DNA of 64,000 nucleotides, taken from assembly GCF_000174815.1 (NCBI RefSeq), contig NZ_ACNN01000005.1, forward strand, positions 1 to 64,000, given 5' to 3'. This stretch comes from Porphyromonas endodontalis ATCC 35406. Lineage in GTDB: Bacteria; Bacteroidota; Bacteroidia; Bacteroidales; Porphyromonadaceae. The notes beneath the pieces are model-generated. The model was not told the origin of the DNA, ran no database searches, and worked only from the letters and a program-made list of their open reading frames with translations. Positions 1-64,000 of the stretch are shown here, piece by piece. The translations under genes and the position numbers were made by a program. Every line of letters begins with the position of its first letter. Within the stretch, counting starts at the first letter, position 1.

Positions 1-70
1 TACTTTCCTGAGCGAACTCGTTCGGTATTCCCCCCTGCTATTCTTTGGTTTAGCGTGTGGCAATCATTGC

Positions 71-1267
71 TTAGAGCTTGATACCCAATTTTTGGGCAAT
101 TGCCTTGGGTAGTGCGTTCTTGTGAACAACGATATTCATCGTGCGACCGGCTGCATAGTTTTCGCTGATGTACCAAATACCCTTGTAGGCACCGGCTTCT
201 CCCCATGAGTTCTTAATCATGAAGAAGGGGCGACCAGCTTGGTTCTTAGCCATACCGTAGATAACCATCCCGTGGTCATCGGTTAGGGTATAGTTATCGA
301 AGCACTTTTGGCGATATTCTTGAGTTGGATTGATCTCGGGGCAGTCGGGAGTGTTGATTTGCTTTAGGATCTCTGCACGGCGAGCAGCGGTGCTTAGACC
401 AATCCAGCGAGCTTGATCCGAACCTGCGGTTTCGATAGCCTCTACGTCGGCAAGTACACCGATTCCGTCGCGATTGAAGCCAACTTCGCTCACGTCGGCA
501 CCCCAAGCGATGGGATAACCCGTCTGGATAGCGTTACGCATTACCTGCATAAGTTCGTCGATGGGGAGGTTGTAACTATCGCTCCAGCGCCAGTTGTCTT
601 CAATTTCGAGACCGAACTTTGTGTAGAAGGGGTGGTGCGTATAGCTCGTAAGAGATACGTAGTCATCTGCATTTATACCGAGGCTCTTAGCAAAGGTCAT
701 GGGCGTGTAGCTCTTGCCTTTGTAGGTGAAGTTCTGAGGAAGTTCGCCCAAGTAACCATCAATCATGGCATCGAAAGCCTTACGCCATACGGGAGAGAGC
801 TTTTCGTTTGAGTTCTTGACAATGGCATCGAGATAGCCCTTAGCTGCATCTGCCATTTCGTTGTGCGCATTGCGCTTTGTGCCGTAGTTAAGCCCTGTCA
901 TTACCTCTTCGGGTACAGCACCATAGTGCTTGAATACGTAGAGTACATCGTAGAATGAACCACCCTGACCGAAGTTGAGTTTGCCGTGGAGACGCACGTA
1001 CTTATCGGCTTTATCACGGTAGCTGTGGCTTACCACGAACATGTCCGAGAGGTCGTATTCGGGCCTGCCCATACGGAGGAGTTCGGCTTCGAGGAAGCCA
1101 ATCGTAGAGTAAGACCAGCACGTTCCTGAGTTCCCCTGATCCTTAATAGAGGTGATGGGAAGCTCTTTTACGACCGTGAATTGGTTGGTTTCTACCTTAG
1201 CGTCTTGTGCGTTGAGGCATCCCAACGACAAAAGTCCGGCTAAGAGTGCAATCGAAATCTTTCGCAT
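71..1267 (-). CDS. Secreted C1 family cysteine peptidase (aminopeptidase C / bleomycin hydrolase-like)
   Basis: A papain-fold peptidase of the C1B type (398 aa). Residues 1-20 form a signal peptide ending near LNA-QD, so the protein is exported. The catalytic Cys lies in DQGNSGTCW (Cys50), the His in TDDHGMVIYG (His332) and the Asn in KNSWGEAG (Asn353), giving the full C1 triad in order. Cytoplasmic bleomycin hydrolases are about 450 aa and lack a leader, so this is the exported Bacteroidota form, probably acting on peptides in the periplasm or outside the cell. It lies 52 bp downstream of dnaX on the same strand, with no clear promoter in the gap. The substrate (aminopeptidase or endopeptidase) cannot be read from the sequence. 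Confidence 0.9.
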   Translation of the reverse strand: MRKISIALLAGLLSLGCLNAQDAKVETNQFTVVKELPITSIKDQGNSGTCWSYSTIGFLEAELLRMGRPEYDLSDMFVVSHSYRDKADKYVRLHGKLNFGQGGSFYDVLYVFKHYGAVPEEVMTGLNYGTKRNAHNEMADAAKGYLDAIVKNSNEKLSPVWRKAFDAMIDGYLGELPQNFTYKGKSYTPMTFAKSLGINADDYVSLTSYTHHPFYTKFGLEIEDNWRWSDSYNLPIDELMQVMRNAIQTGYPIAWGADVSEVGFNRDGIGVLADVEAIETAGSDQARWIGLSTAARRAEILKQINTPDCPEINPTQEYRQKCFDNYTLTDDHGMVIYGMAKNQAGRPFFMIKNSWGEAGAYKGIWYISENYAAGRTMNIVVHKNALPKAIAQKLGIKL

Positions 1268-1319
1268 GATTCTTTTTGTTTTGTACTTATATAATTTCTA
1301 TTGTGAATATCTTTTGGGT

Positions 1320-3104
1320 CTAGAGAGGGCGCAACTTGAGCGCTTGGATAAACTGATGAAGAGGCGTTTGTGGCTCGGCAGCCAGGGAGCGGAAGAGCTC
1401 TAGTGGCGTGATGCTTCGTTGGCTGCGTTCCTCTTCTATAGTCTCGATCTGCCGCACTTGTAGCGTAATGTCGCTATTGTGTAGCGCACTTCGGAGGTAG
1501 CTTAGGAGGGAACCCTTTATGCGTTCTACAGCGTTCACTTGCAGCATATTAAACATGATTGCCTCTATCTCTGTGCCGTTGTGGAGCTTGGGTAGTACCT
1601 CATTGAAGGCGTTCTTGAGAAAGAGGTTCTTTTGCAAATGTTCCTCTGCATAGGCGTTCCACGCAATCTGCATTTCGGTCTCAGTAAAGGACCGTTTCTC
1701 TTGAGTGGGAGCCTTGGGGGCAGCTGCAGAAGTCGCAGTGGGCGAAGGAGCTACCGCGGGACGAGGAGCCGGAGCTACAGGGCGAGGCGCTGCCATGCTA
1801 GCCGTTGGGGGTGGCTTGGGTAGGTCAATGGATTGTGGAGCCTCTGTGGAAGCTCCTGTTTGGCGAGGGGTGGGTGGAGCACTAGGGCGTGCCGGAGCCG
1901 GAGCCGCGATTGGTTGTGGTCTGGGAGCGGCTACAGGACTTGGCGCAGAGGGCGGTGTCGCTGCCGGTGTTGGGCGTTGATTGGGGGTGTGGCTTGCCGA
2001 AACCCTTTCTTGAGCAAGCGAGGTGAGGGAGAGGAGAGTCATTTCTACCAAAAGTCGCTTAGCATTGCTATTGCGATACTCTTTGAGACACTCCATCAGT
2101 TTTGCGATCGCTTGGTACAAAAATCCGCGTCCGGAAGCCTGAGCCAATTGATTATATGAGGCCTCTGTCTCTTTGGTTAAGTGCAAAAGAGGCAGCGTCT
2201 GTGGGTCGAATGCTAAGAGAAGGTTGCGCAAGAAGTCGGTCAGCCCCAAGACAATCGTCCTAGGGTCGAAGCCTCGCATGATGAGTTCGTCTAGGAGAAG
2301 GAGGGTAGAGGCATAGTCGTTGTGTACGAGAAGGTCCACGAAGCGGAAGTAGTAATCGTCGTCTAGGATGTTGAGGCTCTCTAGGGTACGACTATAGGAT
2401 ACTTCGCCATCGGTATAGCTCGCTATTCGGTCGAATACTGAGAGGGCATCGCGCATCCCTCCATCGGCTTTTCGGGCAATGAGCTCTAGAGCCTTCTCCT
2501 CTACTTGGATCTCTTCTAGCTGGGCAATATGCCGCAACTGCCCTATGATAACATCGCTAGGGATGGGTTTGAAGTCGAATACTTGGCAGCGAGAGAGGAT
2601 GGTGGGAAGTATCTTTTGCTTCTCGGTGGTAGCCATGATGAAGACGACATACTCGGGTGGCTCCTCCAGCGTTTTGAGGAAGGCGTTGAACGCCGCCGTC
2701 GAGAGCATGTGCACCTCGTCGATGATATAGATTTTGTAACGCCCTACTTGGGGAGGAATGTTTACCTCCTCGATGAGCTGGCGTATGTCGTTGGCAGAGT
2801 TGTTGGAGGCCGCGTCCATCTCAAAAACGTTGAAAGAACGCTGCTCGGCAAAGGCTCGGCAACTATCACACTCGCCGCACGCCTCGCCGCTAGCAAGGGG
2901 CGACGCGCAATTGATGGCTCTAGCAAAAATACGGGCTGCGGAGGTCTTTCCTACCCCTCTTGGGCCGCAAAAAAGATAGGCGTGCGCCGTCTTCTGCTGT
3001 AAAATAGCCCTTCGGAGAGTTTCACTTACAGCCTCTTGACCTAGTAAGCTCTCGAAGGAGTCCGGACGAAATTTCCGGGCTGATACTACAAACTTTTCAC
3101 TCAT
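1320..3104 (-). CDS. dnaX: DNA polymerase III subunit gamma/tau
   Basis: The clamp-loader ATPase of the replicative polymerase (594 aa). Walker A is GPRGVGKT (residues 47-54). A four-Cys zinc knuckle (Cys66, 76, 79, 82) follows, then Walker B IIDEVH (about 127-132) and sensor/SRC motif LSRCQVF (about 170-176). Residues about 375-475 are a Pro/Ala-rich linker leading to a C-terminal tau-type domain. The linker's GC-rich codons create long meaningless open frames on the other strand. The gene has its own promoter at 3150-3180, reading away from the tyrosine phenol-lyase gene. I did not identify a frameshift site for a separate gamma form. Confidence 0.97.
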   Translation of the reverse strand: MSEKFVVSARKFRPDSFESLLGQEAVSETLRRAILQQKTAHAYLFCGPRGVGKTSAARIFARAINCASPLASGEACGECDSCRAFAEQRSFNVFEMDAASNNSANDIRQLIEEVNIPPQVGRYKIYIIDEVHMLSTAAFNAFLKTLEEPPEYVVFIMATTEKQKILPTILSRCQVFDFKPIPSDVIIGQLRHIAQLEEIQVEEKALELIARKADGGMRDALSVFDRIASYTDGEVSYSRTLESLNILDDDYYFRFVDLLVHNDYASTLLLLDELIMRGFDPRTIVLGLTDFLRNLLLAFDPQTLPLLHLTKETEASYNQLAQASGRGFLYQAIAKLMECLKEYRNSNAKRLLVEMTLLSLTSLAQERVSASHTPNQRPTPAATPPSAPSPVAAPRPQPIAAPAPARPSAPPTPRQTGASTEAPQSIDLPKPPPTASMAAPRPVAPAPRPAVAPSPTATSAAAPKAPTQEKRSFTETEMQIAWNAYAEEHLQKNLFLKNAFNEVLPKLHNGTEIEAIMFNMLQVNAVERIKGSLLSYLRSALHNSDITLQVRQIETIEEERSQRSITPLELFRSLAAEPQTPLHQFIQALKLRPL

Positions 3105-3149
3105 AATGATTGCAACGCACTAGGTAGACCTCTAAAGTCTATCTTGCTA

Positions 3150-3180
3150 CAAATGTACGTATTGTTGCGAGAATACCCAA
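3150..3180 (-). promoter_or_regulatory. Bacteroidota-type promoter of dnaX
   Basis: On the minus strand TTG (3178-3180) is followed after 20 bp by TACATTTG (3150-3157), matching the TTG-N19-20-TAnnTTTG pattern of the primary sigma factor of this phylum. It is 46 bp from the dnaX start codon. Confidence 0.75.
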
Positions 3181-3369
3181 CTGACTTATGCCTGGGGAGG
3201 GTGGGAAGCGGCAGGGGAAAGCCGAAGTCCCTTGCCGGGCATGGCAGGCCTGTAGCGGTACACCTATTACATATAAGGGGCGTATTGTCTCATACGTTCG
3301 TTGGTTTATTGTATGGGGAGAGTTGCTCGTAATCGCTTCTATTCCCGGATTGATCCCCTCGAAGAGCTT

Positions 3370-3437
3370 GCCCTAGGGATGAAAATTTCTTGGGCGGCGA
3401 AATTTTGAGTATAGGGCGGAAAGGAAAAGAATTAGGC
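3370..3437. repeat. 22-bp periodic intergenic array (copy 1, dnaX/tpl)
   Basis: GGC/GCC clusters at 3370, 3393, 3415 and 3435 are separated by A/T-rich DNA at steps of 23, 22 and 20 bp; another GCC at 3502 is in phase (three periods further on). On the minus strand a unit reads GCCCAAGAAATTTTCAT, close to GCCCAAGAATTTTTTCAT in the 9.5-kb array. It lies in the 528-bp gap between divergent dnaX and tpl, between their promoters. The rest of this gap (3181-3369) holds nothing I can support. Confidence 0.6.
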
Positions 3438-3527
3438 TGTATTATATTCCGTTTTTGTGAGTGATTTATTCATTTTCTTATCGTTTTGGTGTCATTTTGC
3501 TGCCTGATTGATGTATATTTTGCCTAA

Positions 3528-3560
3528 TTGCACGCGTGGGGAATAAATCGCTTATATTTG
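3528..3560 (+). promoter_or_regulatory. Probable promoter of tyrosine phenol-lyase
   Basis: TATATTTG at 3553-3560 is a perfect -7 element. The nearest TTG (3528-3530) is 22 bp upstream, slightly beyond the usual 19-20. The predicted leader is about 65 nt. Confidence 0.5.
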
Positions 3561-3626
3561 CGCCGTGGGTGATTTCGTAGTGGATTTCCCCCGATGTAGC
3601 GTGAAGTAATAACCCTTAATTGATAA

Positions 3627-5015
<1,389 letters not shown>

Positions 5016-5053
5016 TTCTTTGCTTTAAGTTTCTTCTTCAGGATTCGATACGT

Positions 5054-5110
5054 ACCCTCGCCCTTTGTTGTGGAGTAAAATCTCAATAAGGGCGGGGGTG
5101 TGTCGTTTAT
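5054..5110 (+). terminator. Rho-independent terminator after tpl
   Basis: A 12-bp stem with one wobble, ACCCTCGCCCTT (5054-5065) with AAGGGCGGGGGT (5088-5099), followed by a T-rich stretch. A second small hairpin (ACTTCGCC/GGCGAAGT, 5128-5152) lies in the leader of the next gene and has no T-tract. Confidence 0.75.
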
Positions 5111-5231
5111 TATTTCGGAAAACCGTAACTTCGCCGAAGAGAAAGGCGAAGTCTTATGTCCTAACTTTCACCTCCGAGAGAGGGGAGTTGGGTTTCCTTT
5201 CTCTCTGTACCACTAGAGTGTGTTAGAAGTA

Positions 5232-6377
5232 ATGGTAAAAGCATCTGTAGGAGATCGAGTGCGTTTTTTGAATGCCCAAGGAGGAGGCATCGTGCGCCGT
5301 ATTGAAGGGAAGGTAGCTTGGGTAGAGGGGGACGATGGCTTTGAGTTGCCCACCCCTTTGCATGAGTGTGTCGTGGTTAATGAGCGTGATACTTTTGTGC
5401 CTGCCTATCGTACTCCGCGAGAGATTCAGGAGGAAAAAGAGGCAAAGCGAGAGCGTCGCGCCGGGTCTTCACAGGCATCCCAAAAGGTAGTGCCGACCCC
5501 TTCTCATACAGTATCCCAACATAAAAAAGAGGAACTTCCACCTCCTCAGACTTTCCTTCCGGAGCGTCCCGAGGGCGAACAGCTCTCTATTTATATCGCA
5601 TGGTTGCCGGAGGACTTTGTTACATTCGGCAATTCTCCGCTCGAGTGTTACCTGATCAATGATAGCAATTACCACGGATATTACACGTTGTCTGCCCAGC
5701 AGAGCAATGGCTATTACCGCCTTGTCTCTACGGGGATAATAGAGCGCGATACTAAACTGTTGGTCGATACCATCCCCCTTGCAGAGCTGAATGATCGGGA
5801 GTGTTTACACCTTTCTTTCCTTCCCTATAAACCCCATAAAGCCTATAAGCATAAGGAGCCGGTCTCAATCGCTTTCAAGCCCGATGGGGTCAAGTTCTTT
5901 AAGCGTCATTGTTACGTAGATAACCCGTTTTTTGACGAAGATGCCCTTGTGCTCCCTCTTGTGGAGCAGGACAAATCGCGTCACGCCACAGTAGCTCCTG
6001 CAGACCTTGAAGCCTTGGCAGAATCCATTAAGATGCCCAGAGCTCAAAAAGAGCCTGCTCGCCCCCAGCGCGAGGAGAAGCGAAAAGCGCATAAAGAGCC
6101 GCTGGTAGTGGATTTGCACGCAGCGGAGTTGCTCACGACGTTGCAGGGTATGTCTCACCATGATATCTTGCAGCATCAGTTGTCGGTTTTTAGGGAAACT
6201 ATGGATAAGCACCTTAAGAATAAGGGGATGGAAATCATCTTTATTCATGGTAAGGGTGAGGGGATCCTTCGCAAAGCTGTCCTCGATGATTTGCGTAAGC
6301 GTTACCCAAAAGCTTCGGCTCAAGATGCCTCATTCCAAGAGTACGGCTTTGGTGCCACTAAGGTGACAATTCACTAG
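5232..6377 (+). CDS. DUF2027 domain protein with C-terminal Smr domain
   Basis: A 381-aa cytoplasmic protein of a family typical of Bacteroidota. The N-terminal part (about 1-75) is a small beta-rich module (VGDRVRFLNAQGGGIV), followed by a charged linker, a beta-sandwich-like middle domain (about 115-250) and a C-terminal Smr domain (about 295-381). The Smr motifs are VDLHAAEL and FIHGKGEGILR, as at the C terminus of MutS2, where the domain is linked to nuclease activity. There is no MutS ATPase here. A GTG at 5220 is in frame, but ATG 5232 is preferred because it starts directly at the conserved domain. It is followed after 21 bp by the CYTH gene. Confidence 0.85.
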   Translation: MVKASVGDRVRFLNAQGGGIVRRIEGKVAWVEGDDGFELPTPLHECVVVNERDTFVPAYRTPREIQEEKEAKRERRAGSSQASQKVVPTPSHTVSQHKKEELPPPQTFLPERPEGEQLSIYIAWLPEDFVTFGNSPLECYLINDSNYHGYYTLSAQQSNGYYRLVSTGIIERDTKLLVDTIPLAELNDRECLHLSFLPYKPHKAYKHKEPVSIAFKPDGVKFFKRHCYVDNPFFDEDALVLPLVEQDKSRHATVAPADLEALAESIKMPRAQKEPARPQREEKRKAHKEPLVVDLHAAELLTTLQGMSHHDILQHQLSVFRETMDKHLKNKGMEIIFIHGKGEGILRKAVLDDLRKRYPKASAQDASFQEYGFGATKVTIH

Positions 6378-6398
6378 CATTCTATTATAGTGTAGGGT

Positions 6399-6908
6399 AT
6401 GGCTCTAGAGATCGAACGCAAGTTTCTCGTCAAGGATAAGGTCTTTTTAGAGGCTGCAGAGAGGCATGTCTCTATATGTCAGTACTATCTACACCAAGAC
6501 GAATCTGGGGGTGTGCGTCGTGTTCGCTTTCTAGATGATAAAGTATATCTCACGATCAAAGGACTTTCTTCTCCCGATGGTTTAGTGCGAGAGGAGGTGG
6601 AGCGTGAGATCTCTCCGGCGGAGGGACAGACTCTCCTCGCGCAGGGGCATGAGGGCAAGGTGTGCAAAACTCGCTATTACATACCCTATGCCTCTTTTTT
6701 GTGGGAGGTAGATGTCTTTCATGAGGAGCTTGAGGGGCTTATCATTGCCGAGGTAGAGCTCCCGAGTTTAGAGGCTCAGCCTTCGCTCCCCTCTTGGGTG
6801 GGGGAAGAAGTTACCGGAGATGTTCGTTATTACAATAGTGCGCTGGCGCGAGTGGGGCAGTACCCTTTCCCTGCTGCCGACCAGAGCAAACAACCGTCCA
6901 ATACTTAA
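6399..6908 (+). CDS. CYTH domain protein (triphosphate tunnel enzyme family)
   Basis: A 169-aa protein starting with the signature ExExK in ALEIERKFLV. Alternating charged beta strands (for example RRVRFLDDKVYLTIKG and WEVDVFHEELEGL) are expected for the eight-stranded triphosphate tunnel fold. Family members hydrolyse inorganic triphosphate or act as adenylate cyclase or thiamine triphosphatase. The short bacterial form seen here is usually a tripolyphosphatase or of unknown substrate. It lies between the Smr gene and the DPP11 gene, 13 bp upstream of the latter, so it is probably cotranscribed. Residues 150-169 are likely disordered. Confidence 0.85.
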   Translation: MALEIERKFLVKDKVFLEAAERHVSICQYYLHQDESGGVRRVRFLDDKVYLTIKGLSSPDGLVREEVEREISPAEGQTLLAQGHEGKVCKTRYYIPYASFLWEVDVFHEELEGLIIAEVELPSLEAQPSLPSWVGEEVTGDVRYYNSALARVGQYPFPAADQSKQPSNT

Positions 6909-6921
6909 GTAGCATAAACTT

Positions 6922-9072
6922 ATGAACAAACGATTTTTTCTTACTCTTTTGTTAGCATTTGTCTGCTCCACACTCGCCTATGCCGATGGGGGAATGTGGT
7001 TAATGCAGCAAATCAACGGACAGGTAGCGCGGATGAAATCCCTCGGGATGCAACTAGAAGCTGCCGATATTTATAATCCCAACGGCTCGTCGCTCAAGGA
7101 TGCGGTGGTGATGTTTGATGGGGGATGTACGGGTGTATTGGTTTCGAATCAAGGCCTGCTTCTTACCAACCATCACTGTGGCTACGACCAGATACAGAAG
7201 CACAGTAGTGTACAACACAACTACCTCAAAGATGGTTTCTGGAGCTATTCTTTGGCAGAAGAGCTTGTAAATCCAGGTTTGGAAGTGGAGATTGTAGACG
7301 AGATAACAGATGTAACCGCCGCGGTAAAGAAGGAGCTGGAACGCATCAAAAAGCCCTCGGGGCTGGAGTTCCTCTCGCCAAGATACCTCTCCTCTCTTGC
7401 CCCCGAGATCGTGGGTAAGAAGGCTGCTTCGCGCCCTGGGTATCGCTACGAGATTAAGGCTTTCTATGGGGGTAATCGCTACTATATGTTTACCAAAAAG
7501 GTATTCCGCGATGTCCGTTTAGTAGCTGCTCCTCCCAGCTCTATTGGGAAGTTTGGTAGCGATACCGACAACTGGGCTTGGCCACGCCATACGGGAGACT
7601 TCTCTATTTTCCGTCTTTATGCCGATAAGAATGGCAATCCGGCTGAGTACTCAAAAGATAACGTTCCCTACCGCCCCAAGCGTTGGGTCAAGGTTAATGC
7701 TCAAGGCGTAAAGGAGGGAGATTTTGCCCTCATCATGGGCTACCCCGGTACGACTTATAAGTTCTTTACGGCTGATGAGGTGACTGAGTGGAGCGAAATT
7801 GACAACAACATTCGTATAGAGATGCGAGGGATTCTCCAGGATGTGATGCTGCGTGAGATGCTTGCCGATCCCAAGATCAATATCATGTATGCCGCTAAAT
7901 ATGCCTCTAGTCAGAATGGCTACAAGAGAGCACAAGGGGCCAACTGGGCTATTCGCCGCCGCTCTCTTCGTGAGATCAAGTTGGCTCAGCAACAAGAGGT
8001 GCTGGCTTGGGCAAAGCAAAAGGGTATTGCCACAACCGAAGAGGCCGTTCGGGCTATCAGTAAAGCGATAGAGGGACGTCAGGATCTTCGGATGCGTCAG
8101 CGTTATCTCCTAGAGGGGATTCTAATGGGTATTGAGATGAGCAATGCTCCTGCTGCCGATAGTGATATCGCAGATCATTGGGACGACCCTGCAAGGCGAG
8201 AAGCCGGCTTGCAATCGATTCGCAAGCAGTTCGAAGCCTTCTTTAATAAGGACTATAGCCCCGAAGTGGAAAAGGCCTTGGCCATCGCTCTTCTGACTCG
8301 CTATGCCGAGCGAATCCCTGCTGAGAAGCAACCCATTTCTATACGTGAGGGTATTGCCGAGTACGGATCTGCCAAAGCGTATGTAGAGATGATTTTTGAT
8401 AAATCTATCTATGCCTCCCGTGAGCGTTTCGAGGAGTTTATGAAAAATCCCGATCGAGATCGTCTCTTGCGCGACCCTATGAGCCGTTTTGCAGCATCTG
8501 TCGCCTATGAGCACCAAAAGCTGGCAAAAGAGGTGGCTGCTTTTGACGCTCCGCTCGCTGCGGCGCAACGCTCCTATGTTGCCTCCGTGCTTGACATGAA
8601 GGGGCAACCCAATCTTGCTCCCGATGCCAACCTAACACTCCGCTTTACCTATGGTGAGATCAAGGGGTATCAACCGCGTGATGTGGTGACCTATGGAGCC
8701 AAGAGTACCCTAGAGGGAGTAATGGAAAAAGAGGATCCCAATAACTGGGAGTATGTCGTGGATCCCAAGCTAAAGGCTCTCTACGAAGCCAAGAATTATG
8801 GCCGTTATGCCAATTCGGATGGCTCGATGCCGGTCAATTTCTGTGCAACAACCCACACAACGGGTGGTAACTCAGGTAGCCCCGTGATGAATGCCCGTGG
8901 CGAGCTTATCGGACTCAATTTCGACCGCAACTGGGAGGGTGTAGGTGGTGACATAGAATATCTCCCCAACTACCAAAGGAGTATCATCTTGGACATCCGT
9001 TACCTGCTCTTTATTATAGATAAGTTTGCAGGTTGCCAGCGTCTGATTGATGAGATCCAACCGCAGTTCTAA
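6922..9072 (+). CDS. S46 family dipeptidyl-peptidase, DPP11-like (Asp/Glu-specific)
   Basis: An exported serine peptidase (716 aa) that removes dipeptides from oligopeptides in the periplasm. A signal peptide ends near AYA-DGG (residue 21). The chymotrypsin-type triad is His85 (TNHHCGYD), Asp226 (PRHTGDFS) and Ser651 (GGNSGSPV). The S1-pocket position 18 residues after the catalytic Ser is Arg669 (NFDRNWEG). In Porphyromonas gingivalis Arg at this site marks DPP11 (acidic P1), while Gly marks DPP7 (hydrophobic P1). The length matches the family (about 710-720 aa). A strong terminator follows. It would feed dipeptides to amino-acid fermentation, together with the ragAB importer and the tyrosine phenol-lyase in this window. 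Confidence 0.93.
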   Translation: MNKRFFLTLLLAFVCSTLAYADGGMWLMQQINGQVARMKSLGMQLEAADIYNPNGSSLKDAVVMFDGGCTGVLVSNQGLLLTNHHCGYDQIQKHSSVQHNYLKDGFWSYSLAEELVNPGLEVEIVDEITDVTAAVKKELERIKKPSGLEFLSPRYLSSLAPEIVGKKAASRPGYRYEIKAFYGGNRYYMFTKKVFRDVRLVAAPPSSIGKFGSDTDNWAWPRHTGDFSIFRLYADKNGNPAEYSKDNVPYRPKRWVKVNAQGVKEGDFALIMGYPGTTYKFFTADEVTEWSEIDNNIRIEMRGILQDVMLREMLADPKINIMYAAKYASSQNGYKRAQGANWAIRRRSLREIKLAQQQEVLAWAKQKGIATTEEAVRAISKAIEGRQDLRMRQRYLLEGILMGIEMSNAPAADSDIADHWDDPARREAGLQSIRKQFEAFFNKDYSPEVEKALAIALLTRYAERIPAEKQPISIREGIAEYGSAKAYVEMIFDKSIYASRERFEEFMKNPDRDRLLRDPMSRFAASVAYEHQKLAKEVAAFDAPLAAAQRSYVASVLDMKGQPNLAPDANLTLRFTYGEIKGYQPRDVVTYGAKSTLEGVMEKEDPNNWEYVVDPKLKALYEAKNYGRYANSDGSMPVNFCATTHTTGGNSGSPVMNARGELIGLNFDRNWEGVGGDIEYLPNYQRSIILDIRYLLFIIDKFAGCQRLIDEIQPQF

Positions 9073-9099
9073 CCCAATATTGTTTTAAATCAAAATAGA

Positions 9100-9147
9100 A
9101 GAGATGGTATTCCCTTTGCTGTAGAGCTTGGACTACCATCTCTTTTT
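9100..9147 (+). terminator. Rho-independent terminator after the DPP11 gene
   Basis: Perfect 10-bp stem AGAGATGGTA (9100-9109) with TACCATCTCT (9134-9143), running into five T. It ends 9 bp before the next gene's ATG. Confidence 0.85.
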
Positions 9148-9155
9148 CGTAAGTT

Positions 9156-9473
9156 ATGGAGAATGAATTTCTGAAATTAGAGGAAGACATTGTGCGCATG
9201 CTTCGCACGGTCTACGACCCCGAGATCCCCGTAAATGTTTACGACTTGGGGCTTATATATAATGTGGATATAAAGGAGGATGGGCTAGTAACCATTACGA
9301 TGACCCTCACGGCTCCCAATTGCCCTGCGGCAGATTTCATTTTGGAAGATGTGCGCCTAAAGGCTGAGAGCGTGAAAGGAGTCTCTCGCTGCGATATCGA
9401 ATTGACTTTCGAGCCTGAGTGGAATCGGGAGATGATGAGCGAAGAGGCAAAATTGGAGCTCGGCTTCCTCTAA
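9156..9473 (+). CDS. SufT/MIP18-like iron-sulfur assembly protein (DUF59)
   Basis: A 105-aa cytoplasmic protein that is almost entirely one DUF59/FeS-assembly domain. The motifs YDPEIPVNVYDLGLIY and TLTAPNCP are typical, the latter holding the reactive Cys of the family. Relatives (SufT, Cia2/MIP18, PaaD) help deliver Fe-S clusters. The first 15 residues are the only extension. No suf genes are adjacent in this window, so the role is inferred from the family alone. The 22-bp periodic array starts 10 bp after the stop codon. Confidence 0.85.
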   Translation: MENEFLKLEEDIVRMLRTVYDPEIPVNVYDLGLIYNVDIKEDGLVTITMTLTAPNCPAADFILEDVRLKAESVKGVSRCDIELTFEPEWNREMMSEEAKLELGFL

Positions 9474-9482
9474 GCAAATCCT

Positions 9483-9598
9483 TGCCCAAAAGTTGTCTCC
9501 CTTTTTGCCCAAGAATTTTTTCATTTCTGCCTGATTTTCTCAGAAATCTTGCCCTAGACTTTTTTATTTTCCACCCTGCGTTTTTAGAAGTTCTACCC
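9483..9598. repeat. 22-bp periodic intergenic array (copy 2, best example)
   Basis: Six tandem degenerate units begin at 9483, 9506, 9528, 9550, 9572 and 9594 (steps 23, 22, 22, 22, 22). Each starts with TGCCC or a one-to-two-base variant and continues into a T-rich tract; the rough consensus is TGCCC-N5-TTTTTTATTTTC. The array fills almost the whole gap between the SufT-like gene and lpxH and ends 28 bp before the lpxH start. Confidence 0.85.
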
Positions 9599-9625
9599 TT
9601 CTCATAAAAATAGATTCGATACTCT

Positions 9626-10411
9626 GTGATTTACTTTACAAGCGACGCGCACTTAGGTTCGCACTATCACCCTGATGCTTCGGCTGTGGAGCGTAGGTTG
9701 GTGGCTTGGCTGGATGCAATTGCACCCGATGCCGAGGCCATCTACTTTTTGGGAGATATGTTCGATTATTGGTTTGAGTATCGTCATGTGGTACCCAAGG
9801 GCTATGTGCGTTTCCTGGGTAAGGTGGCCGAGTTGGCAGACAAAGGGGTGGAGATTTATTTCTTCCAAGGAAATCATGATGTGTGGATGCGCGATTACTT
9901 CGAAAAGGAGTTGGGCGCACACGTTGTAGATCATGCCATGGAGGTGCAGTTGGGCGGAGCTACTTTTCGTCTTTCACATGGGGATGAGGAGTATCGAAAG
10001 GAGCGTTGGGTTAATGATGCGATGTACAGGCTTTTCCGTGCAAGGTGGGCACAACGGCTTTACGCTGCCGTGCATCCGCGTTGGACGGTAGGGCTGGCTC
10101 TCGGGCTTAGCGAGCGGAGTAGGCGAAAGGGGCTGCAGAAGCAGTCTGCCACTTATGGGGGCGATAATCCCTATTTTCACCTCGAGGATGAATGGTTGGT
10201 GCGTTGGGTTAAAGCTCGCCGTGAGCAATTCTCCCATGTACAATACTTCCTCTTTGGACATCGTCACTTGCTGGTAGATCTGATGCTGGGAGAGGGGCAG
10301 CGGCTCCTTATCTTGGGAGATTGGCTTCATTACAATAGCTATGCAGTGTGGAACGGTCGGGAGCTTTCTCTTGAAACGTTTGAGCTATCCGACCTTCCAA
10401 TGAATGGATGA
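9626..10411 (+). CDS. lpxH: UDP-2,3-diacylglucosamine diphosphatase
   Basis: A calcineurin-like metallophosphoesterase (261 aa) that removes UMP from UDP-2,3-diacylglucosamine in lipid A synthesis, at the inner membrane surface. The metal-binding motifs are SDAHLGSH, GDMFDYWFEY, GNHDVWM, SHGDE and FGHRHL, in the expected order. The start is GTG at 9626, directly at the first beta strand (IYFTSDAHLG), and I see no better alternative. The gene is preceded by the 22-bp array rather than a recognisable promoter. With the LptD-like protein and acpP in this window it shows a lipid A-bearing outer membrane. Confidence 0.92.
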   Translation: MIYFTSDAHLGSHYHPDASAVERRLVAWLDAIAPDAEAIYFLGDMFDYWFEYRHVVPKGYVRFLGKVAELADKGVEIYFFQGNHDVWMRDYFEKELGAHVVDHAMEVQLGGATFRLSHGDEEYRKERWVNDAMYRLFRARWAQRLYAAVHPRWTVGLALGLSERSRRKGLQKQSATYGGDNPYFHLEDEWLVRWVKARREQFSHVQYFLFGHRHLLVDLMLGEGQRLLILGDWLHYNSYAVWNGRELSLETFELSDLPMNG

Positions 10412-10452
10412 ACCCTTTTGATGTTTTTGGGTGGTGATTTGCTCGGAATCAG

Positions 10453-10482
10453 TTGCTATATAGTGATAAATTACTATATTTG
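10453..10482 (+). promoter_or_regulatory. Promoter of the ragAB (susCD) operon
   Basis: TTG (10453-10455), 19 bp, TATATTTG (10475-10482): a near-perfect match to the phylum consensus. Transcription should start near 10489, leaving a leader of about 440 nt before the ragA-like start. Confidence 0.75.
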
Positions 10483-10488
10483 TCCCCA

Positions 10489-10931
10489 GTATAAAACGCA
10501 AGAGCGTTGTGCATTTCTCGCGGAGAGTGCAGGTGTTTCTTGCCAATATGCCGATTATGAAAAGGTTAGCACCGAGTGCCGTCTTTAGAGAGAGGGGGCT
10601 CCCTTTCTCCTCCCCGAGGTGAGTTCTGGTGCCTTAAGTGGATTCCCATACTATGTAGGGATTACGCTCCTAGCCACAGAGAAAGATATGAAATAAGATA
10701 CTACTTAGGAGAGAGTAGAAGAGAGAAGAAAAGGTAGAGCGTGCTAGAGCGCGACAAAGAAGATAGGACAATCGCCCCACGTTGTGTAGCGGTCGCCCTT
10801 TTTCTCGTGAGTGCTACTCGTTCCTTCTTTGGGTTACAGGGCGATAATCATCCTCCAAATCTTCCCTCTCCCTTATGGCTTTAGAGAATAAAAAAAGAAC
10901 AGATAATCAAATTAGTAACAAGGAAAAAGAA
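10489..10931 (+). other. Long structured 5' leader of the ragAB operon
   Basis: About 440 nt without a convincing gene. Hairpins visible by eye: AACGC/GCGTT (10495-10508), a TGCA/TGCA hairpin with inner TCTC/GAGA pairing (10510-10531), and a larger element closed by GCACC (10569-10573) with GGTGC (10628-10632) enclosing a G-run/C-run stem. The second half is purine-rich, then CGTGCT/AGCGCG. I compared it by eye with cobalamin, TPP, SRP RNA, tmRNA and RNase P motifs and found no match. It could be a regulatory leader or a separate small RNA. Confidence 0.5.
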
Positions 10932-13900
10932 ATGTCTATGAAAAGATTGGCACTATTCTTCCTTACCCTGATGATGGGGTTGGGTTGGGCTGTAGCCCAG
11001 AATAGAACAGTGACAGGTACCGTTACTTCGGCAGAAGACAACGAACCTATCCCTGGCGCAAACATTGTAGTCGTGGGGCATACCAACATTGGTACTACGA
11101 CCAACTTAGAAGGGAAGTTCCAGATTTCCGTTCCAAGCAATGCAAAGCAGCTTCAGTTCTCATTTGTGGGGATGAAGACACAAGTTTTGGACGTGAAGAG
11201 CGTCATGAACGTGGTGCTTGCTTCGGATACCGAGGTGATGGAAACCGTTGTTGTTGTAGGTTATGGCTCTGGTCAGAAACTTAGCACCGTATCGGGTTCT
11301 GTAGCTCGCGTTTCTAGCGAAAAACTGGAGAACAAACCCGTCGCTAACGTAATGGACGGACTCCAAGGTCAGGTTGCTGGTATGCAGGTACAGACCTCTA
11401 GTGGGGATCCTAACGCTGCTGCTTCGGTACAAATCCACGGTAATGCTTCTCTTGGAGCAGGGGGGGCACCTCTTTATATCATAGATGGTGTACAGACATC
11501 TGCTAGCGTGGTTATGGCCATGAACCCCAATGACTTTGAGTCTATTACTGTACTTAAGGATGCTTCTTCTACCTCAATTTATGGTGCTCGTGCTGCCAAT
11601 GGGGTTATCGTAATTACTACCAAGCGTGGTAAACTCAACGAGGATGGGCGTATTTCTCTCAATGCCATGTATGGTATCTCTTCTCTCATCAGCGATCGTC
11701 CTATGCGTCAGATGATGACAGGGCAGGAGCTTATCGAATATCAACTCCGTCATACCGATGGTAAGGCTGCTCGTAAGAGATTCTTGGATGGATTCCAGGG
11801 AACAGCTTTCGATGGAACTGTGACGCAGGATGAAAATGGCGACTATACCGCTACTGTTGGACGCGATTATGACTGGCTCTCTTTCTTCCTCGGAAAGAAG
11901 GCTCCTACGTTCCAGGCAGATATGTCTATATCCGGAGGTACTGACAACGTTTCCTACTATGTGTCTGGGGGGTACTTCACTCAGGAAGGGATCTCTAACT
12001 CAATCTCAAGGTATAATAAGATTAACCTCCGTAGCAACATTGATGCCCGTGTAAAATCTTGGCTCCGTGTTGGTGTCAATATTTCTGGAGGTCTTGTACA
12101 GCAAATCTCTGCAGATGCTTTCAATAGTGCCTATGTTGATGGTGGTACATTTGGTGCACTCACTATCCCACGTTACTATAGCCCATATACTCGTGATGCT
12201 AATGGTAATTCTACCAACACTAGGGCAGACTATCTTACTTTCCACCGTCTCTATCCTGCAATCACGGATGCTGTCCTCTACAACCCCGAATACAAAGCTA
12301 AGTTTGTAAAGGAGGGGTCTAATAGCTATCGTTTTGGTGGTTCTGCATATGCACAACTTCGCCCCGTTGACGACCTTATTCTCAAGAGCCAAGCCGGTGT
12401 AGATATGGTTTTCAGTCGTGATGAAATGCTCCTATATCCCAAGCATCCCGAAGTGAGTGGTTATGGTATCAATAGACAGTCTTATGACGGCTCTTATGCC
12501 ATTACCTGGACCAATACGGCTGAGTACAAGTGGAAGCAGAGCGATAACAATAACTTCACGTTCCTCCTCGGTCAGGAATTCGTAGATAGCAAGAGCGAAG
12601 GCTTCTCAGCACGTGCCAAAGGCCTTACGAACGACAGGTTTATGATGTTGAGCCATGGTATGAAGGGTAATTATCTAACTCTCCCCAGCCAGTACCGTAC
12701 GGCTTATGCTTACTTCTCTCTCTTCGGTCGTGTAAACTACCTCTTCAAGGATTACATGGCATTCGACTTTACGCTCCGTAACGACCGCTCTTCTCGCTTT
12801 GGTGCTAAGCACCAAGCTGCTACCTTCTTCTCTGTTGGTGGTATGTACGACTTCATCCGTTCGGGTGTAGTTTCTGATAAGGGGGTTGTGAGTTCGCTCC
12901 GTCTTAAAGCTAACTATGGTACACAGGGTAACTCCTCAATTCCTCTCTACGCATCCTATGCTCGCACAGGTACCATTAACTATACAGACGAACTCGCATT
13001 TGGTGTTACCTCTATTGGTAACGACGATCTCGCTTGGGAACGTCAAGGTATGTTGAGCGTTGGTGTTGACTATGGTATGTGGAATGATGCTCTTACTGTA
13101 GACCTCGCATTCTATAACAGAAAGACTACCGACATGTTGATGAATGTACCTCTCCCTTACTCTACAGGTTATTCATCTCGTTGGGAAAATGTGGGTGCCA
13201 TGACCAACCGCGGTATTGACCTCACAGTTAACTACAACTTCCTTCGTACCAAAGATTGGGATGCTTACGTTTCGGCAACCCTGAACTACAACAAAGAGCG
13301 CATTGATAACCTCTTTAGTGAAAAGACCAATAAAGATGGTTACCGCGTAGGCGAAATTCACTATGCCGTAGGCAAGTCTATGGTATTCTACCAAGCTTCG
13401 TATGCAGGTGTTGATCCCAAAACCGGTAAGCAAATGTGGTACAAGCTTGATGCAAATGGAAATGTAACCAAAGAAACAACAACTGAGTATAGTGATGCCT
13501 TGAAGCACCGTATTGAGCATGCTTTGCTCAATGCTCCTTTCTCAGGAGGTCTTCAGATGGGTGTAACTTGGAAGAAGCAGCTCTCTCTTACGATGGACTG
13601 GACTTTCCTCGCAGGTGTTTATTCTCTCAATAATGACCGTTACTTCCTCGAAAACAACGTAAGTGGAGGATTTATGATGCTTAACCGTTCTAAGAAACTT
13701 AATAACGAGTGGAGAGATGATCTAACTGACGAGGAAAAGGCAAAGGTGACAGCTCCTAAATTTGACGAACAAACGGTAGTTGATGATCGTTTCTTGGAAA
13801 ACTCTTCTTTCCTCCGTCTTAAAAATATTCAATTGGCTTATACTTTCCCGAAGAGCGTATTTGGCACACAAAAGGTGATCACCGGAGCTAAGGTTTATGT

Positions 13901-14036
13901 TTCGGCTCGTAACCTCTTGACCGTTACGTCTAAGGAATATAACGGCTTCGACCCTGAAACAAGTGCCGGTGGCCTTACGCTGAACAAATTCCCCAATACG
14001 CGCCAATTCGTTGGTGGCATCCAACTAATGTTCTAA
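10932..14036 (+). CDS. SusC/RagA family TonB-dependent outer membrane transporter
   Basis: A 1034-aa outer membrane barrel that works with the next gene as a lid-and-barrel importer for peptides or glycans. The signal peptide (MSMKRLALFF to GWAVAQ) is followed by a carboxypeptidase-regulatory-like domain (TVTGTVTSAEDNEPIPGANI), a plug (GAGGAPLYIIDGVQTS, NGVIVITTKRGK) and about 800 residues of beta-barrel ending in a terminal Phe (GGIQLMF). An upstream in-frame ATG at 10875 would add 19 charged residues before the signal peptide, so ATG 10932 is preferred. In P. gingivalis RagAB carries oligopeptides. The substrate here is not readable, but the proteolytic neighbourhood favours peptides. Confidence 0.92.
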   Translation: MSMKRLALFFLTLMMGLGWAVAQNRTVTGTVTSAEDNEPIPGANIVVVGHTNIGTTTNLEGKFQISVPSNAKQLQFSFVGMKTQVLDVKSVMNVVLASDTEVMETVVVVGYGSGQKLSTVSGSVARVSSEKLENKPVANVMDGLQGQVAGMQVQTSSGDPNAAASVQIHGNASLGAGGAPLYIIDGVQTSASVVMAMNPNDFESITVLKDASSTSIYGARAANGVIVITTKRGKLNEDGRISLNAMYGISSLISDRPMRQMMTGQELIEYQLRHTDGKAARKRFLDGFQGTAFDGTVTQDENGDYTATVGRDYDWLSFFLGKKAPTFQADMSISGGTDNVSYYVSGGYFTQEGISNSISRYNKINLRSNIDARVKSWLRVGVNISGGLVQQISADAFNSAYVDGGTFGALTIPRYYSPYTRDANGNSTNTRADYLTFHRLYPAITDAVLYNPEYKAKFVKEGSNSYRFGGSAYAQLRPVDDLILKSQAGVDMVFSRDEMLLYPKHPEVSGYGINRQSYDGSYAITWTNTAEYKWKQSDNNNFTFLLGQEFVDSKSEGFSARAKGLTNDRFMMLSHGMKGNYLTLPSQYRTAYAYFSLFGRVNYLFKDYMAFDFTLRNDRSSRFGAKHQAATFFSVGGMYDFIRSGVVSDKGVVSSLRLKANYGTQGNSSIPLYASYARTGTINYTDELAFGVTSIGNDDLAWERQGMLSVGVDYGMWNDALTVDLAFYNRKTTDMLMNVPLPYSTGYSSRWENVGAMTNRGIDLTVNYNFLRTKDWDAYVSATLNYNKERIDNLFSEKTNKDGYRVGEIHYAVGKSMVFYQASYAGVDPKTGKQMWYKLDANGNVTKETTTEYSDALKHRIEHALLNAPFSGGLQMGVTWKKQLSLTMDWTFLAGVYSLNNDRYFLENNVSGGFMMLNRSKKLNNEWRDDLTDEEKAKVTAPKFDEQTVVDDRFLENSSFLRLKNIQLAYTFPKSVFGTQKVITGAKVYVSARNLLTVTSKEYNGFDPETSAGGLTLNKFPNTRQFVGGIQLMF

Positions 14037-14065
14037 TAAAAGACCTATAATTCGTAATTAGACAG

Positions 14066-15685
14066 ATGAAAAAAATAGCATTTTTCCTCAGCGCTATCCT
14101 CGTGTTTGCTACGATCTTTACATCGTGCGACATAACGCGCTTGCCCGAAGGGACTCCTCTGCAGGAGCCTTTCCAGGATATCAAGATGGCAAAGCAGAAC
14201 CGAGATGCCGTCTATGCGTTACTTATTGGGGTGGAGTCTCCCAATAATCTGAATTCTGCAGATATACAGACAGACCTTTTCCACCTTACGCAACTTGATA
14301 ACAACTCTCTCAAAGGGCTTTATACCTGGCAGGAGCAGTCTGTTCTTGATCATGATAATATTAATTCTTACTACGCTGCCTACTATAGAACGTTGATGCA
14401 GGCTAATTACTTCATTATGCGTGCGGAAGAGCTTATTGCTAGCGCTGAGTATAAGACTACAGACGAAGAGAAGACTCTCCTCAAGCAGTACATCGGAGAA
14501 ATTAAGATCATGCGTGCTCTTGCACACTGGCGTTTGATCCAACGTTTCTCTAAACCTTGGGATGGCACAACAGATAATGACGAGCAATCGGGTATTATCT
14601 TGATGAAGCAGTATGATCCTCTCAAAGGGGCTAAATCTAAGAAGGCAACACGTGCAGAAGTTTACAAGGCTATGATTGAAGACCTTGATTTTGCTATCGC
14701 TAATATTTCCGATGAAGCTAATAAGGATGTAAAACCAGCTATCTACCTCACTCGCGACTATGCTTACGCTATAAAGGCTCGTGTATGTCTTACAATGCAC
14801 GATTGGCAGGGTGCTGTAGATGCTTGCAATGCTTTCATGGATAAGTATCCTATCAATGTTGATGGAGATGCTGCTGCTAAGACGAAAGCTCTTTCTTCGA
14901 TTTGGCATACTGAGGACAGCCCTGAAATTCTAGTTCGTCTCCGTGCCACGGCCCAAGATGGAGCTGTTCGCAGTTCTCTCCTTGCTGGTAGTCATCAAGA
15001 GGGTTATAGCAATCCTAGGGACTATAAGGATAAGAGCAGGGCTTGGTTTATCTACTATACTCCTTATCTCGTGTTGGAGAAGTGGGTTGTAGACCTCTAT
15101 TCTGCAAATGATATTCGTAAGGAAGTGTACATCGGTACGAAGGGATTTTATCGTGATGATTGGCCTTTTAAATTCAATACTCTCACAAAGTATTCAGGTA
15201 ATAAGGCTCTTGATACAGACAAGAAAGTCCTCGAATTCAAGTTTGGTGTTCACCTTTTCAATGTAGCTGAGGCATACCTTATCAAGGCAGAAGCTCTTGC
15301 TGAACTTGGAAAGACTTCAGATGCTGCCGAAACCATTGTTAAGCTTGAGAAGTCTCGTCTCTCCTCGGGATATCCTGATCCCCTAGACTTTGGTACGAAG
15401 GATGAGGTGCTGAAAGAAATCCGCAATGAGCGTGTACGTGAGCTTGTGGGTGAAGGTTTCCGTACCAACGACCTTGTACGTTGGGGGATGGGCTTCAAGC
15501 GTAGTGAACCTCAAACTGGTGGTCTTGCTAGTGCTGGGGAGCAGATCTTTGGTACACCTCATGCTGTACAAGAAGTTGGCAAGGATCTCGAAAAGCAAGC
15601 TAGTGATAAGATGTTCATTTGGGAATTCCCTCTCCGCGACCGCGAGAACAATGAGAATCTCCAGAACTTCCGTAACTGGCGTTAA
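14066..15685 (+). CDS. SusD/RagB family substrate-binding lipoprotein
   Basis: The 539-aa surface lipoprotein partner of the preceding SusC/RagA barrel, 29 bp downstream. The leader ends in TIFTSC, a lipobox with Cys20. The rest has the helical TPR-like layout of SusD (for example IRNERVRELVGEGFRTNDLVRWG, typical of the conserved C-terminal block where these proteins carry RxxEL and RWG). The length is usual for the family. A strong terminator lies 77 bp downstream, so the operon is two genes. No sigma/anti-sigma pair or glycosidase is nearby, which again argues against a polysaccharide utilisation locus. Confidence 0.92.
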   Translation: MKKIAFFLSAILVFATIFTSCDITRLPEGTPLQEPFQDIKMAKQNRDAVYALLIGVESPNNLNSADIQTDLFHLTQLDNNSLKGLYTWQEQSVLDHDNINSYYAAYYRTLMQANYFIMRAEELIASAEYKTTDEEKTLLKQYIGEIKIMRALAHWRLIQRFSKPWDGTTDNDEQSGIILMKQYDPLKGAKSKKATRAEVYKAMIEDLDFAIANISDEANKDVKPAIYLTRDYAYAIKARVCLTMHDWQGAVDACNAFMDKYPINVDGDAAAKTKALSSIWHTEDSPEILVRLRATAQDGAVRSSLLAGSHQEGYSNPRDYKDKSRAWFIYYTPYLVLEKWVVDLYSANDIRKEVYIGTKGFYRDDWPFKFNTLTKYSGNKALDTDKKVLEFKFGVHLFNVAEAYLIKAEALAELGKTSDAAETIVKLEKSRLSSGYPDPLDFGTKDEVLKEIRNERVRELVGEGFRTNDLVRWGMGFKRSEPQTGGLASAGEQIFGTPHAVQEVGKDLEKQASDKMFIWEFPLRDRENNENLQNFRNWR

Positions 15686-15761
15686 GATTCTTTTTGAGGG
15701 GCTAACGCATATCCCGCTTCCCTGCTAGGGGAAGGGATTTGCCTCCTCTCCGATACTTACT

Positions 15762-15809
15762 AAAAAACTCTCCCTCTCTCTTGTAGAGTGGGGGAGTTTT
15801 TTTTTATTT
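15762..15809 (+). terminator. Rho-independent terminator of the ragAB operon
   Basis: CTCTCCC (15768-15774) pairs with GGGGGAG (15790-15796); the flanking A6 and T-run extend the stem, giving a bidirectional-looking A-stem-T terminator. Confidence 0.9.
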
Positions 15810-15931
15810 TACAGGTCTAAGGAGGTGGAGATTTCCTTCCCGAGAAGCCTATTGGGCTAGAGGAGAAAAGAAGAGAAAATAAGGGGATAGAGCAGAGTAA
15901 CACAGGAGGGGAGGGGATGTTTTTTTTGTTG

Positions 15932-15939
15932 TATCTTTG
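15932..15939 (+). promoter_or_regulatory. -7 element immediately upstream of an uncharacterised gene
   Basis: TATCTTTG, 8 bp before ATG 15948. There is no TTG at the expected -33 spacing, only a T-run. If used, the transcript would be leaderless or nearly so. Confidence 0.4.
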
Positions 15940-15947
15940 CCCAAGTT

Positions 15948-16592
15948 ATGCAGAAGAGAAACTTCGTTCACCCTTTGTTTGTGGGCTTATTCACCTTTCT
16001 TTGGATAGCTCTACCCCATTCGTCCCTCCGGGCGCAGTCTTTGGAGGAGCTTATCGTAGCTTTACCTGAGGGTACAATCCCCTTTTTGGATGTTGAGGCT
16101 CGCGAGTCTCTGCTAAAAGCCGAGCCTACGCAGGAGGTGGAGGTACAGGCCTTGGGGGCTCTTCTCGTACTCAAGGTGGAGGATCGAACCAAGCGTTTCC
16201 TTTCTTTCGGAACGGGAGTACTTTCTTTTGAGATGGTTGCTTTACCTCATAGTGGAGGGGATATCCTTTGTTGTATTGCCACGATAAAGGAGCCGTTTGT
16301 CTACTCAAGCATTTCCTTTTTCAATAAACGCGGCGAGACGCTTCCGCCCGAGAGCTTTCTGCCGAGCTGCCCTATAACCGATTTGCTTTTACCTGAAGCA
16401 TCCGATCAAGATAGAGCAAAAGTTTTTGGGCTTTCGCGCTATATTTTTTTCTCTTCTAGCGAAGAAATTTTGAATGTCTCGCTCGTGCCGGAGAGTGCTC
16501 CTACGGAGGAAAAAAAAGAGCATTGGCGCACCCTACTACGTCCGGAACCCCTTCGTCTAAAGTGGAGGCGTAAAGCTTTTCAACTTAAGTAA
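15948..16592 (+). CDS. Exported protein of unknown function (possibly DUF3256)
   Basis: 214 aa with a clear signal peptide (residues 1-29, ending SSLRA-QS). The mature part begins with SLEELIVALPEGTIPFLDVEARESLL, which resembles the start of the Bacteroidota DUF3256 family (a protein of about 200 aa with a similar 'maximum of N residues, then short beta strands' layout). That assignment is from memory and is weak. It contains a CC pair (DILCCIAT) and a single Cys near FLPSCP. The C terminus is basic. It lies 39 bp upstream of the membrane coiled-coil gene, so the two are probably cotranscribed. No enzymatic motif is visible. Confidence 0.7.
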   Translation: MQKRNFVHPLFVGLFTFLWIALPHSSLRAQSLEELIVALPEGTIPFLDVEARESLLKAEPTQEVEVQALGALLVLKVEDRTKRFLSFGTGVLSFEMVALPHSGGDILCCIATIKEPFVYSSISFFNKRGETLPPESFLPSCPITDLLLPEASDQDRAKVFGLSRYIFFSSSEEILNVSLVPESAPTEEKKEHWRTLLRPEPLRLKWRRKAFQLK

Positions 16593-16631
16593 CCCCCGAA
16601 TCCGTTTGGAGAGATAGCTCTTTAGTTTTAT

Positions 16632-17567
16632 ATGCAAGCCCTTACTTCTAAGCAAAAAAAACTCCTTATTGTAGCAGCTTTTGTCGTTGTTATTTTTCTC
16701 TTGGGGTTGTTATTCTTTTCTCTTCTCTCTAGGGAGCGTCGCCATTTGGATAAGGAGAAAAAAGAACTTGTGGAGATGGAGCGCGCCAAAATGCAGGAGG
16801 AGCTTTCCATACTTGAGGAGGAGTTTGGCATTCAAGCACAGAAGATCCGTGGAGCTTCCGGCTATGGAGAGCCCCGTTTGCACATAGTTTCCGATTCTCT
16901 TCTCGATCAATTGGGGGAGGCTCAAGCTAAGATAAATAGGCTTACGGAGGAGCTACGCGCAGTAAAAGATACCGATGCTAAGCGCATTAATGAGCTGTCT
17001 CAGGAGATTACGTCGCTTCGCAAAGTTTTACGATCCTACGTGGAGCAGATTGATTCGCTTCAGAGAATCAATACGGAGTTGCGGGAGGAAAACCAGAAAA
17101 TGAGCGACCACATAGAGGCGACCGAGGCAGAGTCTCGTAGACTGGCCGGGGAGAAAAATTCCCTTACCGCCCAAGTAGCTCGTGCTGCACGTCTCGAAGC
17201 TCAAGGTCTACGGACTGCAACTCTCGACAAACGAGGGCGTACCACTCAGCGGATTGAGAAGATACAATCAATAAAGATAGAGGGGGCTATTGCGCGTAAC
17301 GTTACGGCACAACCCGGGCGACGTATCCTCTATTTACGCATCCTTAATCCTAACGACCAGCCCCTCGCCGGGGATGGAGCCGCCTTCAGTTATGAAGGGA
17401 GCACGTTACATTCTTCGGCTTCTAAAGAGATAGAATATGGCGGGGAAGACCTACCCTTCGTGCTCTATTGGAATGTGGCGGAGACCCTGCTTGTGGGTAC
17501 TTATCGTGTGGAGTTGTTTGCCGATGGATCGCTGGTCGGGCGCACCTCTTTTACCCTTCGCGATTAG
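16632..17567 (+). CDS. Membrane-anchored coiled-coil protein of unknown function
   Basis: 311 aa. A short N-terminal tail is followed by one membrane helix (about 10-32), a long heptad-rich coiled coil (about 35-190, with a break around SGYGEPRLHIVSD) and a C-terminal beta domain (about 205-311, RILYLRILNPNDQPLAG to GRTSFTLRD). This layout suggests an inner-membrane anchor with a periplasmic stalk and an Ig-like or other beta head. I do not recognise the family. It sits between the exported protein and the LptD-like gene and could act in envelope assembly, but only position supports that. Confidence 0.75.
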   Translation: MQALTSKQKKLLIVAAFVVVIFLLGLLFFSLLSRERRHLDKEKKELVEMERAKMQEELSILEEEFGIQAQKIRGASGYGEPRLHIVSDSLLDQLGEAQAKINRLTEELRAVKDTDAKRINELSQEITSLRKVLRSYVEQIDSLQRINTELREENQKMSDHIEATEAESRRLAGEKNSLTAQVARAARLEAQGLRTATLDKRGRTTQRIEKIQSIKIEGAIARNVTAQPGRRILYLRILNPNDQPLAGDGAAFSYEGSTLHSSASKEIEYGGEDLPFVLYWNVAETLLVGTYRVELFADGSLVGRTSFTLRD

Positions 17568-17706
17568 TCTCTAGGCGTGAGGCGAGAGAGCCTGTCTACC
17601 GAACGCTCTCTTTGGAGCAACCCATACATCTTGATTTATCCTATACCCTCTCAGCAAAAAAAGAGGTACTTTTGTGCGTTAAGACAGCAGTGCACGTCAA
17701 CGCAGT

Positions 17707-20700
17707 ATGAGTACAGAGCACTTTGTGTGGAGTAATAGGATAACTGCCTTTTTGCTACTCTTCTTCCTAATCTTGGGAGGAGGGTGTACGATGCGTCGCC
17801 CTTCGGTTTCTTCTTCGCCTGCTGTTTTACCCCATGAAACCCCGAGAGACACTCTTACTTTAGCTTCTGATTCTTCTTTGTCTTCTGCCCCTATCTTACC
17901 GGAGATTACTACCGAAGTAGGCAAAGAAGCCCCCCTCGGACTAGATTCTCTTCCTCCTGATTCTTTGGGGAGACCGGCTGCATTGCCCGATTCTTTACCC
18001 GCTACGATACTTCCGGGTAGCTTGTCAGAAAAAAAGGAAGAACCGGATTCTCTCTCCACTCCTCCCGAGGGGCAAGAAAAACCTGTTGTACTGGAGAGTG
18101 TGATCGAATTTGCCGCAGAGGATTCTATTGTGATGCTGGGGCAAAATCGTGTTTACTTCTTTGGTAGGGGCAAGGTGGACTATCAGTCGATGAACATACA
18201 GTCCAACTTCATGCATATCAATACGGATAGCTCAGAGGTGCATGCTCAGTATGTGTTAGATAGTGTAGGACATCCTATAGCTTACCCCACCTTTACGGAC
18301 GGCAAACAGAAGTTTGAGAGTGAGACGATGCGCTACAACTTCCGGACGGAAAAGGGCTATATAACGGGCATTCTCACCCAGCAGGGTGAGGGCTTTTTGA
18401 TGAGTGATGAGGCAAAACGCATGCCCGACAATACCATGTATATACAGGGAGGACGCTATACCACGTGCGACAATCATCTCAATCCACACTTCTATCTCCA
18501 GCTCACAAGAGCCAAAGTTGTCCCCGACAAAAACATAGTGGCAGGTCCCGCTTACATGGTAATGGGGGGAGTTCCTCTCTATCTTATTGGGTTGCCTTTT
18601 GGCTTTTTCCCTTTCAATGAGCAACGCACCTCCGGGCTTATCATGCCCTCCTATGGAGAGGAAGCAGATCGAGGTTTCTATTTGCGAGGCTTGGGGTTGT
18701 ACTACGCTATCAACGACTATGTGGATCTGACGGCTCGTGCCGATCTTTATACCAAAGGCTCTTGGGGACTTTCGCTTGAGTCTAATTACCGACGGCGTTA
18801 TATGTATTCGGGGCATTTTAGTGCAGGCTACGTCTCCACGTCTCGGGGGGATAAACAGATCCCGGGAGACTACTCCAAGAGCAAGGATTTTACCGTCAAT
18901 TGGTCGCATACGCAGGATCCAAAGGTAGATCCCTTGCGCACGTTCTCGGCAAGTGTCAACTTTTCTACGAGTAGTTACAATCACAATTCGATAGATAGGA
19001 TGTACGATCCCGACCGTCGTGCCGAGAATACAAAAGGATCTAGCGTGAGCTATTCTCGTCGCTTTACCAGCATCCCTCTCTCTCTTACGGCTGCGCTCAA
19101 TATCGACCAGCGGTCGCGAGACTCTACCCTGTCGGTATCGCTACCTAACCTTTCTGTTTCGCTCAGTACGATTTACCCGTTTAAGAGAAAAAAACGTGTG
19201 GGCAAGGAACGTTGGTATGAGAAAATCTCGATGAGTTATTCGGGCTCTTTCCGTAATAGCATTACGACCAAAGAGAATCTTATATTGCAGAGTAGCCTAG
19301 TGCGGGACTGGCGTAATGGGATGCAGCATAGTATCCCCATATCTGCCTCCTTCGACCTCTTCGACTACATTCGTATTACCCCTTCGGTGAACTACAACGC
19401 CAAGTGGTACACGAGCCGCAGTACTATGCGCTACGACGACGAAAAGAAACGCTTGGTGGATGCTGATACCACTTTTGGTTTCTATCATATCAATGACTTC
19501 AGTGTCTCCCTCTCTGCCTCCACTACGCTGTACGGATTCTATAAGCCGTGGAAAATCTTTGGAGATAAAGTGCAGATGATACGGCACCGCATTACGCCCT
19601 CTGTCTCGTTGGGGTATACCCCCGATTTTAGCGATCCTTTCTGGGGATATTACCGCACGGTGCAGTATACAACGCCCGAGGGAGAGTGGCGCGAGGAACC
19701 CTACAATCTCTATCGTAACGGTATCTTCGGGGCTCCCGGTCGAGGCAAGTCCGGCGCACTTTCGTTCAGTTTCTCCAACAACTTGGAGATGAAAATCCGT
19801 ACCCTCAAAAGTGACTCTACGGACAGCGAAGAGGCCTTTAAGAAGATTAGTTTGATCGATCAACTTGATTGGCGAGCAAGCTATAACATGATGGCGGACT
19901 CATTGCGTTGGAGCAATATTTCCGCTTCCATTTCTTTTCGCTTTTCGTCCCGTTTTTCATTGCGCTTGAGTGGGGAGTTTGATACTTATCTCTACGATTA
20001 CCGCCTCGATTCAAATGGGAAACCGATTCCCTTCCGCGTTGATAAACTTCGTTTGCTCAATGGTAAAGGCTTTGGCCGATTGATTGGTACCGGCACCGGC
20101 TTTAGCTATCAATTTAACAATCAGAGCTGGGGTAAACTAGTGGCATTCTACCATAAAGTATTTAAGAAGAAAGGTAGTGATGCTCCTGAGGAGCCACCTT
20201 TGGGCGATACTTCGGCACCTAGGAACGACGCTTCTCCTTCGCAGACCGGCCCCATCAATCTAGCCGGGGAGGGAGTTGTGTCTCGCCAAAGAACGTCGGA
20301 AGAGATCCTGGGAGAGCATGACGCAGATGGGTATGTGTTGTGGAATTTCCCTTGGAATTTCTCTTTCAATTACAGTATGAACCTAGGCTATGACCGTGCG
20401 AATTTTGATATGGAGCGCAAAGAGTTTCGTTATAAGTTGACTCATAACCTAAGTTTCCGTGGGGATTTTAAGCCCACAAAGAACTGGTCGTTTATGTTTG
20501 ATGCCAACTATAACTTCGATCTCAAACGTATTACCAATATGACCCTTTCTATCTCGCGCGATTTGCACTGCTGGCAGCTCTCGGCGAGTGTTATCCCCAT
20601 TGGTCCCTATAAGAGCTATACGATTACTATCGGTGTTAAGTCGCAGCTCCTCAAAGATCTAAAGTATCAGCAGAGCAATCTCACAACGAGCAATAATGTC

Positions 20701-20712
20701 TCTTGGTATTGA
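17707..20712 (+). CDS. LptD-like LPS-assembly outer membrane protein
   Basis: 1001 aa. The N-terminal leader (FLLLFFLILGGGC) is followed by a Pro/Ser-rich stretch to about residue 120, then an OstA/LptA-like jelly-roll segment (AEDSIVMLGQNRVYFFGRGKV and the repeated 'tag' strands to about 280), a conserved loop GGVPLYLIGLPFGFFPFNEQRTSGLIMPSYGE, and about 700 residues of beta-barrel. Bacteroidota LptD proteins have this long form and deliver LPS to the outer leaflet. A TACTTTTG -7-like element (17667-17674) precedes it. The Cys in the leader could be a lipobox, which would be unusual for LptD. Confidence 0.85.
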   Translation: MSTEHFVWSNRITAFLLLFFLILGGGCTMRRPSVSSSPAVLPHETPRDTLTLASDSSLSSAPILPEITTEVGKEAPLGLDSLPPDSLGRPAALPDSLPATILPGSLSEKKEEPDSLSTPPEGQEKPVVLESVIEFAAEDSIVMLGQNRVYFFGRGKVDYQSMNIQSNFMHINTDSSEVHAQYVLDSVGHPIAYPTFTDGKQKFESETMRYNFRTEKGYITGILTQQGEGFLMSDEAKRMPDNTMYIQGGRYTTCDNHLNPHFYLQLTRAKVVPDKNIVAGPAYMVMGGVPLYLIGLPFGFFPFNEQRTSGLIMPSYGEEADRGFYLRGLGLYYAINDYVDLTARADLYTKGSWGLSLESNYRRRYMYSGHFSAGYVSTSRGDKQIPGDYSKSKDFTVNWSHTQDPKVDPLRTFSASVNFSTSSYNHNSIDRMYDPDRRAENTKGSSVSYSRRFTSIPLSLTAALNIDQRSRDSTLSVSLPNLSVSLSTIYPFKRKKRVGKERWYEKISMSYSGSFRNSITTKENLILQSSLVRDWRNGMQHSIPISASFDLFDYIRITPSVNYNAKWYTSRSTMRYDDEKKRLVDADTTFGFYHINDFSVSLSASTTLYGFYKPWKIFGDKVQMIRHRITPSVSLGYTPDFSDPFWGYYRTVQYTTPEGEWREEPYNLYRNGIFGAPGRGKSGALSFSFSNNLEMKIRTLKSDSTDSEEAFKKISLIDQLDWRASYNMMADSLRWSNISASISFRFSSRFSLRLSGEFDTYLYDYRLDSNGKPIPFRVDKLRLLNGKGFGRLIGTGTGFSYQFNNQSWGKLVAFYHKVFKKKGSDAPEEPPLGDTSAPRNDASPSQTGPINLAGEGVVSRQRTSEEILGEHDADGYVLWNFPWNFSFNYSMNLGYDRANFDMERKEFRYKLTHNLSFRGDFKPTKNWSFMFDANYNFDLKRITNMTLSISRDLHCWQLSASVIPIGPYKSYTITIGVKSQLLKDLKYQQSNLTTSNNVSWY

Positions 20713-20739
20713 TTCCCCTTTTATTTTATCCGCTACACT

Positions 20740-21438
20740 ATGAACGTTTACGAGCATCTCAAGCAGAGAATCCCCCCTGTAACTCTCAATCTTATCCTTA
20801 TCAATTTACTGATTTGGTTGGCACAGATTGTTTTTCTTCGCCTTGGTTTCGACCTCTCGCAGGTGCTGGGGCTCAAGTACTACGCGGCGGATTCGTTCTA
20901 CCCCTTTCAGCTTTTTACTTATGCTTTTTTGCACGATACGAGTAGTTTGGCTCATATCATCTTCAATATGTTTTCGCTCTTCATGTTTGGAGGGGCGGTG
21001 GAGCAGCGGATGGGGTCGTGGCGATACCTATTCTTCTATGTAACCTGTTTGGTTGTTGCAGGAGTCTGCCAAGAGATCTTTTGGTTTACGGAGTTGCACG
21101 ATGTTGTTTCCTCAGGAGCTGAGATGATTAACCTTAACGGAGTACAGACGCTCTCCCTACGTAGTTTCTTAAACCTCTTTGTAACCATCGGAGCTTCGGG
21201 TGCTGTGTTTGGCTTGCTCCTTGCTTTTGGGATGCTTTTCCCGAATGTCCCTATGTACCTTTTCTTTATTCCTATTCCCATCAAGGCGAAGTATATGGTG
21301 ATTGGTTATGGGCTTCTGGAGCTTTTCTTGGGTATCTCTAGTTACGGCGATGGCGTTGCGCATTATGCCCATCTAGGTGGGATGTTAGGCGGCTTGGTGC
21401 TCTTGCTCATTTGGAGAAAGAAAGGAGTTGTACGATGA
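20740..21438 (+). CDS. Rhomboid family intramembrane serine protease (first of two)
   Basis: 232 aa, about six membrane helices. The catalytic Ser is in TIGASGAVFG (GxSG) and the catalytic His in HYAHLGGMLGG. The L1 loop/TM2 signature SLAHIIFNMFSLFMFGGAVEQ is present. Rhomboids cut membrane-spanning substrates within the bilayer. Its stop codon overlaps the start of the second rhomboid (ATGA), so the two are translationally coupled. The gene starts 27 bp after lptD-like and may share its transcript. Confidence 0.92.
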   Translation: MNVYEHLKQRIPPVTLNLILINLLIWLAQIVFLRLGFDLSQVLGLKYYAADSFYPFQLFTYAFLHDTSSLAHIIFNMFSLFMFGGAVEQRMGSWRYLFFYVTCLVVAGVCQEIFWFTELHDVVSSGAEMINLNGVQTLSLRSFLNLFVTIGASGAVFGLLLAFGMLFPNVPMYLFFIPIPIKAKYMVIGYGLLELFLGISSYGDGVAHYAHLGGMLGGLVLLLIWRKKGVVR

Positions 21439-22403
21439 ACCGCCCGAGGTATATCACATCTTTGCGTGCATTTTGGCAGCAATCATCTCCGGCATCCCGC
21501 CTGATTAGCATAACGGTAGGATGGACGCTCCTCCTTTGGATTCTCAAAATTGTACTTCAACTATTGTCCGCTCCCTCTTCGTGGATCGACGTCCAGCTCG
21601 CTCTTCCTGGGAGCCTTTACACCCTAGGGCACAGACCTTGGACGCTCTTTACCTATATGTGGTACCACAACGACCTCGGTCATCTCGTGGTAAATATGTT
21701 GCTTCTGTACATCTTTGGACGCCTTTTTCTGGTCCATCTCACCTCCCGACAATTCTATATTGTCTACATCTTGGGAGGGGTTTTAGGAGGCTTCCTTTAT
21801 CCCTTGCTTTTTTCGATTCTCGATGCCGTGGGGCTCTTTTATATCCATCTGCCCCTTTACGGCTCCTCGGCAGCCATTCTTTCGTTGATTGTAGCAATTG
21901 GAGGTTACTGCCCAAAAGAAAAAATCAGATTCCTTTGGGTTGGATCCCTCTCCTTGTACGTTGTAGCTCTTATTTTTGTTGTAACGTCGTTGTTATTCAA
22001 TCTGAATAGGAATGTTGGGGGCTCTATTGCTCATATTGGGGGAGCTGTGTGGGGATTGATTTTTGCTCGTTCCCTAAGGGGTGGAGTAGATGTTACGCGC
22101 CCGATAGCCCTCTTGTGTGATCGGGTAGCTTCGCTTCTAAAGGGACGAAAAACGACCTCTCGGGGAGGAAGCTCTCGGCAACAACGTCGAGAAAAAGCAT
22201 CTTCGACTCAATCCTCTTTTGACGCGGAAGATAGCACTTCCGCTCACTCTTCGTCGGTCGATTCTTCCCCCAAGGCTTCGGACGGTCCCACCCTAGAGGA
22301 GGTGCTTGACAAAGTGAAACGCTCGGGCTACAGTGCTCTCTCCGATGAAGAGAGAAGCCTGCTTTTCGATAGACCTTCTTGGCAAGACGCCCCAAAAGTC
22401 TAA
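21435..22403 (+). CDS. Rhomboid family protease with DUF6576-like tail (second of two)
   Basis: 322 aa. Start ATG 21435 overlaps the preceding stop. It keeps LGHLVVNMLLLYIFG (the HxxxN oxyanion motif) and the catalytic His in GGSIAHIGGAVWG. The active-site Ser lies in LYGSSAAIL, where the usual GxSG reads GSSA. After the last helix (about residue 215) comes a basic, Ser-rich, probably disordered linker (about 240-285), then a small helical C-terminal domain (LDKVKRSGYSALSDEERSLLF) seen on many Bacteroidota rhomboids. The tandem, non-identical pair suggests division of substrates. Confidence 0.88.
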   Translation: MNRPRYITSLRAFWQQSSPASRLISITVGWTLLLWILKIVLQLLSAPSSWIDVQLALPGSLYTLGHRPWTLFTYMWYHNDLGHLVVNMLLLYIFGRLFLVHLTSRQFYIVYILGGVLGGFLYPLLFSILDAVGLFYIHLPLYGSSAAILSLIVAIGGYCPKEKIRFLWVGSLSLYVVALIFVVTSLLFNLNRNVGGSIAHIGGAVWGLIFARSLRGGVDVTRPIALLCDRVASLLKGRKTTSRGGSSRQQRREKASSTQSSFDAEDSTSAHSSSVDSSPKASDGPTLEEVLDKVKRSGYSALSDEERSLLFDRPSWQDAPKV

Positions 22404-22479
22404 TTATTTTGCTAGCTTTGTACTACCTTCGGATAAACTCCGGAGGAGGGCTTTACTAAGTTGTAAAGCACAAGGCTAC

Positions 22480-23688
22480 ATGACGCAAAGATCCGATATT
22501 ACACCCCAAGAGCAGACGGCTCGCCACACCCTTAAACGGCTTTCGAGACCTAGGAATACAACTCAAAAAGCATCTTCGTCTCGAGCTTCTCGCTGTCGCA
22601 GTTTTTGCTACAATCTCTTTCATTCGGTCTCGTGGCTCATCAATCTCTTTTTGGTGGCATTGCCCTACCTCTTGGCTCTTTTGGGGCAGTACCTCTCGCC
22701 CCGATTTTTCCTCTTTCCGGCCTATTTGGGATTGGCTTTCCCTTTTTTACTTTCGATGGTTGTGCTCTTCTTGCTTTTTCGCCTTGTGCGGAGGCAGTGG
22801 CGCGGCTTCATCTTTAATTTCCTTCTACTGGCTCTCTCGTGGTGGAGCATCCGGTCGTATATCCCTTTACATCCTACGCCCTCAGTAATTCCACCTCATG
22901 CCGTTAAGGTTTTGTCTCTTAACTGTCAGGCTTTTGCTTACGAGAAGCATACTGCGGATAAACCCAACCCCACTCTCCGGTACATTAAGGATAGTCATGC
23001 CGATATTGTTTGCCTGCAGGAGGCGGCCATAATGCGCGATGATTCTCCCTACGTCTCTGCTAAAAAGATTACGGAGTACCTACCCGAGTACCCCTATGTA
23101 GTTACGCGCTATGCCCAGGGAGACCGAGGTACTAGTTTGATGCTTCTCTCTAAATTCCCCGTGCGCAATACGCGTATGTTGCCCCTAGAGTCTACCTTTA
23201 ATGGCGGCATTGCCTATACGTTGGACGTAGCAGGTCGGGAGCTAACAGTATTCAATTTACACTTGGAGTCTTTCCGTCTCACTACAGAAGATGGAACACG
23301 CTACGCTCGTCTTGCTCGAGAGATAGAGGCTGTTGCCCTCAAAGAGCAGATGGAGCAAAAGTTGGGCCCTGCCTTTCTTAAGCGCGCTAAGCAAGCTGAC
23401 CGCGTGCATGTAGAGATTATTCACGAGAAGACGCCTTACATACTGGTCTGTGGCGATTTCAATGATACTCCTATTTCGTATGCCCACCAGCGTATCGCTT
23501 CCGGCCTTATAGATGCTTATGCTTCCACGGGTTGTGGGACGGGGTATAGCTTTACCTTTAAACGCTTGGGCTTCCGTATCGATCATATCTTGCATAGTCG
23601 CAGGGTTAAGTCCTACAATTGTAAGGTGGATAAATCTGCAACGATAAGCGACCATAAACCCTTATCTTGTTTTATCTCCCTCGAGTAA
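22480..23688 (+). CDS. Endonuclease/exonuclease/phosphatase family protein, membrane-anchored
   Basis: 402 aa. A basic N-terminal region (1-45) precedes two or three membrane helices (about 50-125), then an EEP catalytic domain: LSLNCQAF, CLQEAA, NLHLESFRL, VCGDFNDTP, IDHILHSRRV, SDHKPL. These are the metal and nucleophile-positioning motifs of the DNase I-like fold. Bacterial members with membrane anchors act on nucleic acids or phospholipids; which applies here is unknown. A frame open from 22333 overlaps the rhomboid gene, but ATG 22480 follows a -7-like element TAGCTTTG (22413-22420) and begins the natural N terminus. Confidence 0.88.
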   Translation: MTQRSDITPQEQTARHTLKRLSRPRNTTQKASSSRASRCRSFCYNLFHSVSWLINLFLVALPYLLALLGQYLSPRFFLFPAYLGLAFPFLLSMVVLFLLFRLVRRQWRGFIFNFLLLALSWWSIRSYIPLHPTPSVIPPHAVKVLSLNCQAFAYEKHTADKPNPTLRYIKDSHADIVCLQEAAIMRDDSPYVSAKKITEYLPEYPYVVTRYAQGDRGTSLMLLSKFPVRNTRMLPLESTFNGGIAYTLDVAGRELTVFNLHLESFRLTTEDGTRYARLAREIEAVALKEQMEQKLGPAFLKRAKQADRVHVEIIHEKTPYILVCGDFNDTPISYAHQRIASGLIDAYASTGCGTGYSFTFKRLGFRIDHILHSRRVKSYNCKVDKSATISDHKPLSCFISLE

Positions 23689-23712
23689 TTTTAATTCCCT
23701 TTCCCCCTTGCT

Positions 23713-24645
23713 ATGGAGCCTACACCCCAACATAAGTTACGTGGTTTGCTGATTGCCGGTACCTCTTCGGTGGCTTTCGGCTTTATCCCCCTTTTTACGT
23801 TGCCTTTGATGGCGATAGGGTTGCGTACCCCCTCCATCCTTACCTATCGCTTTTTGTTTGCAGCCCTTGCCATGTTTCCTCTTTTGCTGTACAAAAAGAT
23901 TGATCTTAGGCTCACAGCGCGAGAAATCGGGGTTTTGCTCTCTTTGGGACTTGTCTATATTGCCTCAGCTATGGGGTTGCAGTTGGGGTATCATTATATG
24001 CCGAGTGGGGTGGCCACAGTAGTCCATTTTACCTATCCAGTCTACGTTATTTTACTCATGTTGCTCTTCTATAGGCAAAGACCTACGAGGATTATGATTC
24101 TAGCCATTCTCCTTGCTTTTTTGGGGGTGCTGTGCCTCTCGGGCTTGGGATTGGAGAAGGTGGATCGGCGATTTTTGATAGGGATGCTCATTGTCGCTCC
24201 TACGGGGTTGGCGTATGCCTCTTATATGGTTATTGTCAATAAGAGTGTGGTGCGTACGATGAATAATATCAAGCTTAGCTTTTATGCCCTGTTGGCTTGT
24301 GGGAGTGGATTCCTAGTGATTGCCCTCTTTTGGGGAGGCCTGCAAGGGATTCCTTCGCTTGAGGCCTGGGGTTTGACTATCGCCCTTGCGATTATCCCTA
24401 CAGTGGTTGCCAATATTACACTGGTGGAGGGGGTAAAGCTGATTGGCTCTACTATGAGTGCCATATTGGGAGCCTTGGAGCCTCTAACCGCTGTAGTGAT
24501 TGGTTTTTTGGTTTTCGACGAGGTGCTAACCCCTTTGCGTCTTGTGGGTATTCTTCTTATCATCCTTTCGGTACTCCTTATTGCCCTCTCGGGGCGTATT
24601 GCCTACTTTCTCAAGGTTTCGCACCTGCGCAAGAGGCATCGTTAG
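23713..24645 (+). CDS. EamA/DMT family transporter
   Basis: 310 aa with ten predicted membrane helices in two EamA repeats (about 10-145 and 155-295). The second repeat ends with the family signature (GALEPLTAVVIGFLVFDEVLTPLRLVGILLI), as in RhaT/YdcZ-type drug/metabolite exporters. The short C-terminal tail is basic. Substrate cannot be inferred. It starts 24 bp after the EEP gene and is followed by a strong terminator. Confidence 0.9.
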   Translation: MEPTPQHKLRGLLIAGTSSVAFGFIPLFTLPLMAIGLRTPSILTYRFLFAALAMFPLLLYKKIDLRLTAREIGVLLSLGLVYIASAMGLQLGYHYMPSGVATVVHFTYPVYVILLMLLFYRQRPTRIMILAILLAFLGVLCLSGLGLEKVDRRFLIGMLIVAPTGLAYASYMVIVNKSVVRTMNNIKLSFYALLACGSGFLVIALFWGGLQGIPSLEAWGLTIALAIIPTVVANITLVEGVKLIGSTMSAILGALEPLTAVVIGFLVFDEVLTPLRLVGILLIILSVLLIALSGRIAYFLKVSHLRKRHR

Positions 24646-24693
24646 TTCCTCTGCTTTTTGGGAGACGATAGAGCCCGAAGAGAATAATAAAGA

Positions 24694-24736
24694 GACTTGC
24701 CTCGCTTTTGTAAAAGAGTGGGGCGAGTCTTTTTTT
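24694..24736 (+). terminator. Rho-independent terminator after the EamA transporter
   Basis: GACTTGCCTC (24694-24703) pairs with GGGGCGAGTC (24720-24729) with two wobbles, followed by T7. The 22-bp array begins at the end of the T-run. Confidence 0.85.
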
Positions 24737-24852
24737 GCCTGTCGGCGTAATCTTTTCAGGCTAGAATGTAGTCGCCTTTCTGCCCAAAACTTTTTTATTT
24801 CTTAGGTGAAAGTGGAATGACATTCTGGGCAGGAGCGGAAAATATTTCAGCC
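24736..24852. repeat. 22-bp periodic intergenic array (copy 3)
   Basis: GCC/GGC clusters at 24737, 24759, 24782, 24805 (AGG only), 24828 and 24850 recur every 22-23 bp in both orientations. The unit at 24781, TGCCCAAAACTTTTTTATTT, closely matches units of the 9.5-kb array. The array abuts the terminator. The following 180 bp to the frameshifted gene hold only a weak -7-like TACCTTCG (24996-25003). Confidence 0.75.
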
Positions 24853-25032
24853 CGCTCCCTTTTCTCTCTTCCGCTAGAGGGGGGGCTTCCTCCAGATAAG
24901 AGATCGCTTCTTATAGATCAAAACCTCAGGCATAGACCTTTCTAATGCGTTAGCCCTGACATATGTCCTGTGGGGCAATTTTCATAACAAAAATGTACCT
25001 TCGCAGAAGATCAATGAGTTTCGTTTTTAATA

Positions 25033-25745
25033 ATGTGTAAAAGAGCTATTATGATGATTAATGAACAACTTTTTTCGCTTTACCGCTCTCACTCTGCTGG
25101 TATCAATGTTTTATATGATGAGCTTGATGCACAAGATGTAACAGCCTATGAGGGACCACTATTGGCATACTGTTGGGAAGATCAGTATTTGAAGTCTAAG
25201 TACAAATTGGTAGTGATTGGACAGGAGACACATGGGTGGTACGATGATTACATGAGGTCGGATGAGAATATTCGTGAGGCAATGGAGTATACCAAAGGCT
25301 TTGATATGGGAAGAGGGTACAGATCTTTTTTTTTGGGGACTATGCCCACCAGTTCAATTATGACTTGAACGGCTTTGATGACCTGAACTTTATCTGGATG
25401 ATCATCAATAAGTTTGGCAGAGTGTCAGAAGCTGGTAGGCCAGATCAGAGAGTTCTAGATAAGGAAGTGGAGCACTACAATATACTCGCTGAAGAGTTGG
25501 CAATATTGAAGCCTGATGTATGTCTTTTCTTTACGGGGCCTTACTATGATAACGATATTCAGCGGAAGTTGCCCGACGTTAGTTTCCAAAAGTTCGGGGA
25601 TTATGAGTTGAACCAAGTCGCTCAACTCTCCTCGGCACATTTGCCCAAGCACTCCTATCGGACCTATCACCCAGGTTATGGTAATCGGCATTCCAATGAA
25701 TATAAAGACATGCTTGGGGCTATACTTGAAGAGTGTAAGAGGTGA
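25033..25745 (+). pseudogene. Frameshifted uracil-DNA glycosylase-like protein (break at a T9 tract)
   Basis: Two frames together make one protein of about 235 aa. The first half (start 25033 or the ATGs from 25051) contains VVIGQETHGWYDDY, like the first active-site motif of the uracil-DNA glycosylase superfamily; the second contains KPDVCLFFTGP and TYHPGYGNRHSNEY, like the conserved C-terminal HPS-type motif. The break is at T9 (25326-25334) followed by GGGG: as written the frame ends at 25368 after GTMPTSSIMT. One extra T, or a -1 shift at T-TTT-TTG (25329-25335), gives GDYAHQFNYDLNGFDDLNF and reads on to 25745. It may be phase-variable, recoded, decayed or a sequencing error. Flanked by gaps of about 390 and 520 bp, it could be acquired. 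Confidence 0.75.
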
Positions 25746-26171
25746 GATAGACAGCTTTCTTATGTATAGTGTTGAGGTCTATACTCCAATGGAGAGATAG
25801 CCCAAGTTTCACGGCGGGAGACGGGTGATGGTTGCTGGAGGCGGGGTATGGGCGTTGGGTTATGGACCTTGTATCCTATAGATTTTAATTCCCCTAAATG
25901 GGGCTTCTCGTAACCCTAGTTTGTGTAAATCTCGGAGGCTTGCTGCGAGGGCTTGCTATATTGTCGTATTTGTGCCCTTTTGCTAAGAGGGTTGACGCTC
26001 TCTGCGCTCCTCTCCCTCAGCTTCTTGCTCTTTATCCATTCTGCCTAGTCAAGACGATTTTGCACGCTGTTAGACAGTGTTAGTTGCAAGTCAAGCAACT
26101 CTTGCTCTTTGAAGATTTCTTGCAGGCGGTGGAGGATTAGGGATTTTTCTGTGGAAAAATAGCTGAGACTA
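25746..26171. other. Gene-poor interval upstream of the tRNA-Glu/rpsT region
   Basis: About 430 bp with no convincing gene. A 61-codon frame (25898-26083) has no recognisable features and is rejected. The only visible structure is a G-rich stretch (25816-25859) with runs GGG, GGG, GGGG, GGG and GGG. Confidence 0.5.
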
Positions 26172-26201
26172 TTGCAGAATCAAAAAGTATTTGTACCTTT
26201 G
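26172..26201 (+). promoter_or_regulatory. Promoter of the tRNA-Glu / rpsT transcript
   Basis: TTG (26172-26174), 19 bp, TACCTTTG (26194-26201). It is about 67 bp upstream of the first tRNA-Glu. Confidence 0.8.
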
Positions 26202-26268
26202 TCACCGCAATTTGGGATAGGGGTATAGGTCCTTGAGAAAGACGCCCCATTAGATTGCTTAGGGTTAT

Positions 26269-26340
26269 GGCCCTTTCGTCTATCGGTTAGGACGCAAGGT
26301 TTTCATCCTTGAAAGAGGGGTTCGATTCCCCTAGGGGCTA
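26269..26340 (+). tRNA. tRNA-Glu (anticodon TTC), copy 1
   Basis: 72 nt without CCA. Acceptor GGCCCTT pairs with AGGGGCT (G-U at 1-72), anticodon stem GCAAGG...CCTTG with loop TTTTCAT giving TTC, T-arm GGGG-TTCGATT-CCCC, discriminator A. CCA follows in the DNA at 26341-26343 by chance or design. It is 39 bp upstream of rpsT, and the two are probably cotranscribed. Confidence 0.93.
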
Positions 26341-26379
26341 CCAAATAATTAAATAGCAAAGTAAGAAGAATAAAGAGAA

Positions 26380-26640
26380 ATGGCAAACCATAAGTCATCA
26401 CTGAAGAGAATCCGTCAAACTAGCTCTCGTCGTCTGCACAATCGTTACTATGGTCGTACGACCCGTAATCAGATTAAGCGTTTCCGCATGCTTACAGACA
26501 AGGATGAAGCTAAGGCGTTGCTTCCTAAGGTGAGCTCTATGATTGACAAGCTCGCTCGTGAGCGCATTATTCATAAGAATAAGGCGGCTAACCTCAAGAG
26601 CAAGCTCGCTCGTCAGGTTAATCGCATGATGGCTGCTTAA
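26380..26640 (+). CDS. rpsT: 30S ribosomal protein S20
   Basis: 86 aa, very basic, starting [13 protein letters not shown], the S20 hallmark, followed by the three-helix pattern ([54 protein letters not shown]). It binds 16S rRNA early in small-subunit assembly. It is placed between two identical tRNA-Glu genes under one promoter, with a terminator-like hairpin after it. Confidence 0.97.
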
Positions 26641-26712
26641 TAGCCTTTAAGGAGTATAGCATCCGCCCGAAAGGGAGAGAATAGAGCTCTCGATCGGGAG
26701 GAAGTTACCAGA

Positions 26713-26761
26713 AGAGGGGAGAGAGGGAGTAGATTGCTCGGCAGTTCTCCTCCTCTTTATA
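26713..26761 (+). terminator. Terminator-like hairpin between rpsT and the second tRNA-Glu
   Basis: AGAGGGGAGA (26713-26722) pairs with TCTCCTCCTCT (26746-26756) with one bulge, then TTTAT. A second hairpin (TCC-CCCGA with TCGGG-GGA, 26662-26702, with inner GAGAG/CTCTC) precedes it. No promoter is visible before tRNA copy 2, so some read-through or processing from the rpsT transcript is likely. Confidence 0.5.
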
Positions 26762-26781
26762 ATAGCAGTCGTGGCTTTGAT

Positions 26782-26853
26782 GGCCCTTTCGTCTATCGGT
26801 TAGGACGCAAGGTTTTCATCCTTGAAAGAGGGGTTCGATTCCCCTAGGGGCTA
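26782..26853 (+). tRNA. tRNA-Glu (anticodon TTC), copy 2
   Basis: All 72 positions are identical to copy 1 at 26269. The DNA after the discriminator is CAA, so CCA is not encoded. Followed at once by a strong terminator. Confidence 0.93.
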
Positions 26854-26866
26854 CAAAAGAAGGTAG

Positions 26867-26906
26867 AGAAGCCTCTCAACGTTGGGTTGAGGGGCTTCTT
26901 TTTTTG
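26867..26906 (+). terminator. Rho-independent terminator after tRNA-Glu copy 2
   Basis: AGAAGCCTCTCAAC (26867-26880) pairs with GTTGAGGGGCTTCT (26886-26899) with one wobble, followed by a T-run. Confidence 0.92.
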
Positions 26907-26934
26907 TTTTCTCTTGTGTTTTTTTGTACATTTG
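26904..26934 (+). promoter_or_regulatory. Promoter of the leucine-rich-repeat gene pair
   Basis: TTG (26904-26906), 20 bp, TACATTTG (26927-26934). The predicted leader is about 140 nt. Confidence 0.7.
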
Positions 26935-27081
26935 CGAGGTAGACTTATAAGTTTGTAGTTCTTTCTTTTCCTTTATGTGTAGAAGGAGGTGCCTTTTGTT
27001 TTTATCCTAAGGTATTATTCTTCTCTTTCTGTGTTTTAGGGGGATGAAGGTATGTAGGGTTCACTTAAACATGTGAGTTGT

Positions 27082-28758
27082 ATGAATACAAATGGAGTAG
27101 CTTTATCCGTATTTTCTCAGTCAAGTAATCGCTCTTTTTTCCTACTTCTATTGAGTTTGTTGGGGATGATTGTCTCCAGTTGTAGTCCCTCGGGGGGTGG
27201 CTCCGAGCCTTTACCTCTTTTTACTCTCTCCGATACTCTTGTGCAGTTGGAGGTGGGAATGGAATTTACCCTCAAAGTAAATGTCCCTACTCAGGAGATT
27301 GAAAGTGAAGTAAAAGACCCCAATATAGTTTCGATTGATCAGAGGTTGTGCATTAAGGCTCTAGCAGAGGGGAGTACAGAGATCCTTCTCAAATACAAGG
27401 GTTCTCGCCAAGTAGTACATGTGTCGGTGGTTGCTCCTGCGTTTGATCAAGAGCGTTTTCCAATGCTGCCTTGGCTCAAAATGAGGGTAACAGAGGAGGC
27501 CGTGAAAGCTTGGGAAGGGAAGCATGGAGGCGAAGTTTTCCTTAGTGGGAAGGTGCCCGATAGCGAGGATGAAACTTATATAACCTTCCGGATTAACGAA
27601 AAAAGCTATCCCTTTAGGGAGTATTTCTTCGAGAGAGGAGTATTGGTTGAGAGCCGTGTATATGCAGATGATTATGAGGAGTATTGGACCCTTGACGAAG
27701 GGGGTAAGCCTACCCCTAATGCCCAAGATCTTATTTCTCAATGGGGCTTTCGCTTTTATGGCTACAACAACGAGAATGTATATCCTACCGCCGTGGGGTG
27801 GAGTGCTGCTCTCCGCTTGATGTGCTATTATGGTCCTAGAATCAAGGCAGGGAAGACCTTTATGATGTTCGATTTTTTCGAAAGTGACGAGCCTTCCGTA
27901 GTGCCTGATGAACCGAAGGAGGCGACTTTTCTTTTGACTCCAACCCCAGGAGGGCCATCATCTCTCTCCATTATGATTGAATCTCTAGATGCTTTTACGA
28001 TAGATTGGGGAGATGGGAAAAAGAAAGAGTACCCTGCAGGGAATTACGAACTTGAGAAGACGATTAAAGGAACGATCCTTGGTACGACTTTGCGTGTAGT
28101 GGCCCCTAATGCAACCTCTTTTGGAGTCTTTGGCGCGAAATTAGATGACATAATTATAGGAGAGGCCTCCAAACTCGAAGAGCTTCGTCTTATTGGAAGC
28201 AATCTACAGCAGTTAGACTTGAGCAAGTGTCCTGCCCTGCGTTTTCTCTCTATCGGGAATAATAAATTGAAGTCTCTGGACCTCAGTCATAATCCAGATT
28301 TAGAGGAATTGCACTGTTATAAAAACGAGATTTCCCATCTAAACTTATCATCGTGTCCCAAGCTCAACCTTCTCTATGCTCAAAAAAATCAATTGCAAGA
28401 GGTGGATTTATCAGCGAACCTCGCCCTGCGTAACTTGGCTTTGTCCACAAATCCATTGCGCAGTATAGACGTGAGTAGACACACTTTGTTAGAGGAATTA
28501 ACGCTCTCTAATACACAATTAAAGACCTTGGGAGCATTGCCTCCTCTCTCCCATCTTCTTACCCTACAGCTCGCTCGGGTAGGGCTGACAACCGAAGAGT
28601 TGAACGCCATATATACTGCATTGCCCGATGCAAGGGGTATCCCCATCGCAGATGATGAGAAGCCTTGGAAGTGTGTACTTAATCTGCGAGAGATCCCCAA
28701 TGCTGCCAAGAGTTCTCTCCAGATTGCTAGAGACAAGGGTTGGAATATCCAGCAATAG
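27082..28758 (+). CDS. Leucine-rich-repeat surface lipoprotein
   Basis: 558 aa from ATG 27082 (an in-frame GTG at 27073 adds only three residues). The leader ends GMIVSSC, a lipobox with a Ser/Gly-rich tail (SPSGGGSEP), so a lipoprotein, probably surface exposed. Residues about 45-120 look like a BIG2-type Ig domain (VQLEVGMEFTLKVNVP, DQRLCIKALAEGSTEILLKYKG). A middle domain of unknown type is followed by LRRs from about 370 to 510 with period about 21 (LRLIGSNLQQLDLSKCPAL, LSIGNNKLKSLDLSHNP and so on). The C terminus (SSLQIARDKGWNIQQ) is shared in style with the next gene. Such LRRs bind host proteins in BspA-like adhesins; that role is inferred. Confidence 0.85.
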   Translation: MNTNGVALSVFSQSSNRSFFLLLLSLLGMIVSSCSPSGGGSEPLPLFTLSDTLVQLEVGMEFTLKVNVPTQEIESEVKDPNIVSIDQRLCIKALAEGSTEILLKYKGSRQVVHVSVVAPAFDQERFPMLPWLKMRVTEEAVKAWEGKHGGEVFLSGKVPDSEDETYITFRINEKSYPFREYFFERGVLVESRVYADDYEEYWTLDEGGKPTPNAQDLISQWGFRFYGYNNENVYPTAVGWSAALRLMCYYGPRIKAGKTFMMFDFFESDEPSVVPDEPKEATFLLTPTPGGPSSLSIMIESLDAFTIDWGDGKKKEYPAGNYELEKTIKGTILGTTLRVVAPNATSFGVFGAKLDDIIIGEASKLEELRLIGSNLQQLDLSKCPALRFLSIGNNKLKSLDLSHNPDLEELHCYKNEISHLNLSSCPKLNLLYAQKNQLQEVDLSANLALRNLALSTNPLRSIDVSRHTLLEELTLSNTQLKTLGALPPLSHLLTLQLARVGLTTEELNAIYTALPDARGIPIADDEKPWKCVLNLREIPNAAKSSLQIARDKGWNIQQ

Positions 28759-28791
28759 ACACAAATAGTCATACTTTATAAAACATTTTTC

Positions 28792-30039
28792 ATGATGAAA
28801 AAGCAAGTACTCTTATCACTTATCTTCGGGCTATTTGCCCTTGGATGTATCTCAAAAAGTTGGGCACAACACCCCAAGGCCCCTTTGGCTATCGGTCTCT
28901 CCACAGAGAATAAAACAGACGAGCTAACCTTGACGATACAAACGATAAAGCCCATTAAGATCAAATGGGGCGAAGTAGAAAAAGACTACACCCCAGAGCA
29001 AGTGGCCGAAGCCGGAGGCGAGCTATCGGGTACCACCTCCACGGGGCGCATCGTGATTTATTATTTCGACAAAGACGCCATAACTTCGCTTTCGGTTGCA
29101 GGTATGTCACTTACATGCGTAGACTTCTCTGGTATAAGTGCGATTTCTGAATTCTCTGCTCCCGACAACAAGCTCACGTGGATTGCGCTTGAGCAATGTC
29201 CCAATTTGACCTACCTAAATCTCTCTCGTAATAAGTTTGAAGAGATGTTTGGAACGTACTTCAAGAATTTGGAAGATCTTCGTCTGGATGGCTGTGGACT
29301 GAAATCCTTTAATCTACGACACTGTCCTAATCTCCGCAATTTTAGTATTAGAGACAACGAATTTACGGAGCTGGATCTCTCCATACTCGAAGATTTGGAA
29401 AGCATAGAATGCAGCAAAAACAGCCTTGCGGGGAGCATTGACTTCTCTGTTTGTCCCAAACTCAAGACTATAAAGGCAAAGGGAAACCAGCTGACCAACA
29501 TTAATATTTCGGGTCTTTCTTCCCTCGTTAAACTAGAGGTTGATGGGAATGAATTGCTCGAAGTAAAAGCAAAGGACAACTTGTCGTTGGCCATTGTAGA
29601 CCTTACAAACAATAAGATGGATGCGTGTGCTCTTGACGATCTCTACCGAGCCCTCCCCAAAAAGGCGCAGAAAATCACCGTTGGAAAAGACCTGCTCGTA
29701 AAGAACAACCCCGGTGCCAAGACTGCCAAAAGTAGCCTCGCAGAAGAAAACAATTGGGTGATAGACCAGAAGGGGGATGGTACCGGATGTGAGAAGGCTT
29801 TGGGAGAGCTCCCGACGTCTAGCGCTCCATATGCTTTTGCCTATGAGGGGAAAATCTGGGTTGTTACCCCCGCTAGTGGTCATGCTGCAACTCTGTATAC
29901 TCTTGATGGGAAGCACTTAGCTACTCAATCTGTGCCCTGTGGTACGGCTTCTCTCTCGGCTACACTTGCCTTGGGTAATTACCTCGTGGTTGTAGGGACT
30001 GAGGGCAAAGAGCCTGTGACCATAAAGGTGATTTTGTAA
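28792..30039 (+). CDS. Leucine-rich-repeat protein with probable type IX secretion C-terminal domain
   Basis: 415 aa, 33 bp after the first LRR gene and a diverged paralogue of its repeat region. The signal peptide ends SKSWA-QHP. About seven LRR units (about 95-265) follow, with cores such as LEQCPNLTYLNLSRNKFEE and LRHCPNLRNFSIRDNEFTE. The shared end block is TAKSSLAEENNWVID. The last 70 residues (ATLYTLDGKHLATQ, GTASLSATLALGNYLVVVG, VTIKVIL) fit the type IX (Por) sorting domain pattern: an LYxLDGK strand, a Gly-containing LxxGxYxV strand and a terminal K-hydrophobic strand. It is therefore probably secreted and attached to the cell surface. Confidence 0.82.
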   Translation: MMKKQVLLSLIFGLFALGCISKSWAQHPKAPLAIGLSTENKTDELTLTIQTIKPIKIKWGEVEKDYTPEQVAEAGGELSGTTSTGRIVIYYFDKDAITSLSVAGMSLTCVDFSGISAISEFSAPDNKLTWIALEQCPNLTYLNLSRNKFEEMFGTYFKNLEDLRLDGCGLKSFNLRHCPNLRNFSIRDNEFTELDLSILEDLESIECSKNSLAGSIDFSVCPKLKTIKAKGNQLTNINISGLSSLVKLEVDGNELLEVKAKDNLSLAIVDLTNNKMDACALDDLYRALPKKAQKITVGKDLLVKNNPGAKTAKSSLAEENNWVIDQKGDGTGCEKALGELPTSSAPYAFAYEGKIWVVTPASGHAATLYTLDGKHLATQSVPCGTASLSATLALGNYLVVVGTEGKEPVTIKVIL

Positions 30040-30061
30040 TATCTTTGGACTTAGGATTTAT

Positions 30062-30112
30062 AGCATAGGTGGCCCGTGCATCCCAAGAGGAGCAGAGCGG
30101 CCTATGCTTTTG
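30062..30112 (+). terminator. Terminator after the LRR pair
   Basis: AGCATAGG (30062-30069) pairs with CCTATGCT (30101-30108), then TTTTG, with a long 31-nt loop. The right arm covers an ATG at 30104, which argues for a downstream start for the next gene. Confidence 0.55.
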
Positions 30113-30121
30113 TGTTCCTTG

Positions 30122-30958
30122 ATGGAGCGTATGGCCGGGTGGATTAAAAGATTGTTGTATCCCTCATGGGGGCTGTCCACTTCCTTGTTGCAAAGGAGGT
30201 TTGCTCAGCGCATTGTAGTGGTAACGGGGGCTTCGAGAGGGATCGGAGCAGCCCTAGTTCGTCTTCTGCAATCCTATCGGGTTCATTTCGTTTTAGTGGC
30301 TCGCTCGGAGACCGAATTGCAGCAACTTGCCCAAGAGGTTGAGGCTTTGGGAGCATCAGCGGAGTGCTACGCGGTGGATCTTCGAGAGCGAGAGGCACTT
30401 CGTGATCTTTGCCGGATTCTTGCGGAGCGTTACCCTCGAGTGGATTATTTCTTCGCCAATGCCGGAAAGTCGATTTGCCGCTCTTTGGAAGACTCTCAGG
30501 AGCGTTTGCACGACTTTGATCGCACAATTGATCTAAACTATCGTGCTGTGGTTTACTTGGCACAAGCGCTCTATCCGTCCCTTGCAGCTACTAGGGGAGT
30601 ACTTGTTTATACCTCTTCGGTAAGTCTATTATACCCACCGGCTCCCCATTGGGCCGCCTACCATGCGTCAAAAGGGGCTGCAGATATTTGGCTGCGTACA
30701 GCTCGTGAGGAGTGGGCTTTGCGTGGAGTGCGCGTACGCATTGCCTACATGCCCCTTGTACATACCTCCATGGCCGACGTTAACCCTCGCTACGTTCATC
30801 TCCCCGGCTACACCGCGGAGGAAGCGGCTACTCGGCTTATCCACTTGGCTGTTGGGCGGAGATCTTCCTATGCTCCTTGGTGGGCTCGTCTCTCTTCTCC
30901 CTTGTCTTTTCTCTTTCGTAGGGTCGTAACCTATGCCTACCGACGTGTGTCTCACTGA
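30122..30958 (+). CDS. Short-chain dehydrogenase/reductase, membrane-associated type
   Basis: 278 aa from ATG 30122 (ATG 30131 is also possible; ATG 30104 lies in the terminator stem). The Rossmann motifs are VVTGASRGIGAAL (NADPH-type), FANAG, and the catalytic Ser in YTSSVS with YHASKGAAD (YxxxK). A basic N-terminal extension (about 1-25, MAGWIKRLLYPSWG) and a C-terminal hydrophobic, basic stretch (WWARLSSPLSFLFRRVV) suggest membrane contact, as in lipid-modifying SDRs. It starts a pair with the acyl-AMP ligase 19 bp downstream. I infer reduction of a 3-oxoacyl or similar lipid intermediate; the sequence alone does not prove the substrate. Confidence 0.85.
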   Translation: MERMAGWIKRLLYPSWGLSTSLLQRRFAQRIVVVTGASRGIGAALVRLLQSYRVHFVLVARSETELQQLAQEVEALGASAECYAVDLREREALRDLCRILAERYPRVDYFFANAGKSICRSLEDSQERLHDFDRTIDLNYRAVVYLAQALYPSLAATRGVLVYTSSVSLLYPPAPHWAAYHASKGAADIWLRTAREEWALRGVRVRIAYMPLVHTSMADVNPRYVHLPGYTAEEAATRLIHLAVGRRSSYAPWWARLSSPLSFLFRRVVTYAYRRVSH

Positions 30959-30976
30959 TATCCCTTTTAGCCCGAT

Positions 30977-32497
30977 ATGCACCAACCAACCTATTCCCTC
31001 TCTGCGGCTCTCCGTCAATTGCATTTTATTACCCCTCGGGGGATTGTTGCATGGGTGAGGGCTTTTTTGCGAGATGGAGTCTCTCTTATGACGCTCTTAG
31101 GCTACGCTGCCACCATTTATCCTCAGCGAGAAGCTCTCCTCTACGAGGGGCAATCTCTGACGTATCGGCAACTTTATCAAGAGGTTCTGCGTCTCGCGTT
31201 TTGTTTTCGGGAGAAGGCTTATTGCAAGCGAGGCGGGCGAGTCGCTCTTCTCTGTCGCAATCACCTAGAGTTGGCTCTCCTCTTGCCAGCCCTCTCTCGC
31301 TTGGGGATAGGAGTCTATTTGCTCAATACCGATATGAGTGAAGAGCAGTTGGTGCGTTTTCTCGTGGAGCGGAAGTACGATCTTTTGATCCTAGATGAGG
31401 AGTTTCGTCAGCGTTATTTCTCCGACAAAGAACCGCCCACTACCCTCCTTACCACGGAAGAGCTGAGTAGAATGCACTCGGAAGACGACGGAAAGTCTCA
31501 CCGCTCTTTGCCCCGGATTGGCCGAGGGACCGAACTCTCCGTGCTTACGGGTGGGTCAAGTGGAAGCTATAAATCGGCAGGTCGTCGCCCCTCTGCGATC
31601 AACTTTTTACCCCCTTTGCTTGCCCTCATTCGCTCAATTGGCATTCATCGGGGGAGTACAACCTACCTCGCATTGCCCCTATTTCACGGCTTTGGTTTGG
31701 CAACGTTGTTCGTGGCTTGGGTGATGGGAAAACGAGTTTGGCTTACCCGCCGTTTTCGTGCCGAGGAGGTTTTGGAGGGGATTGAGCGCTACGGCGTGGA
31801 TGTTTTGCCCATAGTACCCGTAATGCTTGCTCGTATGATGCTTTTGCCTCAGGCTGCGAGTAAAATGAAGAGTTTGCGCTGCATTATTTCCGGAGGAGAC
31901 CGCCTCGATCGCAAACTTGTAGCACAAGTGCATCGGGAGGTCGCCCCCATCATTTATAATCTCTATGGCACGTCAGAAGCCGGATTCTTTCTTCTCGCAA
32001 CCCCTCAGACTCTCGATGCCTATTCTGAAGAAACGACCTTGGGATATCCTATTCGCGGGGTGCGATGTAGGGTACGCAACTTGGATTCGGAAAGGGTAGG
32101 GGAGCTATGGGTCTCTTCGCACTGGGCCATGCAGGCAAGGCGCAATAGCTGGCAGGCAACCGGAGATCGGGTGTGGTGCAGTAAGGAGGGGGCTTATTTC
32201 CATCGGGGGCGGGTCGATAGGATGGCGGTCTGTGGCGGAGAAAATATTTATCCAGAGGTAGTGGAGCGTGTGATTGAGAGTCATCCCGAGGTAATTGCAG
32301 CCCAGGTGTATACGATCCCTCATCCCGAATTCGGTAGCGTGCTAGCCGCCCGTGTCGAGCTTTCTACGGATTCTGTGCTTACGGCAGAGGTGCTTTCCTC
32401 TTGGATCAAACCCAGGCTCTCTCGGGCGGAGTATCCCCACAAAATTGAGTTCGCCCCTCTAAGCATGCTCTCTACGGGTAAGAGGTCTTCTCTTTAG
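30977..32497 (+). CDS. Acyl-AMP/acyl-CoA ligase family protein (ANL superfamily)
   Basis: 506 aa. It keeps the ANL core: PALSRLGIGVYLLNTDMS, the phosphate-loop region LTGGSSGSYKSAGR, PLFHGFGLATLF, IISGGDRLD, YNLYGTSEAG (A5), WQATGDRVW (A7), GRVDRMAVCGGENIYPEVVE (A8) and a terminal STGKRSSL with the A10 Lys. The phosphate loop departs from the usual TSGTTGxPKG (GGSSGSYKS), and the protein ends seven residues after the A10 STG, giving a short tail. Paired with the SDR, it is likely to activate a fatty or aryl acid for a membrane lipid. The product is unknown. Confidence 0.85.
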   Translation: MHQPTYSLSAALRQLHFITPRGIVAWVRAFLRDGVSLMTLLGYAATIYPQREALLYEGQSLTYRQLYQEVLRLAFCFREKAYCKRGGRVALLCRNHLELALLLPALSRLGIGVYLLNTDMSEEQLVRFLVERKYDLLILDEEFRQRYFSDKEPPTTLLTTEELSRMHSEDDGKSHRSLPRIGRGTELSVLTGGSSGSYKSAGRRPSAINFLPPLLALIRSIGIHRGSTTYLALPLFHGFGLATLFVAWVMGKRVWLTRRFRAEEVLEGIERYGVDVLPIVPVMLARMMLLPQAASKMKSLRCIISGGDRLDRKLVAQVHREVAPIIYNLYGTSEAGFFLLATPQTLDAYSEETTLGYPIRGVRCRVRNLDSERVGELWVSSHWAMQARRNSWQATGDRVWCSKEGAYFHRGRVDRMAVCGGENIYPEVVERVIESHPEVIAAQVYTIPHPEFGSVLAARVELSTDSVLTAEVLSSWIKPRLSRAEYPHKIEFAPLSMLSTGKRSSL

Positions 32498-32565
32498 AGG
32501 TGAGTTTTGCCACGTCTATCCTCCTCTTTTGTTGAGCAGATGGGCTTTGTTTAGCGTGAGTTGCT

Positions 32566-32573
32566 TACCTTTG
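32566..32573 (+). promoter_or_regulatory. -7 element upstream of the LysE-family gene
   Basis: TACCTTTG. The nearest TTG upstream (32547-32549) is only 16 bp away, so the match is partial. Confidence 0.4.
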
Positions 32574-32627
32574 TAGAGCATAGCGGAGGGCTTGTAAAGA
32601 CAGAGTTCTCCCTCGGAGAAAAAGATA

Positions 32628-33263
32628 ATGTGGATAATAACGACGATAGCACTAGGTTTCTTGATTGGGGTTTTGGTCTCTGCTCCTATGGGGCCCGTGG
32701 GGGTACTCTGTGTGCGTCGTACATTACATCGTGGGCGTAGAGAGGGTTTGATCACGGGCGTAGGAGCCATGATTAGCGATTTGCTCTACGCTGCCGCCTC
32801 CTACAAAGGGATTACAATGGTACTCGATTTTATCTACCGATACGAGTTCTTTTTGCAGATTCTCGGAAGCCTTGTGGTGCTCGCTTTTGGTATTCATATG
32901 TATTTCTCTCTCCCGAGTTACGATGTAGTAGATGATGGAAAGAGTAAAAGTGCCTGGAAGCTGATGACCTCGGCCTTCTTCTTTGCCTTGGGCAATCCGC
33001 TTATTGCCTTCGTGTATATGGCCTTTTATAGCCGCTACAATTTTGTGCCCGATACCCCCACTCTAGGCTGGCACTTTGTGATAGCAATGCTCTCAATAGC
33101 CCTAGGGGCGATCTCTTGGTGGTTTGTAATTACCTACCTTGTACTGCGCCTCAAAGAGAATGTGTCGGTGGGGGGCTTGAGGATTTTCAATAAGATATTG
33201 GCCCTTGTCTTTATTGGAATCTCTCTTGTTGGGCTAGCTATGTGCTTGATTAAGTTCACTTAA
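32628..33263 (+). CDS. LysE family transporter
   Basis: 211 aa with six predicted membrane helices. The N-terminal signature (LGFLIGVLVSAPMGPVGVLCVRRTLHRGRREGLITGVGAMISDLLYAA) is typical of LysE/RhtB exporters, which release amino acids such as lysine, arginine or homoserine lactones. It starts a run of three membrane proteins with gaps of 13-16 bp. The organism's dipeptide diet makes amino-acid export plausible, but the substrate is not readable. Confidence 0.9.
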   Translation: MWIITTIALGFLIGVLVSAPMGPVGVLCVRRTLHRGRREGLITGVGAMISDLLYAAASYKGITMVLDFIYRYEFFLQILGSLVVLAFGIHMYFSLPSYDVVDDGKSKSAWKLMTSAFFFALGNPLIAFVYMAFYSRYNFVPDTPTLGWHFVIAMLSIALGAISWWFVITYLVLRLKENVSVGGLRIFNKILALVFIGISLVGLAMCLIKFT

Positions 33264-33276
33264 TTCCTCTCTGACG

Positions 33277-34335
33277 ATGCAACGTAATTGGCATTATTAT
33301 CTTGGGGTTTTGCTGACGATTGCATTAGCTGCAATTGCCGTCTGCCTTGCTAAGATTCCATTTATCACAACTCTACATCTATCTCCTTTGATTATCGGTA
33401 TCGTACTCGGGCTTATCCTTGCCAATACGATACGGAGCCGTTTACCCGAGGGGATGACTCCCGGATTGAAATTTGTGGGGAAGCGCATTTTGCGTCTTGC
33501 AATAGTCTTTTATGGTTTCCGTCTTACGCTCTCGGATGTATGGGCCGCAGGCTGGGCTACCCTCTTAGTCGATGCCATTGTAGTCTCTTCTACCCTATTG
33601 CTAGGAGCAATGGTGGGGCGTTGGCTCCGTCTAGACAGAGAGACCTCTATGCTAACCTCTGCGGGAAGTGCCGTTTGTGGGGCTGCAGCCGTATTGGCTA
33701 GCGAACCGGTTGTGGGCGCTAATTCTGCCAAAACGGTGGTAGCAGTTTCTACGGTGGTTTTGTTTGGAACGCTCTCAATGTTCCTATATCCCGTCCTCTA
33801 TCAATTGGGAGTGTACCATATGAGCGATGCCCAAGTTGCGGTATATACAGGGTCTACTCTGCACGAAGTAGCCCATGTGGCGGGTGCGGGTGCTGCTATG
33901 CAGGCATCCAGTGTGGCAAGTACTTTTGACATTGCCGGCACGGCCACCATTACCAAAATGATACGAGTAATACTCCTCGCCCCTGTACTTATTGTGCTGG
34001 GGCTGTTCTTCCAAAAGGGGAACAAGGGAGAGACTCGGGCTACAAAACGTATTACTATCCCTTGGTTTGCCGTTTGGTTCCTTATCATTATCGGGCTCAA
34101 TACACTCCTGCTCTCCTTAGCTTCTACTTATGGTTTAGAAGATACCTATGCTTCTGTGCGAGGTATTATTCGCTGGGTAGACGACTTTATGCTCACCATG
34201 GCTATGGCGGCTATTGGTACAGATGCCGTATTTGCTCGCTTCCGAGAGGCAGGATTTAAGCCCTTCGCTCTCGCTGCCGTGCTCTATATTTGGCTTACGG
34301 TAGGGGGCTATTTTTTGGTAAAACTTATTGTCTAG
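33277..34335 (+). CDS. YeiH family putative sulfate exporter (UPF0324)
   Basis: 352 aa, about ten membrane helices. Conserved family blocks are LHLSPLIIGIVLGLILANT, GLKFVGKRILRLAIVFYGFRLTLSDV, TSAGSAVCGAAAVLASEPVVGA and GSTLHEVAHVAGAGAAM. The family (PF03601) is annotated as sulfate or sulfonate exporter on limited evidence. It lies 13 bp after the LysE-like gene and 16 bp before the AI-2E-family gene. Confidence 0.9.
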   Translation: MQRNWHYYLGVLLTIALAAIAVCLAKIPFITTLHLSPLIIGIVLGLILANTIRSRLPEGMTPGLKFVGKRILRLAIVFYGFRLTLSDVWAAGWATLLVDAIVVSSTLLLGAMVGRWLRLDRETSMLTSAGSAVCGAAAVLASEPVVGANSAKTVVAVSTVVLFGTLSMFLYPVLYQLGVYHMSDAQVAVYTGSTLHEVAHVAGAGAAMQASSVASTFDIAGTATITKMIRVILLAPVLIVLGLFFQKGNKGETRATKRITIPWFAVWFLIIIGLNTLLLSLASTYGLEDTYASVRGIIRWVDDFMLTMAMAAIGTDAVFARFREAGFKPFALAAVLYIWLTVGGYFLVKLIV

Positions 34336-34351
34336 TAATCCTAAGAGGTAT

Positions 34352-35338
34352 ATGGAAAACAGGCCTCACGAAGGCTTCAAGGGACTTAGCCCTTCTGCCA
34401 ATCAATCCGTTTTTATGTGGGCAATCTTGTTGCCTATTCTGTTGCTTACGCTTATTTTCGGGCGAGAGGCCTTGCCCTACTTGAGTGGGTTTTTAGGTGC
34501 TATTACCCTGTTCTCTATCTTGAGAGGGCAGATGAGATTTCTTACTAAGAAGTGGCACTTCCCTCGCTGGCTGGCCGCCTTCCTCCTCATCCTTGAGACC
34601 CTTTTTCTCTTCCTCCTCCCGCTCGCCGGTATTGCTTCTATGCTGATAGATTTGTTTACACACAATCATATCGACCTTAATGAATGGTACCACCAAGCTG
34701 TGCAGTGGGTAGATGAGGCCAAGGAATGGATTGGAGTAGATTTTGTGAAACGAGATGGATTCTTTGTTGAGCAGGTACTACCCGCCCTTACTAAGATGGG
34801 GCAAACCTTTACGACAAAGATCGTTGTCGGGGTTTATTCTCTTGTGGTCAATAGCGTTGTGCTGCTCTTTGTTCTCTACTATATGCTCTACGAACGAGAG
34901 TATTTCGAGACTGCTATCCGAGAATTACTCCCCTTTACAGAGGAAAATAAACGTATACTGGTATCCGAGACGCAGCGTATCATTGCGGCTAACGCTGTGG
35001 GGATACCGCTGATCGCCATTGTTCAAGGAGGATTCGCCTATCTCGGCTACATCTTTTTTGGTGTAGAGGGAGCACTTTTTTATGCTGTACTTACCGCCTT
35101 TGCTACCATCATTCCGATGGTGGGTACTATGGTCGTTTATGTCCCTCTCGCTCTGGCTTTTGGTTTTGCAGGAAACTGGGGTTCCTGTATAGGCCTTTTG
35201 ATCTATGGATTTTTGGTTATAGGGGGGATAGACAATGTAATTCGCTTCCTGCTCCAAAAGTCTCTTGCCGATATTCACCCTCTTGTTACCGTCTTTGGCG
35301 TTATTTTTGGGGTAAGTATTTTGGTTTTTGGGGTGTAA
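34352..35338 (+). CDS. AI-2E family transporter (PerM/TqsA type)
   Basis: 328 aa from ATG 34352; the frame is open from a TTG at 34328, but that overlaps the preceding stop. The family layout is visible: paired N-terminal helices (WAILLPILLLTLIFG, FLGAITLFSILRG), a soluble segment (about 100-155, NEWYHQAVQWVDEAKEWIG), and a C-terminal helical block with GIPLIAIVQGGFAYLGYIFFGVEGALFYAVLTAFATIIPMVG and a last GGIDNVIRFLLQ. Members export autoinducer-2 or act as Na+/H+ antiporters, and most are uncharacterised. Confidence 0.9.
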   Translation: MENRPHEGFKGLSPSANQSVFMWAILLPILLLTLIFGREALPYLSGFLGAITLFSILRGQMRFLTKKWHFPRWLAAFLLILETLFLFLLPLAGIASMLIDLFTHNHIDLNEWYHQAVQWVDEAKEWIGVDFVKRDGFFVEQVLPALTKMGQTFTTKIVVGVYSLVVNSVVLLFVLYYMLYEREYFETAIRELLPFTEENKRILVSETQRIIAANAVGIPLIAIVQGGFAYLGYIFFGVEGALFYAVLTAFATIIPMVGTMVVYVPLALAFGFAGNWGSCIGLLIYGFLVIGGIDNVIRFLLQKSLADIHPLVTVFGVIFGVSILVFGV

Positions 35339-35464
35339 TTTTTGGTCCTCTTCTCCTCTCTCTTCTAATACTTCTTCTGAATATATTCCGTCACGACTAC
35401 GTCCCCGGCTCTGTTGCTCAGCCTTGTGCTGCCCGAGAGAAGAGGGGAGGGTTGATGCCTAAGT

Positions 35465-35580
35465 GGGCAAAGAAGAAAAAAAAGTAGCCTCTTTGGCTGC
35501 TCCTTTCTGGCTGATTTTATTTTTCTTTTAGGCTGATTCTTTTGGAGAAATCAGCCTGTGCGGATTTTCTTTTAAGGCAG
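35465..35580. repeat. 22-bp periodic intergenic array (copy 4)
   Basis: GGC/GCC clusters at 35466, 35487, 35509, 35531, 35554 and 35576 (steps 21, 22, 22, 23, 22), in mixed orientation with T-rich tracts between. Two successive units start GGCTGATT. It lies in the 443-bp gap between the AI-2E-family gene and the wza-like gene; the rest of the gap shows nothing else clear except the -7 element at 35708. Confidence 0.75.
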
Positions 35581-35707
35581 GAGTAAATCTCGTGTCAATC
35601 CCCGCTGTACTAAAGAAATGTTACACCTTGTGCTAGCTCCTGGTTTATTTCTTTGTTATATCCCTTCATTAAAATAGTAGAAACGCTTCTTTCTCTAAGA
35701 AAAAGGC

Positions 35708-35715
35708 TACCTTTG
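35708..35715 (+). promoter_or_regulatory. -7 element of the polysaccharide export operon
   Basis: TACCTTTG, with no TTG at the right distance. It supports ATG 35782 as the start: the frame is open from 35653, but codons before about 35720 would not be transcribed from here. Confidence 0.45.
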
Positions 35716-35781
35716 CAGATGAAAAGGTGTGCTGGGTTCCTATTTTTTTGTGACTCGGTCTGTTTTGATGGATATGAAGGA

Positions 35782-36588
35782 ATGAAGAGATTAGATATAT
35801 TATCAGTTGTACTAGTTTTGCTCTTGACGGCCTCTTGTCGCTCGGCAAAGAATGTTCTCTATCTGCAAGATCTTGATAGCGTTGAGAGTGCCGGTTATAC
35901 TCGGCTAGAACCTACAATACAACCTGGAGACCTGCTTTCTATTACCGTTAATTCAAAGAATCCGGAGTTATCTGCCCCTTTTAACTTGCCGATGGTGAGC
36001 TATACATCTTCTGTTGGCCGCGGTATAGGTGTTCAGTATTTACAAGGGCATTTGGTGGGAACTGATGGTACTATTACATTCCCTCTTCTCGGGAAGATAA
36101 ATGCTGCTGGGCTTACAAAACAACAGCTTATCAATAAAATCTCACAAGAGCTTATTGCTGGTAATTATATCAAAGAGCCTATTGTAACCATCAATTTCCA
36201 GAACTTTAAGATAACCGTTCTTGGGGAAGTGGCTCGTCCTGGTAGCTTTACGATAGACAATGAGCGAGTTACTATCTTTGATGCGATTGGCATGGCTGGA
36301 GATATGACAATCTATGGGCGGCGAGACAACGTGATAGTGGTCCGTGAAGCCAATGGAAAGCGAGAGATCTATACGCACGACTTGCGGTCTAAAGATGTAT
36401 TCCGCTCCCCTTGTTTTTATCTAGCGCAAAATGATGTGGTATTTGTTAATCCCAACAATACCAAGATACAGATGAGTGAGATAAACCAAAATAATAATGT
36501 TGGGGTATGGCTTAGCCTTGTGGGGAGTGTGACTTCCGTCTCAACCCTTGTTATGACAGTGGTGCGCAACTCAAAATCTTCTAACTAA
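35782..36588 (+). CDS. Wza-like polysaccharide export lipoprotein
   Basis: 268 aa. The leader MKRLDILSVVLVLLLTASC has a clear lipobox. The following domains are PES/Wza-like (IQPGDLLSITVNSKNPELSAPF, DGTITFPLLGKINAAGLTKQQLINKISQEL) and SLBB-like (VTINFQNFKITVLGEVARPGSFTI, VTIFDAIGMAGDMTIYGRRDNV), ending in a hydrophobic C terminus (VGVWLSLVGSVTSVSTLVMTVV), as in short Bacteroidota homologues. It forms the outer membrane part of a capsule or exopolysaccharide exporter with the Wzc-like kinase 32 bp downstream. Confidence 0.93.
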   Translation: MKRLDILSVVLVLLLTASCRSAKNVLYLQDLDSVESAGYTRLEPTIQPGDLLSITVNSKNPELSAPFNLPMVSYTSSVGRGIGVQYLQGHLVGTDGTITFPLLGKINAAGLTKQQLINKISQELIAGNYIKEPIVTINFQNFKITVLGEVARPGSFTIDNERVTIFDAIGMAGDMTIYGRRDNVIVVREANGKREIYTHDLRSKDVFRSPCFYLAQNDVVFVNPNNTKIQMSEINQNNNVGVWLSLVGSVTSVSTLVMTVVRNSKSSN

Positions 36589-36620
36589 TATCTCTACCAT
36601 ATATACTTGCTTGACGAACA

Positions 36621-39125
36621 ATGGAGTATAGAGAATCCGAAACAAAATCTATAGAACAAGAGCTCAAACGCCCTTCTCTCGTGGAGGCTGCATCGTTTAT
36701 CACCCTCTCGGATATAGGGCTTATCTTACGTTCCAATTGGTATTGGTTTGCCATAACTTTATGTGTTGCTATTGGAGGAGCTTCTGCTTACCTCTTGCAT
36801 ACTCCCAATGTGTATAAGCGAGAGGCTAGCATACTGGTCAAGGATAAGATGGATGCATCGAATGTGCTTAGCGAGCTATTCGAGTCTTCTGCCTTAACTT
36901 CTCTAGGAGGAAGGAGTGCCGTGGAAAACGAACTCTTTATCCTAAAAACAGACTTTCTTATCGACCAAGTAATAGAGAGGCTTAACCTAGATGTTTCCTA
37001 TTCTCAGAGCAGGGGGATAAGGACTGAGATGCTTTATAAAGACACTCCTCTTGAGGTACGTTTTGTAGGAAATAGTTCTGATGTCTATTGTAAATTGGAG
37101 GTCTCTTCTGTAGATGCTAGCCATGTATCTCTTCTTTGTGAGGAGTCTTCTATAGAAGCAGCTAGGGGTACAACTTCTCAAGTACAGATCGGAGTCCCTC
37201 AAGATACTCCTATGGGGCGAGTGTTGGTTACTGCTACAGAGCATTTCCCTTCATCAGAAGCCTCCTTCTCTTTAGAGGTAGAAAAGAACACTCGTGAGAG
37301 AAGCATTCGTTCTTTTTCTCATATTTTCAATGTTTCGTCCGCAAGTAAACAAGGGTCTATTATCACCTTGACAATGCAACATCAAAACCCTGAAGTTGCA
37401 GAAGATTTTCTCAATACCCTCGTGCAGATCTATAATGAGAACTCGCGTATGGAAAAGGTGCGAGTAGCTCAAAAGACCGAGCATTTTATTGATGGGCGTC
37501 TTGCTATCATTGGAGGAGAATTAGGTAGTGTTGATACCGAAATAGAGCAATTCAAACAGAATAATCGTATTGCCGATATCCAGCAGGAGGCTCGAAGCTA
37601 TATTACGGGTACTGCTGAATTTGCACGGCAGATGACCGAAGTGAATAATAAACTTGCGGTGGCTAATTATCTAAAGGATTATCTAAAGTCTCCTAGTTCG
37701 AAGGACGAACTTATTCCCGCTAATGTGGGGCTTAATGAAGCCTCTGCGGATAATTTAATCCGAGAATACAACTCCCTTCTTTTGCGTCGTGACCAATTAA
37801 TTGCCAATGCCGAAACGCAAAACCCTGTGGTAGAGACATTGGAGAAGCAACTTGCCTCCATGCATGTGGCTGTGGTCAAGTCGGTGGATAATTTGATCAA
37901 ATCCTTGTCAGTCCAAGCTGCCAGCATCAATAGGCAAGCAGGGCTTAATGAGGGGCGTATCTCCTCCGTGCCGATGCAAGAGAAGACGGTAGGATCAATC
38001 TACCGAAACCAAAAAATCAAGGAGGAGCTTTATTTGTTCCTTCTTAATGCGAGAGAAAAGAACTCCCTCGCCATGGAAGCTGCAGACTCCGAGATTCGTT
38101 TGATACAGCCTGCAATGGGTTCTTCCATCCCTGTTGCACCTCGCAAGGGCATGATTCTTTTGGTCGCTTTTATACTAGGGTTGATTCTCCCGGCTGGGGT
38201 CCTTTATCTTCGTTTCATCATCAATAATAAGGTGAGAGGATGCAAAGACATCAAGTCGTACACCTCATTGCCATTCTTGGGAGAGATCCCTCGTTACGAA
38301 ACGCAGTCTCTGCACCATAGGATTATTCCTAAAGTTTTTCGTTCAAAGGAGAGTAAAAGACATTTGCGTCAGAAAGAGAGATACAAAAATATCCTTCTTT
38401 TCAATGCCAAGGAGCGCGTGGTTATTAGTGAGGCCTTCACAGTGGTTCGTACGAATCTTGCCTATATGCTTCACGGGATAGAGAGCAAGGGTAAGGTGCT
38501 TATGACTACAAGTGCTATCCCCGAGTCCGGGAAGACATTTATTTCGGCCAACTTCTCTTCTTGCCTTGCTTCCCTAGAGGGGAATAGAGTGCTCCTTATT
38601 GATGCGGATATTCGTAAGGCGAGCCTTAGCGATGCTTTGGCAAGCTATATGACCCAACGTAGCAAGGGTGGGCTTTCTTCTTATTTACTTGGAAGCAGTA
38701 CGGATCTGTCGGATCTGATTGTTCGGATTGATGCAAGTTCGCCATTTGACTTCCTTCCTGCAGGTGTAGTTCCTCCTAATCCCACAGAATTGCTCCTAGG
38801 AGATCGTTTCTCTCAGCTTATTGAGAAGGTGCGTGAAATGTACGATTATATCCTTATTGATAGTATCCCCTTTGTTAATGTAGCCGATGCGCTTATTACC
38901 AATCGAGTAGCGGATATGACCATGGTAATAGTACGCGAAGGGCACTTGCCACGACCCTTATTGTTGGAAATCGAGGCTTTATATAGGTCTAAGAAACTGA
39001 TCAATCCTGCAATTGTACTCAATGATGCAGGGGCCATGAGTGGTACTACAGGTAGCAGCTATGGTAGCTACGGAGCATATGGATCTTATGGTGGGTATGG
39101 ATCGTACGGCTCCTATGGTAGCTAG
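36621..39125 (+). CDS. Wzc-like polysaccharide co-polymerase and tyrosine autokinase
   Basis: 834 aa. A Wzz domain with two membrane helices (about 37-58 and about 510-532) flanks a periplasmic coiled-coil region. The cytoplasmic BY-kinase has Walker A SAIPESGKTF (about 635-644), Walker A' VLLIDADIRKASL and Walker B DYILIDSIP. The C terminus is a tyrosine cluster in tandem SYG/AYG/GYG repeats (seven Tyr in the last 25 residues), the autophosphorylation tail. The Walker A has Glu-Ser instead of Gly-Glu/Gly before GKT. It is expected to control chain length and polymer export with the Wza-like protein, and to be dephosphorylated by the CpsB-like phosphatase that follows. Confidence 0.94.
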   Translation: MEYRESETKSIEQELKRPSLVEAASFITLSDIGLILRSNWYWFAITLCVAIGGASAYLLHTPNVYKREASILVKDKMDASNVLSELFESSALTSLGGRSAVENELFILKTDFLIDQVIERLNLDVSYSQSRGIRTEMLYKDTPLEVRFVGNSSDVYCKLEVSSVDASHVSLLCEESSIEAARGTTSQVQIGVPQDTPMGRVLVTATEHFPSSEASFSLEVEKNTRERSIRSFSHIFNVSSASKQGSIITLTMQHQNPEVAEDFLNTLVQIYNENSRMEKVRVAQKTEHFIDGRLAIIGGELGSVDTEIEQFKQNNRIADIQQEARSYITGTAEFARQMTEVNNKLAVANYLKDYLKSPSSKDELIPANVGLNEASADNLIREYNSLLLRRDQLIANAETQNPVVETLEKQLASMHVAVVKSVDNLIKSLSVQAASINRQAGLNEGRISSVPMQEKTVGSIYRNQKIKEELYLFLLNAREKNSLAMEAADSEIRLIQPAMGSSIPVAPRKGMILLVAFILGLILPAGVLYLRFIINNKVRGCKDIKSYTSLPFLGEIPRYETQSLHHRIIPKVFRSKESKRHLRQKERYKNILLFNAKERVVISEAFTVVRTNLAYMLHGIESKGKVLMTTSAIPESGKTFISANFSSCLASLEGNRVLLIDADIRKASLSDALASYMTQRSKGGLSSYLLGSSTDLSDLIVRIDASSPFDFLPAGVVPPNPTELLLGDRFSQLIEKVREMYDYILIDSIPFVNVADALITNRVADMTMVIVREGHLPRPLLLEIEALYRSKKLINPAIVLNDAGAMSGTTGSSYGSYGAYGSYGGYGSYGSYGS

Positions 39126-39154
39126 GATGTTGTGCTTTGTAGCAGGGCGACACG

Positions 39155-39898
39155 ATGTTTTTCCTGAAGAGACGAGAGTTAAATATTGTACGAGAGGGCT
39201 GGCTCAAGGGCATGGTTGATGTGCATTGTCATCTCTTGCCCGGGGGGGATGATGGAGCTCGCTCTATGGAAGAGTCTCGTGCTCTATTGCAAATGATGGG
39301 AGCTGTTGGGATTGAGAGTTTCATATTGACTCCGCACATTTATAGCCGCTATCCCCAGAATAACGCCATCACTTTACGGGAGCATTTCGATGCTTTTTTA
39401 GCAGATCTTGCCATGCCTCAGGTGCCGATTAGCTTGGCGGCAGAGTATATGGTAGACAATCAGTTTGAGGCACATCTCGATGAGCCTTTGCTCACATTAG
39501 GAGACTCTCGTTACCTCCTTTTTGAGTTTTCCTTTGCCGGAGCTCCGATGGATTATCCCAATTCCATTCGTTCCATCCGCTCTTCAGGGGCAAAGCCTCT
39601 CCTTGCACATCCGGAGCGTTATCTCTATTTTACTACTGAGGAGTACGAAGCTCTCAAAGATTTGGGTGTCTCATTCCAGCTCAATCTATTCTCCCTTACG
39701 GGCATGTATGGGGAGGCAGTGCAGAAGCGTGCTCGGCAGATGTTGCTCTCCGGTTTTTATGATTTTGTGGGGACGGATACGCATCGAAAGGAGAAGTTCA
39801 ATAAGGTAATTGAGCAGTCCATGTTGCCTCGGCGGTTTGAATCCCACCTTGCTACCTTAATGGAAAATAATAGGTCGCTCCTTGCTTCTAAGGCATAG
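39155..39898 (+). CDS. CpsB/CapC-type PHP-fold tyrosine phosphatase
   Basis: 247 aa. It has the manganese-dependent PHP motifs: MVDVHCHLLPGGDDGA, LTPHIYSRYP, LLAHPERYLYF and VGTDTHRKE. Proteins of this type remove phosphate from the tyrosine tail of the BY-kinase, here directly upstream (29 bp). The three-gene set wza-wzc-cpsB has no glycosyltransferase, flippase or polymerase genes beside it, so the sugar-assembly genes must be elsewhere. A terminator follows 60 bp after the stop. Confidence 0.92.
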   Translation: MFFLKRRELNIVREGWLKGMVDVHCHLLPGGDDGARSMEESRALLQMMGAVGIESFILTPHIYSRYPQNNAITLREHFDAFLADLAMPQVPISLAAEYMVDNQFEAHLDEPLLTLGDSRYLLFEFSFAGAPMDYPNSIRSIRSSGAKPLLAHPERYLYFTTEEYEALKDLGVSFQLNLFSLTGMYGEAVQKRARQMLLSGFYDFVGTDTHRKEKFNKVIEQSMLPRRFESHLATLMENNRSLLASKA

Positions 39899-39957
39899 TT
39901 TACACCCTTTCTCACTAGTAGCATATTGTCTCCATCCGATAACTTCCAAGAATGAAC

Positions 39958-39992
39958 TGCCGAGTAATCTCAAAATTGCTCGGTATTTTTTT
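39958..39992 (+). terminator. Terminator after the polysaccharide export operon
   Basis: TGCCGAG (39958-39964) pairs with CTCGGTA (39979-39985), one wobble, followed by T7. Confidence 0.75.
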
Positions 39993-40046
39993 GTTTACTT
40001 GGGGAGTCTCTTCCCGAAAGTCTTGATGTTTGTCTCCAGAAGTATC

Positions 40047-40138
40047 GCTGGTTTTCTTTTGATTGTAGGGCAGAATTCGATTACTTTTTGCCTAAAGAAA
40101 GAATTTCTCTAGGGCAGGATTTTTCTTGAAACAGGGCA
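40047..40138. repeat. 22-bp periodic intergenic array (copy 5)
   Basis: Clusters GCTGG 40047, GGC 40069, GCC 40090, GGC 40113 and GGC 40135 (steps 22, 21, 23, 22). On the minus strand units begin TGCCC at 40138, 40116 and 40072 (22 and 44 bp apart). Clusters of the terminator at 39959 and 39981 are nearly in phase. The array ends about 70 bp before the TonB-dependent receptor gene. Confidence 0.75.
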
Positions 40139-40194
40139 GAGGAAAAATATGAAGTCGCTGAGAGTTGTTCGTCCTTCTTATCCTTACAATTATC

Positions 40195-40202
40195 TATCTT
40201 TG
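40195..40202 (+). promoter_or_regulatory. -7 element just before the TonB-dependent receptor
   Basis: TATCTTTG, 6 bp before ATG 40209. No TTG stands at 19-20 bp upstream; the nearest is at 40165. A transcript from here would be leaderless or start at the in-frame ATG 40221. Confidence 0.4.
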
Positions 40203-40208
40203 TGGGCA

Positions 40209-42656
40209 ATGAAAGAGCTAATGTACCGTATTTGGATAGGTCTACTTCTCCTTTGTCTTACGGTGGGAGGGGCATGGTCGCAGCAACGCATCAAGGTATA
40301 TGGATACGTAATAGACCGTGAGGATAAACCCATAGAGTTAGCTTCTGTAAAGGTTGCAGGCAAAGCAATAGGGACTGCGACCAATCTCAAAGGGGCTTAT
40401 TCGCTTGCACTCACGCCTACAACGGACTCTATAGCTCTAGAGTTTAGCTGTATAGGTTATCGCTCTGTAACCAAGAGTTTCCCAAAAGGTATTACTCAAG
40501 ACCTTCGGCTCAATGTGACATTGCCCGATGCTTCTACTGAACTATCTACAGTAGTTGTGGCTGCTCCCTCCAAAAAACAGCAGAATATGAGCACCATAGC
40601 CGCGGAAAATATCCGTGTAGCGGTAGGTCCCTCCACCGGAGTAGAATCCCTTGTTGGGACTTATGCCGGAGTGACGCAAAACAACGAACTGAGTGCGCAA
40701 TACTCGGTACGAGGGGGGAATTACGACGAAAACATGGTCTATGTAAATGGCATAGAGATCCCGCGTCCCCTACTTGTCCGCACGGCTCAGCAAGAGGGTT
40801 TGAGCTTTGTTCACCCTGAGATGACTCAGGCGGTTAACTTTTCTGCAGGAGGCTACACGGCGGAGTATGGGGATAAAATGTCTTCCGTGCTTGATATCCG
40901 TTACAAAACGCCTAAGGAGTTCGAAGGTTCGGTAGAGGTCGGCTTGCAGGGCGATCAGGTATATATCGGTTCGCGGGGGAAGAAGTTGAGTCAGATTACA
41001 GGCTTAAGATTCAAGGATGGACGCACTCTGCTGGGTTCTCTTGATACGAAGGGAGAATACGAACCTCTCTACTTCGATGCCCAAAGCTATATCGTAGGGC
41101 GGTTGAATGACCGCTGGTCGCTCAGCTTCTTGGGGAATGTTTCTCTCACACATTATCAATTTAAGCCTCAGACCAGAGAGACGAGTTTTGGTACCTTATC
41201 CGACATAAAAAAACTAAAGGTATACTTTGAGGGGCAGGAGCGCGACCGCTTTGTTTCTCTTTTTGGGGCCTTCAGTGCCACTTATACTCCCTCATCGGAG
41301 CAACGTCATGTAGTGAGTGTGCATTTTTACAACAGTCGAGAAATGGAGACCTACGACATAGATGGCTCCTATTTCCTAGATAATGCTAAGGAGGGGGATA
41401 GTAAGCAACCCAACGTAAGTGACAACTTGAGTGCCCTGGCAACAGGGACCAATATGGAGCATGCTCGCAATCGCTTGCGCTACACGCTGGCTACACTCTC
41501 TTATAGTAACCTGCTACAACTGAAACAGGGGCACCTACTCAAAGGAGGTCTGAGTGCCCGACTTGAGGATGTAAACGACTTTATCAGCGAGTGGACGAGA
41601 CGCGACTCCGCCGGATATAACGTACCCCACCATAGCGACCGGATAGAGATGTTGCACAACCTCTACTCCCAAAATCACCTCCGTAGCTACCGGCTATCTG
41701 CTTATCTTGTAGATCAATTTTCACTCGAACTGCCTCAGGGCGAGCTGTCTCTCTACCCTGGGATTCGTGCCTCTTATTGGGGATTTAACAAGGAGTTTAT
41801 CGCGAGTCCGCGTTTTGTTGCTGCCTTTACCCCGACTCGTCAGAAGGCTCTTACCCTGCGATTTGCTACTGGTTTGTACTATCAAGCCCCCTTCTATAAA
41901 GAGATTCGCACCTCACAGCGAGACCAAGAGAATAATAATATTGTCGTACTGAATAAGCAGATTCGATCACAAGGCTCCCTGCATGTGCTCTTGGGAGGAG
42001 ACTACAACTTCCAATTAGATGGGCGCAACTTCCGTTTTACTACCGAGCTATATTATAAGTATCTGTACCACCTTAATCCCTATCGAGTGGACAATGTGAA
42101 GGTACGCTACTTGGGTACTAACACGGGATCGGGGTATGTGGCTGGGATTGATCTGAAGCTCTTTGGACAATTTGTTCCCGATGTAGACTCGTGGCTCACA
42201 GCCTCTCTACTGACGAGTAAGCAGCGTATACCCGGTATCGGCGAGATGCCTCTACCCAATGCGCCTAGCTACAACGTATCCCTGTTTTTCCAAGATTATT
42301 TCCCGGGCTACAAGCGCATCCGTTTGAGTTTGCGTGGGGTGCTCTCAGGCGGATTACCTCAGTTCCGCCCCACGGAGGAGTTCCTACCCCCGGCTTTTAT
42401 CGGTTCCTCCTACAAACGTGTAGACCTCGGGCTTATATATAGGTTCTTTGATCGCTCAACAGATACAGTGCGAGCCAAAAGTTCTTTTTGGAAGCTTTTC
42501 TCGGCAGTAGACCTCAGTCTTGAGTGCTTCAACCTCCTCGATAATACCAACGTAAGTGGGTTCTATTGGGTTACGGATGCCTTTCATCAACAATTTGCCG
42601 TACCCAATTACCTTACACGTAGGCAGCTCAATGCTCGCCTCCGTATCGACTTCTGA
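40209..42656 (+). CDS. TonB-dependent receptor with N-terminal carboxypeptidase-like domain
   Basis: 815 aa from ATG 40209, which begins the signal peptide MKELMYRIWIGLLLLCLTVGGAWSQ; the frame is open from 40149, but that would add 20 residues in front of it. A CarboxypepD_reg-like domain (QRIKVYGYVIDREDKPIELASVKVAG), a plug (NNELSAQYSVRGGNYDENMVYVNGIEIPRP) and a barrel end in ...RLRIDF with a terminal Phe. It is not a SusC type (no SusD partner) and resembles the FecA/CirA-like or oar-like receptors. The plug sequence QYSVRGGNYDEN is typical of a Bacteroidota subfamily of unknown substrate. HflX follows after 11 bp. Confidence 0.88.
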   Translation: MKELMYRIWIGLLLLCLTVGGAWSQQRIKVYGYVIDREDKPIELASVKVAGKAIGTATNLKGAYSLALTPTTDSIALEFSCIGYRSVTKSFPKGITQDLRLNVTLPDASTELSTVVVAAPSKKQQNMSTIAAENIRVAVGPSTGVESLVGTYAGVTQNNELSAQYSVRGGNYDENMVYVNGIEIPRPLLVRTAQQEGLSFVHPEMTQAVNFSAGGYTAEYGDKMSSVLDIRYKTPKEFEGSVEVGLQGDQVYIGSRGKKLSQITGLRFKDGRTLLGSLDTKGEYEPLYFDAQSYIVGRLNDRWSLSFLGNVSLTHYQFKPQTRETSFGTLSDIKKLKVYFEGQERDRFVSLFGAFSATYTPSSEQRHVVSVHFYNSREMETYDIDGSYFLDNAKEGDSKQPNVSDNLSALATGTNMEHARNRLRYTLATLSYSNLLQLKQGHLLKGGLSARLEDVNDFISEWTRRDSAGYNVPHHSDRIEMLHNLYSQNHLRSYRLSAYLVDQFSLELPQGELSLYPGIRASYWGFNKEFIASPRFVAAFTPTRQKALTLRFATGLYYQAPFYKEIRTSQRDQENNNIVVLNKQIRSQGSLHVLLGGDYNFQLDGRNFRFTTELYYKYLYHLNPYRVDNVKVRYLGTNTGSGYVAGIDLKLFGQFVPDVDSWLTASLLTSKQRIPGIGEMPLPNAPSYNVSLFFQDYFPGYKRIRLSLRGVLSGGLPQFRPTEEFLPPAFIGSSYKRVDLGLIYRFFDRSTDTVRAKSSFWKLFSAVDLSLECFNLLDNTNVSGFYWVTDAFHQQFAVPNYLTRRQLNARLRIDF

Positions 42657-42667
42657 ACTTCTGTTTA

Positions 42668-43909
42668 ATGAAAGAATTTATACTTACCGAGACCTCTTCT
42701 GAGCGTGCTGTACTCGTGGGGCTTATTACACCGAAAGTAACCGAGCGTCAGGTGCAAGACTACCTAGATGAGCTTGCATTCCTCTCCACTACGGCAGGTA
42801 TCTCTCCGGTCAAGAGTTTTGTACAACGTCTTGATATGCCCAACTCTGCCACCTTTGTGGGAAAAGGGAAACTCGAAGAAATTGCCTCCTACATACAAGA
42901 GAATGAAATAGGACTGGCCATCTTCGACGACGAACTGAGCCCTAAGCAACTTCGCTGTATAGAAGAGGTGTTACGAGTACGCATCCTCGATCGTACCAGC
43001 CTTATCCTCGATATTTTTGCCACAAGGGTACAAACGGCACATGCCAAAACGCAGGTGGAACTCGCTCAATACCGCTATATGCTCCCTCGTCTTACGCGTC
43101 TTTGGACGCACCTTGAGCGGCAGCGCGGGGGCGTTGGGATGCGCGGCCCCGGGGAGACACAGCTAGAGACCGATAAGCGGATCATCTTAGACAAGATAAG
43201 CCGTCTCAAAGAAGAGCTTGTACGTATAGACAAACAGAAAAGTGTACAGAGGAAGAATCGAGGGAAGATGGTGCGAGTAGCTCTGGTGGGCTATACTAAT
43301 GTGGGGAAGTCGACCCTGATGAACATGCTCTCCAAAAGCGAAGTATTTGCCGAGAATAAACTCTTTGCCACATTAGATACCACGGTACGAAAAGTAATCC
43401 TGCACAACCTCCCCTTTTTAATGAGTGATACGGTGGGGTTTATCCGAAAGCTCCCCACGGAGCTAATTGAGAGCTTCAAAAGTACGTTGGACGAGGTGCG
43501 AGAGGCCGACCTATTGCTCCATGTCGTGGATTTGTCGCATCCTGACTTTGAGTCTCAAATAGCTGTGGTAGAGGCTACTTTGCGAGAGATTTTGGGTAAT
43601 GAGAATAAGCCAACTCTTCTGATCTTCAACAAGATTGATGCCTTTACGTTCACTCCGAAAGAAGAGGACGACCTTACCCCAAAAAGCCGAGAAAACTACA
43701 GTCGAGAGGAGTTAGAACGCTCTTGGATGGCAAAGATGGGACAAAATTGTTTGTTCGTCTCTGCCCATACGGGAGATGGAATTGAGGGGTTGCGAGCTCT
43801 CCTTTATGATAAGGTGCGAGAGATCCATATCAAGCGTTATCCCTACAACGACTTCCTATTTCAAGATTATAACGAAGCCTTCTCGGAGGAGGGGCTTGTG
43901 GATAATTGA
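42668..43909 (+). CDS. hflX: GTPase HflX (ribosome-associated)
   Basis: 413 aa. The N-terminal HflX domain has FVGKGKLEEIASYI and ends in the family signature GMRGPGETQLETDKR. The GTPase motifs are GYTNVGKST (G1), DTVGF (G3), FNKID (G4) and VSAHTGDGIEGL (G5). HflX binds the 50S subunit and splits stalled ribosomes under stress. It is about 11 bp after the receptor gene and is probably cotranscribed with it. Confidence 0.95.
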   Translation: MKEFILTETSSERAVLVGLITPKVTERQVQDYLDELAFLSTTAGISPVKSFVQRLDMPNSATFVGKGKLEEIASYIQENEIGLAIFDDELSPKQLRCIEEVLRVRILDRTSLILDIFATRVQTAHAKTQVELAQYRYMLPRLTRLWTHLERQRGGVGMRGPGETQLETDKRIILDKISRLKEELVRIDKQKSVQRKNRGKMVRVALVGYTNVGKSTLMNMLSKSEVFAENKLFATLDTTVRKVILHNLPFLMSDTVGFIRKLPTELIESFKSTLDEVREADLLLHVVDLSHPDFESQIAVVEATLREILGNENKPTLLIFNKIDAFTFTPKEEDDLTPKSRENYSREELERSWMAKMGQNCLFVSAHTGDGIEGLRALLYDKVREIHIKRYPYNDFLFQDYNEAFSEEGLVDN

Positions 43910-44006
43910 TTCTATAATCTCCTAGAATTCAGTCTTATATATGTACGTGTGGACAGGATGGAGACGGGGGAGAAGAAGATTTTGTATAAGTTTTTTGCCT
44001 AGGGTG

Positions 44007-44036
44007 TTGTTTATTTCAAAACTATTCGTACCTTTG
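44007..44036 (+). promoter_or_regulatory. Promoter of tRNA-Phe
   Basis: TTG (44007-44009), 19 bp, TACCTTTG (44029-44036), about 60 bp before the tRNA. Confidence 0.8.
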
Positions 44037-44095
44037 TGACCGGTTTTAAGGAGGGTATGTCCTTTGAGAGAAAGGGTTCTTCTTAAAAGACTGAT

Positions 44096-44168
44096 GGTGC
44101 CATAGCTCAGTTGGTAGAGCAAAGGACTGAAAATCCTTGTGTCCCCGGTTCGATTCCTGGTGGCACCA
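44096..44168 (+). tRNA. tRNA-Phe (anticodon GAA)
   Basis: 73 nt. The acceptor stem GGTGCCA/TGGCACC is perfect, D-arm GCTCAGTTGGTAGAGC, anticodon loop CTGAAAA, T-loop TTCGATT, discriminator A. CCA is not encoded. Confidence 0.96.
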
Positions 44169-44186
44169 CTCGTGTTAGTTTCATTT

Positions 44187-44225
44187 CCCCTATACTTTCG
44201 TAGAAGGTGTAGGGGTTTTCTTTTT
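44187..44225 (+). terminator. Rho-independent terminator after tRNA-Phe
   Basis: CCCCTATAC (44187-44195) with GTGTAGGGG (44207-44215), one wobble, then TTTTCTTTTT. Confidence 0.88.
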
Positions 44226-44281
44226 ATACACACTCTCTTCTGTCCTACTATGCATGGTACTTCCTATCTTATCTTGGGCGT

Positions 44282-45049
44282 TTGCTCAAGGGGCTTGGGG
44301 GAGAACTGCTAGCGAGATGTCTTGGGGAGGGATACGCCTTTGAGCCCCCTTTTGTTTGTACCTTTGCCCTCGGTATGCAGGGAATGCTTTTTTGGTCCGG
44401 GCAGATTGTGGGCGATATCGCCTTTTCTGTACTCACTTTAGGTCTCCTTCTTATGGGGATAGTTGCCTATAGAGTACCCGGATTGGTGCGTTTGGTGATG
44501 GAGGCAATTATTTACCAACGCGAGCAGCTTTTCTTCGTTCAGGTGCATCGTAATATCCCTTGTTGGTTTTTTCGTGTGGTAGGGCGTGTGCTCTCTGCTA
44601 TGCTTTTGGCTCTTACTTCCTTTATTTATCTTGATAGAGAGGGCTTTTGGCTTGAGAAAGGCCCCTTTTATATGGTGGTGGGGTATTTAGGGATTTTGGG
44701 GGCTCTCCTTCTTTTCTTTTGGGGGCGGCGCATTCTCTATCGCTTCCTAGGTTGGGTCTATCTTCAGCCACGAGTTTACGAAGAGTGGGCTAGTGGTTAT
44801 GCCCTTTTGGAGTGGATTTGGTCTTTGCCTCTCTACATTGCCATTATATTGGAGCTCCGTGAAGATACTTTTATGGTCGGAGCATGGCTTTCTCTAGGAG
44901 CTTTTTTGCTTTGGAGATTGCTGTTATTACGTCGTACTTTGCCGCTTCTACGTGCGCAAGGTGTTTCTTATATGCTACTTTCTTTGTACCTTTGTGCCCA
45001 CGAAATAGTGCCCTTCGTACTATTGTTTTGGGCGCTGTTGCGAGGATAG
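44282..45049 (+). CDS. DUF4271 family integral membrane protein
   Basis: About 255 aa with six to seven membrane helices and a mostly conserved Bacteroidota layout (PCWFFRVVGRVLSAMLLALTSF, YLGILGALLLFFWGRRILYRFLGWVY, APP-less C-terminal YLCAHEIVPFVLLFWALLRG). The function is unknown. The start is uncertain: TTG 44282 is the best codon in frame; the frame is open upstream to near the tRNA terminator with no ATG or GTG. In related genomes this gene precedes hemD, as here (29 bp gap), so a linked role is plausible but unproven. Confidence 0.72.
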   Translation: MLKGLGGELLARCLGEGYAFEPPFVCTFALGMQGMLFWSGQIVGDIAFSVLTLGLLLMGIVAYRVPGLVRLVMEAIIYQREQLFFVQVHRNIPCWFFRVVGRVLSAMLLALTSFIYLDREGFWLEKGPFYMVVGYLGILGALLLFFWGRRILYRFLGWVYLQPRVYEEWASGYALLEWIWSLPLYIAIILELREDTFMVGAWLSLGAFLLWRLLLLRRTLPLLRAQGVSYMLLSLYLCAHEIVPFVLLFWALLRG

Positions 45050-45078
45050 TATTCACTATACGAATAGACACAAGCGAG

Positions 45079-45834
45079 ATGGCTGCACCAACAAAAAAGA
45101 TCTTGATTTCGCAACCTATGCCCGTCTCTGGGCACTCTCCTTATTTTTCAATCGCAGAGAAGTACGGCTACGAAGTAGAGTTTCGTCAGCTCATCAAGGT
45201 AGTACCCGTGGAGGCGGCAGAGTTTCGTCGTCAGCGCGTGGATATTTTGGGGCATAGTGCGATTATCTTTACTTCGAAGAGCGCAATAGATAATTTTTTT
45301 GCACTGACTAAGGAACTTCGGCTCACCATACCCGAGGGAATGAAATACTTTTGCCAGAGTGAGGCTGTAGCCCTCTACCTCCAAAAGTATATTGTGTATC
45401 GTAAACGCAAAGTATTCTATGCTCCCAATAGCTTCTCCCTAGCCGATATGCTCACGGTGATAGGGAAGCATGCCAAAGAGACATACTTTGTGCCGGTGGC
45501 AGAGGATCATGGTCAGGAGCTTTTTGATAAGCTTACCGAGAAGAAAATAACCTTCCATAGTGCAGTAATGTATCGTACGGTCACTCGAGACTTCGAGGAA
45601 CCTCTCCCCATAGATCACGATATTATTCTCTTTTTCAGCCCTTACGGGATTCGCTCTGTGAAGGAGCTTTATCCCGATTTTGAGCAGGGAGACAGGGTGG
45701 TTGGCTCTTTTGGGAGTCTCACTACAGAGTCTCTAAAGGAGCGTGGAATACGCGTTGATTTTACCGCTCCCACCCCCGAATGCCCCAGTATGGTCGTTGC
45801 TCTAGAGAAGTATCTCAGCGAGCATGCCGAGTAA
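45079..45834 (+). CDS. hemD: Uroporphyrinogen-III synthase family protein
   Basis: 251 aa from ATG 45079; the longer frame to 44884 runs through the DUF4271 gene and is not used. The HEM4 fold is visible: KILISQPMPVSGHSPYFSIAEKYGYEVEFR, IIFTSKSAIDNFFAL, YFCQSEAVALYLQKY, YFVPVAEDHGQELFDKLTE and IDHDIILFFSPYGIRSVKELYP. It cyclises hydroxymethylbilane in heme synthesis. In Porphyromonas the heme pathway is incomplete, so a remaining HemD-like protein may be moonlighting. It overlaps rnpA by 11 bp. Confidence 0.8.
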   Translation: MAAPTKKILISQPMPVSGHSPYFSIAEKYGYEVEFRQLIKVVPVEAAEFRRQRVDILGHSAIIFTSKSAIDNFFALTKELRLTIPEGMKYFCQSEAVALYLQKYIVYRKRKVFYAPNSFSLADMLTVIGKHAKETYFVPVAEDHGQELFDKLTEKKITFHSAVMYRTVTRDFEEPLPIDHDIILFFSPYGIRSVKELYPDFEQGDRVVGSFGSLTTESLKERGIRVDFTAPTPECPSMVVALEKYLSEHAE

Positions 45835-46234
45835 GGCGTCGGGCTTGACCAAACCCGAACGGCTCTATCTTCGCGACGATATTCGTTGTCTTTTTGAGAA
45901 AAGTTCGGGATCCTTTATCGCTTATCCGCTACGCGTTGTATATCGTATTGCGCCCAAGAGCGAGGGGAAGGAGCCGGCTCTTTCTGTCTTGATAAGTGTT
46001 GCCAAGAAGCGTTTTAAGCATGCCGTCGATCGTAATAGGGTAAAGCGGCTTATCCGAGAGGCTTATCGCGTACAGAAATCTCCACTCTATAATGAGGTCG
46101 AAGCCAAGGGGCTTACCATACATTTTGCTTTGCTAATGCTGGATAAAGAACTCCCTTCGTTCTCCCAAGTGACGGCTGCTGTGCAGAAGACATTGCGTCG
46201 CTTAGAGAGAGAGGTGGCACGTTATGAGCAGTAA
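45824..46234 (+). CDS. rnpA: Ribonuclease P protein component
   Basis: 136 aa, basic. The RNase P signature is [19 protein letters not shown], preceded by [11 protein letters not shown]. It helps the RNA subunit cleave tRNA precursors. It starts inside the end of hemD and its stop overlaps the yidD start (11 bp), so the three are tightly coupled. rpmH, its usual neighbour, is not adjacent. Confidence 0.94.
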
Positions 46235-46475
46235 AAACAGATTCCGAAAAGGGGTGCGTCGTTGGCTCGTAGTCCTTCTTTCTGCACCCATTCACTTCTA
46301 TAGAGGGGCTATCTCTCCCTTGTTCCCTCCCTCCTGCCGATTTACTCCCACTTGCTCGCAGTATGCCCTGGAGGCACTTCGTAAGCATGGCCCTATTAAG
46401 GGCGCGTGGTTGGCAATTTGGCGTATCTTGAGGTGCAATCCGTGGGGCGGAAGTGGGTATGATCCGGTACCTTAA
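46224..46475 (+). CDS. yidD: Membrane protein insertion efficiency factor YidD
   Basis: 83 aa. It has the entire short family signature: [48 protein letters not shown] and GGSGYDPVP. The three Cys (SCRF, TCSQ, RCNP) are the conserved ones. It is thought to assist YidC-dependent insertion at the membrane. Start ATG 46224 overlaps the end of rnpA. Confidence 0.95.
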
Positions 46476-46493
46476 AGGGGATTCTCTACTACT

Positions 46494-47192
46494 ATGGAAC
46501 ATTCTTCAGGCTTAATACAATCAACTCCTCCGATGGATTTCTGGGATTTTCACTCCCACCAAAGGGGGAGTTTTTCGCTTTGTAGCTGTGATCTTTTGCG
46601 AGAAGAAGTGCCTCCTATTGCCGATTGTCCCTACCTCTCTGTGGGACTACACCCTTGGTCCTTGCCTAAGGAAGTTTCTTCTCCCCCTGTGGAAGTGGCG
46701 CTGGGGCAGTTGAATAAGTTAGCCCAAGAGGGCAGAATTGTAGCCGTGGGAGAGGCTGGATGGGATGCCCTCTCGTCAGCCGCGATGGATTACCAGCAGC
46801 AGCTCGTAGAGGCTCAGTGGCAGATTGCCGAAGAGAATAGGCTACCCATGATTTTGCACGTGGTTAAGCGGTGGCAAGAACTCGAGTATTTTATCCACCG
46901 ATCGCGCCCTACAGTTCCTCTAATTGTACATGGATTCCGAGGAAAAGCTCCCCTAGCGCAAAGATTACTTCACCTAGGTGTCTGGCTCTCTTTGGGCCGC
47001 TACTACAATAGAGAATCCCTATGCGAGGCCTGGAAGGCGGGGCGATTGCTTCTCGAGACCGACGATTCTTCTCTCCCCATTGCATCTATTTATCAAGCTG
47101 TTGCAGAGGATTTGGAGATCGACCTCAGTTTGCTACGCGATAGACTTACGGGTATTGCCCATCAGCTTTTTAGAGTCGAAAAACTTTCCTAA
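46494..47192 (+). CDS. TatD family hydrolase
   Basis: 232 aa, shorter than E. coli TatD (260 aa). The metal ligands are in FWDFHSHQRG (HxH), VAVGEAGWD (Glu), MILHVVKR (His), LIVHGFRG (His) and LLETDDSS (Asp), so the full set is present. Family members are metal-dependent nucleases or D-aminoacyl-tRNA deacylases. It is 18 bp after yidD and ends the hemD-rnpA-yidD operon. Confidence 0.85.
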   Translation: MEHSSGLIQSTPPMDFWDFHSHQRGSFSLCSCDLLREEVPPIADCPYLSVGLHPWSLPKEVSSPPVEVALGQLNKLAQEGRIVAVGEAGWDALSSAAMDYQQQLVEAQWQIAEENRLPMILHVVKRWQELEYFIHRSRPTVPLIVHGFRGKAPLAQRLLHLGVWLSLGRYYNRESLCEAWKAGRLLLETDDSSLPIASIYQAVAEDLEIDLSLLRDRLTGIAHQLFRVEKLS

Positions 47193-47293
47193 ATACGTGT
47201 CTTCGGGGCAGATTTAGAGTGCCTTGCAGAGTTTTGGTGGAGAATGTCCTAATAAATCTTCGTGCAAGCGGACTTGAGTTGTGCAATAAGGGT

Positions 47294-47301
47294 TATCTTT
47301 G
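47294..47301 (+). promoter_or_regulatory. -7 element upstream of the manC-like gene
   Basis: TATCTTTG, with a TTG 17 bp upstream (47274-47276); a near match to the phylum consensus with a short spacer. Confidence 0.5.
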
Positions 47302-47330
47302 TGCTACATAAATAGACGAAGTAAGTTGCG

Positions 47331-48425
47331 ATGAACAGCAAATTCTATTGCGTTATTATGGGTGGCGGTGTAGGGAGCCGCTTTTGGCCCGTTAGCCGTG
47401 AAAACAAACCAAAGCAATTCCTTGATTTTTTTGGGACAGGCGAGTCTCTTTTGCAGCAGACCTTCCGACGAATGAGTCAATTCGTCCCAAAAGAGAATAT
47501 CCTAATAGTCACAAACGAAGTATATGTAGAGGAGACGCTTAGGCAGTTGCCGGAGCTTCTCCCCGATCAGATCTTGGCAGAACCCATACGGCGTAATACG
47601 GCACCTTGTATTGCCTACGCCGCCTATCACATCCGCTCGAAATGCCCGGATGCTTCTATTTTTGTCACCCCCTCTGACCATATAATACTCCAAGAAGCTC
47701 AATTTGCGGAGTTCGCAACAAAGGCCTTAGAGTACGTAGCCGACCATGATAGTTTGGTGACGTTGGGCATTATGGCGTCCCGTCCCGAAACCGGATATGG
47801 CTACATCCAGATGGATCCAGAGAAGAGCCACGACTTAAGTGGAGGCTTCTTGCGTGTGAAGGTCTTTACCGAAAAGCCCGATCGTGAGATGGCAGAACTC
47901 TTTGTCAAGAGTGGAGATTTCTTGTGGAATAGTGGTATGTTCGCTTGGAATGTATCGGCTATCCTCGCGGCAATTGAGGAGCACGCCGGCGAAGTGGCAG
48001 AGGTGCTAGGTGCCGGGGCAGAGGTCTATGGTACGAGTGGAGAGTCCGCTTTTATCCGAGAGGCATTCCCTTGTTGCCCTAGTATCTCAATAGACTATGC
48101 CGTAATGGAAAAGGCGCAAAATGTACTCGTTTTGCCTAGTGACTTTGGATGGGCCGACTTAGGGACTTGGGGTGCCGTTTATGAGCATGCCGAGAAGGAT
48201 GAAGCCGGCAATGCCGCCTTGGGTACTCGCTGCATATTCCAAGAGGCTTCGGGTAATGTGGTTAGCCTCTCCGACCCTTCTCGCATCGTGGTGATGCGGA
48301 GTGTCTCAGATTGCATTGTGGCAGAGCATGACAATGTCCTCCTCATATGCAAGCGAAGCGAAGAGCAACGTGTAAAGGGCATGATGGCTGAGGCCGAATT
48401 GCAATTTGGCAAAGAATACATCTAA
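47331..48425 (+). CDS. manC: Mannose-1-phosphate guanylyltransferase (no isomerase domain)
   Basis: 364 aa nucleotidyltransferase. Its motifs are MGGGVGSRFWPVSRENKPKQF, ILAEPIRRNTAPCIAYAA, TPSDHII, TGYGYIQM, VKVFTEKPD, LWNSGMFAW and DLGTWGAVY. The length equals the single-domain ManC without the phosphomannose isomerase half. It makes GDP-mannose, the precursor of GDP-fucose and capsule or LPS mannose. It has its own probable promoter and is followed 27 bp later by the DUF2851 gene. It probably feeds the polysaccharide pathway whose exporter is about 10 kb upstream. Confidence 0.93.
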   Translation: MNSKFYCVIMGGGVGSRFWPVSRENKPKQFLDFFGTGESLLQQTFRRMSQFVPKENILIVTNEVYVEETLRQLPELLPDQILAEPIRRNTAPCIAYAAYHIRSKCPDASIFVTPSDHIILQEAQFAEFATKALEYVADHDSLVTLGIMASRPETGYGYIQMDPEKSHDLSGGFLRVKVFTEKPDREMAELFVKSGDFLWNSGMFAWNVSAILAAIEEHAGEVAEVLGAGAEVYGTSGESAFIREAFPCCPSISIDYAVMEKAQNVLVLPSDFGWADLGTWGAVYEHAEKDEAGNAALGTRCIFQEASGNVVSLSDPSRIVVMRSVSDCIVAEHDNVLLICKRSEEQRVKGMMAEAELQFGKEYI

Positions 48426-48451
48426 ATCTTTCCCTCTTTTTCTTACCGAAT

Positions 48452-49780
48452 ATGGCGGGTGGTAAAGGCGATGGTGGCGAAGTTGTACTACAAACTGCTT
48501 GGCTAAGGCGTTTTTACCACTCGTTGCATTTTTATCATATAGAGCCGAGCGAGGCTGATTCTTCTAGTGCCATAGAGGTACTTTACCCCGGGGAGATCAA
48601 TTTAGATGGTGGCCCCGATTTTTTCAATGCTAGGTTGCGTATAGGCTCCATTGTATGGGCGGGCAATGTAGAAGTGCACCGAAAGGCTTCGGAATGGCTC
48701 AAGCATAAACATCATTTAGACCCTGCTTACGATAGTACCATCCTGCACGTTGTTGTGGAGAATGACCTGCCTATTTACAGCCGATTGACGGGGGCTCCCC
48801 TATTTACGTGCGTGATGGATCTCCGCCCGATAGACCTGCAGCGTGCAGAGGACTATCTGCAACACCAAGGGGCTATACCCTGCAGTGAGCGAGAGTTAGA
48901 CCCTCTCCCCATCTCGTGGCACTCTTGGAGCCAATCTCTTTTTGCCAAGAGGATTATTGCAAAAGCCCAGCGATTTATTTCCCTCTACGAAACGTCTGGT
49001 AGCGATTTAGGCTCTGTGTTGCATCTTCTCTTGCTGCGTTACTTAGGGAGCCGCGTTAATAATGAGGCCTTTGAGCAGGTGGCTCGTTCTCTCCCTTTGA
49101 GGGTTATTCGAAAGCATACAGATCGGCTACCCATGTTGGAGGCTCTCTATTTGGGGCAGGCTGCCTTGCTAGAGGGGGCTCCCATGGATAGTTATCAGGA
49201 GGATCTCGCTGAGCGTTATCGCTTCCTTCACACTAAGTACCAATTAACCCCCATCCCCCGAGGGGAGGTGCGTTTGCTCCGTCTTCGTCCCTCCGCTTTC
49301 CCCCATAGGCGATTGGCTTATATGGCAGCACTTCGTCACCGCTACCCCCTATTAGAGAGCGAATTGATGAGGATTACTAATACCCACGAGTTGCAGCAAC
49401 TTTTGGATGTTCCCCCATCGGATTACTGGCAACTCCACTATACTTTTGGAGCCGAAGCGGAGAAAGCCCTCGCGTCTCTATCTACAAGTACGATAGACTC
49501 TCTCTTTCTCAATGTACTTATTCCCTTTCCTCTTCTTGATGCGTATGCCCATGGGGTAGAGCCCTCTGCCGAAGCCCTCGAAGAGGCTTGGGCGAGAGCT
49601 TCAAAACTAAAGCCCGAGAAAAATAGTATTACTAATAGATTTGCCGCTATCAAGTTGCCGCAGGAGCACGCTGCCCATAGCCAAGCTGCTTTGGAGTTGT
49701 GGGAGAGCCTCTGTTCGCATCGCTCCTGTTACCTCTGCCCCCTAGGGCGAAAGTTGTTCTCTCACTCCGCTACATTATGA
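48452..49780 (+). CDS. DUF2851 family protein
   Basis: 442 aa, no signal peptide or membrane helix. It matches a Bacteroidota-specific family (PF11013): EVLYPGEINLDGGPDFFNARLRIGSIVWAGNVEVHRKASEWLKHKHHLDPAYDSTILHVVVEND. The core (about 40-130) contains several conserved acidic and His residues (GGPDF, GNVEVH, HxxxxYD, LHVV) that resemble a metal-dependent nuclease-like site, an inference from the residues only. The stop overlaps the ribD start (ATGA). Confidence 0.85.
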   Translation: MAGGKGDGGEVVLQTAWLRRFYHSLHFYHIEPSEADSSSAIEVLYPGEINLDGGPDFFNARLRIGSIVWAGNVEVHRKASEWLKHKHHLDPAYDSTILHVVVENDLPIYSRLTGAPLFTCVMDLRPIDLQRAEDYLQHQGAIPCSERELDPLPISWHSWSQSLFAKRIIAKAQRFISLYETSGSDLGSVLHLLLLRYLGSRVNNEAFEQVARSLPLRVIRKHTDRLPMLEALYLGQAALLEGAPMDSYQEDLAERYRFLHTKYQLTPIPRGEVRLLRLRPSAFPHRRLAYMAALRHRYPLLESELMRITNTHELQQLLDVPPSDYWQLHYTFGAEAEKALASLSTSTIDSLFLNVLIPFPLLDAYAHGVEPSAEALEEAWARASKLKPEKNSITNRFAAIKLPQEHAAHSQAALELWESLCSHRSCYLCPLGRKLFSHSATL

Positions 49781-50805
49781 CCGCAAACGATACTCTTTAT
49801 ATGCAACGCTGCCTCGATTTGGCAGCTCTAGCTACGGGTTACACCTCTCCCAATCCGCTTGTGGGGGCTATTCTTGTGCATCAAGATAGGATTGTAGGGG
49901 AGGGCTATCACCACAGAGCCGGAGAGCCTCATGCTGAGGTAAATTGCTTTGCATCGGTACGCCCCGAAGATGAGAAGTGGATTGCCCAAAGCACCCTGTA
50001 TGTTAGTCTTGAGCCCTGCTCGCACTATGGGAAAACACCCCCTTGTGCCGAACTCGTCTTGCAGAAGAGGGTACCTCGCGTAGTGGTGGCTATGCAAGAT
50101 CCCTTCCCAGAGGTGGCAGGTCGGGGTATTGCGCTCCTTCGCAGCAAAGGTGTGGAGGTAGAAGTGGGTGTGCTGGAAGAGGAGGCTCGATGGCTCAATC
50201 GCTTTTTCCTCACAGCTGTAGAAAAAAATAGACCTTGGGTCACGCTCAAATGGGCGCAGAGCCGTGATGGCTTTATCGATAGGGTACGAGAGGATGCTTC
50301 CCAACGTCCCGAGGTTTTTAGTTCCCCCATCAGGCAGCGTTATGTCCACTATTTGCGCCATTGCCACGATGCTATTTTGGTGGGTCGGCGTACTATACAG
50401 CTAGACAATCCCTCCCTGACCAATCGTTTTTGGTGGGGTACCTCTCCCCAGCCCGTTGTACTAGATAGTGAGGGCGTGCTGTGCCATCAAGCCTATAAAG
50501 TCAATCAAAATAGTACCTCTAAACCCTGGTTTATTGTCTCTCCCTCAGCATTTCGCTCTCAGCCTCTGCCCGAGAATTGCATCGCCATAGAGCGCAGCGA
50601 GCATTTTATTGCAAGTCTGCTGGAGACACTCGCCTCTCGCAAGATCCAATCCCTTCTTGTGGAGGGGGGAGCTCAAACGCTACAAGCTTTCCTCGATAGT
50701 GGTCTCTACGATGCGGTGGATCGGGAGGTCAGCCCTCGTTTGCTGTATGAGGGCGTTGCGGCTCCCATTTTCTCGGGAGATACACGATGCTCTCTACTAG
50801 ACTAA
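49777..50805 (+). CDS. ribD: Bifunctional riboflavin biosynthesis deaminase/reductase
   Basis: 342 aa from ATG 49777, overlapping the preceding stop. The N-terminal deaminase has HAEVNCF and PCSHYGKTPPCAELV (zinc Cys/His set). The C-terminal reductase starts at WVTLKWAQSRDGFI and ends with LLVEGGAQTLQAFLD. It carries out steps two and three of riboflavin synthesis. It converges with the phosphopantetheinyl transferase gene (8 bp between stops). Confidence 0.94.
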   Translation: MTANDTLYMQRCLDLAALATGYTSPNPLVGAILVHQDRIVGEGYHHRAGEPHAEVNCFASVRPEDEKWIAQSTLYVSLEPCSHYGKTPPCAELVLQKRVPRVVVAMQDPFPEVAGRGIALLRSKGVEVEVGVLEEEARWLNRFFLTAVEKNRPWVTLKWAQSRDGFIDRVREDASQRPEVFSSPIRQRYVHYLRHCHDAILVGRRTIQLDNPSLTNRFWWGTSPQPVVLDSEGVLCHQAYKVNQNSTSKPWFIVSPSAFRSQPLPENCIAIERSEHFIASLLETLASRKIQSLLVEGGAQTLQAFLDSGLYDAVDREVSPRLLYEGVAAPIFSGDTRCSLLD

Positions 50806-50813
50806 ACCTCAAT

Positions 50814-51380
50814 TTACCCTCTGAATAGAGCGCAATAGGCGAGCAAATACTCTTGATGCCGGTAAAAGTGAAGGGGTATTTGGAGCGGCTCCTTGCCCGA
50901 GGGATGGTAAGAAATAACGGGGCGATGAGGATAATGAGAGAGGGTGTAGTGCCGGCGAAAGTCCGCAGAGGCGTTGGGGATGGCTTTGTAGACCGCCTCG
51001 CGAGCGCACCAAGCCGCTAGCGCATAGCGCGATTGCTCATTAGGGGGGAGTGTGGAGAGCAGAGAGAGTTCTTCTTGGGATAAGAAGCGAGCCGCAAGAC
51101 GAAGAGGACGCGAAAAATCGGTTTCTAGGTCAATGCCCACACGCCATTGGGGGGGAGCTGTAAGGAGAGCTAGGTAATCTCCCGAGTGACTAAGAGAGAG
51201 TTGAATACTATGCCCTTGGAGCAGTGGGGCACCGTCTGCCGAATGTGCGAGGCTGTTATGGGGGTAGAGTAGCTGGAGAAGACGTTGAGATGCTTGGCGT
51301 TGTTGCTCACGACTAAAGCGTGATGGCACGGAGGATAGCCCTAGAAGCCTACTAATATGTACAACGAGAGGTTGTATCAT
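50814..51380 (-). CDS. 4'-phosphopantetheinyl transferase family protein (Sfp-like)
   Basis: 188 aa. The family metal and CoA motifs are VGIDLETDFSRP and WCAREAVYKAI, with LSLSHSGDYLAL before them. It transfers the 4'-phosphopantetheine arm to a carrier protein. The target could be AcpP (acpP is in this window) or another carrier. It is the last gene of a minus-strand run ssb - gldE-like - this gene, overlapping gldE by 4 bp. Confidence 0.9.
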   Translation of the reverse strand: MIQPLVVHISRLLGLSSVPSRFSREQQRQASQRLLQLLYPHNSLAHSADGAPLLQGHSIQLSLSHSGDYLALLTAPPQWRVGIDLETDFSRPLRLAARFLSQEELSLLSTLPPNEQSRYALAAWCAREAVYKAIPNASADFRRHYTLSHYPHRPVISYHPSGKEPLQIPLHFYRHQEYLLAYCALFRG

Positions 51381-52684
51381 GAGGCGGAGGCGGTAGCGGG
51401 CGGAATCACACGCATTTGCATGATTCGATGCTTTTCTACTTTGGTGATTTCAAAGCGATAGCCCCGATAGGTAACAAAGGCTCCCACACGGGGCAACTCC
51501 TGTTTCAGCTCCAAAAAGACACCGCCTAGGGTATCAATCTCTTGGGTTAAGGGCTCGAAAAGAGAGTCTTCTAGGGATAGGTAGCGACAGAAGTCGTTAA
51601 TCTGAGTTTTCCCTTCAAATAAAAAGGAGCCATCGGCTAGGCGAGTGTAGGGTAGCTCGTCTTCGTCGTACTCGTCGGTGATTTCGCCTACAATTTCTTC
51701 CAAAATATCCTCAAGAGTAATTAATCCTGAGGTGCCTCCATATTCGTCTACGACAATGGAGATATGCCGATGCTCGGAGCGGAACTCCTCAAGCAGATCG
51801 TCTATCTTTTTATTTTCGGGTACAAAGTTGGCAGGGCGTATCAGGGTATGCCAATCGAAGTCGGATCCGGCGGTGGTGTAGGGTAGGCAGTCTTTGATGT
51901 AAAGGATCCCTTTGATCACATCTTGCGTTCCCAAGAAAACGGGGATTCGAGAGTAGCCGGCATCCAGTACAAAGCGTAGTGTGGTCGCAAAATCCCATTG
52001 GTAGTCAATCATTACCATGTCTACACGCGGCACCATAATCTCGTCCGCCGTCTTGTCGTGGAACTTAATAATCTCACCAATGAGTTTGCTTTGCGTCTCG
52101 TTTTTCCCCTCGGTAAGTTCTACGGCTCGTGAGAGATCGTCTACGGATAGCTCGTAGTGTTTTTTCCCTCTCCGCTCGAGTATAGAAGAGGTCTTCACAA
52201 GAGGTATGGTAAATGGGGAGAGAACCTTCACCAGGGGTTGCATGATGTGCGCCGAAAAACGGCTGAACGTGAGCGGATGCTGCTGGGCATATACCTTGGG
52301 AATAATCTCGCAGAAGAGCAGGAGTACAAAGGTGAGTACGATGGTCTGAAGTACAAAGCTAAGTACGCTGTTGATGCCAAAATCGAAGAGAAGGTGTACG
52401 AGGTAGTTCGACGAAAGCACAATGCCGATGTTGACAATATTATTGCCAATTAGGATGGTGGCAAGGAGTTTTTCGGAGTTCTCAAGTAGGGCGAGAAGTT
52501 TTTGGTCGTGGGGTGCTTTCGATTCGCGGATGAGGTGAATATCCTGTGGCGATAGCGAGAAAAACGAAACTTCGGAAGAAGACATGTACCCCGATAGGAC
52601 GATGAGGAGTAGGATAATCCCCAAGGTGATGGCGGCCTGCCAGCCAAAGGGATAAACGATAATACCGGAGAAAAGGCTATCCAT
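51377..52684 (-). CDS. GldE-like/CorC-type hemolysin-family membrane protein
   Basis: 435 aa. A CNNM-type membrane domain with four helices (about 15-200) is followed by two CBS repeats (IMVPRVDMVMIDY, RHISIVVDEYGGTSGLITLEDILEEIVGEI) and a CorC/HlyC C-terminal domain (DSLFEPLTQEIDTLGGVFLELKQELPRVGAFV). In Bacteroidota the gene near ssb and a phosphopantetheinyl transferase is called gldE, linked to gliding in motile species, but this organism need not be motile. It may act in Mg2+/divalent ion handling. Confidence 0.85.
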   Translation of the reverse strand: MDSLFSGIIVYPFGWQAAITLGIILLLIVLSGYMSSSEVSFFSLSPQDIHLIRESKAPHDQKLLALLENSEKLLATILIGNNIVNIGIVLSSNYLVHLLFDFGINSVLSFVLQTIVLTFVLLLFCEIIPKVYAQQHPLTFSRFSAHIMQPLVKVLSPFTIPLVKTSSILERRGKKHYELSVDDLSRAVELTEGKNETQSKLIGEIIKFHDKTADEIMVPRVDMVMIDYQWDFATTLRFVLDAGYSRIPVFLGTQDVIKGILYIKDCLPYTTAGSDFDWHTLIRPANFVPENKKIDDLLEEFRSEHRHISIVVDEYGGTSGLITLEDILEEIVGEITDEYDEDELPYTRLADGSFLFEGKTQINDFCRYLSLEDSLFEPLTQEIDTLGGVFLELKQELPRVGAFVTYRGYRFEITKVEKHRIMQMRVIPPATASAS

Positions 52685-52706
52685 CTTGAGCTAGAGAATA
52701 AAGGGG

Positions 52707-53069
52707 CTACTTGGGGGCTTGCGAATATTCGCGCGGAGGATTCCCCACAAAGTGGAGACGCTCCGCTACAATCTCTGTGATGGAGTGCATAGTACCCTGC
52801 TTATCGGTATAGTTGCGGTAACTGATCCTACCCTCCACGGCAAGGAGAGAGCCTTTGCGTACCCATTGCTCTGCAAAGGCGGCTTGCTCCCCAAAGGCTA
52901 CAATGCGATGCCACTCGGTTTGCTCCTCGCGTGCGCCTCCGGTGGCTGTTTTTCCTACGGTGTGTGTGGTGGCTAAGGAGAAGTTGGCTACGGAGAAACG
53001 CTCTTTGAGGTAGCGAATCTCGGGGTCTTTACCTACATAACCAACGAGTATTACTTTGTTTATCGACAT
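52707..53069 (-). CDS. ssb: Single-stranded DNA-binding protein
   Basis: 120 aa with one OB fold: KVILVGYVGKDPEIRYL, FSLATTHTV, EWHRIVAFGEQAAFAEQWVRKGSLLAVEGRISYRNY. It ends REYSQAPK and has no acidic DDDIPF-like tip, which most replication SSBs use to recruit partners. It may therefore be a second SSB or a Bacteroidota form with a different partner system. It starts the minus-strand run followed by gldE-like after 22 bp. Confidence 0.92.
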   Translation of the reverse strand: MSINKVILVGYVGKDPEIRYLKERFSVANFSLATTHTVGKTATGGAREEQTEWHRIVAFGEQAAFAEQWVRKGSLLAVEGRISYRNYTDKQGTMHSITEIVAERLHFVGNPPREYSQAPK

Positions 53070-53224
53070 TGTCTATATCGGAGTTTCTAGGTAACAAAGG
53101 TAGCAGTTTATCCTGACCTTTGCCCTCTTTTTGTGGCTTTTCTCTCCCTTTTGTATTGCATTTGCCCTTTCTAGAGGGTGGGGGAGAAGGCAAAAATAGA
53201 GGGAATCGCCCCCCACAAAATAGC

Positions 53225-53265
53225 AATCCCCTTGAGAGCCCGTCTGCCGAACTCTCAAGGGGATT
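53225..53265 (-). terminator. Terminator after the beta-barrel gene (minus strand)
   Basis: Perfect 14-bp stem AATCCCCTTGAGAG (53225-53238) with CTCTCAAGGGGATT (53252-53265), then TTTTG on the minus strand. Between it and ssb (53100-53170) are TGCCC clusters at 53121 and 53163, two periods apart, a possible weak seventh array. Confidence 0.8.
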
Positions 53266-53296
53266 ACGTGTATGTTTTTCTATTTCAGTCTCAGAG

Positions 53297-54007
53297 TCAG
53301 AACCAGTAAGCAGCTCCGATCTTAAAGAAATTGAGCTTGATGGGAGGTTGAGAGTCATTAACAATACCATGAACCCACGTAGGATTTAGATCTCTCATGT
53401 AGGAGGCCGATAGCTCTAATTGCTTCCAAACTCGATAATCTACAGCAGCAATAATCCCAACACGAGATCTGTTTTCTGCAATTGTGAGTCTATTGCTTTT
53501 CCCAGGAACCGGTATAACTACTGTTCTGTAAGCATCAAAAGCCTCAAATACCATATTTTCAATAGGAGTTTCTATGTAGTGTATGCTCCCATTCAATCCA
53601 TGTGTCCAATACCCTCCAGCACGTACCGAAAGATTACCATCGAGGAACGAGTTGAAGCGAACCCCGAGGGTAAGAGGTACATTAAGTACATGGTCTTGCC
53701 ATCTGAATCGGAATGGGCTTTTGCCAGCTAAATCCGGGTTTTGAAAAAGATTTCGTTCAATTGAAGAGGCATAGTAGTTGCTGTACTGAGCATCGAGACG
53801 GACTTGTAGACTTACACTAGGAGAATCTTGGAAAAAAGTGTACCGCACAGAGGCTCCGATGCCAAAGGTTCGCCCCATTTTAGAGAAACCGGGACCCGAA
53901 ACCCCTCCAAAGTCTACAATGGGGGCTACTTCAATTTGAGCAAGCATTTTTGTTGGTGCCACTGCAAGCAAAAGCAACCCTACAATAGAAATAATTTTCT
54001 TCTTCAT
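53297..54007 (-). CDS. Outer membrane beta-barrel protein, small (PorT-like family)
   Basis: 236 aa from ATG 54007; the frame is open to 54316, but the signal peptide MKKKIISIVGLLLLAVAPTKMLAQ starts here and the promoter at 54091-54121 lies inside the longer frame. The mature protein has about eight amphipathic strands (VRYTFFQDSPSVSLQVRLDAQYSNYY, LGVRFNSFLDGNLSVRAGGYW) and ends in a terminal Phe (KIGAAYWF), typical of OmpA-sized barrels. It shares an AT-rich composition and minus strand with the lipoprotein gene upstream. Function unknown. Confidence 0.82.
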   Translation of the reverse strand: MKKKIISIVGLLLLAVAPTKMLAQIEVAPIVDFGGVSGPGFSKMGRTFGIGASVRYTFFQDSPSVSLQVRLDAQYSNYYASSIERNLFQNPDLAGKSPFRFRWQDHVLNVPLTLGVRFNSFLDGNLSVRAGGYWTHGLNGSIHYIETPIENMVFEAFDAYRTVVIPVPGKSNRLTIAENRSRVGIIAAVDYRVWKQLELSASYMRDLNPTWVHGIVNDSQPPIKLNFFKIGAAYWF

Positions 54008-54090
54008 CACTATAATATCTTTGTTTACTTGTTGTGATTTACGACATCGTTTTATGGAGAACCAATAATTCGTATCGTAAATTCTAAGTG

Positions 54091-54121
54091 CAAATATAGT
54101 GGTATTTTTTTTTAGTTGCAA
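54091..54121 (-). promoter_or_regulatory. Promoter of the beta-barrel gene
   Basis: Minus strand TTG (54119-54121), 20 bp, TATATTTG (54091-54098); leader about 77 nt. Confidence 0.8.
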
Positions 54122-54174
54122 TTCTTTATGGATTCGTGGTGTAGTCGTGTAGAATAGCACCCTGGGTGGGGCGG

Positions 54175-54885
54175 TTAGGATGCCGGAAAGGGAGGGATTT
54201 TGATCGCGTTTGAGGTGGAGAGGCTCTTCCCTTCTTTGAATTTGACCCTTACCGAGAAGGTAACCTCTTGCCCTATCAATGATTGAAAAGGCATATCCGT
54301 GGTATAAAAATCCCAATCGGGATAGGAGGCTAAAGCCCTTGCTATCTCTTCGGGGATATGGGCACGAGCGAGGGAGTATTTCTGGTAAAAATCCCAGTTG
54401 TAGCCACTTTTGATAAACGAGAGATTATCGAGGAATTGGAAAATAAAGATCCTATTCAACTCGTCTCCTGCCTTAAAATGCTCATTAAAATCGTGATCAC
54501 ATGTAATCGAGATCTCCTCTGGAGTATTGATTTGCCCCACTACATTTCTAGGGGTTGTACGTCCTCGCGATATGGGACACTTCACGTCTCCTATTTTTGC
54601 TAAGAAGATGCGGTTTTTCTCTATTCCATCGTCGAAGTCCGTAAAGCGCGTTGTGCTATCTCGCAAGATGAGAGCAAAAATTCCGGGACTTCCCATCTTC
54701 AATCCAAGCGAAGAAGCCTCCTGAGACTGCAAATCAGAGTGAGTAGTAGTCAATATGCATGTATCTGCATCTACGAAGTCGGAGATGTAATGATTGTACT
54801 TAAGCCGATAGTCACAGCTGCTAAAAGTAACTATGCACCCTAGACACAAGGCGTAACAGCTCAATAAAAAATGTCCTTTTCTCAT
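54175..54885 (-). CDS. Lipoprotein of unknown function
   Basis: 236 aa. The leader ends IVTFSSC, a good lipobox, so a lipid-anchored envelope protein. The mature part shows beta-rich stretches (CILTTTHSDL, GIFALILRDSTTRFTDF, EISITCDHDF, NRIFIFQFLDNL) and a final strand pair (VTFSVRVKFKEGKSLSTSNAIKI). I do not recognise the family. It has its own promoter, lies 168 bp upstream of the barrel gene on the same strand, and may be functionally tied to it. Confidence 0.75.
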   Translation of the reverse strand: MRKGHFLLSCYALCLGCIVTFSSCDYRLKYNHYISDFVDADTCILTTTHSDLQSQEASSLGLKMGSPGIFALILRDSTTRFTDFDDGIEKNRIFLAKIGDVKCPISRGRTTPRNVVGQINTPEEISITCDHDFNEHFKAGDELNRIFIFQFLDNLSFIKSGYNWDFYQKYSLARAHIPEEIARALASYPDWDFYTTDMPFQSLIGQEVTFSVRVKFKEGKSLSTSNAIKIPPFPAS

Positions 54886-54933
54886 GTTGGTTACGAACTG
54901 AATAGGTGTGTTGTTTTATTTCTAATTCTTTTA

Positions 54934-54963
54934 CGAAGATAGGGATGCTGGCTGACTTTGCAA
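54934..54963 (-). promoter_or_regulatory. Promoter of the lipoprotein gene
   Basis: Minus strand TTG (54961-54963), 19 bp, TATCTTCG (54934-54941), one base off the -7 consensus; leader about 40 nt. Confidence 0.6.
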
Positions 54964-55073
54964 CCTGTTTTTGTGGTTGCTCCCATGGGGATAGGCTTGC
55001 TACTATGGTGTAGTTGCGAGATAGGGACAGAGGAGAGGGCGTTGTACTAGGTGTGAAATGCGGAGAAAACGCT

Positions 55074-55165
55074 GCCTAGAAAAATTTCCGCCGTAGGCTG
55101 AAAATAAAAAGTTTCTCGGGCAGGAACGAAAAGTTTTTAGGCTGGTTTTGTAGGGGAAAACCAGC
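55074..55165. repeat. 22-bp periodic intergenic array (copy 6)
   Basis: Clusters GCC 55074, GGC 55096, GGC 55119, GGC 55140 and AGC 55163 (steps 22, 23, 21, 23). On the minus strand the unit from 55122 reads TGCCCGAGAAACTTTTTATT, matching the 9.5-kb consensus. It lies between divergent genes (lipoprotein and rarA). Confidence 0.78.
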
Positions 55166-55275
55166 TGCAAAAGAAAAGAGAATTACCCGGAGCTCCCAAG
55201 AGGCTCTAGCCCATTGCTTACGCCTGATGCTCCTTGTGGATTTTGTTGCGCGGGAGAATTAGAAAAAGAAATATG

Positions 55276-55283
55276 TACCTTTG
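55276..55283 (+). promoter_or_regulatory. -7 element of rarA
   Basis: TACCTTTG; it covers the TTG at 55281, so the frame start there cannot be used and ATG 55335 is the true start. No TTG is at the usual distance. Confidence 0.5.
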
Positions 55284-55334
55284 CTCCAGGAAATAGTACG
55301 GAAAGAGCGTATTGTGCTATCCCCCTTTAGCCCT

Positions 55335-56657
55335 ATGGATCGCCCAAACAACCCCTATCAACCGCTAGCAGAGCGCATGAGACCTACTACTCTAGAGGAG
55401 TATGTAGGGCAGCGTCATATTGTGGCAGAGACTGCGCCTCTGGGGCGCATGATCCGATCGGGTAAGGTGCCTTCTCTTATTTTGTGGGGACCTCCGGGGG
55501 TGGGAAAAACAACCCTTGCGGAGCTGATAGCCCAGAGTGTGGAGGCGCCTTTTTACAAATTGAGTGCGGTAGGATCGGGCGTGGGTGACGTACGCCGCGT
55601 CTTGGAGGAGGCAGAGCGTAGTACCCAGGGCTTTTTTGCGGCCAAGAGTCGCCCTCTGCTCTTTATAGACGAGATCCACCGATTCTCCAAAAGTCAGCAA
55701 GACTCTTTGCTGGCTGCCGTAGAGCGCGGTATTGTCACACTCATTGGAGCTACGACAGAAAACCCTTCGTTTGAGGTGATTCGTCCGCTTCTCTCGCGTT
55801 GTCAAGTCTTTGTATTGCAGAGCCTAGAGCCGGAAGATTTGCGACAATTGCTCGAGAGGGCCATCTCTACAGATATTTATTTGGTGCCCCGTAAGGTGAA
55901 GATAGAGAGCGACAAGCAGCTCCTTGCCTATGCCGGGGGCGACGCCCGTAAGCTCCTCAATCTGCTAGAGATTTTGGCAGGGGCAACCTCGGCTACCCCT
56001 CTCGTTATTACGGATGAATTGGTGCGCGGGAGTATGATGCGCCAGCCCATGGCTTTTGACAAAGGGGGCGAGATGCACTACGACATTGCTTCGGCCTTTA
56101 TCAAAAGTATCCGAGGCAGTGACCCCGATGCGGCGCTCTACTGGATGGCTCGCCTTATTGAGGGCGGAGAAAACCCCCGTTTCGTGGCTCGTCGGATTGT
56201 GATTTCCGCTGCCGAAGATATCGGGCTAGCCAACCCTAATGCTCTCATGATAGCCAACGCTGCGGCTCAAGCTGTCGAGTTAATCGGTTGGCCGGAGGGG
56301 CGTATTCCACTCGCCGAGGCGGTGGTTTATTTGGCTGCATCGCCCAAGAGCAACTCCGCCTACCTTGCCATAGATGCCGCTCTTGCCTACGTGCGCAACT
56401 CGGGCAACCTGCCCGTACCGCTTCATCTCCGCAATGCGCCCACTCAACTGATGGGGGACTTGGGGTATGGAGTCGGTTATAAATATCCTCATGATTACGA
56501 CAAGCACTATGTGCCACAAGAGTACCTCCCCTCGGAGGCGTATGGGCAGCACTTCTATACTCCCCAGGTTACCGGGGCGGCGGAGAGAAGGCTCGTGGAG
56601 TATCTGGAGTTTATCCATGAGGAGAAAAAAGAATCAGACAAAAACATTCAAAAATAA
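55335..56657 (+). CDS. rarA: Replication-associated recombination protein A (MgsA-type AAA ATPase)
   Basis: 440 aa from ATG 55335. It has PLAERMRPTTLEEYVGQRHIV, Walker A GPPGVGKTT, Walker B LFIDEIHRFSKSQQD, sensor GATTENPSFEV and the C-terminal tetramerisation region (DLGYGVGYKYPHDYDKHYVPQEYLP). It acts at stalled replication forks and in recombination. It is followed 11 bp later by the M48 protease gene. Confidence 0.95.
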   Translation: MDRPNNPYQPLAERMRPTTLEEYVGQRHIVAETAPLGRMIRSGKVPSLILWGPPGVGKTTLAELIAQSVEAPFYKLSAVGSGVGDVRRVLEEAERSTQGFFAAKSRPLLFIDEIHRFSKSQQDSLLAAVERGIVTLIGATTENPSFEVIRPLLSRCQVFVLQSLEPEDLRQLLERAISTDIYLVPRKVKIESDKQLLAYAGGDARKLLNLLEILAGATSATPLVITDELVRGSMMRQPMAFDKGGEMHYDIASAFIKSIRGSDPDAALYWMARLIEGGENPRFVARRIVISAAEDIGLANPNALMIANAAAQAVELIGWPEGRIPLAEAVVYLAASPKSNSAYLAIDAALAYVRNSGNLPVPLHLRNAPTQLMGDLGYGVGYKYPHDYDKHYVPQEYLPSEAYGQHFYTPQVTGAAERRLVEYLEFIHEEKKESDKNIQK

Positions 56658-56668
56658 TAGACAACACT

Positions 56669-57604
56669 ATGAACTTACATCAGCGCGCTTTTTCGCTTCG
56701 ACTTCTCTTATCCCTAGCGTTTCCCCTGCTTTGGGTGGCTTGTGGTACAGTACCTATCTCGGGGAGGAAGTCGCTTAATCTTGTCCCGGAATCCCAAATC
56801 ATAGCACAGAGTGCCGCCCAATACACCGAGTATGTGCGGCAGATGCCCCACAGCGACGACCCTAAACAGGTGGAGCGAGTGAGGGTGGTGTGCCAGCGCG
56901 TTGCCGATGCTGCCACCAGCTACCTCCGCAAGAATAACCTTAACGACCTTGCCCAGCAGATGAAGTGGGAGTTTACGGTAATTGCAGACAGGCGCGTCAA
57001 CGCTTTCTGTATGCCGGGTGGGAAGATTGTTATCTATACCGGTATTTTGCCCCTATGTGCTACCGACGACGAACTGGCTACGGTCGTATCGCACGAGGTA
57101 AGTCACGCTATTGCTCGCCATAGCAACGAGCGACTCAGTACCGAGATCCTGCGCCAGATGGGAGGGCGTGTGCTTGTCTCTGCCGTTGGTTCTACCTCCG
57201 CTATCACCAATACCGTGATACAGCAGGCTTACGGCTTGGGTTCGCAAGTACTTGTTTCGCTACCCTATAGTCGTAAGCAGGAGCACGAGGCCGACCAAAT
57301 AGGTCTTGTATTTATGGCCATGGCGGGCTATAACCCCGAACAGGCAATTAGCTTTTGGAAGAAAATGGCGCAGCAGGGAGGAGGCTCTACTTCGGAGCTA
57401 TTGAGTACCCACCCCAGCGATGCTAATCGTATCAAAGCTATTGGGGAGTACCTACCCAAGGCTCTGCCTTACTATCAAGAGTATCTAGCCAAACAAAAGA
57501 TAGAGCAGCCCAAAACGCCTTCTACTCCTGCTAAGGACAAGAAGGATACGAACCGCAAACCCACCAACAAGAAGAAGTCGAAAAAGAAATCCACTAAAAA
57601 GTAA
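56669..57604 (+). CDS. M48 family metalloprotease, periplasmic
   Basis: 311 aa. A leader (LLLSLAFPLLWVACGTVP) may be a lipoprotein signal. The zinc site is VVSHEVSHAIARH (HExxH) with a downstream Glu in RKQEHEADQIG. The structure resembles BepA/YcaL (M48C), which degrade misfolded outer membrane proteins such as LptD. The C terminus is a Lys-rich tail (KKSKKKSTKK). It sits between rarA and the MarR gene, 26 bp before the latter. Confidence 0.9.
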   Translation: MNLHQRAFSLRLLLSLAFPLLWVACGTVPISGRKSLNLVPESQIIAQSAAQYTEYVRQMPHSDDPKQVERVRVVCQRVADAATSYLRKNNLNDLAQQMKWEFTVIADRRVNAFCMPGGKIVIYTGILPLCATDDELATVVSHEVSHAIARHSNERLSTEILRQMGGRVLVSAVGSTSAITNTVIQQAYGLGSQVLVSLPYSRKQEHEADQIGLVFMAMAGYNPEQAISFWKKMAQQGGGSTSELLSTHPSDANRIKAIGEYLPKALPYYQEYLAKQKIEQPKTPSTPAKDKKDTNRKPTNKKKSKKKSTKK

Positions 57605-57630
57605 TTCTCCTCTTTTTATCCCAATATCCC

Positions 57631-58347
57631 ATGAACTCATACCAGTTGATAGCGCAACTTTTACCCGAACTGGAGGCATACGGAGCCATCTGTCCCGAGG
57701 GGGAAGAGACGGATCTCGCCTCTTTTTCCGCCTTCCTGAGTGAGCGAGTACGCTACCGAGCCGATCGCTTGCCTGGGGGGCAAGAAGTCCCCAAAACAGA
57801 GCAAGATGAGGTGCTCCTTGAGGCTGCCATGGCGCGCGAGATTAGCCACCTATTCCGCTACATGCGGGGGTATTTTAGGAAGGCTTTGCGCTCCAATAAG
57901 TCGGTTATTACGATGGATGATTATACCTATTTGGTTTGCCTTCTGAGGATACCCATGATGACCAAGACCGAGCTAAACAACCTCAATGTGATGGAAAAAA
58001 CAAGCGGTACGGAGGTAATCAATCGGCTCTTACGTCGTGGGCTTATAGAGCAGCACGTAAACGAAGAGGATCATAGGAGCTTCTATGTCTCCATTACGGA
58101 AAAAGGGCGTGAAGAGGTAGTGAAATTATTCCCCGAACTCAAGAAGATTGTTACGATATTCTTCTCGGGGATTACTTTACCGCAGAAAATTGTACTGCAT
58201 CAGCTGCATCAGAGGCTTGCGGACTGCAATCAGGTGTTCTTTTTGGAGCATCGAGATGAGAATATCGAGGAACTTTACCGCCGAGTCAATGAGAAGGTGG
58301 CAGGGGAGACTTCTCCCGGAATAGAAGGGCAAGGCGACTCCTACTGA
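57631..58347 (+). CDS. MarR-like winged-helix transcription regulator
   Basis: 238 aa, long for MarR (about 150). Residues about 95-185 form the winged helix (YLVCLLRIPMMTKTELNNLNVMEKTSGTEVINRLLRRGLIEQHVNEEDHRSFYVSITEKGREEV). An N-terminal extension (1-90) and a C-terminal acidic tail (about 195-238) flank it. The gene converges on the ABC permease with a 7-bp overlap of the ends. The target is unknown. Confidence 0.85.
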   Translation: MNSYQLIAQLLPELEAYGAICPEGEETDLASFSAFLSERVRYRADRLPGGQEVPKTEQDEVLLEAAMAREISHLFRYMRGYFRKALRSNKSVITMDDYTYLVCLLRIPMMTKTELNNLNVMEKTSGTEVINRLLRRGLIEQHVNEEDHRSFYVSITEKGREEVVKLFPELKKIVTIFFSGITLPQKIVLHQLHQRLADCNQVFFLEHRDENIEELYRRVNEKVAGETSPGIEGQGDSY

Positions 58348-59099
58348 GCGCGTCGCCAAGGGGCTAAGAGATACTCCGCGCAGTCGGTGAGCACAAAAAG
58401 TAGGAAGCCCGTAGCTCCTAAGAAGGCGATGCCGGCATACATATCGAGGTAGTCTACTCGCATCCAAGCGTTAACTATATAGTACCCCATACCCCGCGAG
58501 GTGCCGTATGTCTCCGTAACAAAGAGTACAGAGACAGCGGTGCCTATGGCTATGCGTAGAGCCGAAAGCAGGGCAGGTACAAGAGCCGGTAGTAAAAGAT
58601 GTCGCAGCATGGCCGGCGTCGAAGCCCCGAGTGAATGCATCACAATGTAGTTGTCTTTGGGGATGGCAGCAAGGGCATCGCGTAGAGAAACTATGAGCTG
58701 GAAGAGCACGATTAGGAGGATCATGATAATTTTTGTGCCCTCTCCAAGTCCCCCCAAGAGCATGACAATAGGAAGCAACGCGAGCTTGGGAATGGGGTAG
58801 GAAAAGTAGATAAAGGCATTGAAGACCTTGCCAAAGTGCCGGTAGCGGTGCATGGCAAGGGCAATGATGAGGGCGATAAGGAGAGCAAGTGCAAGCCCTA
58901 CCCCAATGCGGCCAAGGCTAGCTGTGAGATGCCCGGCCATACCCTCTTGCCAAGCCGTAGGCATGTGGGTATACACAGCCCAAGGGGTGGGGAGGAGTGC
59001 CTTTTGCATTACAAGGGAAAGAGTAGCCCAAAGAAGGTGAAGCAACAAAGCCCCCAAGAGAATGTATCCTAAACGAGCAAAAAGAGACTTATTGGGCAT
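58341..59099 (-). CDS. ABC transporter permease (SsuC/TauC/ThiX type)
   Basis: 252 aa with six helices and the BPD_transp_1 domain; the EAA-like loop is LRDALAAIPKDNYIVMHSLGASTPAMLRHLLLPALVPALLSALR. It belongs to the sulfonate/nitrate/taurine/thiamine-precursor importers. It is the last gene of the run purN-nth-SBP-ATPase-permease; the ATPase is 5 bp upstream. Confidence 0.9.
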   Translation of the reverse strand: MPNKSLFARLGYILLGALLLHLLWATLSLVMQKALLPTPWAVYTHMPTAWQEGMAGHLTASLGRIGVGLALALLIALIIALAMHRYRHFGKVFNAFIYFSYPIPKLALLPIVMLLGGLGEGTKIIMILLIVLFQLIVSLRDALAAIPKDNYIVMHSLGASTPAMLRHLLLPALVPALLSALRIAIGTAVSVLFVTETYGTSRGMGYYIVNAWMRVDYLDMYAGIAFLGATGFLLFVLTDCAEYLLAPWRRAQ

Positions 59100-59104
59100 G
59101 AGGG

Positions 59105-59806
59105 TTAGGCTAGCTGGGTCAATATGGTACGTATCTCCTGCTCAGAGGGGGAGTGTAGGTCGGCAATAATTTTCCCGGGTTTCCCCCCTATGAGTAGAAC
59201 GTGATCGGCCAGCAGTGCTGCCTCTCTAGGGTTGTGCGTGACCAAAAGGCACGTTGTGGGGAACTCCGCGAGCAGACTGCGAAATAGAGCATAGCTACGC
59301 TCTGCCGTTGCCATATCGAGGGCCGAGAAGGGCTCATCGAGGAGCAGAAGATCGGGCTTCATTACAAAGGCTCTTGCCAAGGCAACCCGCTGCCGCTCTC
59401 CGCCACTAAGGGTTTGAGGGTAACGCTTTAAGAGGTCGGCTAGTCCCAGCACTTGCACAATTTCCTCAAAAAAATCTGTGTCTACAATGTCGTGCCCAAG
59501 GTGAGCCGGTAGTAGGATATTCTCCCGTACTCTCTTCCATGCTAGGAGTCCGTAATTCTGAGGAACAAATGCCAAACGATGGCGCTTGGGGTTGGGGGCC
59601 TCTCCAAAAATCTGTACAACTCCTTGGGTTGGGGGCATTAGTCCTGCGAAAACACGCATCAGGGAAGACTTACCGCTCCCCGAAGAGCCTGCCAAAGCAC
59701 AGATCTCCCCCCGAGGGATGCTGAGGTTTATATCCTCTACAGCCAAGGCACTATTGGCACCATGGCCGTAGGAGAGGGAGAGGTGTTGGGCGATGAGAGC
59801 CTCCAT
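59105..59806 (-). CDS. ABC transporter ATP-binding protein (SsuB/TauB/ThiZ type)
   Basis: 233 aa. Walker A is GSSGSGKSSL, the Q-loop FVPQNYGLL, the signature LSGGERQRVALARA, Walker B LLLLDEPFSALD and the H-loop VTHNPREA. It powers the adjacent permease and lies 20 bp downstream of the binding-protein gene. Confidence 0.92.
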   Translation of the reverse strand: MEALIAQHLSLSYGHGANSALAVEDINLSIPRGEICALAGSSGSGKSSLMRVFAGLMPPTQGVVQIFGEAPNPKRHRLAFVPQNYGLLAWKRVRENILLPAHLGHDIVDTDFFEEIVQVLGLADLLKRYPQTLSGGERQRVALARAFVMKPDLLLLDEPFSALDMATAERSYALFRSLLAEFPTTCLLVTHNPREAALLADHVLLIGGKPGKIIADLHSPSEQEIRTILTQLA

Positions 59807-59826
59807 ACCGTCGTAGGTGTTGGGTG

Positions 59827-60771
59827 TTATGGAAGGAGCTGTTGGGTGGAGTAGCCCTCGTCCACAAGTTTTTTACTCTTGAGCCATCGGTTCATCTCTT
59901 CTAGCTCTTGAGGGGTGGGGGTCGCTACGGGAGTGAAGTCGGGTAGCTCCATGACTAGCGCCGCCGTCTCGGAGATGCCAAGCTCGCTGATGAGTACCTT
60001 TACCCACTCTTCTCTAGGGTGTTGTTGCATGTATTGCACCCCGAGGTTGTATCCTTGATGCAGTAAGTTTACCGCCTCTTTGCGTTCGCTAGCCTCGCGT
60101 GTGAGGGCAATCCCCGTAAGGTTAATACCCAGTTCTTTTGTGGAAATAAGGGAGGTGAGCCCGCTCTCTAGCGCCATGGTGGCAAAAGGCTCGGGCAAAA
60201 CGGCCGCGTCTACCTCTCCGTTGCGGAGCATCTCTAGGCGGAGGGGGATTTTTACGATCTCTACTTTCTCCACCTCTTCCGGTGCAATCCCAGCCTGATC
60301 TAGCAGTTTGTCGGTTGTGTACTCAATCACCGTGTTGCTACTAAGCGCCAGCTTCTTGCCTTTGAGGTCTTGCAAAGAGGAGATCGATTTGCCCTGCCCA
60401 ACGATGAGGCGAAAGGCTCCATCGCACTTCATGTCTAGCACAATGGGCAGTTGGGCGGCATTGAGGAGAGCGGCAGAGGTGTAGTCTGTAACGGCACCGT
60501 CTAGTACCCCACCTTGTAGCGCAGCGTCGCGCTCTACGGGAGAGAAAAAGTGCTCAAGCCGGAGATCCAGCCCCAGAGAGTCGTATATGCCTTTGTCTAG
60601 CGCCACCGCAAAGGGTAGGTAATCGACCGAGGCCATTACGCCGAGGGAGAATTGTTGTCGGTCGGGATTCTCATCTTTTTCCTTGGATGTTTTCTTGCCA
60701 CAACCGGGGAGTAGGGAAAGAATAAGTAGTGCAAGAGTTGCACAGCAAGAGGAGAGTTTGAGTCGCTTCAT
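59827..60771 (-). CDS. ABC transporter substrate-binding lipoprotein (NMT1/THI5-like)
   Basis: 314 aa. The leader ends LSLLPGCGKK, a lipobox. The domain is NMT1/SsuA-like: GVMASVDYLPFAVALDKGIYDSLGLDLRLEHFFSPVERDAALQGGVLDGAVTDYTSAALLN and a second lobe with VDAAVLPEPFATMALES. This family binds sulfonates, nitrate, taurine or the HMP thiamine precursor. I saw no riboswitch or thiamine/sulfonate genes in the vicinity, so the ligand is open. It follows nth by 11 bp. Confidence 0.9.
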   Translation of the reverse strand: MKRLKLSSCCATLALLILSLLPGCGKKTSKEKDENPDRQQFSLGVMASVDYLPFAVALDKGIYDSLGLDLRLEHFFSPVERDAALQGGVLDGAVTDYTSAALLNAAQLPIVLDMKCDGAFRLIVGQGKSISSLQDLKGKKLALSSNTVIEYTTDKLLDQAGIAPEEVEKVEIVKIPLRLEMLRNGEVDAAVLPEPFATMALESGLTSLISTKELGINLTGIALTREASERKEAVNLLHQGYNLGVQYMQQHPREEWVKVLISELGISETAALVMELPDFTPVATPTPQELEEMNRWLKSKKLVDEGYSTQQLLP

Positions 60772-60782
60772 TGTAGGGTGTT

Positions 60783-61436
60783 TTATTTGTTTGTGGTGAG
60801 ATTATTTTTCTGTGCATAGCGGCACCAAGAGGTAATGCCGCAAGAAGAGCATTTGGGCGAGCGAGCCAAGCAGACATACCGGCCGTGTAAGATGAGCCAA
60901 TGGTGCGCCTTGGGGATGAGCTCGGGAGGGATATAACGCACGAGGGTTAGCTCTGTATCAAGGGGCGTTTTGGCACGGGTGGTTAGTCCTATACGCTCCG
61001 AGACCCTGAATACATGGGTGTCAACGGCCATCGTTGGCTGGTTGTAGAGAACGGCAAGGATCACGTTGGCAGTTTTGCGTCCCACCCCGGGGAGGGTCAT
61101 TAGCTCCTCACGAGTGGCGGGGATGGAGCCTCCAAATGTTTGCACCACTCTCTGTGCCATTTTGCTTAGGTGCTCTGCTTTGCTGTTGGGGTAGCTGATG
61201 CTTTTGATAAGAGCGAGTATCTCCTCTTGGCTCGCTTGCGCCATCGCCTCTACTGTGGGTAGCGCGGCAAAGAGAGCCGGGGTGACTATATTAACTCGCT
61301 TATCGGTGCATTGTGCAGAGAGCATTACAGCCACCAGCAGTTCGTAAGGCGACCGGTAGTGCAGCTCCGTCTCCGCCACAGGCATGTTTTCTCCGAACCA
61401 CGCCAGTATCCCTTCAAAACGCTCTTTCTTGGTCAT
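60783..61436 (-). CDS. nth: Endonuclease III
   Basis: 217 aa from ATG 61436; the frame is open to 61568 but overlaps purN. The helix-hairpin-helix is LPGVGRKTANVILAVLYNQ, the catalytic Lys in KTAN and Asp in VDTHVFRVSERIG. The Fe-S cluster Cys are CLARSPKCSSCGITSWC (C-x6-C-x2-C-x5-C). It repairs oxidised pyrimidines. The ATG/TGA overlap with purN shows coupling. Confidence 0.95.
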   Translation of the reverse strand: MTKKERFEGILAWFGENMPVAETELHYRSPYELLVAVMLSAQCTDKRVNIVTPALFAALPTVEAMAQASQEEILALIKSISYPNSKAEHLSKMAQRVVQTFGGSIPATREELMTLPGVGRKTANVILAVLYNQPTMAVDTHVFRVSERIGLTTRAKTPLDTELTLVRYIPPELIPKAHHWLILHGRYVCLARSPKCSSCGITSWCRYAQKNNLTTNK

Positions 61437-62014
61437 ATCTCTTCCTTCATCCGTTGTACCATCTGGCGTACTGCCACAGGGTAGTATAGGTGCTCTAAGT
61501 GATGAATGCGCTCGGCAAGCGAGTCGGGGGTGTCTACCGAAGGGTAGACGGGGCAGGTCGCTTGGCATAGCGTACTCCCATGGTCGTATTCAGCATCCAC
61601 GTAATGAATAGTAATGCCCGAGACCACTTCTCCTGCTGCCAGTACGGCCTCGTGCACGAAGTGCCCATACATTCCTTTTCCCCCAAAGCGAGGTAAGAGG
61701 GCCGGGTGTATGTTGATAATGCGTGAGGGATAGTGCTCTACAATATTTTGAGGGATGCGAGAGAGGAAGCCTGCTAGCACAATGGCATCGATTTTCTCAT
61801 CTTGCAATAGTTGCAATACGGCGGTGCCTTCGCGGAAGTCGGCACGACTAAAAACATGAGTAGCCACTCCCAATCTTTTGGCTCTTTGGAGCACTCCGGC
61901 TTGTGCATTGTCCGTAATAATTAGGGGGTATTGGAGCAGTTCGGAGGGTTGTTGTAGGATCAGATTTTCTGCATTCGAGCCATTACCGCTAGCGAGTATT
62001 GCTATTCGTATCAT
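61433..62014 (-). CDS. purN: Phosphoribosylglycinamide formyltransferase
   Basis: 193 aa. It starts MIRIAILASGNGSNAENL, has LAGFLSRIPQNIVEHYPSRIINIHPALLPRFGGKGMYG (with the family NIHPALLP motif) and HYVDAEYDHG with the catalytic His and Asp. It adds the third carbon in purine synthesis using formyl-THF. It is the first gene of the nth-ABC run and is divergent from acpP. Confidence 0.95.
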   Translation of the reverse strand: MIRIAILASGNGSNAENLILQQPSELLQYPLIITDNAQAGVLQRAKRLGVATHVFSRADFREGTAVLQLLQDEKIDAIVLAGFLSRIPQNIVEHYPSRIINIHPALLPRFGGKGMYGHFVHEAVLAAGEVVSGITIHYVDAEYDHGSTLCQATCPVYPSVDTPDSLAERIHHLEHLYYPVAVRQMVQRMKEEI

Positions 62015-62045
62015 TCTTTTTTAGTCAAAAATCCGCACAAACTGT

Positions 62046-62074
62046 ATTGTGTTGTGCAGAAACATTGTATATTT
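62046..62074 (+). promoter_or_regulatory. Promoter of the acpP-fabF operon
   Basis: TTG (62046-62048), 18 bp, TATATTTG (62067-62074). A second -7-like TATCTTTG is at 62114-62121. The leader is about 115 nt. Confidence 0.65.
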
Positions 62075-62195
62075 GCCCTCGCAAAGAGGATCGAGTTCCT
62101 AGGTAGTAATACCTATCTTTGCTGCAAAGATAGTGCGAAACGCGCGATTTTTGCACCCAAAATAAATAGTATAAACCCTCTAATAGAGTAAGGCA

Positions 62196-62432
62196 ATGAA
62201 CGAAATTGAAGCAAAAGTAATCGAACTCATCGTAGACAAACTTGGTGTAGATGCTAGTGAAGTAACCCGTGAGGCAAGTTTCGCCAACGACCTTGGTGCA
62301 GACTCTCTCGATACTGTAGAACTCATGATGGGCTTCGAAAAGGAATTCGATATGACGATCCCCGACGAAGAAGCTCAGACTATCAAGACTGTAGGCGACG
62401 CTATCAACTACATCGAAAGTCACAAGGCTTAA
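62196..62432 (+). CDS. acpP: Acyl carrier protein
   Basis: 78 aa, acidic. The phosphopantetheine Ser is in [14 protein letters not shown], preceded by [21 protein letters not shown] and followed by [23 protein letters not shown]. It carries acyl chains in type II fatty acid synthesis. fabF follows after 7 bp. Confidence 0.97.
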
Positions 62433-62439
62433 TCTCGCC

Positions 62440-63696
62440 ATGGAGTTTAAGAGAGTTGTTGTCACGGGTCTTGGAGCACTTACCCCGGTGGGTAATAGTG
62501 TGTCTGAGACGTGGGAAAGTCTCCTCCAGGGGAAGAGCGGTGCCGGTCCTATCACCCTCTTCGATGCGTCCCACTTTAAGACGCAGTTTGCCTGCGAAGT
62601 GAAGGGATTTAATCCCAACGATCACTTCGATCGCAAAGAAGCTCGCCGCTACGACCGCTACACACAGTTCGCTTTGGTTACTGCCAAAGAGGCTCTCGAA
62701 GATTCTGGTCTCGACCTCGAGAAGACAGATCTTGAGCGTGTAGGGGTAATCATCTCAGCCGGTATCGGAGGTCTCGAGACCTTTGAGCAGGAGGTGATGG
62801 ACTATAGCCCCGAGAAGGGACCGCGCTTCAATCCGTTTTTCATCCCCAAGATGATCTCGGATATTGCTGCGGGGCTTGTTTCTATTCAATACGGCTTTAA
62901 TGGTCCCAACTACTCGGTAGCTTCGGCTTGTGCCTCGTCTACCAATGCTATCATCGATGCCGCTATCATGATTCGTCTTGGTAAGGCAGATGTAATGGTA
63001 GCCGGGGGTAGCGAAGCGGCTGTTACCATTGCCGGTATTGGTGGATTCAATGCTATGAATGCCCTCTCTACGCGCAATGATAGCCCTGAGACAGCGAGCC
63101 GTCCCTTTAGTAAGAGCCGCGATGGCTTTGTACTAGGGGAGGGGAGTAGTATCTTAATCCTCGAAGAGCTAGAGCACGCTTTGGCTCGTGGAGCTAAGAT
63201 CTATGCAGAGTTTGGAGGCTTTGGTCTCTCTGCGGATGCGCATCACCTCACAGCGAGCCACCCCGAGGGGCTTGGCGCAAAGCTCGTGATGCAGCGCACG
63301 CTAGAGGATGCAAACCTCAAGCCCGGTGATGTAGATTACATCAACGTGCACGGAACGAGCACGCCCGTAGGAGACATTAGCGAAGTGAAGGCCATCACGG
63401 CTGTTTTTGGTGATGAAGCTAAAAAGCTCAACATCAGTTCTACAAAGTCGATGACGGGTCACCTCTTAGGTGCTACGGGAGCTCTCGAAGCCCTTGTGGC
63501 TGTGAAGTCGGTTTGTGAGGATGTGGTTCCTCCCACGATTAACCATCAGCCGGATGATGAGGACCCGGAATTCCCTGCACTCAACTACACATTCGACAAG
63601 CCTTGCCACCGCACTGTACGTGCTGCCATGTCTAATACATTTGGCTTTGGTGGTCACAATGCTTGCGTTCTTTTCAAGAAATACGTTGGTAAATAA
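62440..63696 (+). CDS. fabF: Beta-ketoacyl-ACP synthase II
   Basis: 418 aa. The catalytic Cys is in SVASACASSTNA, with the two His in INVHGTSTPVGD and KSMTGHLLGATGALEA and the C-terminal gating block NTFGFGGHNACVLF. It elongates fatty acyl-ACP. It is in the acpP operon, followed by a hairpin terminator. Confidence 0.97.
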   Translation: MEFKRVVVTGLGALTPVGNSVSETWESLLQGKSGAGPITLFDASHFKTQFACEVKGFNPNDHFDRKEARRYDRYTQFALVTAKEALEDSGLDLEKTDLERVGVIISAGIGGLETFEQEVMDYSPEKGPRFNPFFIPKMISDIAAGLVSIQYGFNGPNYSVASACASSTNAIIDAAIMIRLGKADVMVAGGSEAAVTIAGIGGFNAMNALSTRNDSPETASRPFSKSRDGFVLGEGSSILILEELEHALARGAKIYAEFGGFGLSADAHHLTASHPEGLGAKLVMQRTLEDANLKPGDVDYINVHGTSTPVGDISEVKAITAVFGDEAKKLNISSTKSMTGHLLGATGALEALVAVKSVCEDVVPPTINHQPDDEDPEFPALNYTFDKPCHRTVRAAMSNTFGFGGHNACVLFKKYVGK

Positions 63697-63747
63697 CTTC
63701 AGATTTCTTTTAAGGAGAAGCGCGCAATGTCGTAATTATCACTATTA

Positions 63748-63822
63748 AAGAGGGATACTCAGAGAGTGGCTTTAACCGCTTTGTTAGTGGGTTAGGTTCC
63801 TTTGGGTATCCCTCTTGTTTTG
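63748..63822 (+). terminator. Hairpin terminator after fabF
   Basis: AAGAGGGATAC (63748-63758) pairs with GTATCCCTCTT (63806-63816), then GTTTTG. The loop is 47 nt and partly complementary inside. The large loop makes the terminator assignment moderate. Confidence 0.55.
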
Positions 63823-63909
63823 TGATTTCCTATCTACTTTTAGCATCAACCACACTCTCTACATTAGCCAACTAACAAGGGATACGTAGCCGAATTTTAC
63901 TGTCTACAC

Positions 63910-64000
63910 ATGTTTTTCTCTGCCCTTCTCTCACGATTCCTCCCCGCACTTACAAAGAAGAAAAAGAGGCTTGAGCCGGACTGGAAGACGCTGGAGCAGA
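63910..64000 (+). CDS. Start of a gene running off the window, probably ribonuclease III
   Basis: ATG 63910 opens a frame MFFSALLSRFLPALTKKKKR... to the end of the window (30 codons). A basic N-terminal extension and the position directly after fabF fit the usual rnc gene of Bacteroidota, but the conserved catalytic part is outside the window. The call rests on position and style only. Confidence 0.45.
   Translation, partial: MFFSALLSRFLPALTKKKKRLEPDWKTLEQ

Follow-up and report, generated by a model that had tools for sequence, protein, structure and literature searches.

Tandem operator arrays of cooperative repressors and response regulators place dyads about two helical turns apart, so that they lie on one face of the DNA. 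Short tandem repeats of comparable length have been described in Porphyromonas itself. According to the part of Klein et al. 2015 (PMC4596501) used here, BrickBuilt consists of 23-nt repeats of P. gingivalis that are intergenic and carry IS5-type ends; some of its segments show bidirectional promoter activity, and it was without a BLASTn match outside P. gingivalis, homologues then being found in P. gulae. The same part of that paper cites earlier reports of 22-, 23- and 41-nt repeats. A literature search for an array pattern common to the genus found none, which is weak evidence of absence since few subscription journals were covered, and the portions consulted of PMC5771137 and PMC10969869 added nothing on other species.

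Here we analysed a window of 64,000 nucleotides from Porphyromonas endodontalis ATCC 35406 (genome G000), followed by other genomes of the genus. An earlier note on this window had proposed a dispersed family of six intergenic arrays in which GGC or GCC clusters recur every 22 bp, and had mentioned tandem repeats of about this length from Porphyromonas, rightly so as far as the consulted part of PMC4596501 goes.

Arrays in the window and their rhythm in P. endodontalis

All six arrays are present where the earlier note had placed them, and a seventh was added. With a hidden Markov model (HMM) of the 22-bp unit, the six score between 9.8 and 26.4 nats. The features are as follows:

3338 to 3514, no strand assigned: array between diverging genes, dnaX (3104 to 1320, minus) and a tyrosine phenol-lyase/tryptophanase-like gene (3633, plus); HMM 10.5 nats
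9475 to 9598, cores all on the plus strand here: six-core array (TGCCC, TGCCC, TGCCT, TGCCC, CACCC, TACCC; read directly), upstream of an LpxH-like gene at 9626 (NCBIfam); HMM stretch 9475-9585, 17.9 nats
15829 to 16005: seventh array, absent from the earlier list, overlapping the start of the open reading frame (ORF) 15948-16592; HMM 16.2 nats
24728 to 24883: array downstream of a drug/metabolite-transporter-like gene (23713-24645); HMM 18.8 nats
35191 to 35587: HMM stretch containing the earlier-listed array 35465-35580, upstream of a polysaccharide-export-like gene (35653); HMM 26.4 nats
40059 to 40168: array with cores both ways round that extends as far as the start of a SusC/RagA-like gene (40149); HMM 9.8 nats and sequence
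55021 to 55175: array with cores both ways round, upstream of a RarA-like ATPase gene (55281); HMM 14.4 nats and sequence

The first 37% of the stretch 35191-35587 lies inside the preceding ORF and may be an over-extension. The best array has its six units at 9483, 9506, 9528, 9550, 9572 and 9594, as had been described, in steps of 23, 22, 22, 22 and 22. The pattern quoted for it, TGCCC-N5-TTTTTTATTTTC, is exact in the unit at 9550 and nearly so in that at 9506; the other four units are without the full T tract, yet still have a common core (TGCCC, TGCCT, CACCC, TACCC). Tandem Repeats Finder (TRF), at a score of 30, lists none of the six arrays, and only a 21-bp two-copy row (35304-35346) adjoins one of them.

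Two further observations concern the window. The array model scores 15.7 at 16337-16515, inside the ORF 15948-16592, which appears to encode a genuine exported protein without an NCBIfam match; this score is probably a chance effect of composition. Three tRNA genes are located at 26269-26340, 26782-26853 and 44096-44168, the first two with equal Rfam scores.

The observation of phased intergenic arrays of about 22 bp is real and confirmed. An autocorrelation of G/C clusters, the check that the earlier note had proposed, gives an intergenic peak near 22 bp, genome-wide (464 kb) and beyond shuffles. Within the window, GGC/GCC pairs at lags 21-23 in the 20 intergenic regions of at least 50 bp number 28 against 11.4 expected, a count reached in 0/300 dinucleotide shuffles, and the single lags 22 (z 6.6) and 45 (z 5.2) stand out, with the second peak at 44-45. 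The 464-kb sample of G000 comprises the window and L026-L045, with 193 intergenic segments and genes called by a crude ORF rule. Its intergenic DNA holds 74 such pairs at lag 22 and 61 at lag 23 against about 31 expected, with 28 at lag 21 and 21 at lag 24 (background or below), and shows further peaks at 45, 67 and, weakly, 89 (z 2.3), whereas its coding DNA is without such a lag peak. Furthermore, the G+C autocorrelation follows five periods, reaching about 112 bp, and the periodogram peaks at 22.25 bp (z 14.1). With a rhythm of about 22.3 bp, the arrays share with BrickBuilt, as a MITE, the tandem unit of about 23 nt and the intergenic setting. The autocorrelation of AAAA/TTTT was not taken as proof, since clumping inflates its values.

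A free Baum-Welch fit strayed to generic pyrimidine tracts and was dropped. With entry and continuation rates held constant, an HMM that allows the 22-bp unit in either orientation gains 935 nats, whereas three shuffles yield 180-195. At a cut-off of 8, the model passes 39 of the 185 intergenic regions on which it was itself trained and 1/196 coding pieces; when these 185 regions are shuffled, four times over, none passes. Trained on contig C18 alone, it finds 24/112 regions on contig C33, and none when these are shuffled. Together, the lag peaks and the HMM support the proposal that the arrays form a dispersed, intergenic family whose rhythm of close to 22 bp runs through the genome.

The distances between cores are 22 for TGCC-TGCC, 24 for TGCC-GGCA and 20 for GGCA-TGCC (the last from three counts only), which means that both orientations keep one phase, that of the CC/GG pair. 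This corrects the earlier reading, as does the difference in core between species described below. The orientation of neighbouring units in G000 is near random (ff 217, rr 173, fr 172, rf 171). Base identity within arrays is 33% at lag 22 and 25% at other lags, and the phase is far better preserved than the sequence.

Array anatomy and a possible binding platform

The arrays of G016 allow a closer view of what is conserved. We counted 59 arrays in 600 kb, of which 30 fall in the 300 kb of fixed-step stretches, or about one per 10 kb, and 52 of the 59 span exactly four units. Among 159 gaps, 141 are of 22, 10 of 23 and 8 of 43-44, the latter having one unit under the score cut-off. Identity among the 47 arrays in exact register is 0.757 in the core, 0.458 in the spacer and 0.319 in the flank, with an information content of 1.17 bits for cores and 0.39 for spacers; the 6-bp spacers vary in sequence and hold their length. 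These arrays have the features of an operator array, namely same-face spacing, a conserved core and a less conserved spacer of fixed length; in G000, only phase and core are demonstrated. The centres of the outer units are TpA in 83/86 cases, those of the inner units CpG in 44/86 and TpA in 36/86, a difference that indicates sites with positional identity. In G001, 12 elements of 7-9 units carry two unrelated cores that succeed one another within one 21-22-bp register.

The earlier note had suggested selection on spacing rather than exact sequence. Spacing is indeed held while sequence drifts, most clearly in G016, and we infer selection on it; the cores, however, are too conserved within G016 (76% vs 46% in spacers) for the second half of that phrase to stand.

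Our preferred reading, to which we give close to an even chance, is that the arrays are phased binding platforms for a putative protein whose specificity shifts from one species to another. Every unit, about 22 bp long, would offer one short core, often a dyad, and two helical turns per unit would bring the cores onto one DNA face, where protein dimers on adjacent sites could touch and, by cooperative binding, build a multi-site complex. The number of sites per complex would differ, with four for G016, between seven and nine for G001 and several for G000. The cores would need phase and not direction, allowing free orientation at fixed spacing, and the specificity of the protein would change together with its arrays between species, by co-evolution. 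The fixed phase and free orientation in G000, and the conserved cores and length-stable spacers in G016, fit dimers on one DNA face, while unrelated cores with one geometry fit either a protein of changed specificity or several proteins of one architecture. We count the positional identity of sites in G016 and the two cores sharing one register in G001 in favour of the platform. Against it we count the orientation in G016, which is non-random, given that 118/159 neighbouring pairs point in the same direction. A bolder version, in which an architectural protein seeds complexes with a set number of sites (four in one species, about eight in another) at hundreds of transcription-unit gaps throughout the genus, with the two-turn geometry kept and protein and sites re-coded per species, seems to us rather unlikely.

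Could the arrays instead be transcribed and act as RNA, as hairpins or terminators? The G016 arrays (n=54) fold better than shuffles, with mean z -4.1 and -3.7 per strand, as palindromes must. However, the hairpin partners in 218 G016 cores are without covariation, with 7/8 pairs equal to shuffles and two partner pairs mostly mismatched (C-C 137, T-C 111), and the centre step alone covaries (TA 159, CG 49, CA 6, TG 4). The arrays of G000 (z -1.90 and -1.64) fold little better than array-free intergenic DNA (-1.43 and -1.46), and no Rfam family was found in the window beyond the three tRNAs. As such, we consider RNA elements highly improbable.

Distribution in the genus and tests for mobile elements

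The unit pattern of the window was searched for in 26 genus genomes. Over whole genomes, G000 has 25 matches vs 2 for the reversed pattern and G017 14 vs 1; these two alone are clearly above control (G003 9 vs 4, G009 7 vs 10), and the pattern was rejected as general to the genus. The G016 unit is matched 391 times in its own genome and the G015 unit 168 times in its own, and neither has more than 2 matches in any other. Matches to the G001 unit number 160 in G001, 115 in G025, 27 in G021, 6 in G023 and 2 in G024, and at most 1 outside these relatives. The core sequences are species-specific, and the spacing of about 22 bases is constant. One genome can carry several unrelated 22-23-bp units, which counts against the platform, as one protein of one specificity leaves them unexplained.

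Nine of the 26 genomes were sampled as stretches, of 160-464 kb each at the time of the periodogram. G000, G001 (21.5, z 10.2) and G016 (22.25, z 7.6) show a strong peak near 22, G017 a moderate one (about 4) and G005 and G003 weak ones (under 3); the G+C periodogram has no peak in G006 and none standing out in G015, which we count against the platform. The peak of G011, at 23, is not counted as strong support because it stems partly from a copied MITE. By TRF, each of the nine sampled genomes has noncoding tandem arrays with a period of 21-23, between 1 (G017) and 56 (G016) of them; this period accounts for 102/150 noncoding tandem arrays in the nine genomes, and for 0/10 in shuffles. Once all units carrying the main core of G016 or of G001 had been set aside, dyad symmetry in these arrays was modestly in excess (mean z 0.54, n=66). 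Both the arrays in nine genomes and the dyad excess are counted for the platform. Outside the genus we used RarA loci of other Bacteroidota (80 fetched, of which the Porphyromonas locus L119 was set apart, leaving 79). These short pieces from many species show no G+C periodicity near 22; 19/69 of their tandem arrays have a period of 21-23, against 1/11 in shuffles. The period alone is thus not special to the genus, and this too counts against the platform.

Some side observations were made in these sequences. Three G016 loci (L262:13991, L273:14040, L281:12916) carry other 22-bp tandem units that are unrelated to the main core and include the dyad CCCAAAACGTATACGTTTTGCG. By eye only, the G015 unit resembles the middle unit of G001/G024. 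Intergenic runs of CTCTAATCTCTAACCT (steps of about 7 bp) and GATCGGAGC (about 9 bp) fill many gaps at L155 and L154 (G023, G024) and also at L188 (G001). Among the other Bacteroidota, L076:19633, L072:1729 and L078:8406 each hold one tandem array with units of 21-22 bp, in some cases dyadic; these are possibly ordinary operators. G011 carries copies of an element about 200 bp long (L251:12339-13297, L252:5847-6442, L246:12054-12726 and others) with ends of the type GAGACCGTTGCA / TTGCAACAGTCTC, which resemble the ISPg4/MITE464 ends in the part of Klein 2015 (PMC4596501) used here; pairs of this element are about 95% identical over 200 bp.

The main rival to the platform reading is that the arrays are selfish, species-specific MITE- or REP-like elements with an internal 22-23-bp minisatellite, as in BrickBuilt, moved by a transposase acting in trans and having no host function; the shared period would then reflect how such repeats arise or are recognised. 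We regard this as a serious possibility, at well under even probability. G005, which we take to be P. gingivalis ATCC 33277 in agreement with its BrickBuilt units and ISPg3-type ends, has such units in steps of 23, with 37 in two arrays of L240. The 11 elements compared in G001 align over about 160-308 bp and fall into subfamilies with common flanks; they are therefore dispersed repeat copies, and this counts against the platform. Array regions forming pairs of at least 80% identity over at least 50 bp are 56/60 in G016, 8/8 in G001 and 5/5 in G015, but only 4/44 in G000 and 0/13 in G017. Copies alike including their flanks, as expected of a MITE, are found in G001 and not in G000 or G017. The unequal copy number of the G001 unit among relatives also speaks for selfish elements, the RarA of G023, G024 and G025 being 95-96% identical (a comparison excluding G001, G021, G007, G013, G010, G004 and G002), although part of that difference may be due to assembly gaps, the sequences of G021 and G024 being drafts in 250-310 contigs.

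In G000, a perfect 10-bp inverted repeat joins the ends of 0/40 arrays, BrickBuilt/IS5-type ends (four end words, at most one mismatch) occur at none within 200 bp of the same 40, and no common flank word is clearly above shuffles (6/40 vs 4). We count this lack of terminal inverted repeats and common flanks for the platform and against selfish elements. In G016, it also speaks against the latter that spacers of fixed length are far less alike than the cores and that only 7/1081 element pairs are at least 85% identical; a few pairs align past the 82-bp element (157 and 134 bp), which we count against the platform. A Y1 (RAYT-type) transposase, PF01797, is over cut-off in 3/26 genomes (G001, G016 and G023), two of which, G001 and G016, are those with large array families. 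This favours the selfish rival over the platform, yet the family is absent from the other 23, including G000, G015, G025 and G005. Both may hold, with elements that spread as repeats and were then retained by a binding protein.

Genomic location and comparison with known systems

The 40 arrays of G000 lie between diverging genes in 9 cases, co-directional genes in 21 and converging genes in 8, with 2 at edges; for the 54 G016 arrays of at least 3 units the counts are 12, 35 and 7. Of the G016 intergenic regions longer than 100 bp, arrays occupy 38/127 co-directional, 14/37 diverging and 7/38 converging ones. A sense TAnnTTTG box, presumably the Bacteroidota -7 element, is located between array and start codon in 22/33 leaders of G000 and 36/58 of G016; shuffles give 2.9 for G000 and 2.3 for G016, and the antisense strand 2 and 1. 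Many arrays are therefore upstream of a promoter, a location that we count for the platform, at a distance to the box of 6-296 bp in G000 and 54-261 bp in G016. Given that the arrays lie between transcription units, mostly upstream of promoters but also in converging gaps and at variable distance, an architectural or insulating role seems to fit better than that of a precise operator.

This location bears on a further alternative, in which the arrays serve as classical operators: an ordinary transcription factor, or several (e.g. phage-type or two-component), would bind the tandem dyads, and the number of arrays would simply reflect a large regulon. Dyadic cores, two-turn spacing, the placement mostly upstream of promoters, and some 21-23-bp dyad arrays in other Bacteroidota all agree with it. 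The occurrence of an array roughly every 10 kb in G016, the arrays in converging gaps (8/40 in G000, 7/54 in G016) and the widely varying promoter-box distance do not, and we think it improbable. At orthologous upstream regions, arrays are shared in 3/43 cases vs 3.1 expected, summed over ten species pairs and with little power, and at downstream regions in 1/38, again with little power. Sharing at chance level argues, within that power, against fixed targets and thus against operators; it also counts against the platform, and the want of a common location between species fits selfish elements.

Taken together, the arrays point to a DNA-organising protein or to an unusual mobile-repeat family. 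If geometry is truly conserved while sequence turns over, repeat and motif searches based on similarity would overlook elements of this kind in comparisons across species, and a DNA-organising factor whose specificity evolves fast would await discovery. If instead the selfish reading is right, the question becomes what makes repeats of unrelated sequence settle on a period of two helical turns.

How do the arrays compare with known systems? With BrickBuilt they share tandem units of about 23 nt, an intergenic location, several to many copies and dyad parts, and under the platform reading BrickBuilt of P. gingivalis and P. gulae would become part of a wider pattern. BrickBuilt differs in having direct repeats, a leader, a tail, IS5-type ends and one sequence, whereas the arrays of G000 are mixed in orientation, have drifted strongly, lack such ends and use a different core. 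REP/BIME elements with their RAYT transposases are alike in being species-specific, extragenic and present in more than 100 copies (for part of this, PMC2817692), and in having regularly spaced dyads in both orientations that are bound by protein, the protein here being putative. They differ in that the Y1 transposase occurs here in few genomes and not in G000, in that units recur every 22 bp in short arrays, and in the imperfect hairpin palindrome of REP, which neither the core pairs of G016, without covariation, nor the folding of G000, little above controls, reproduces. Tandem operator arrays, finally, offer the same geometry of dyads two turns apart; unlike them, the present arrays are dense in the genome, occupy converging gaps too and keep no fixed distance to a promoter.
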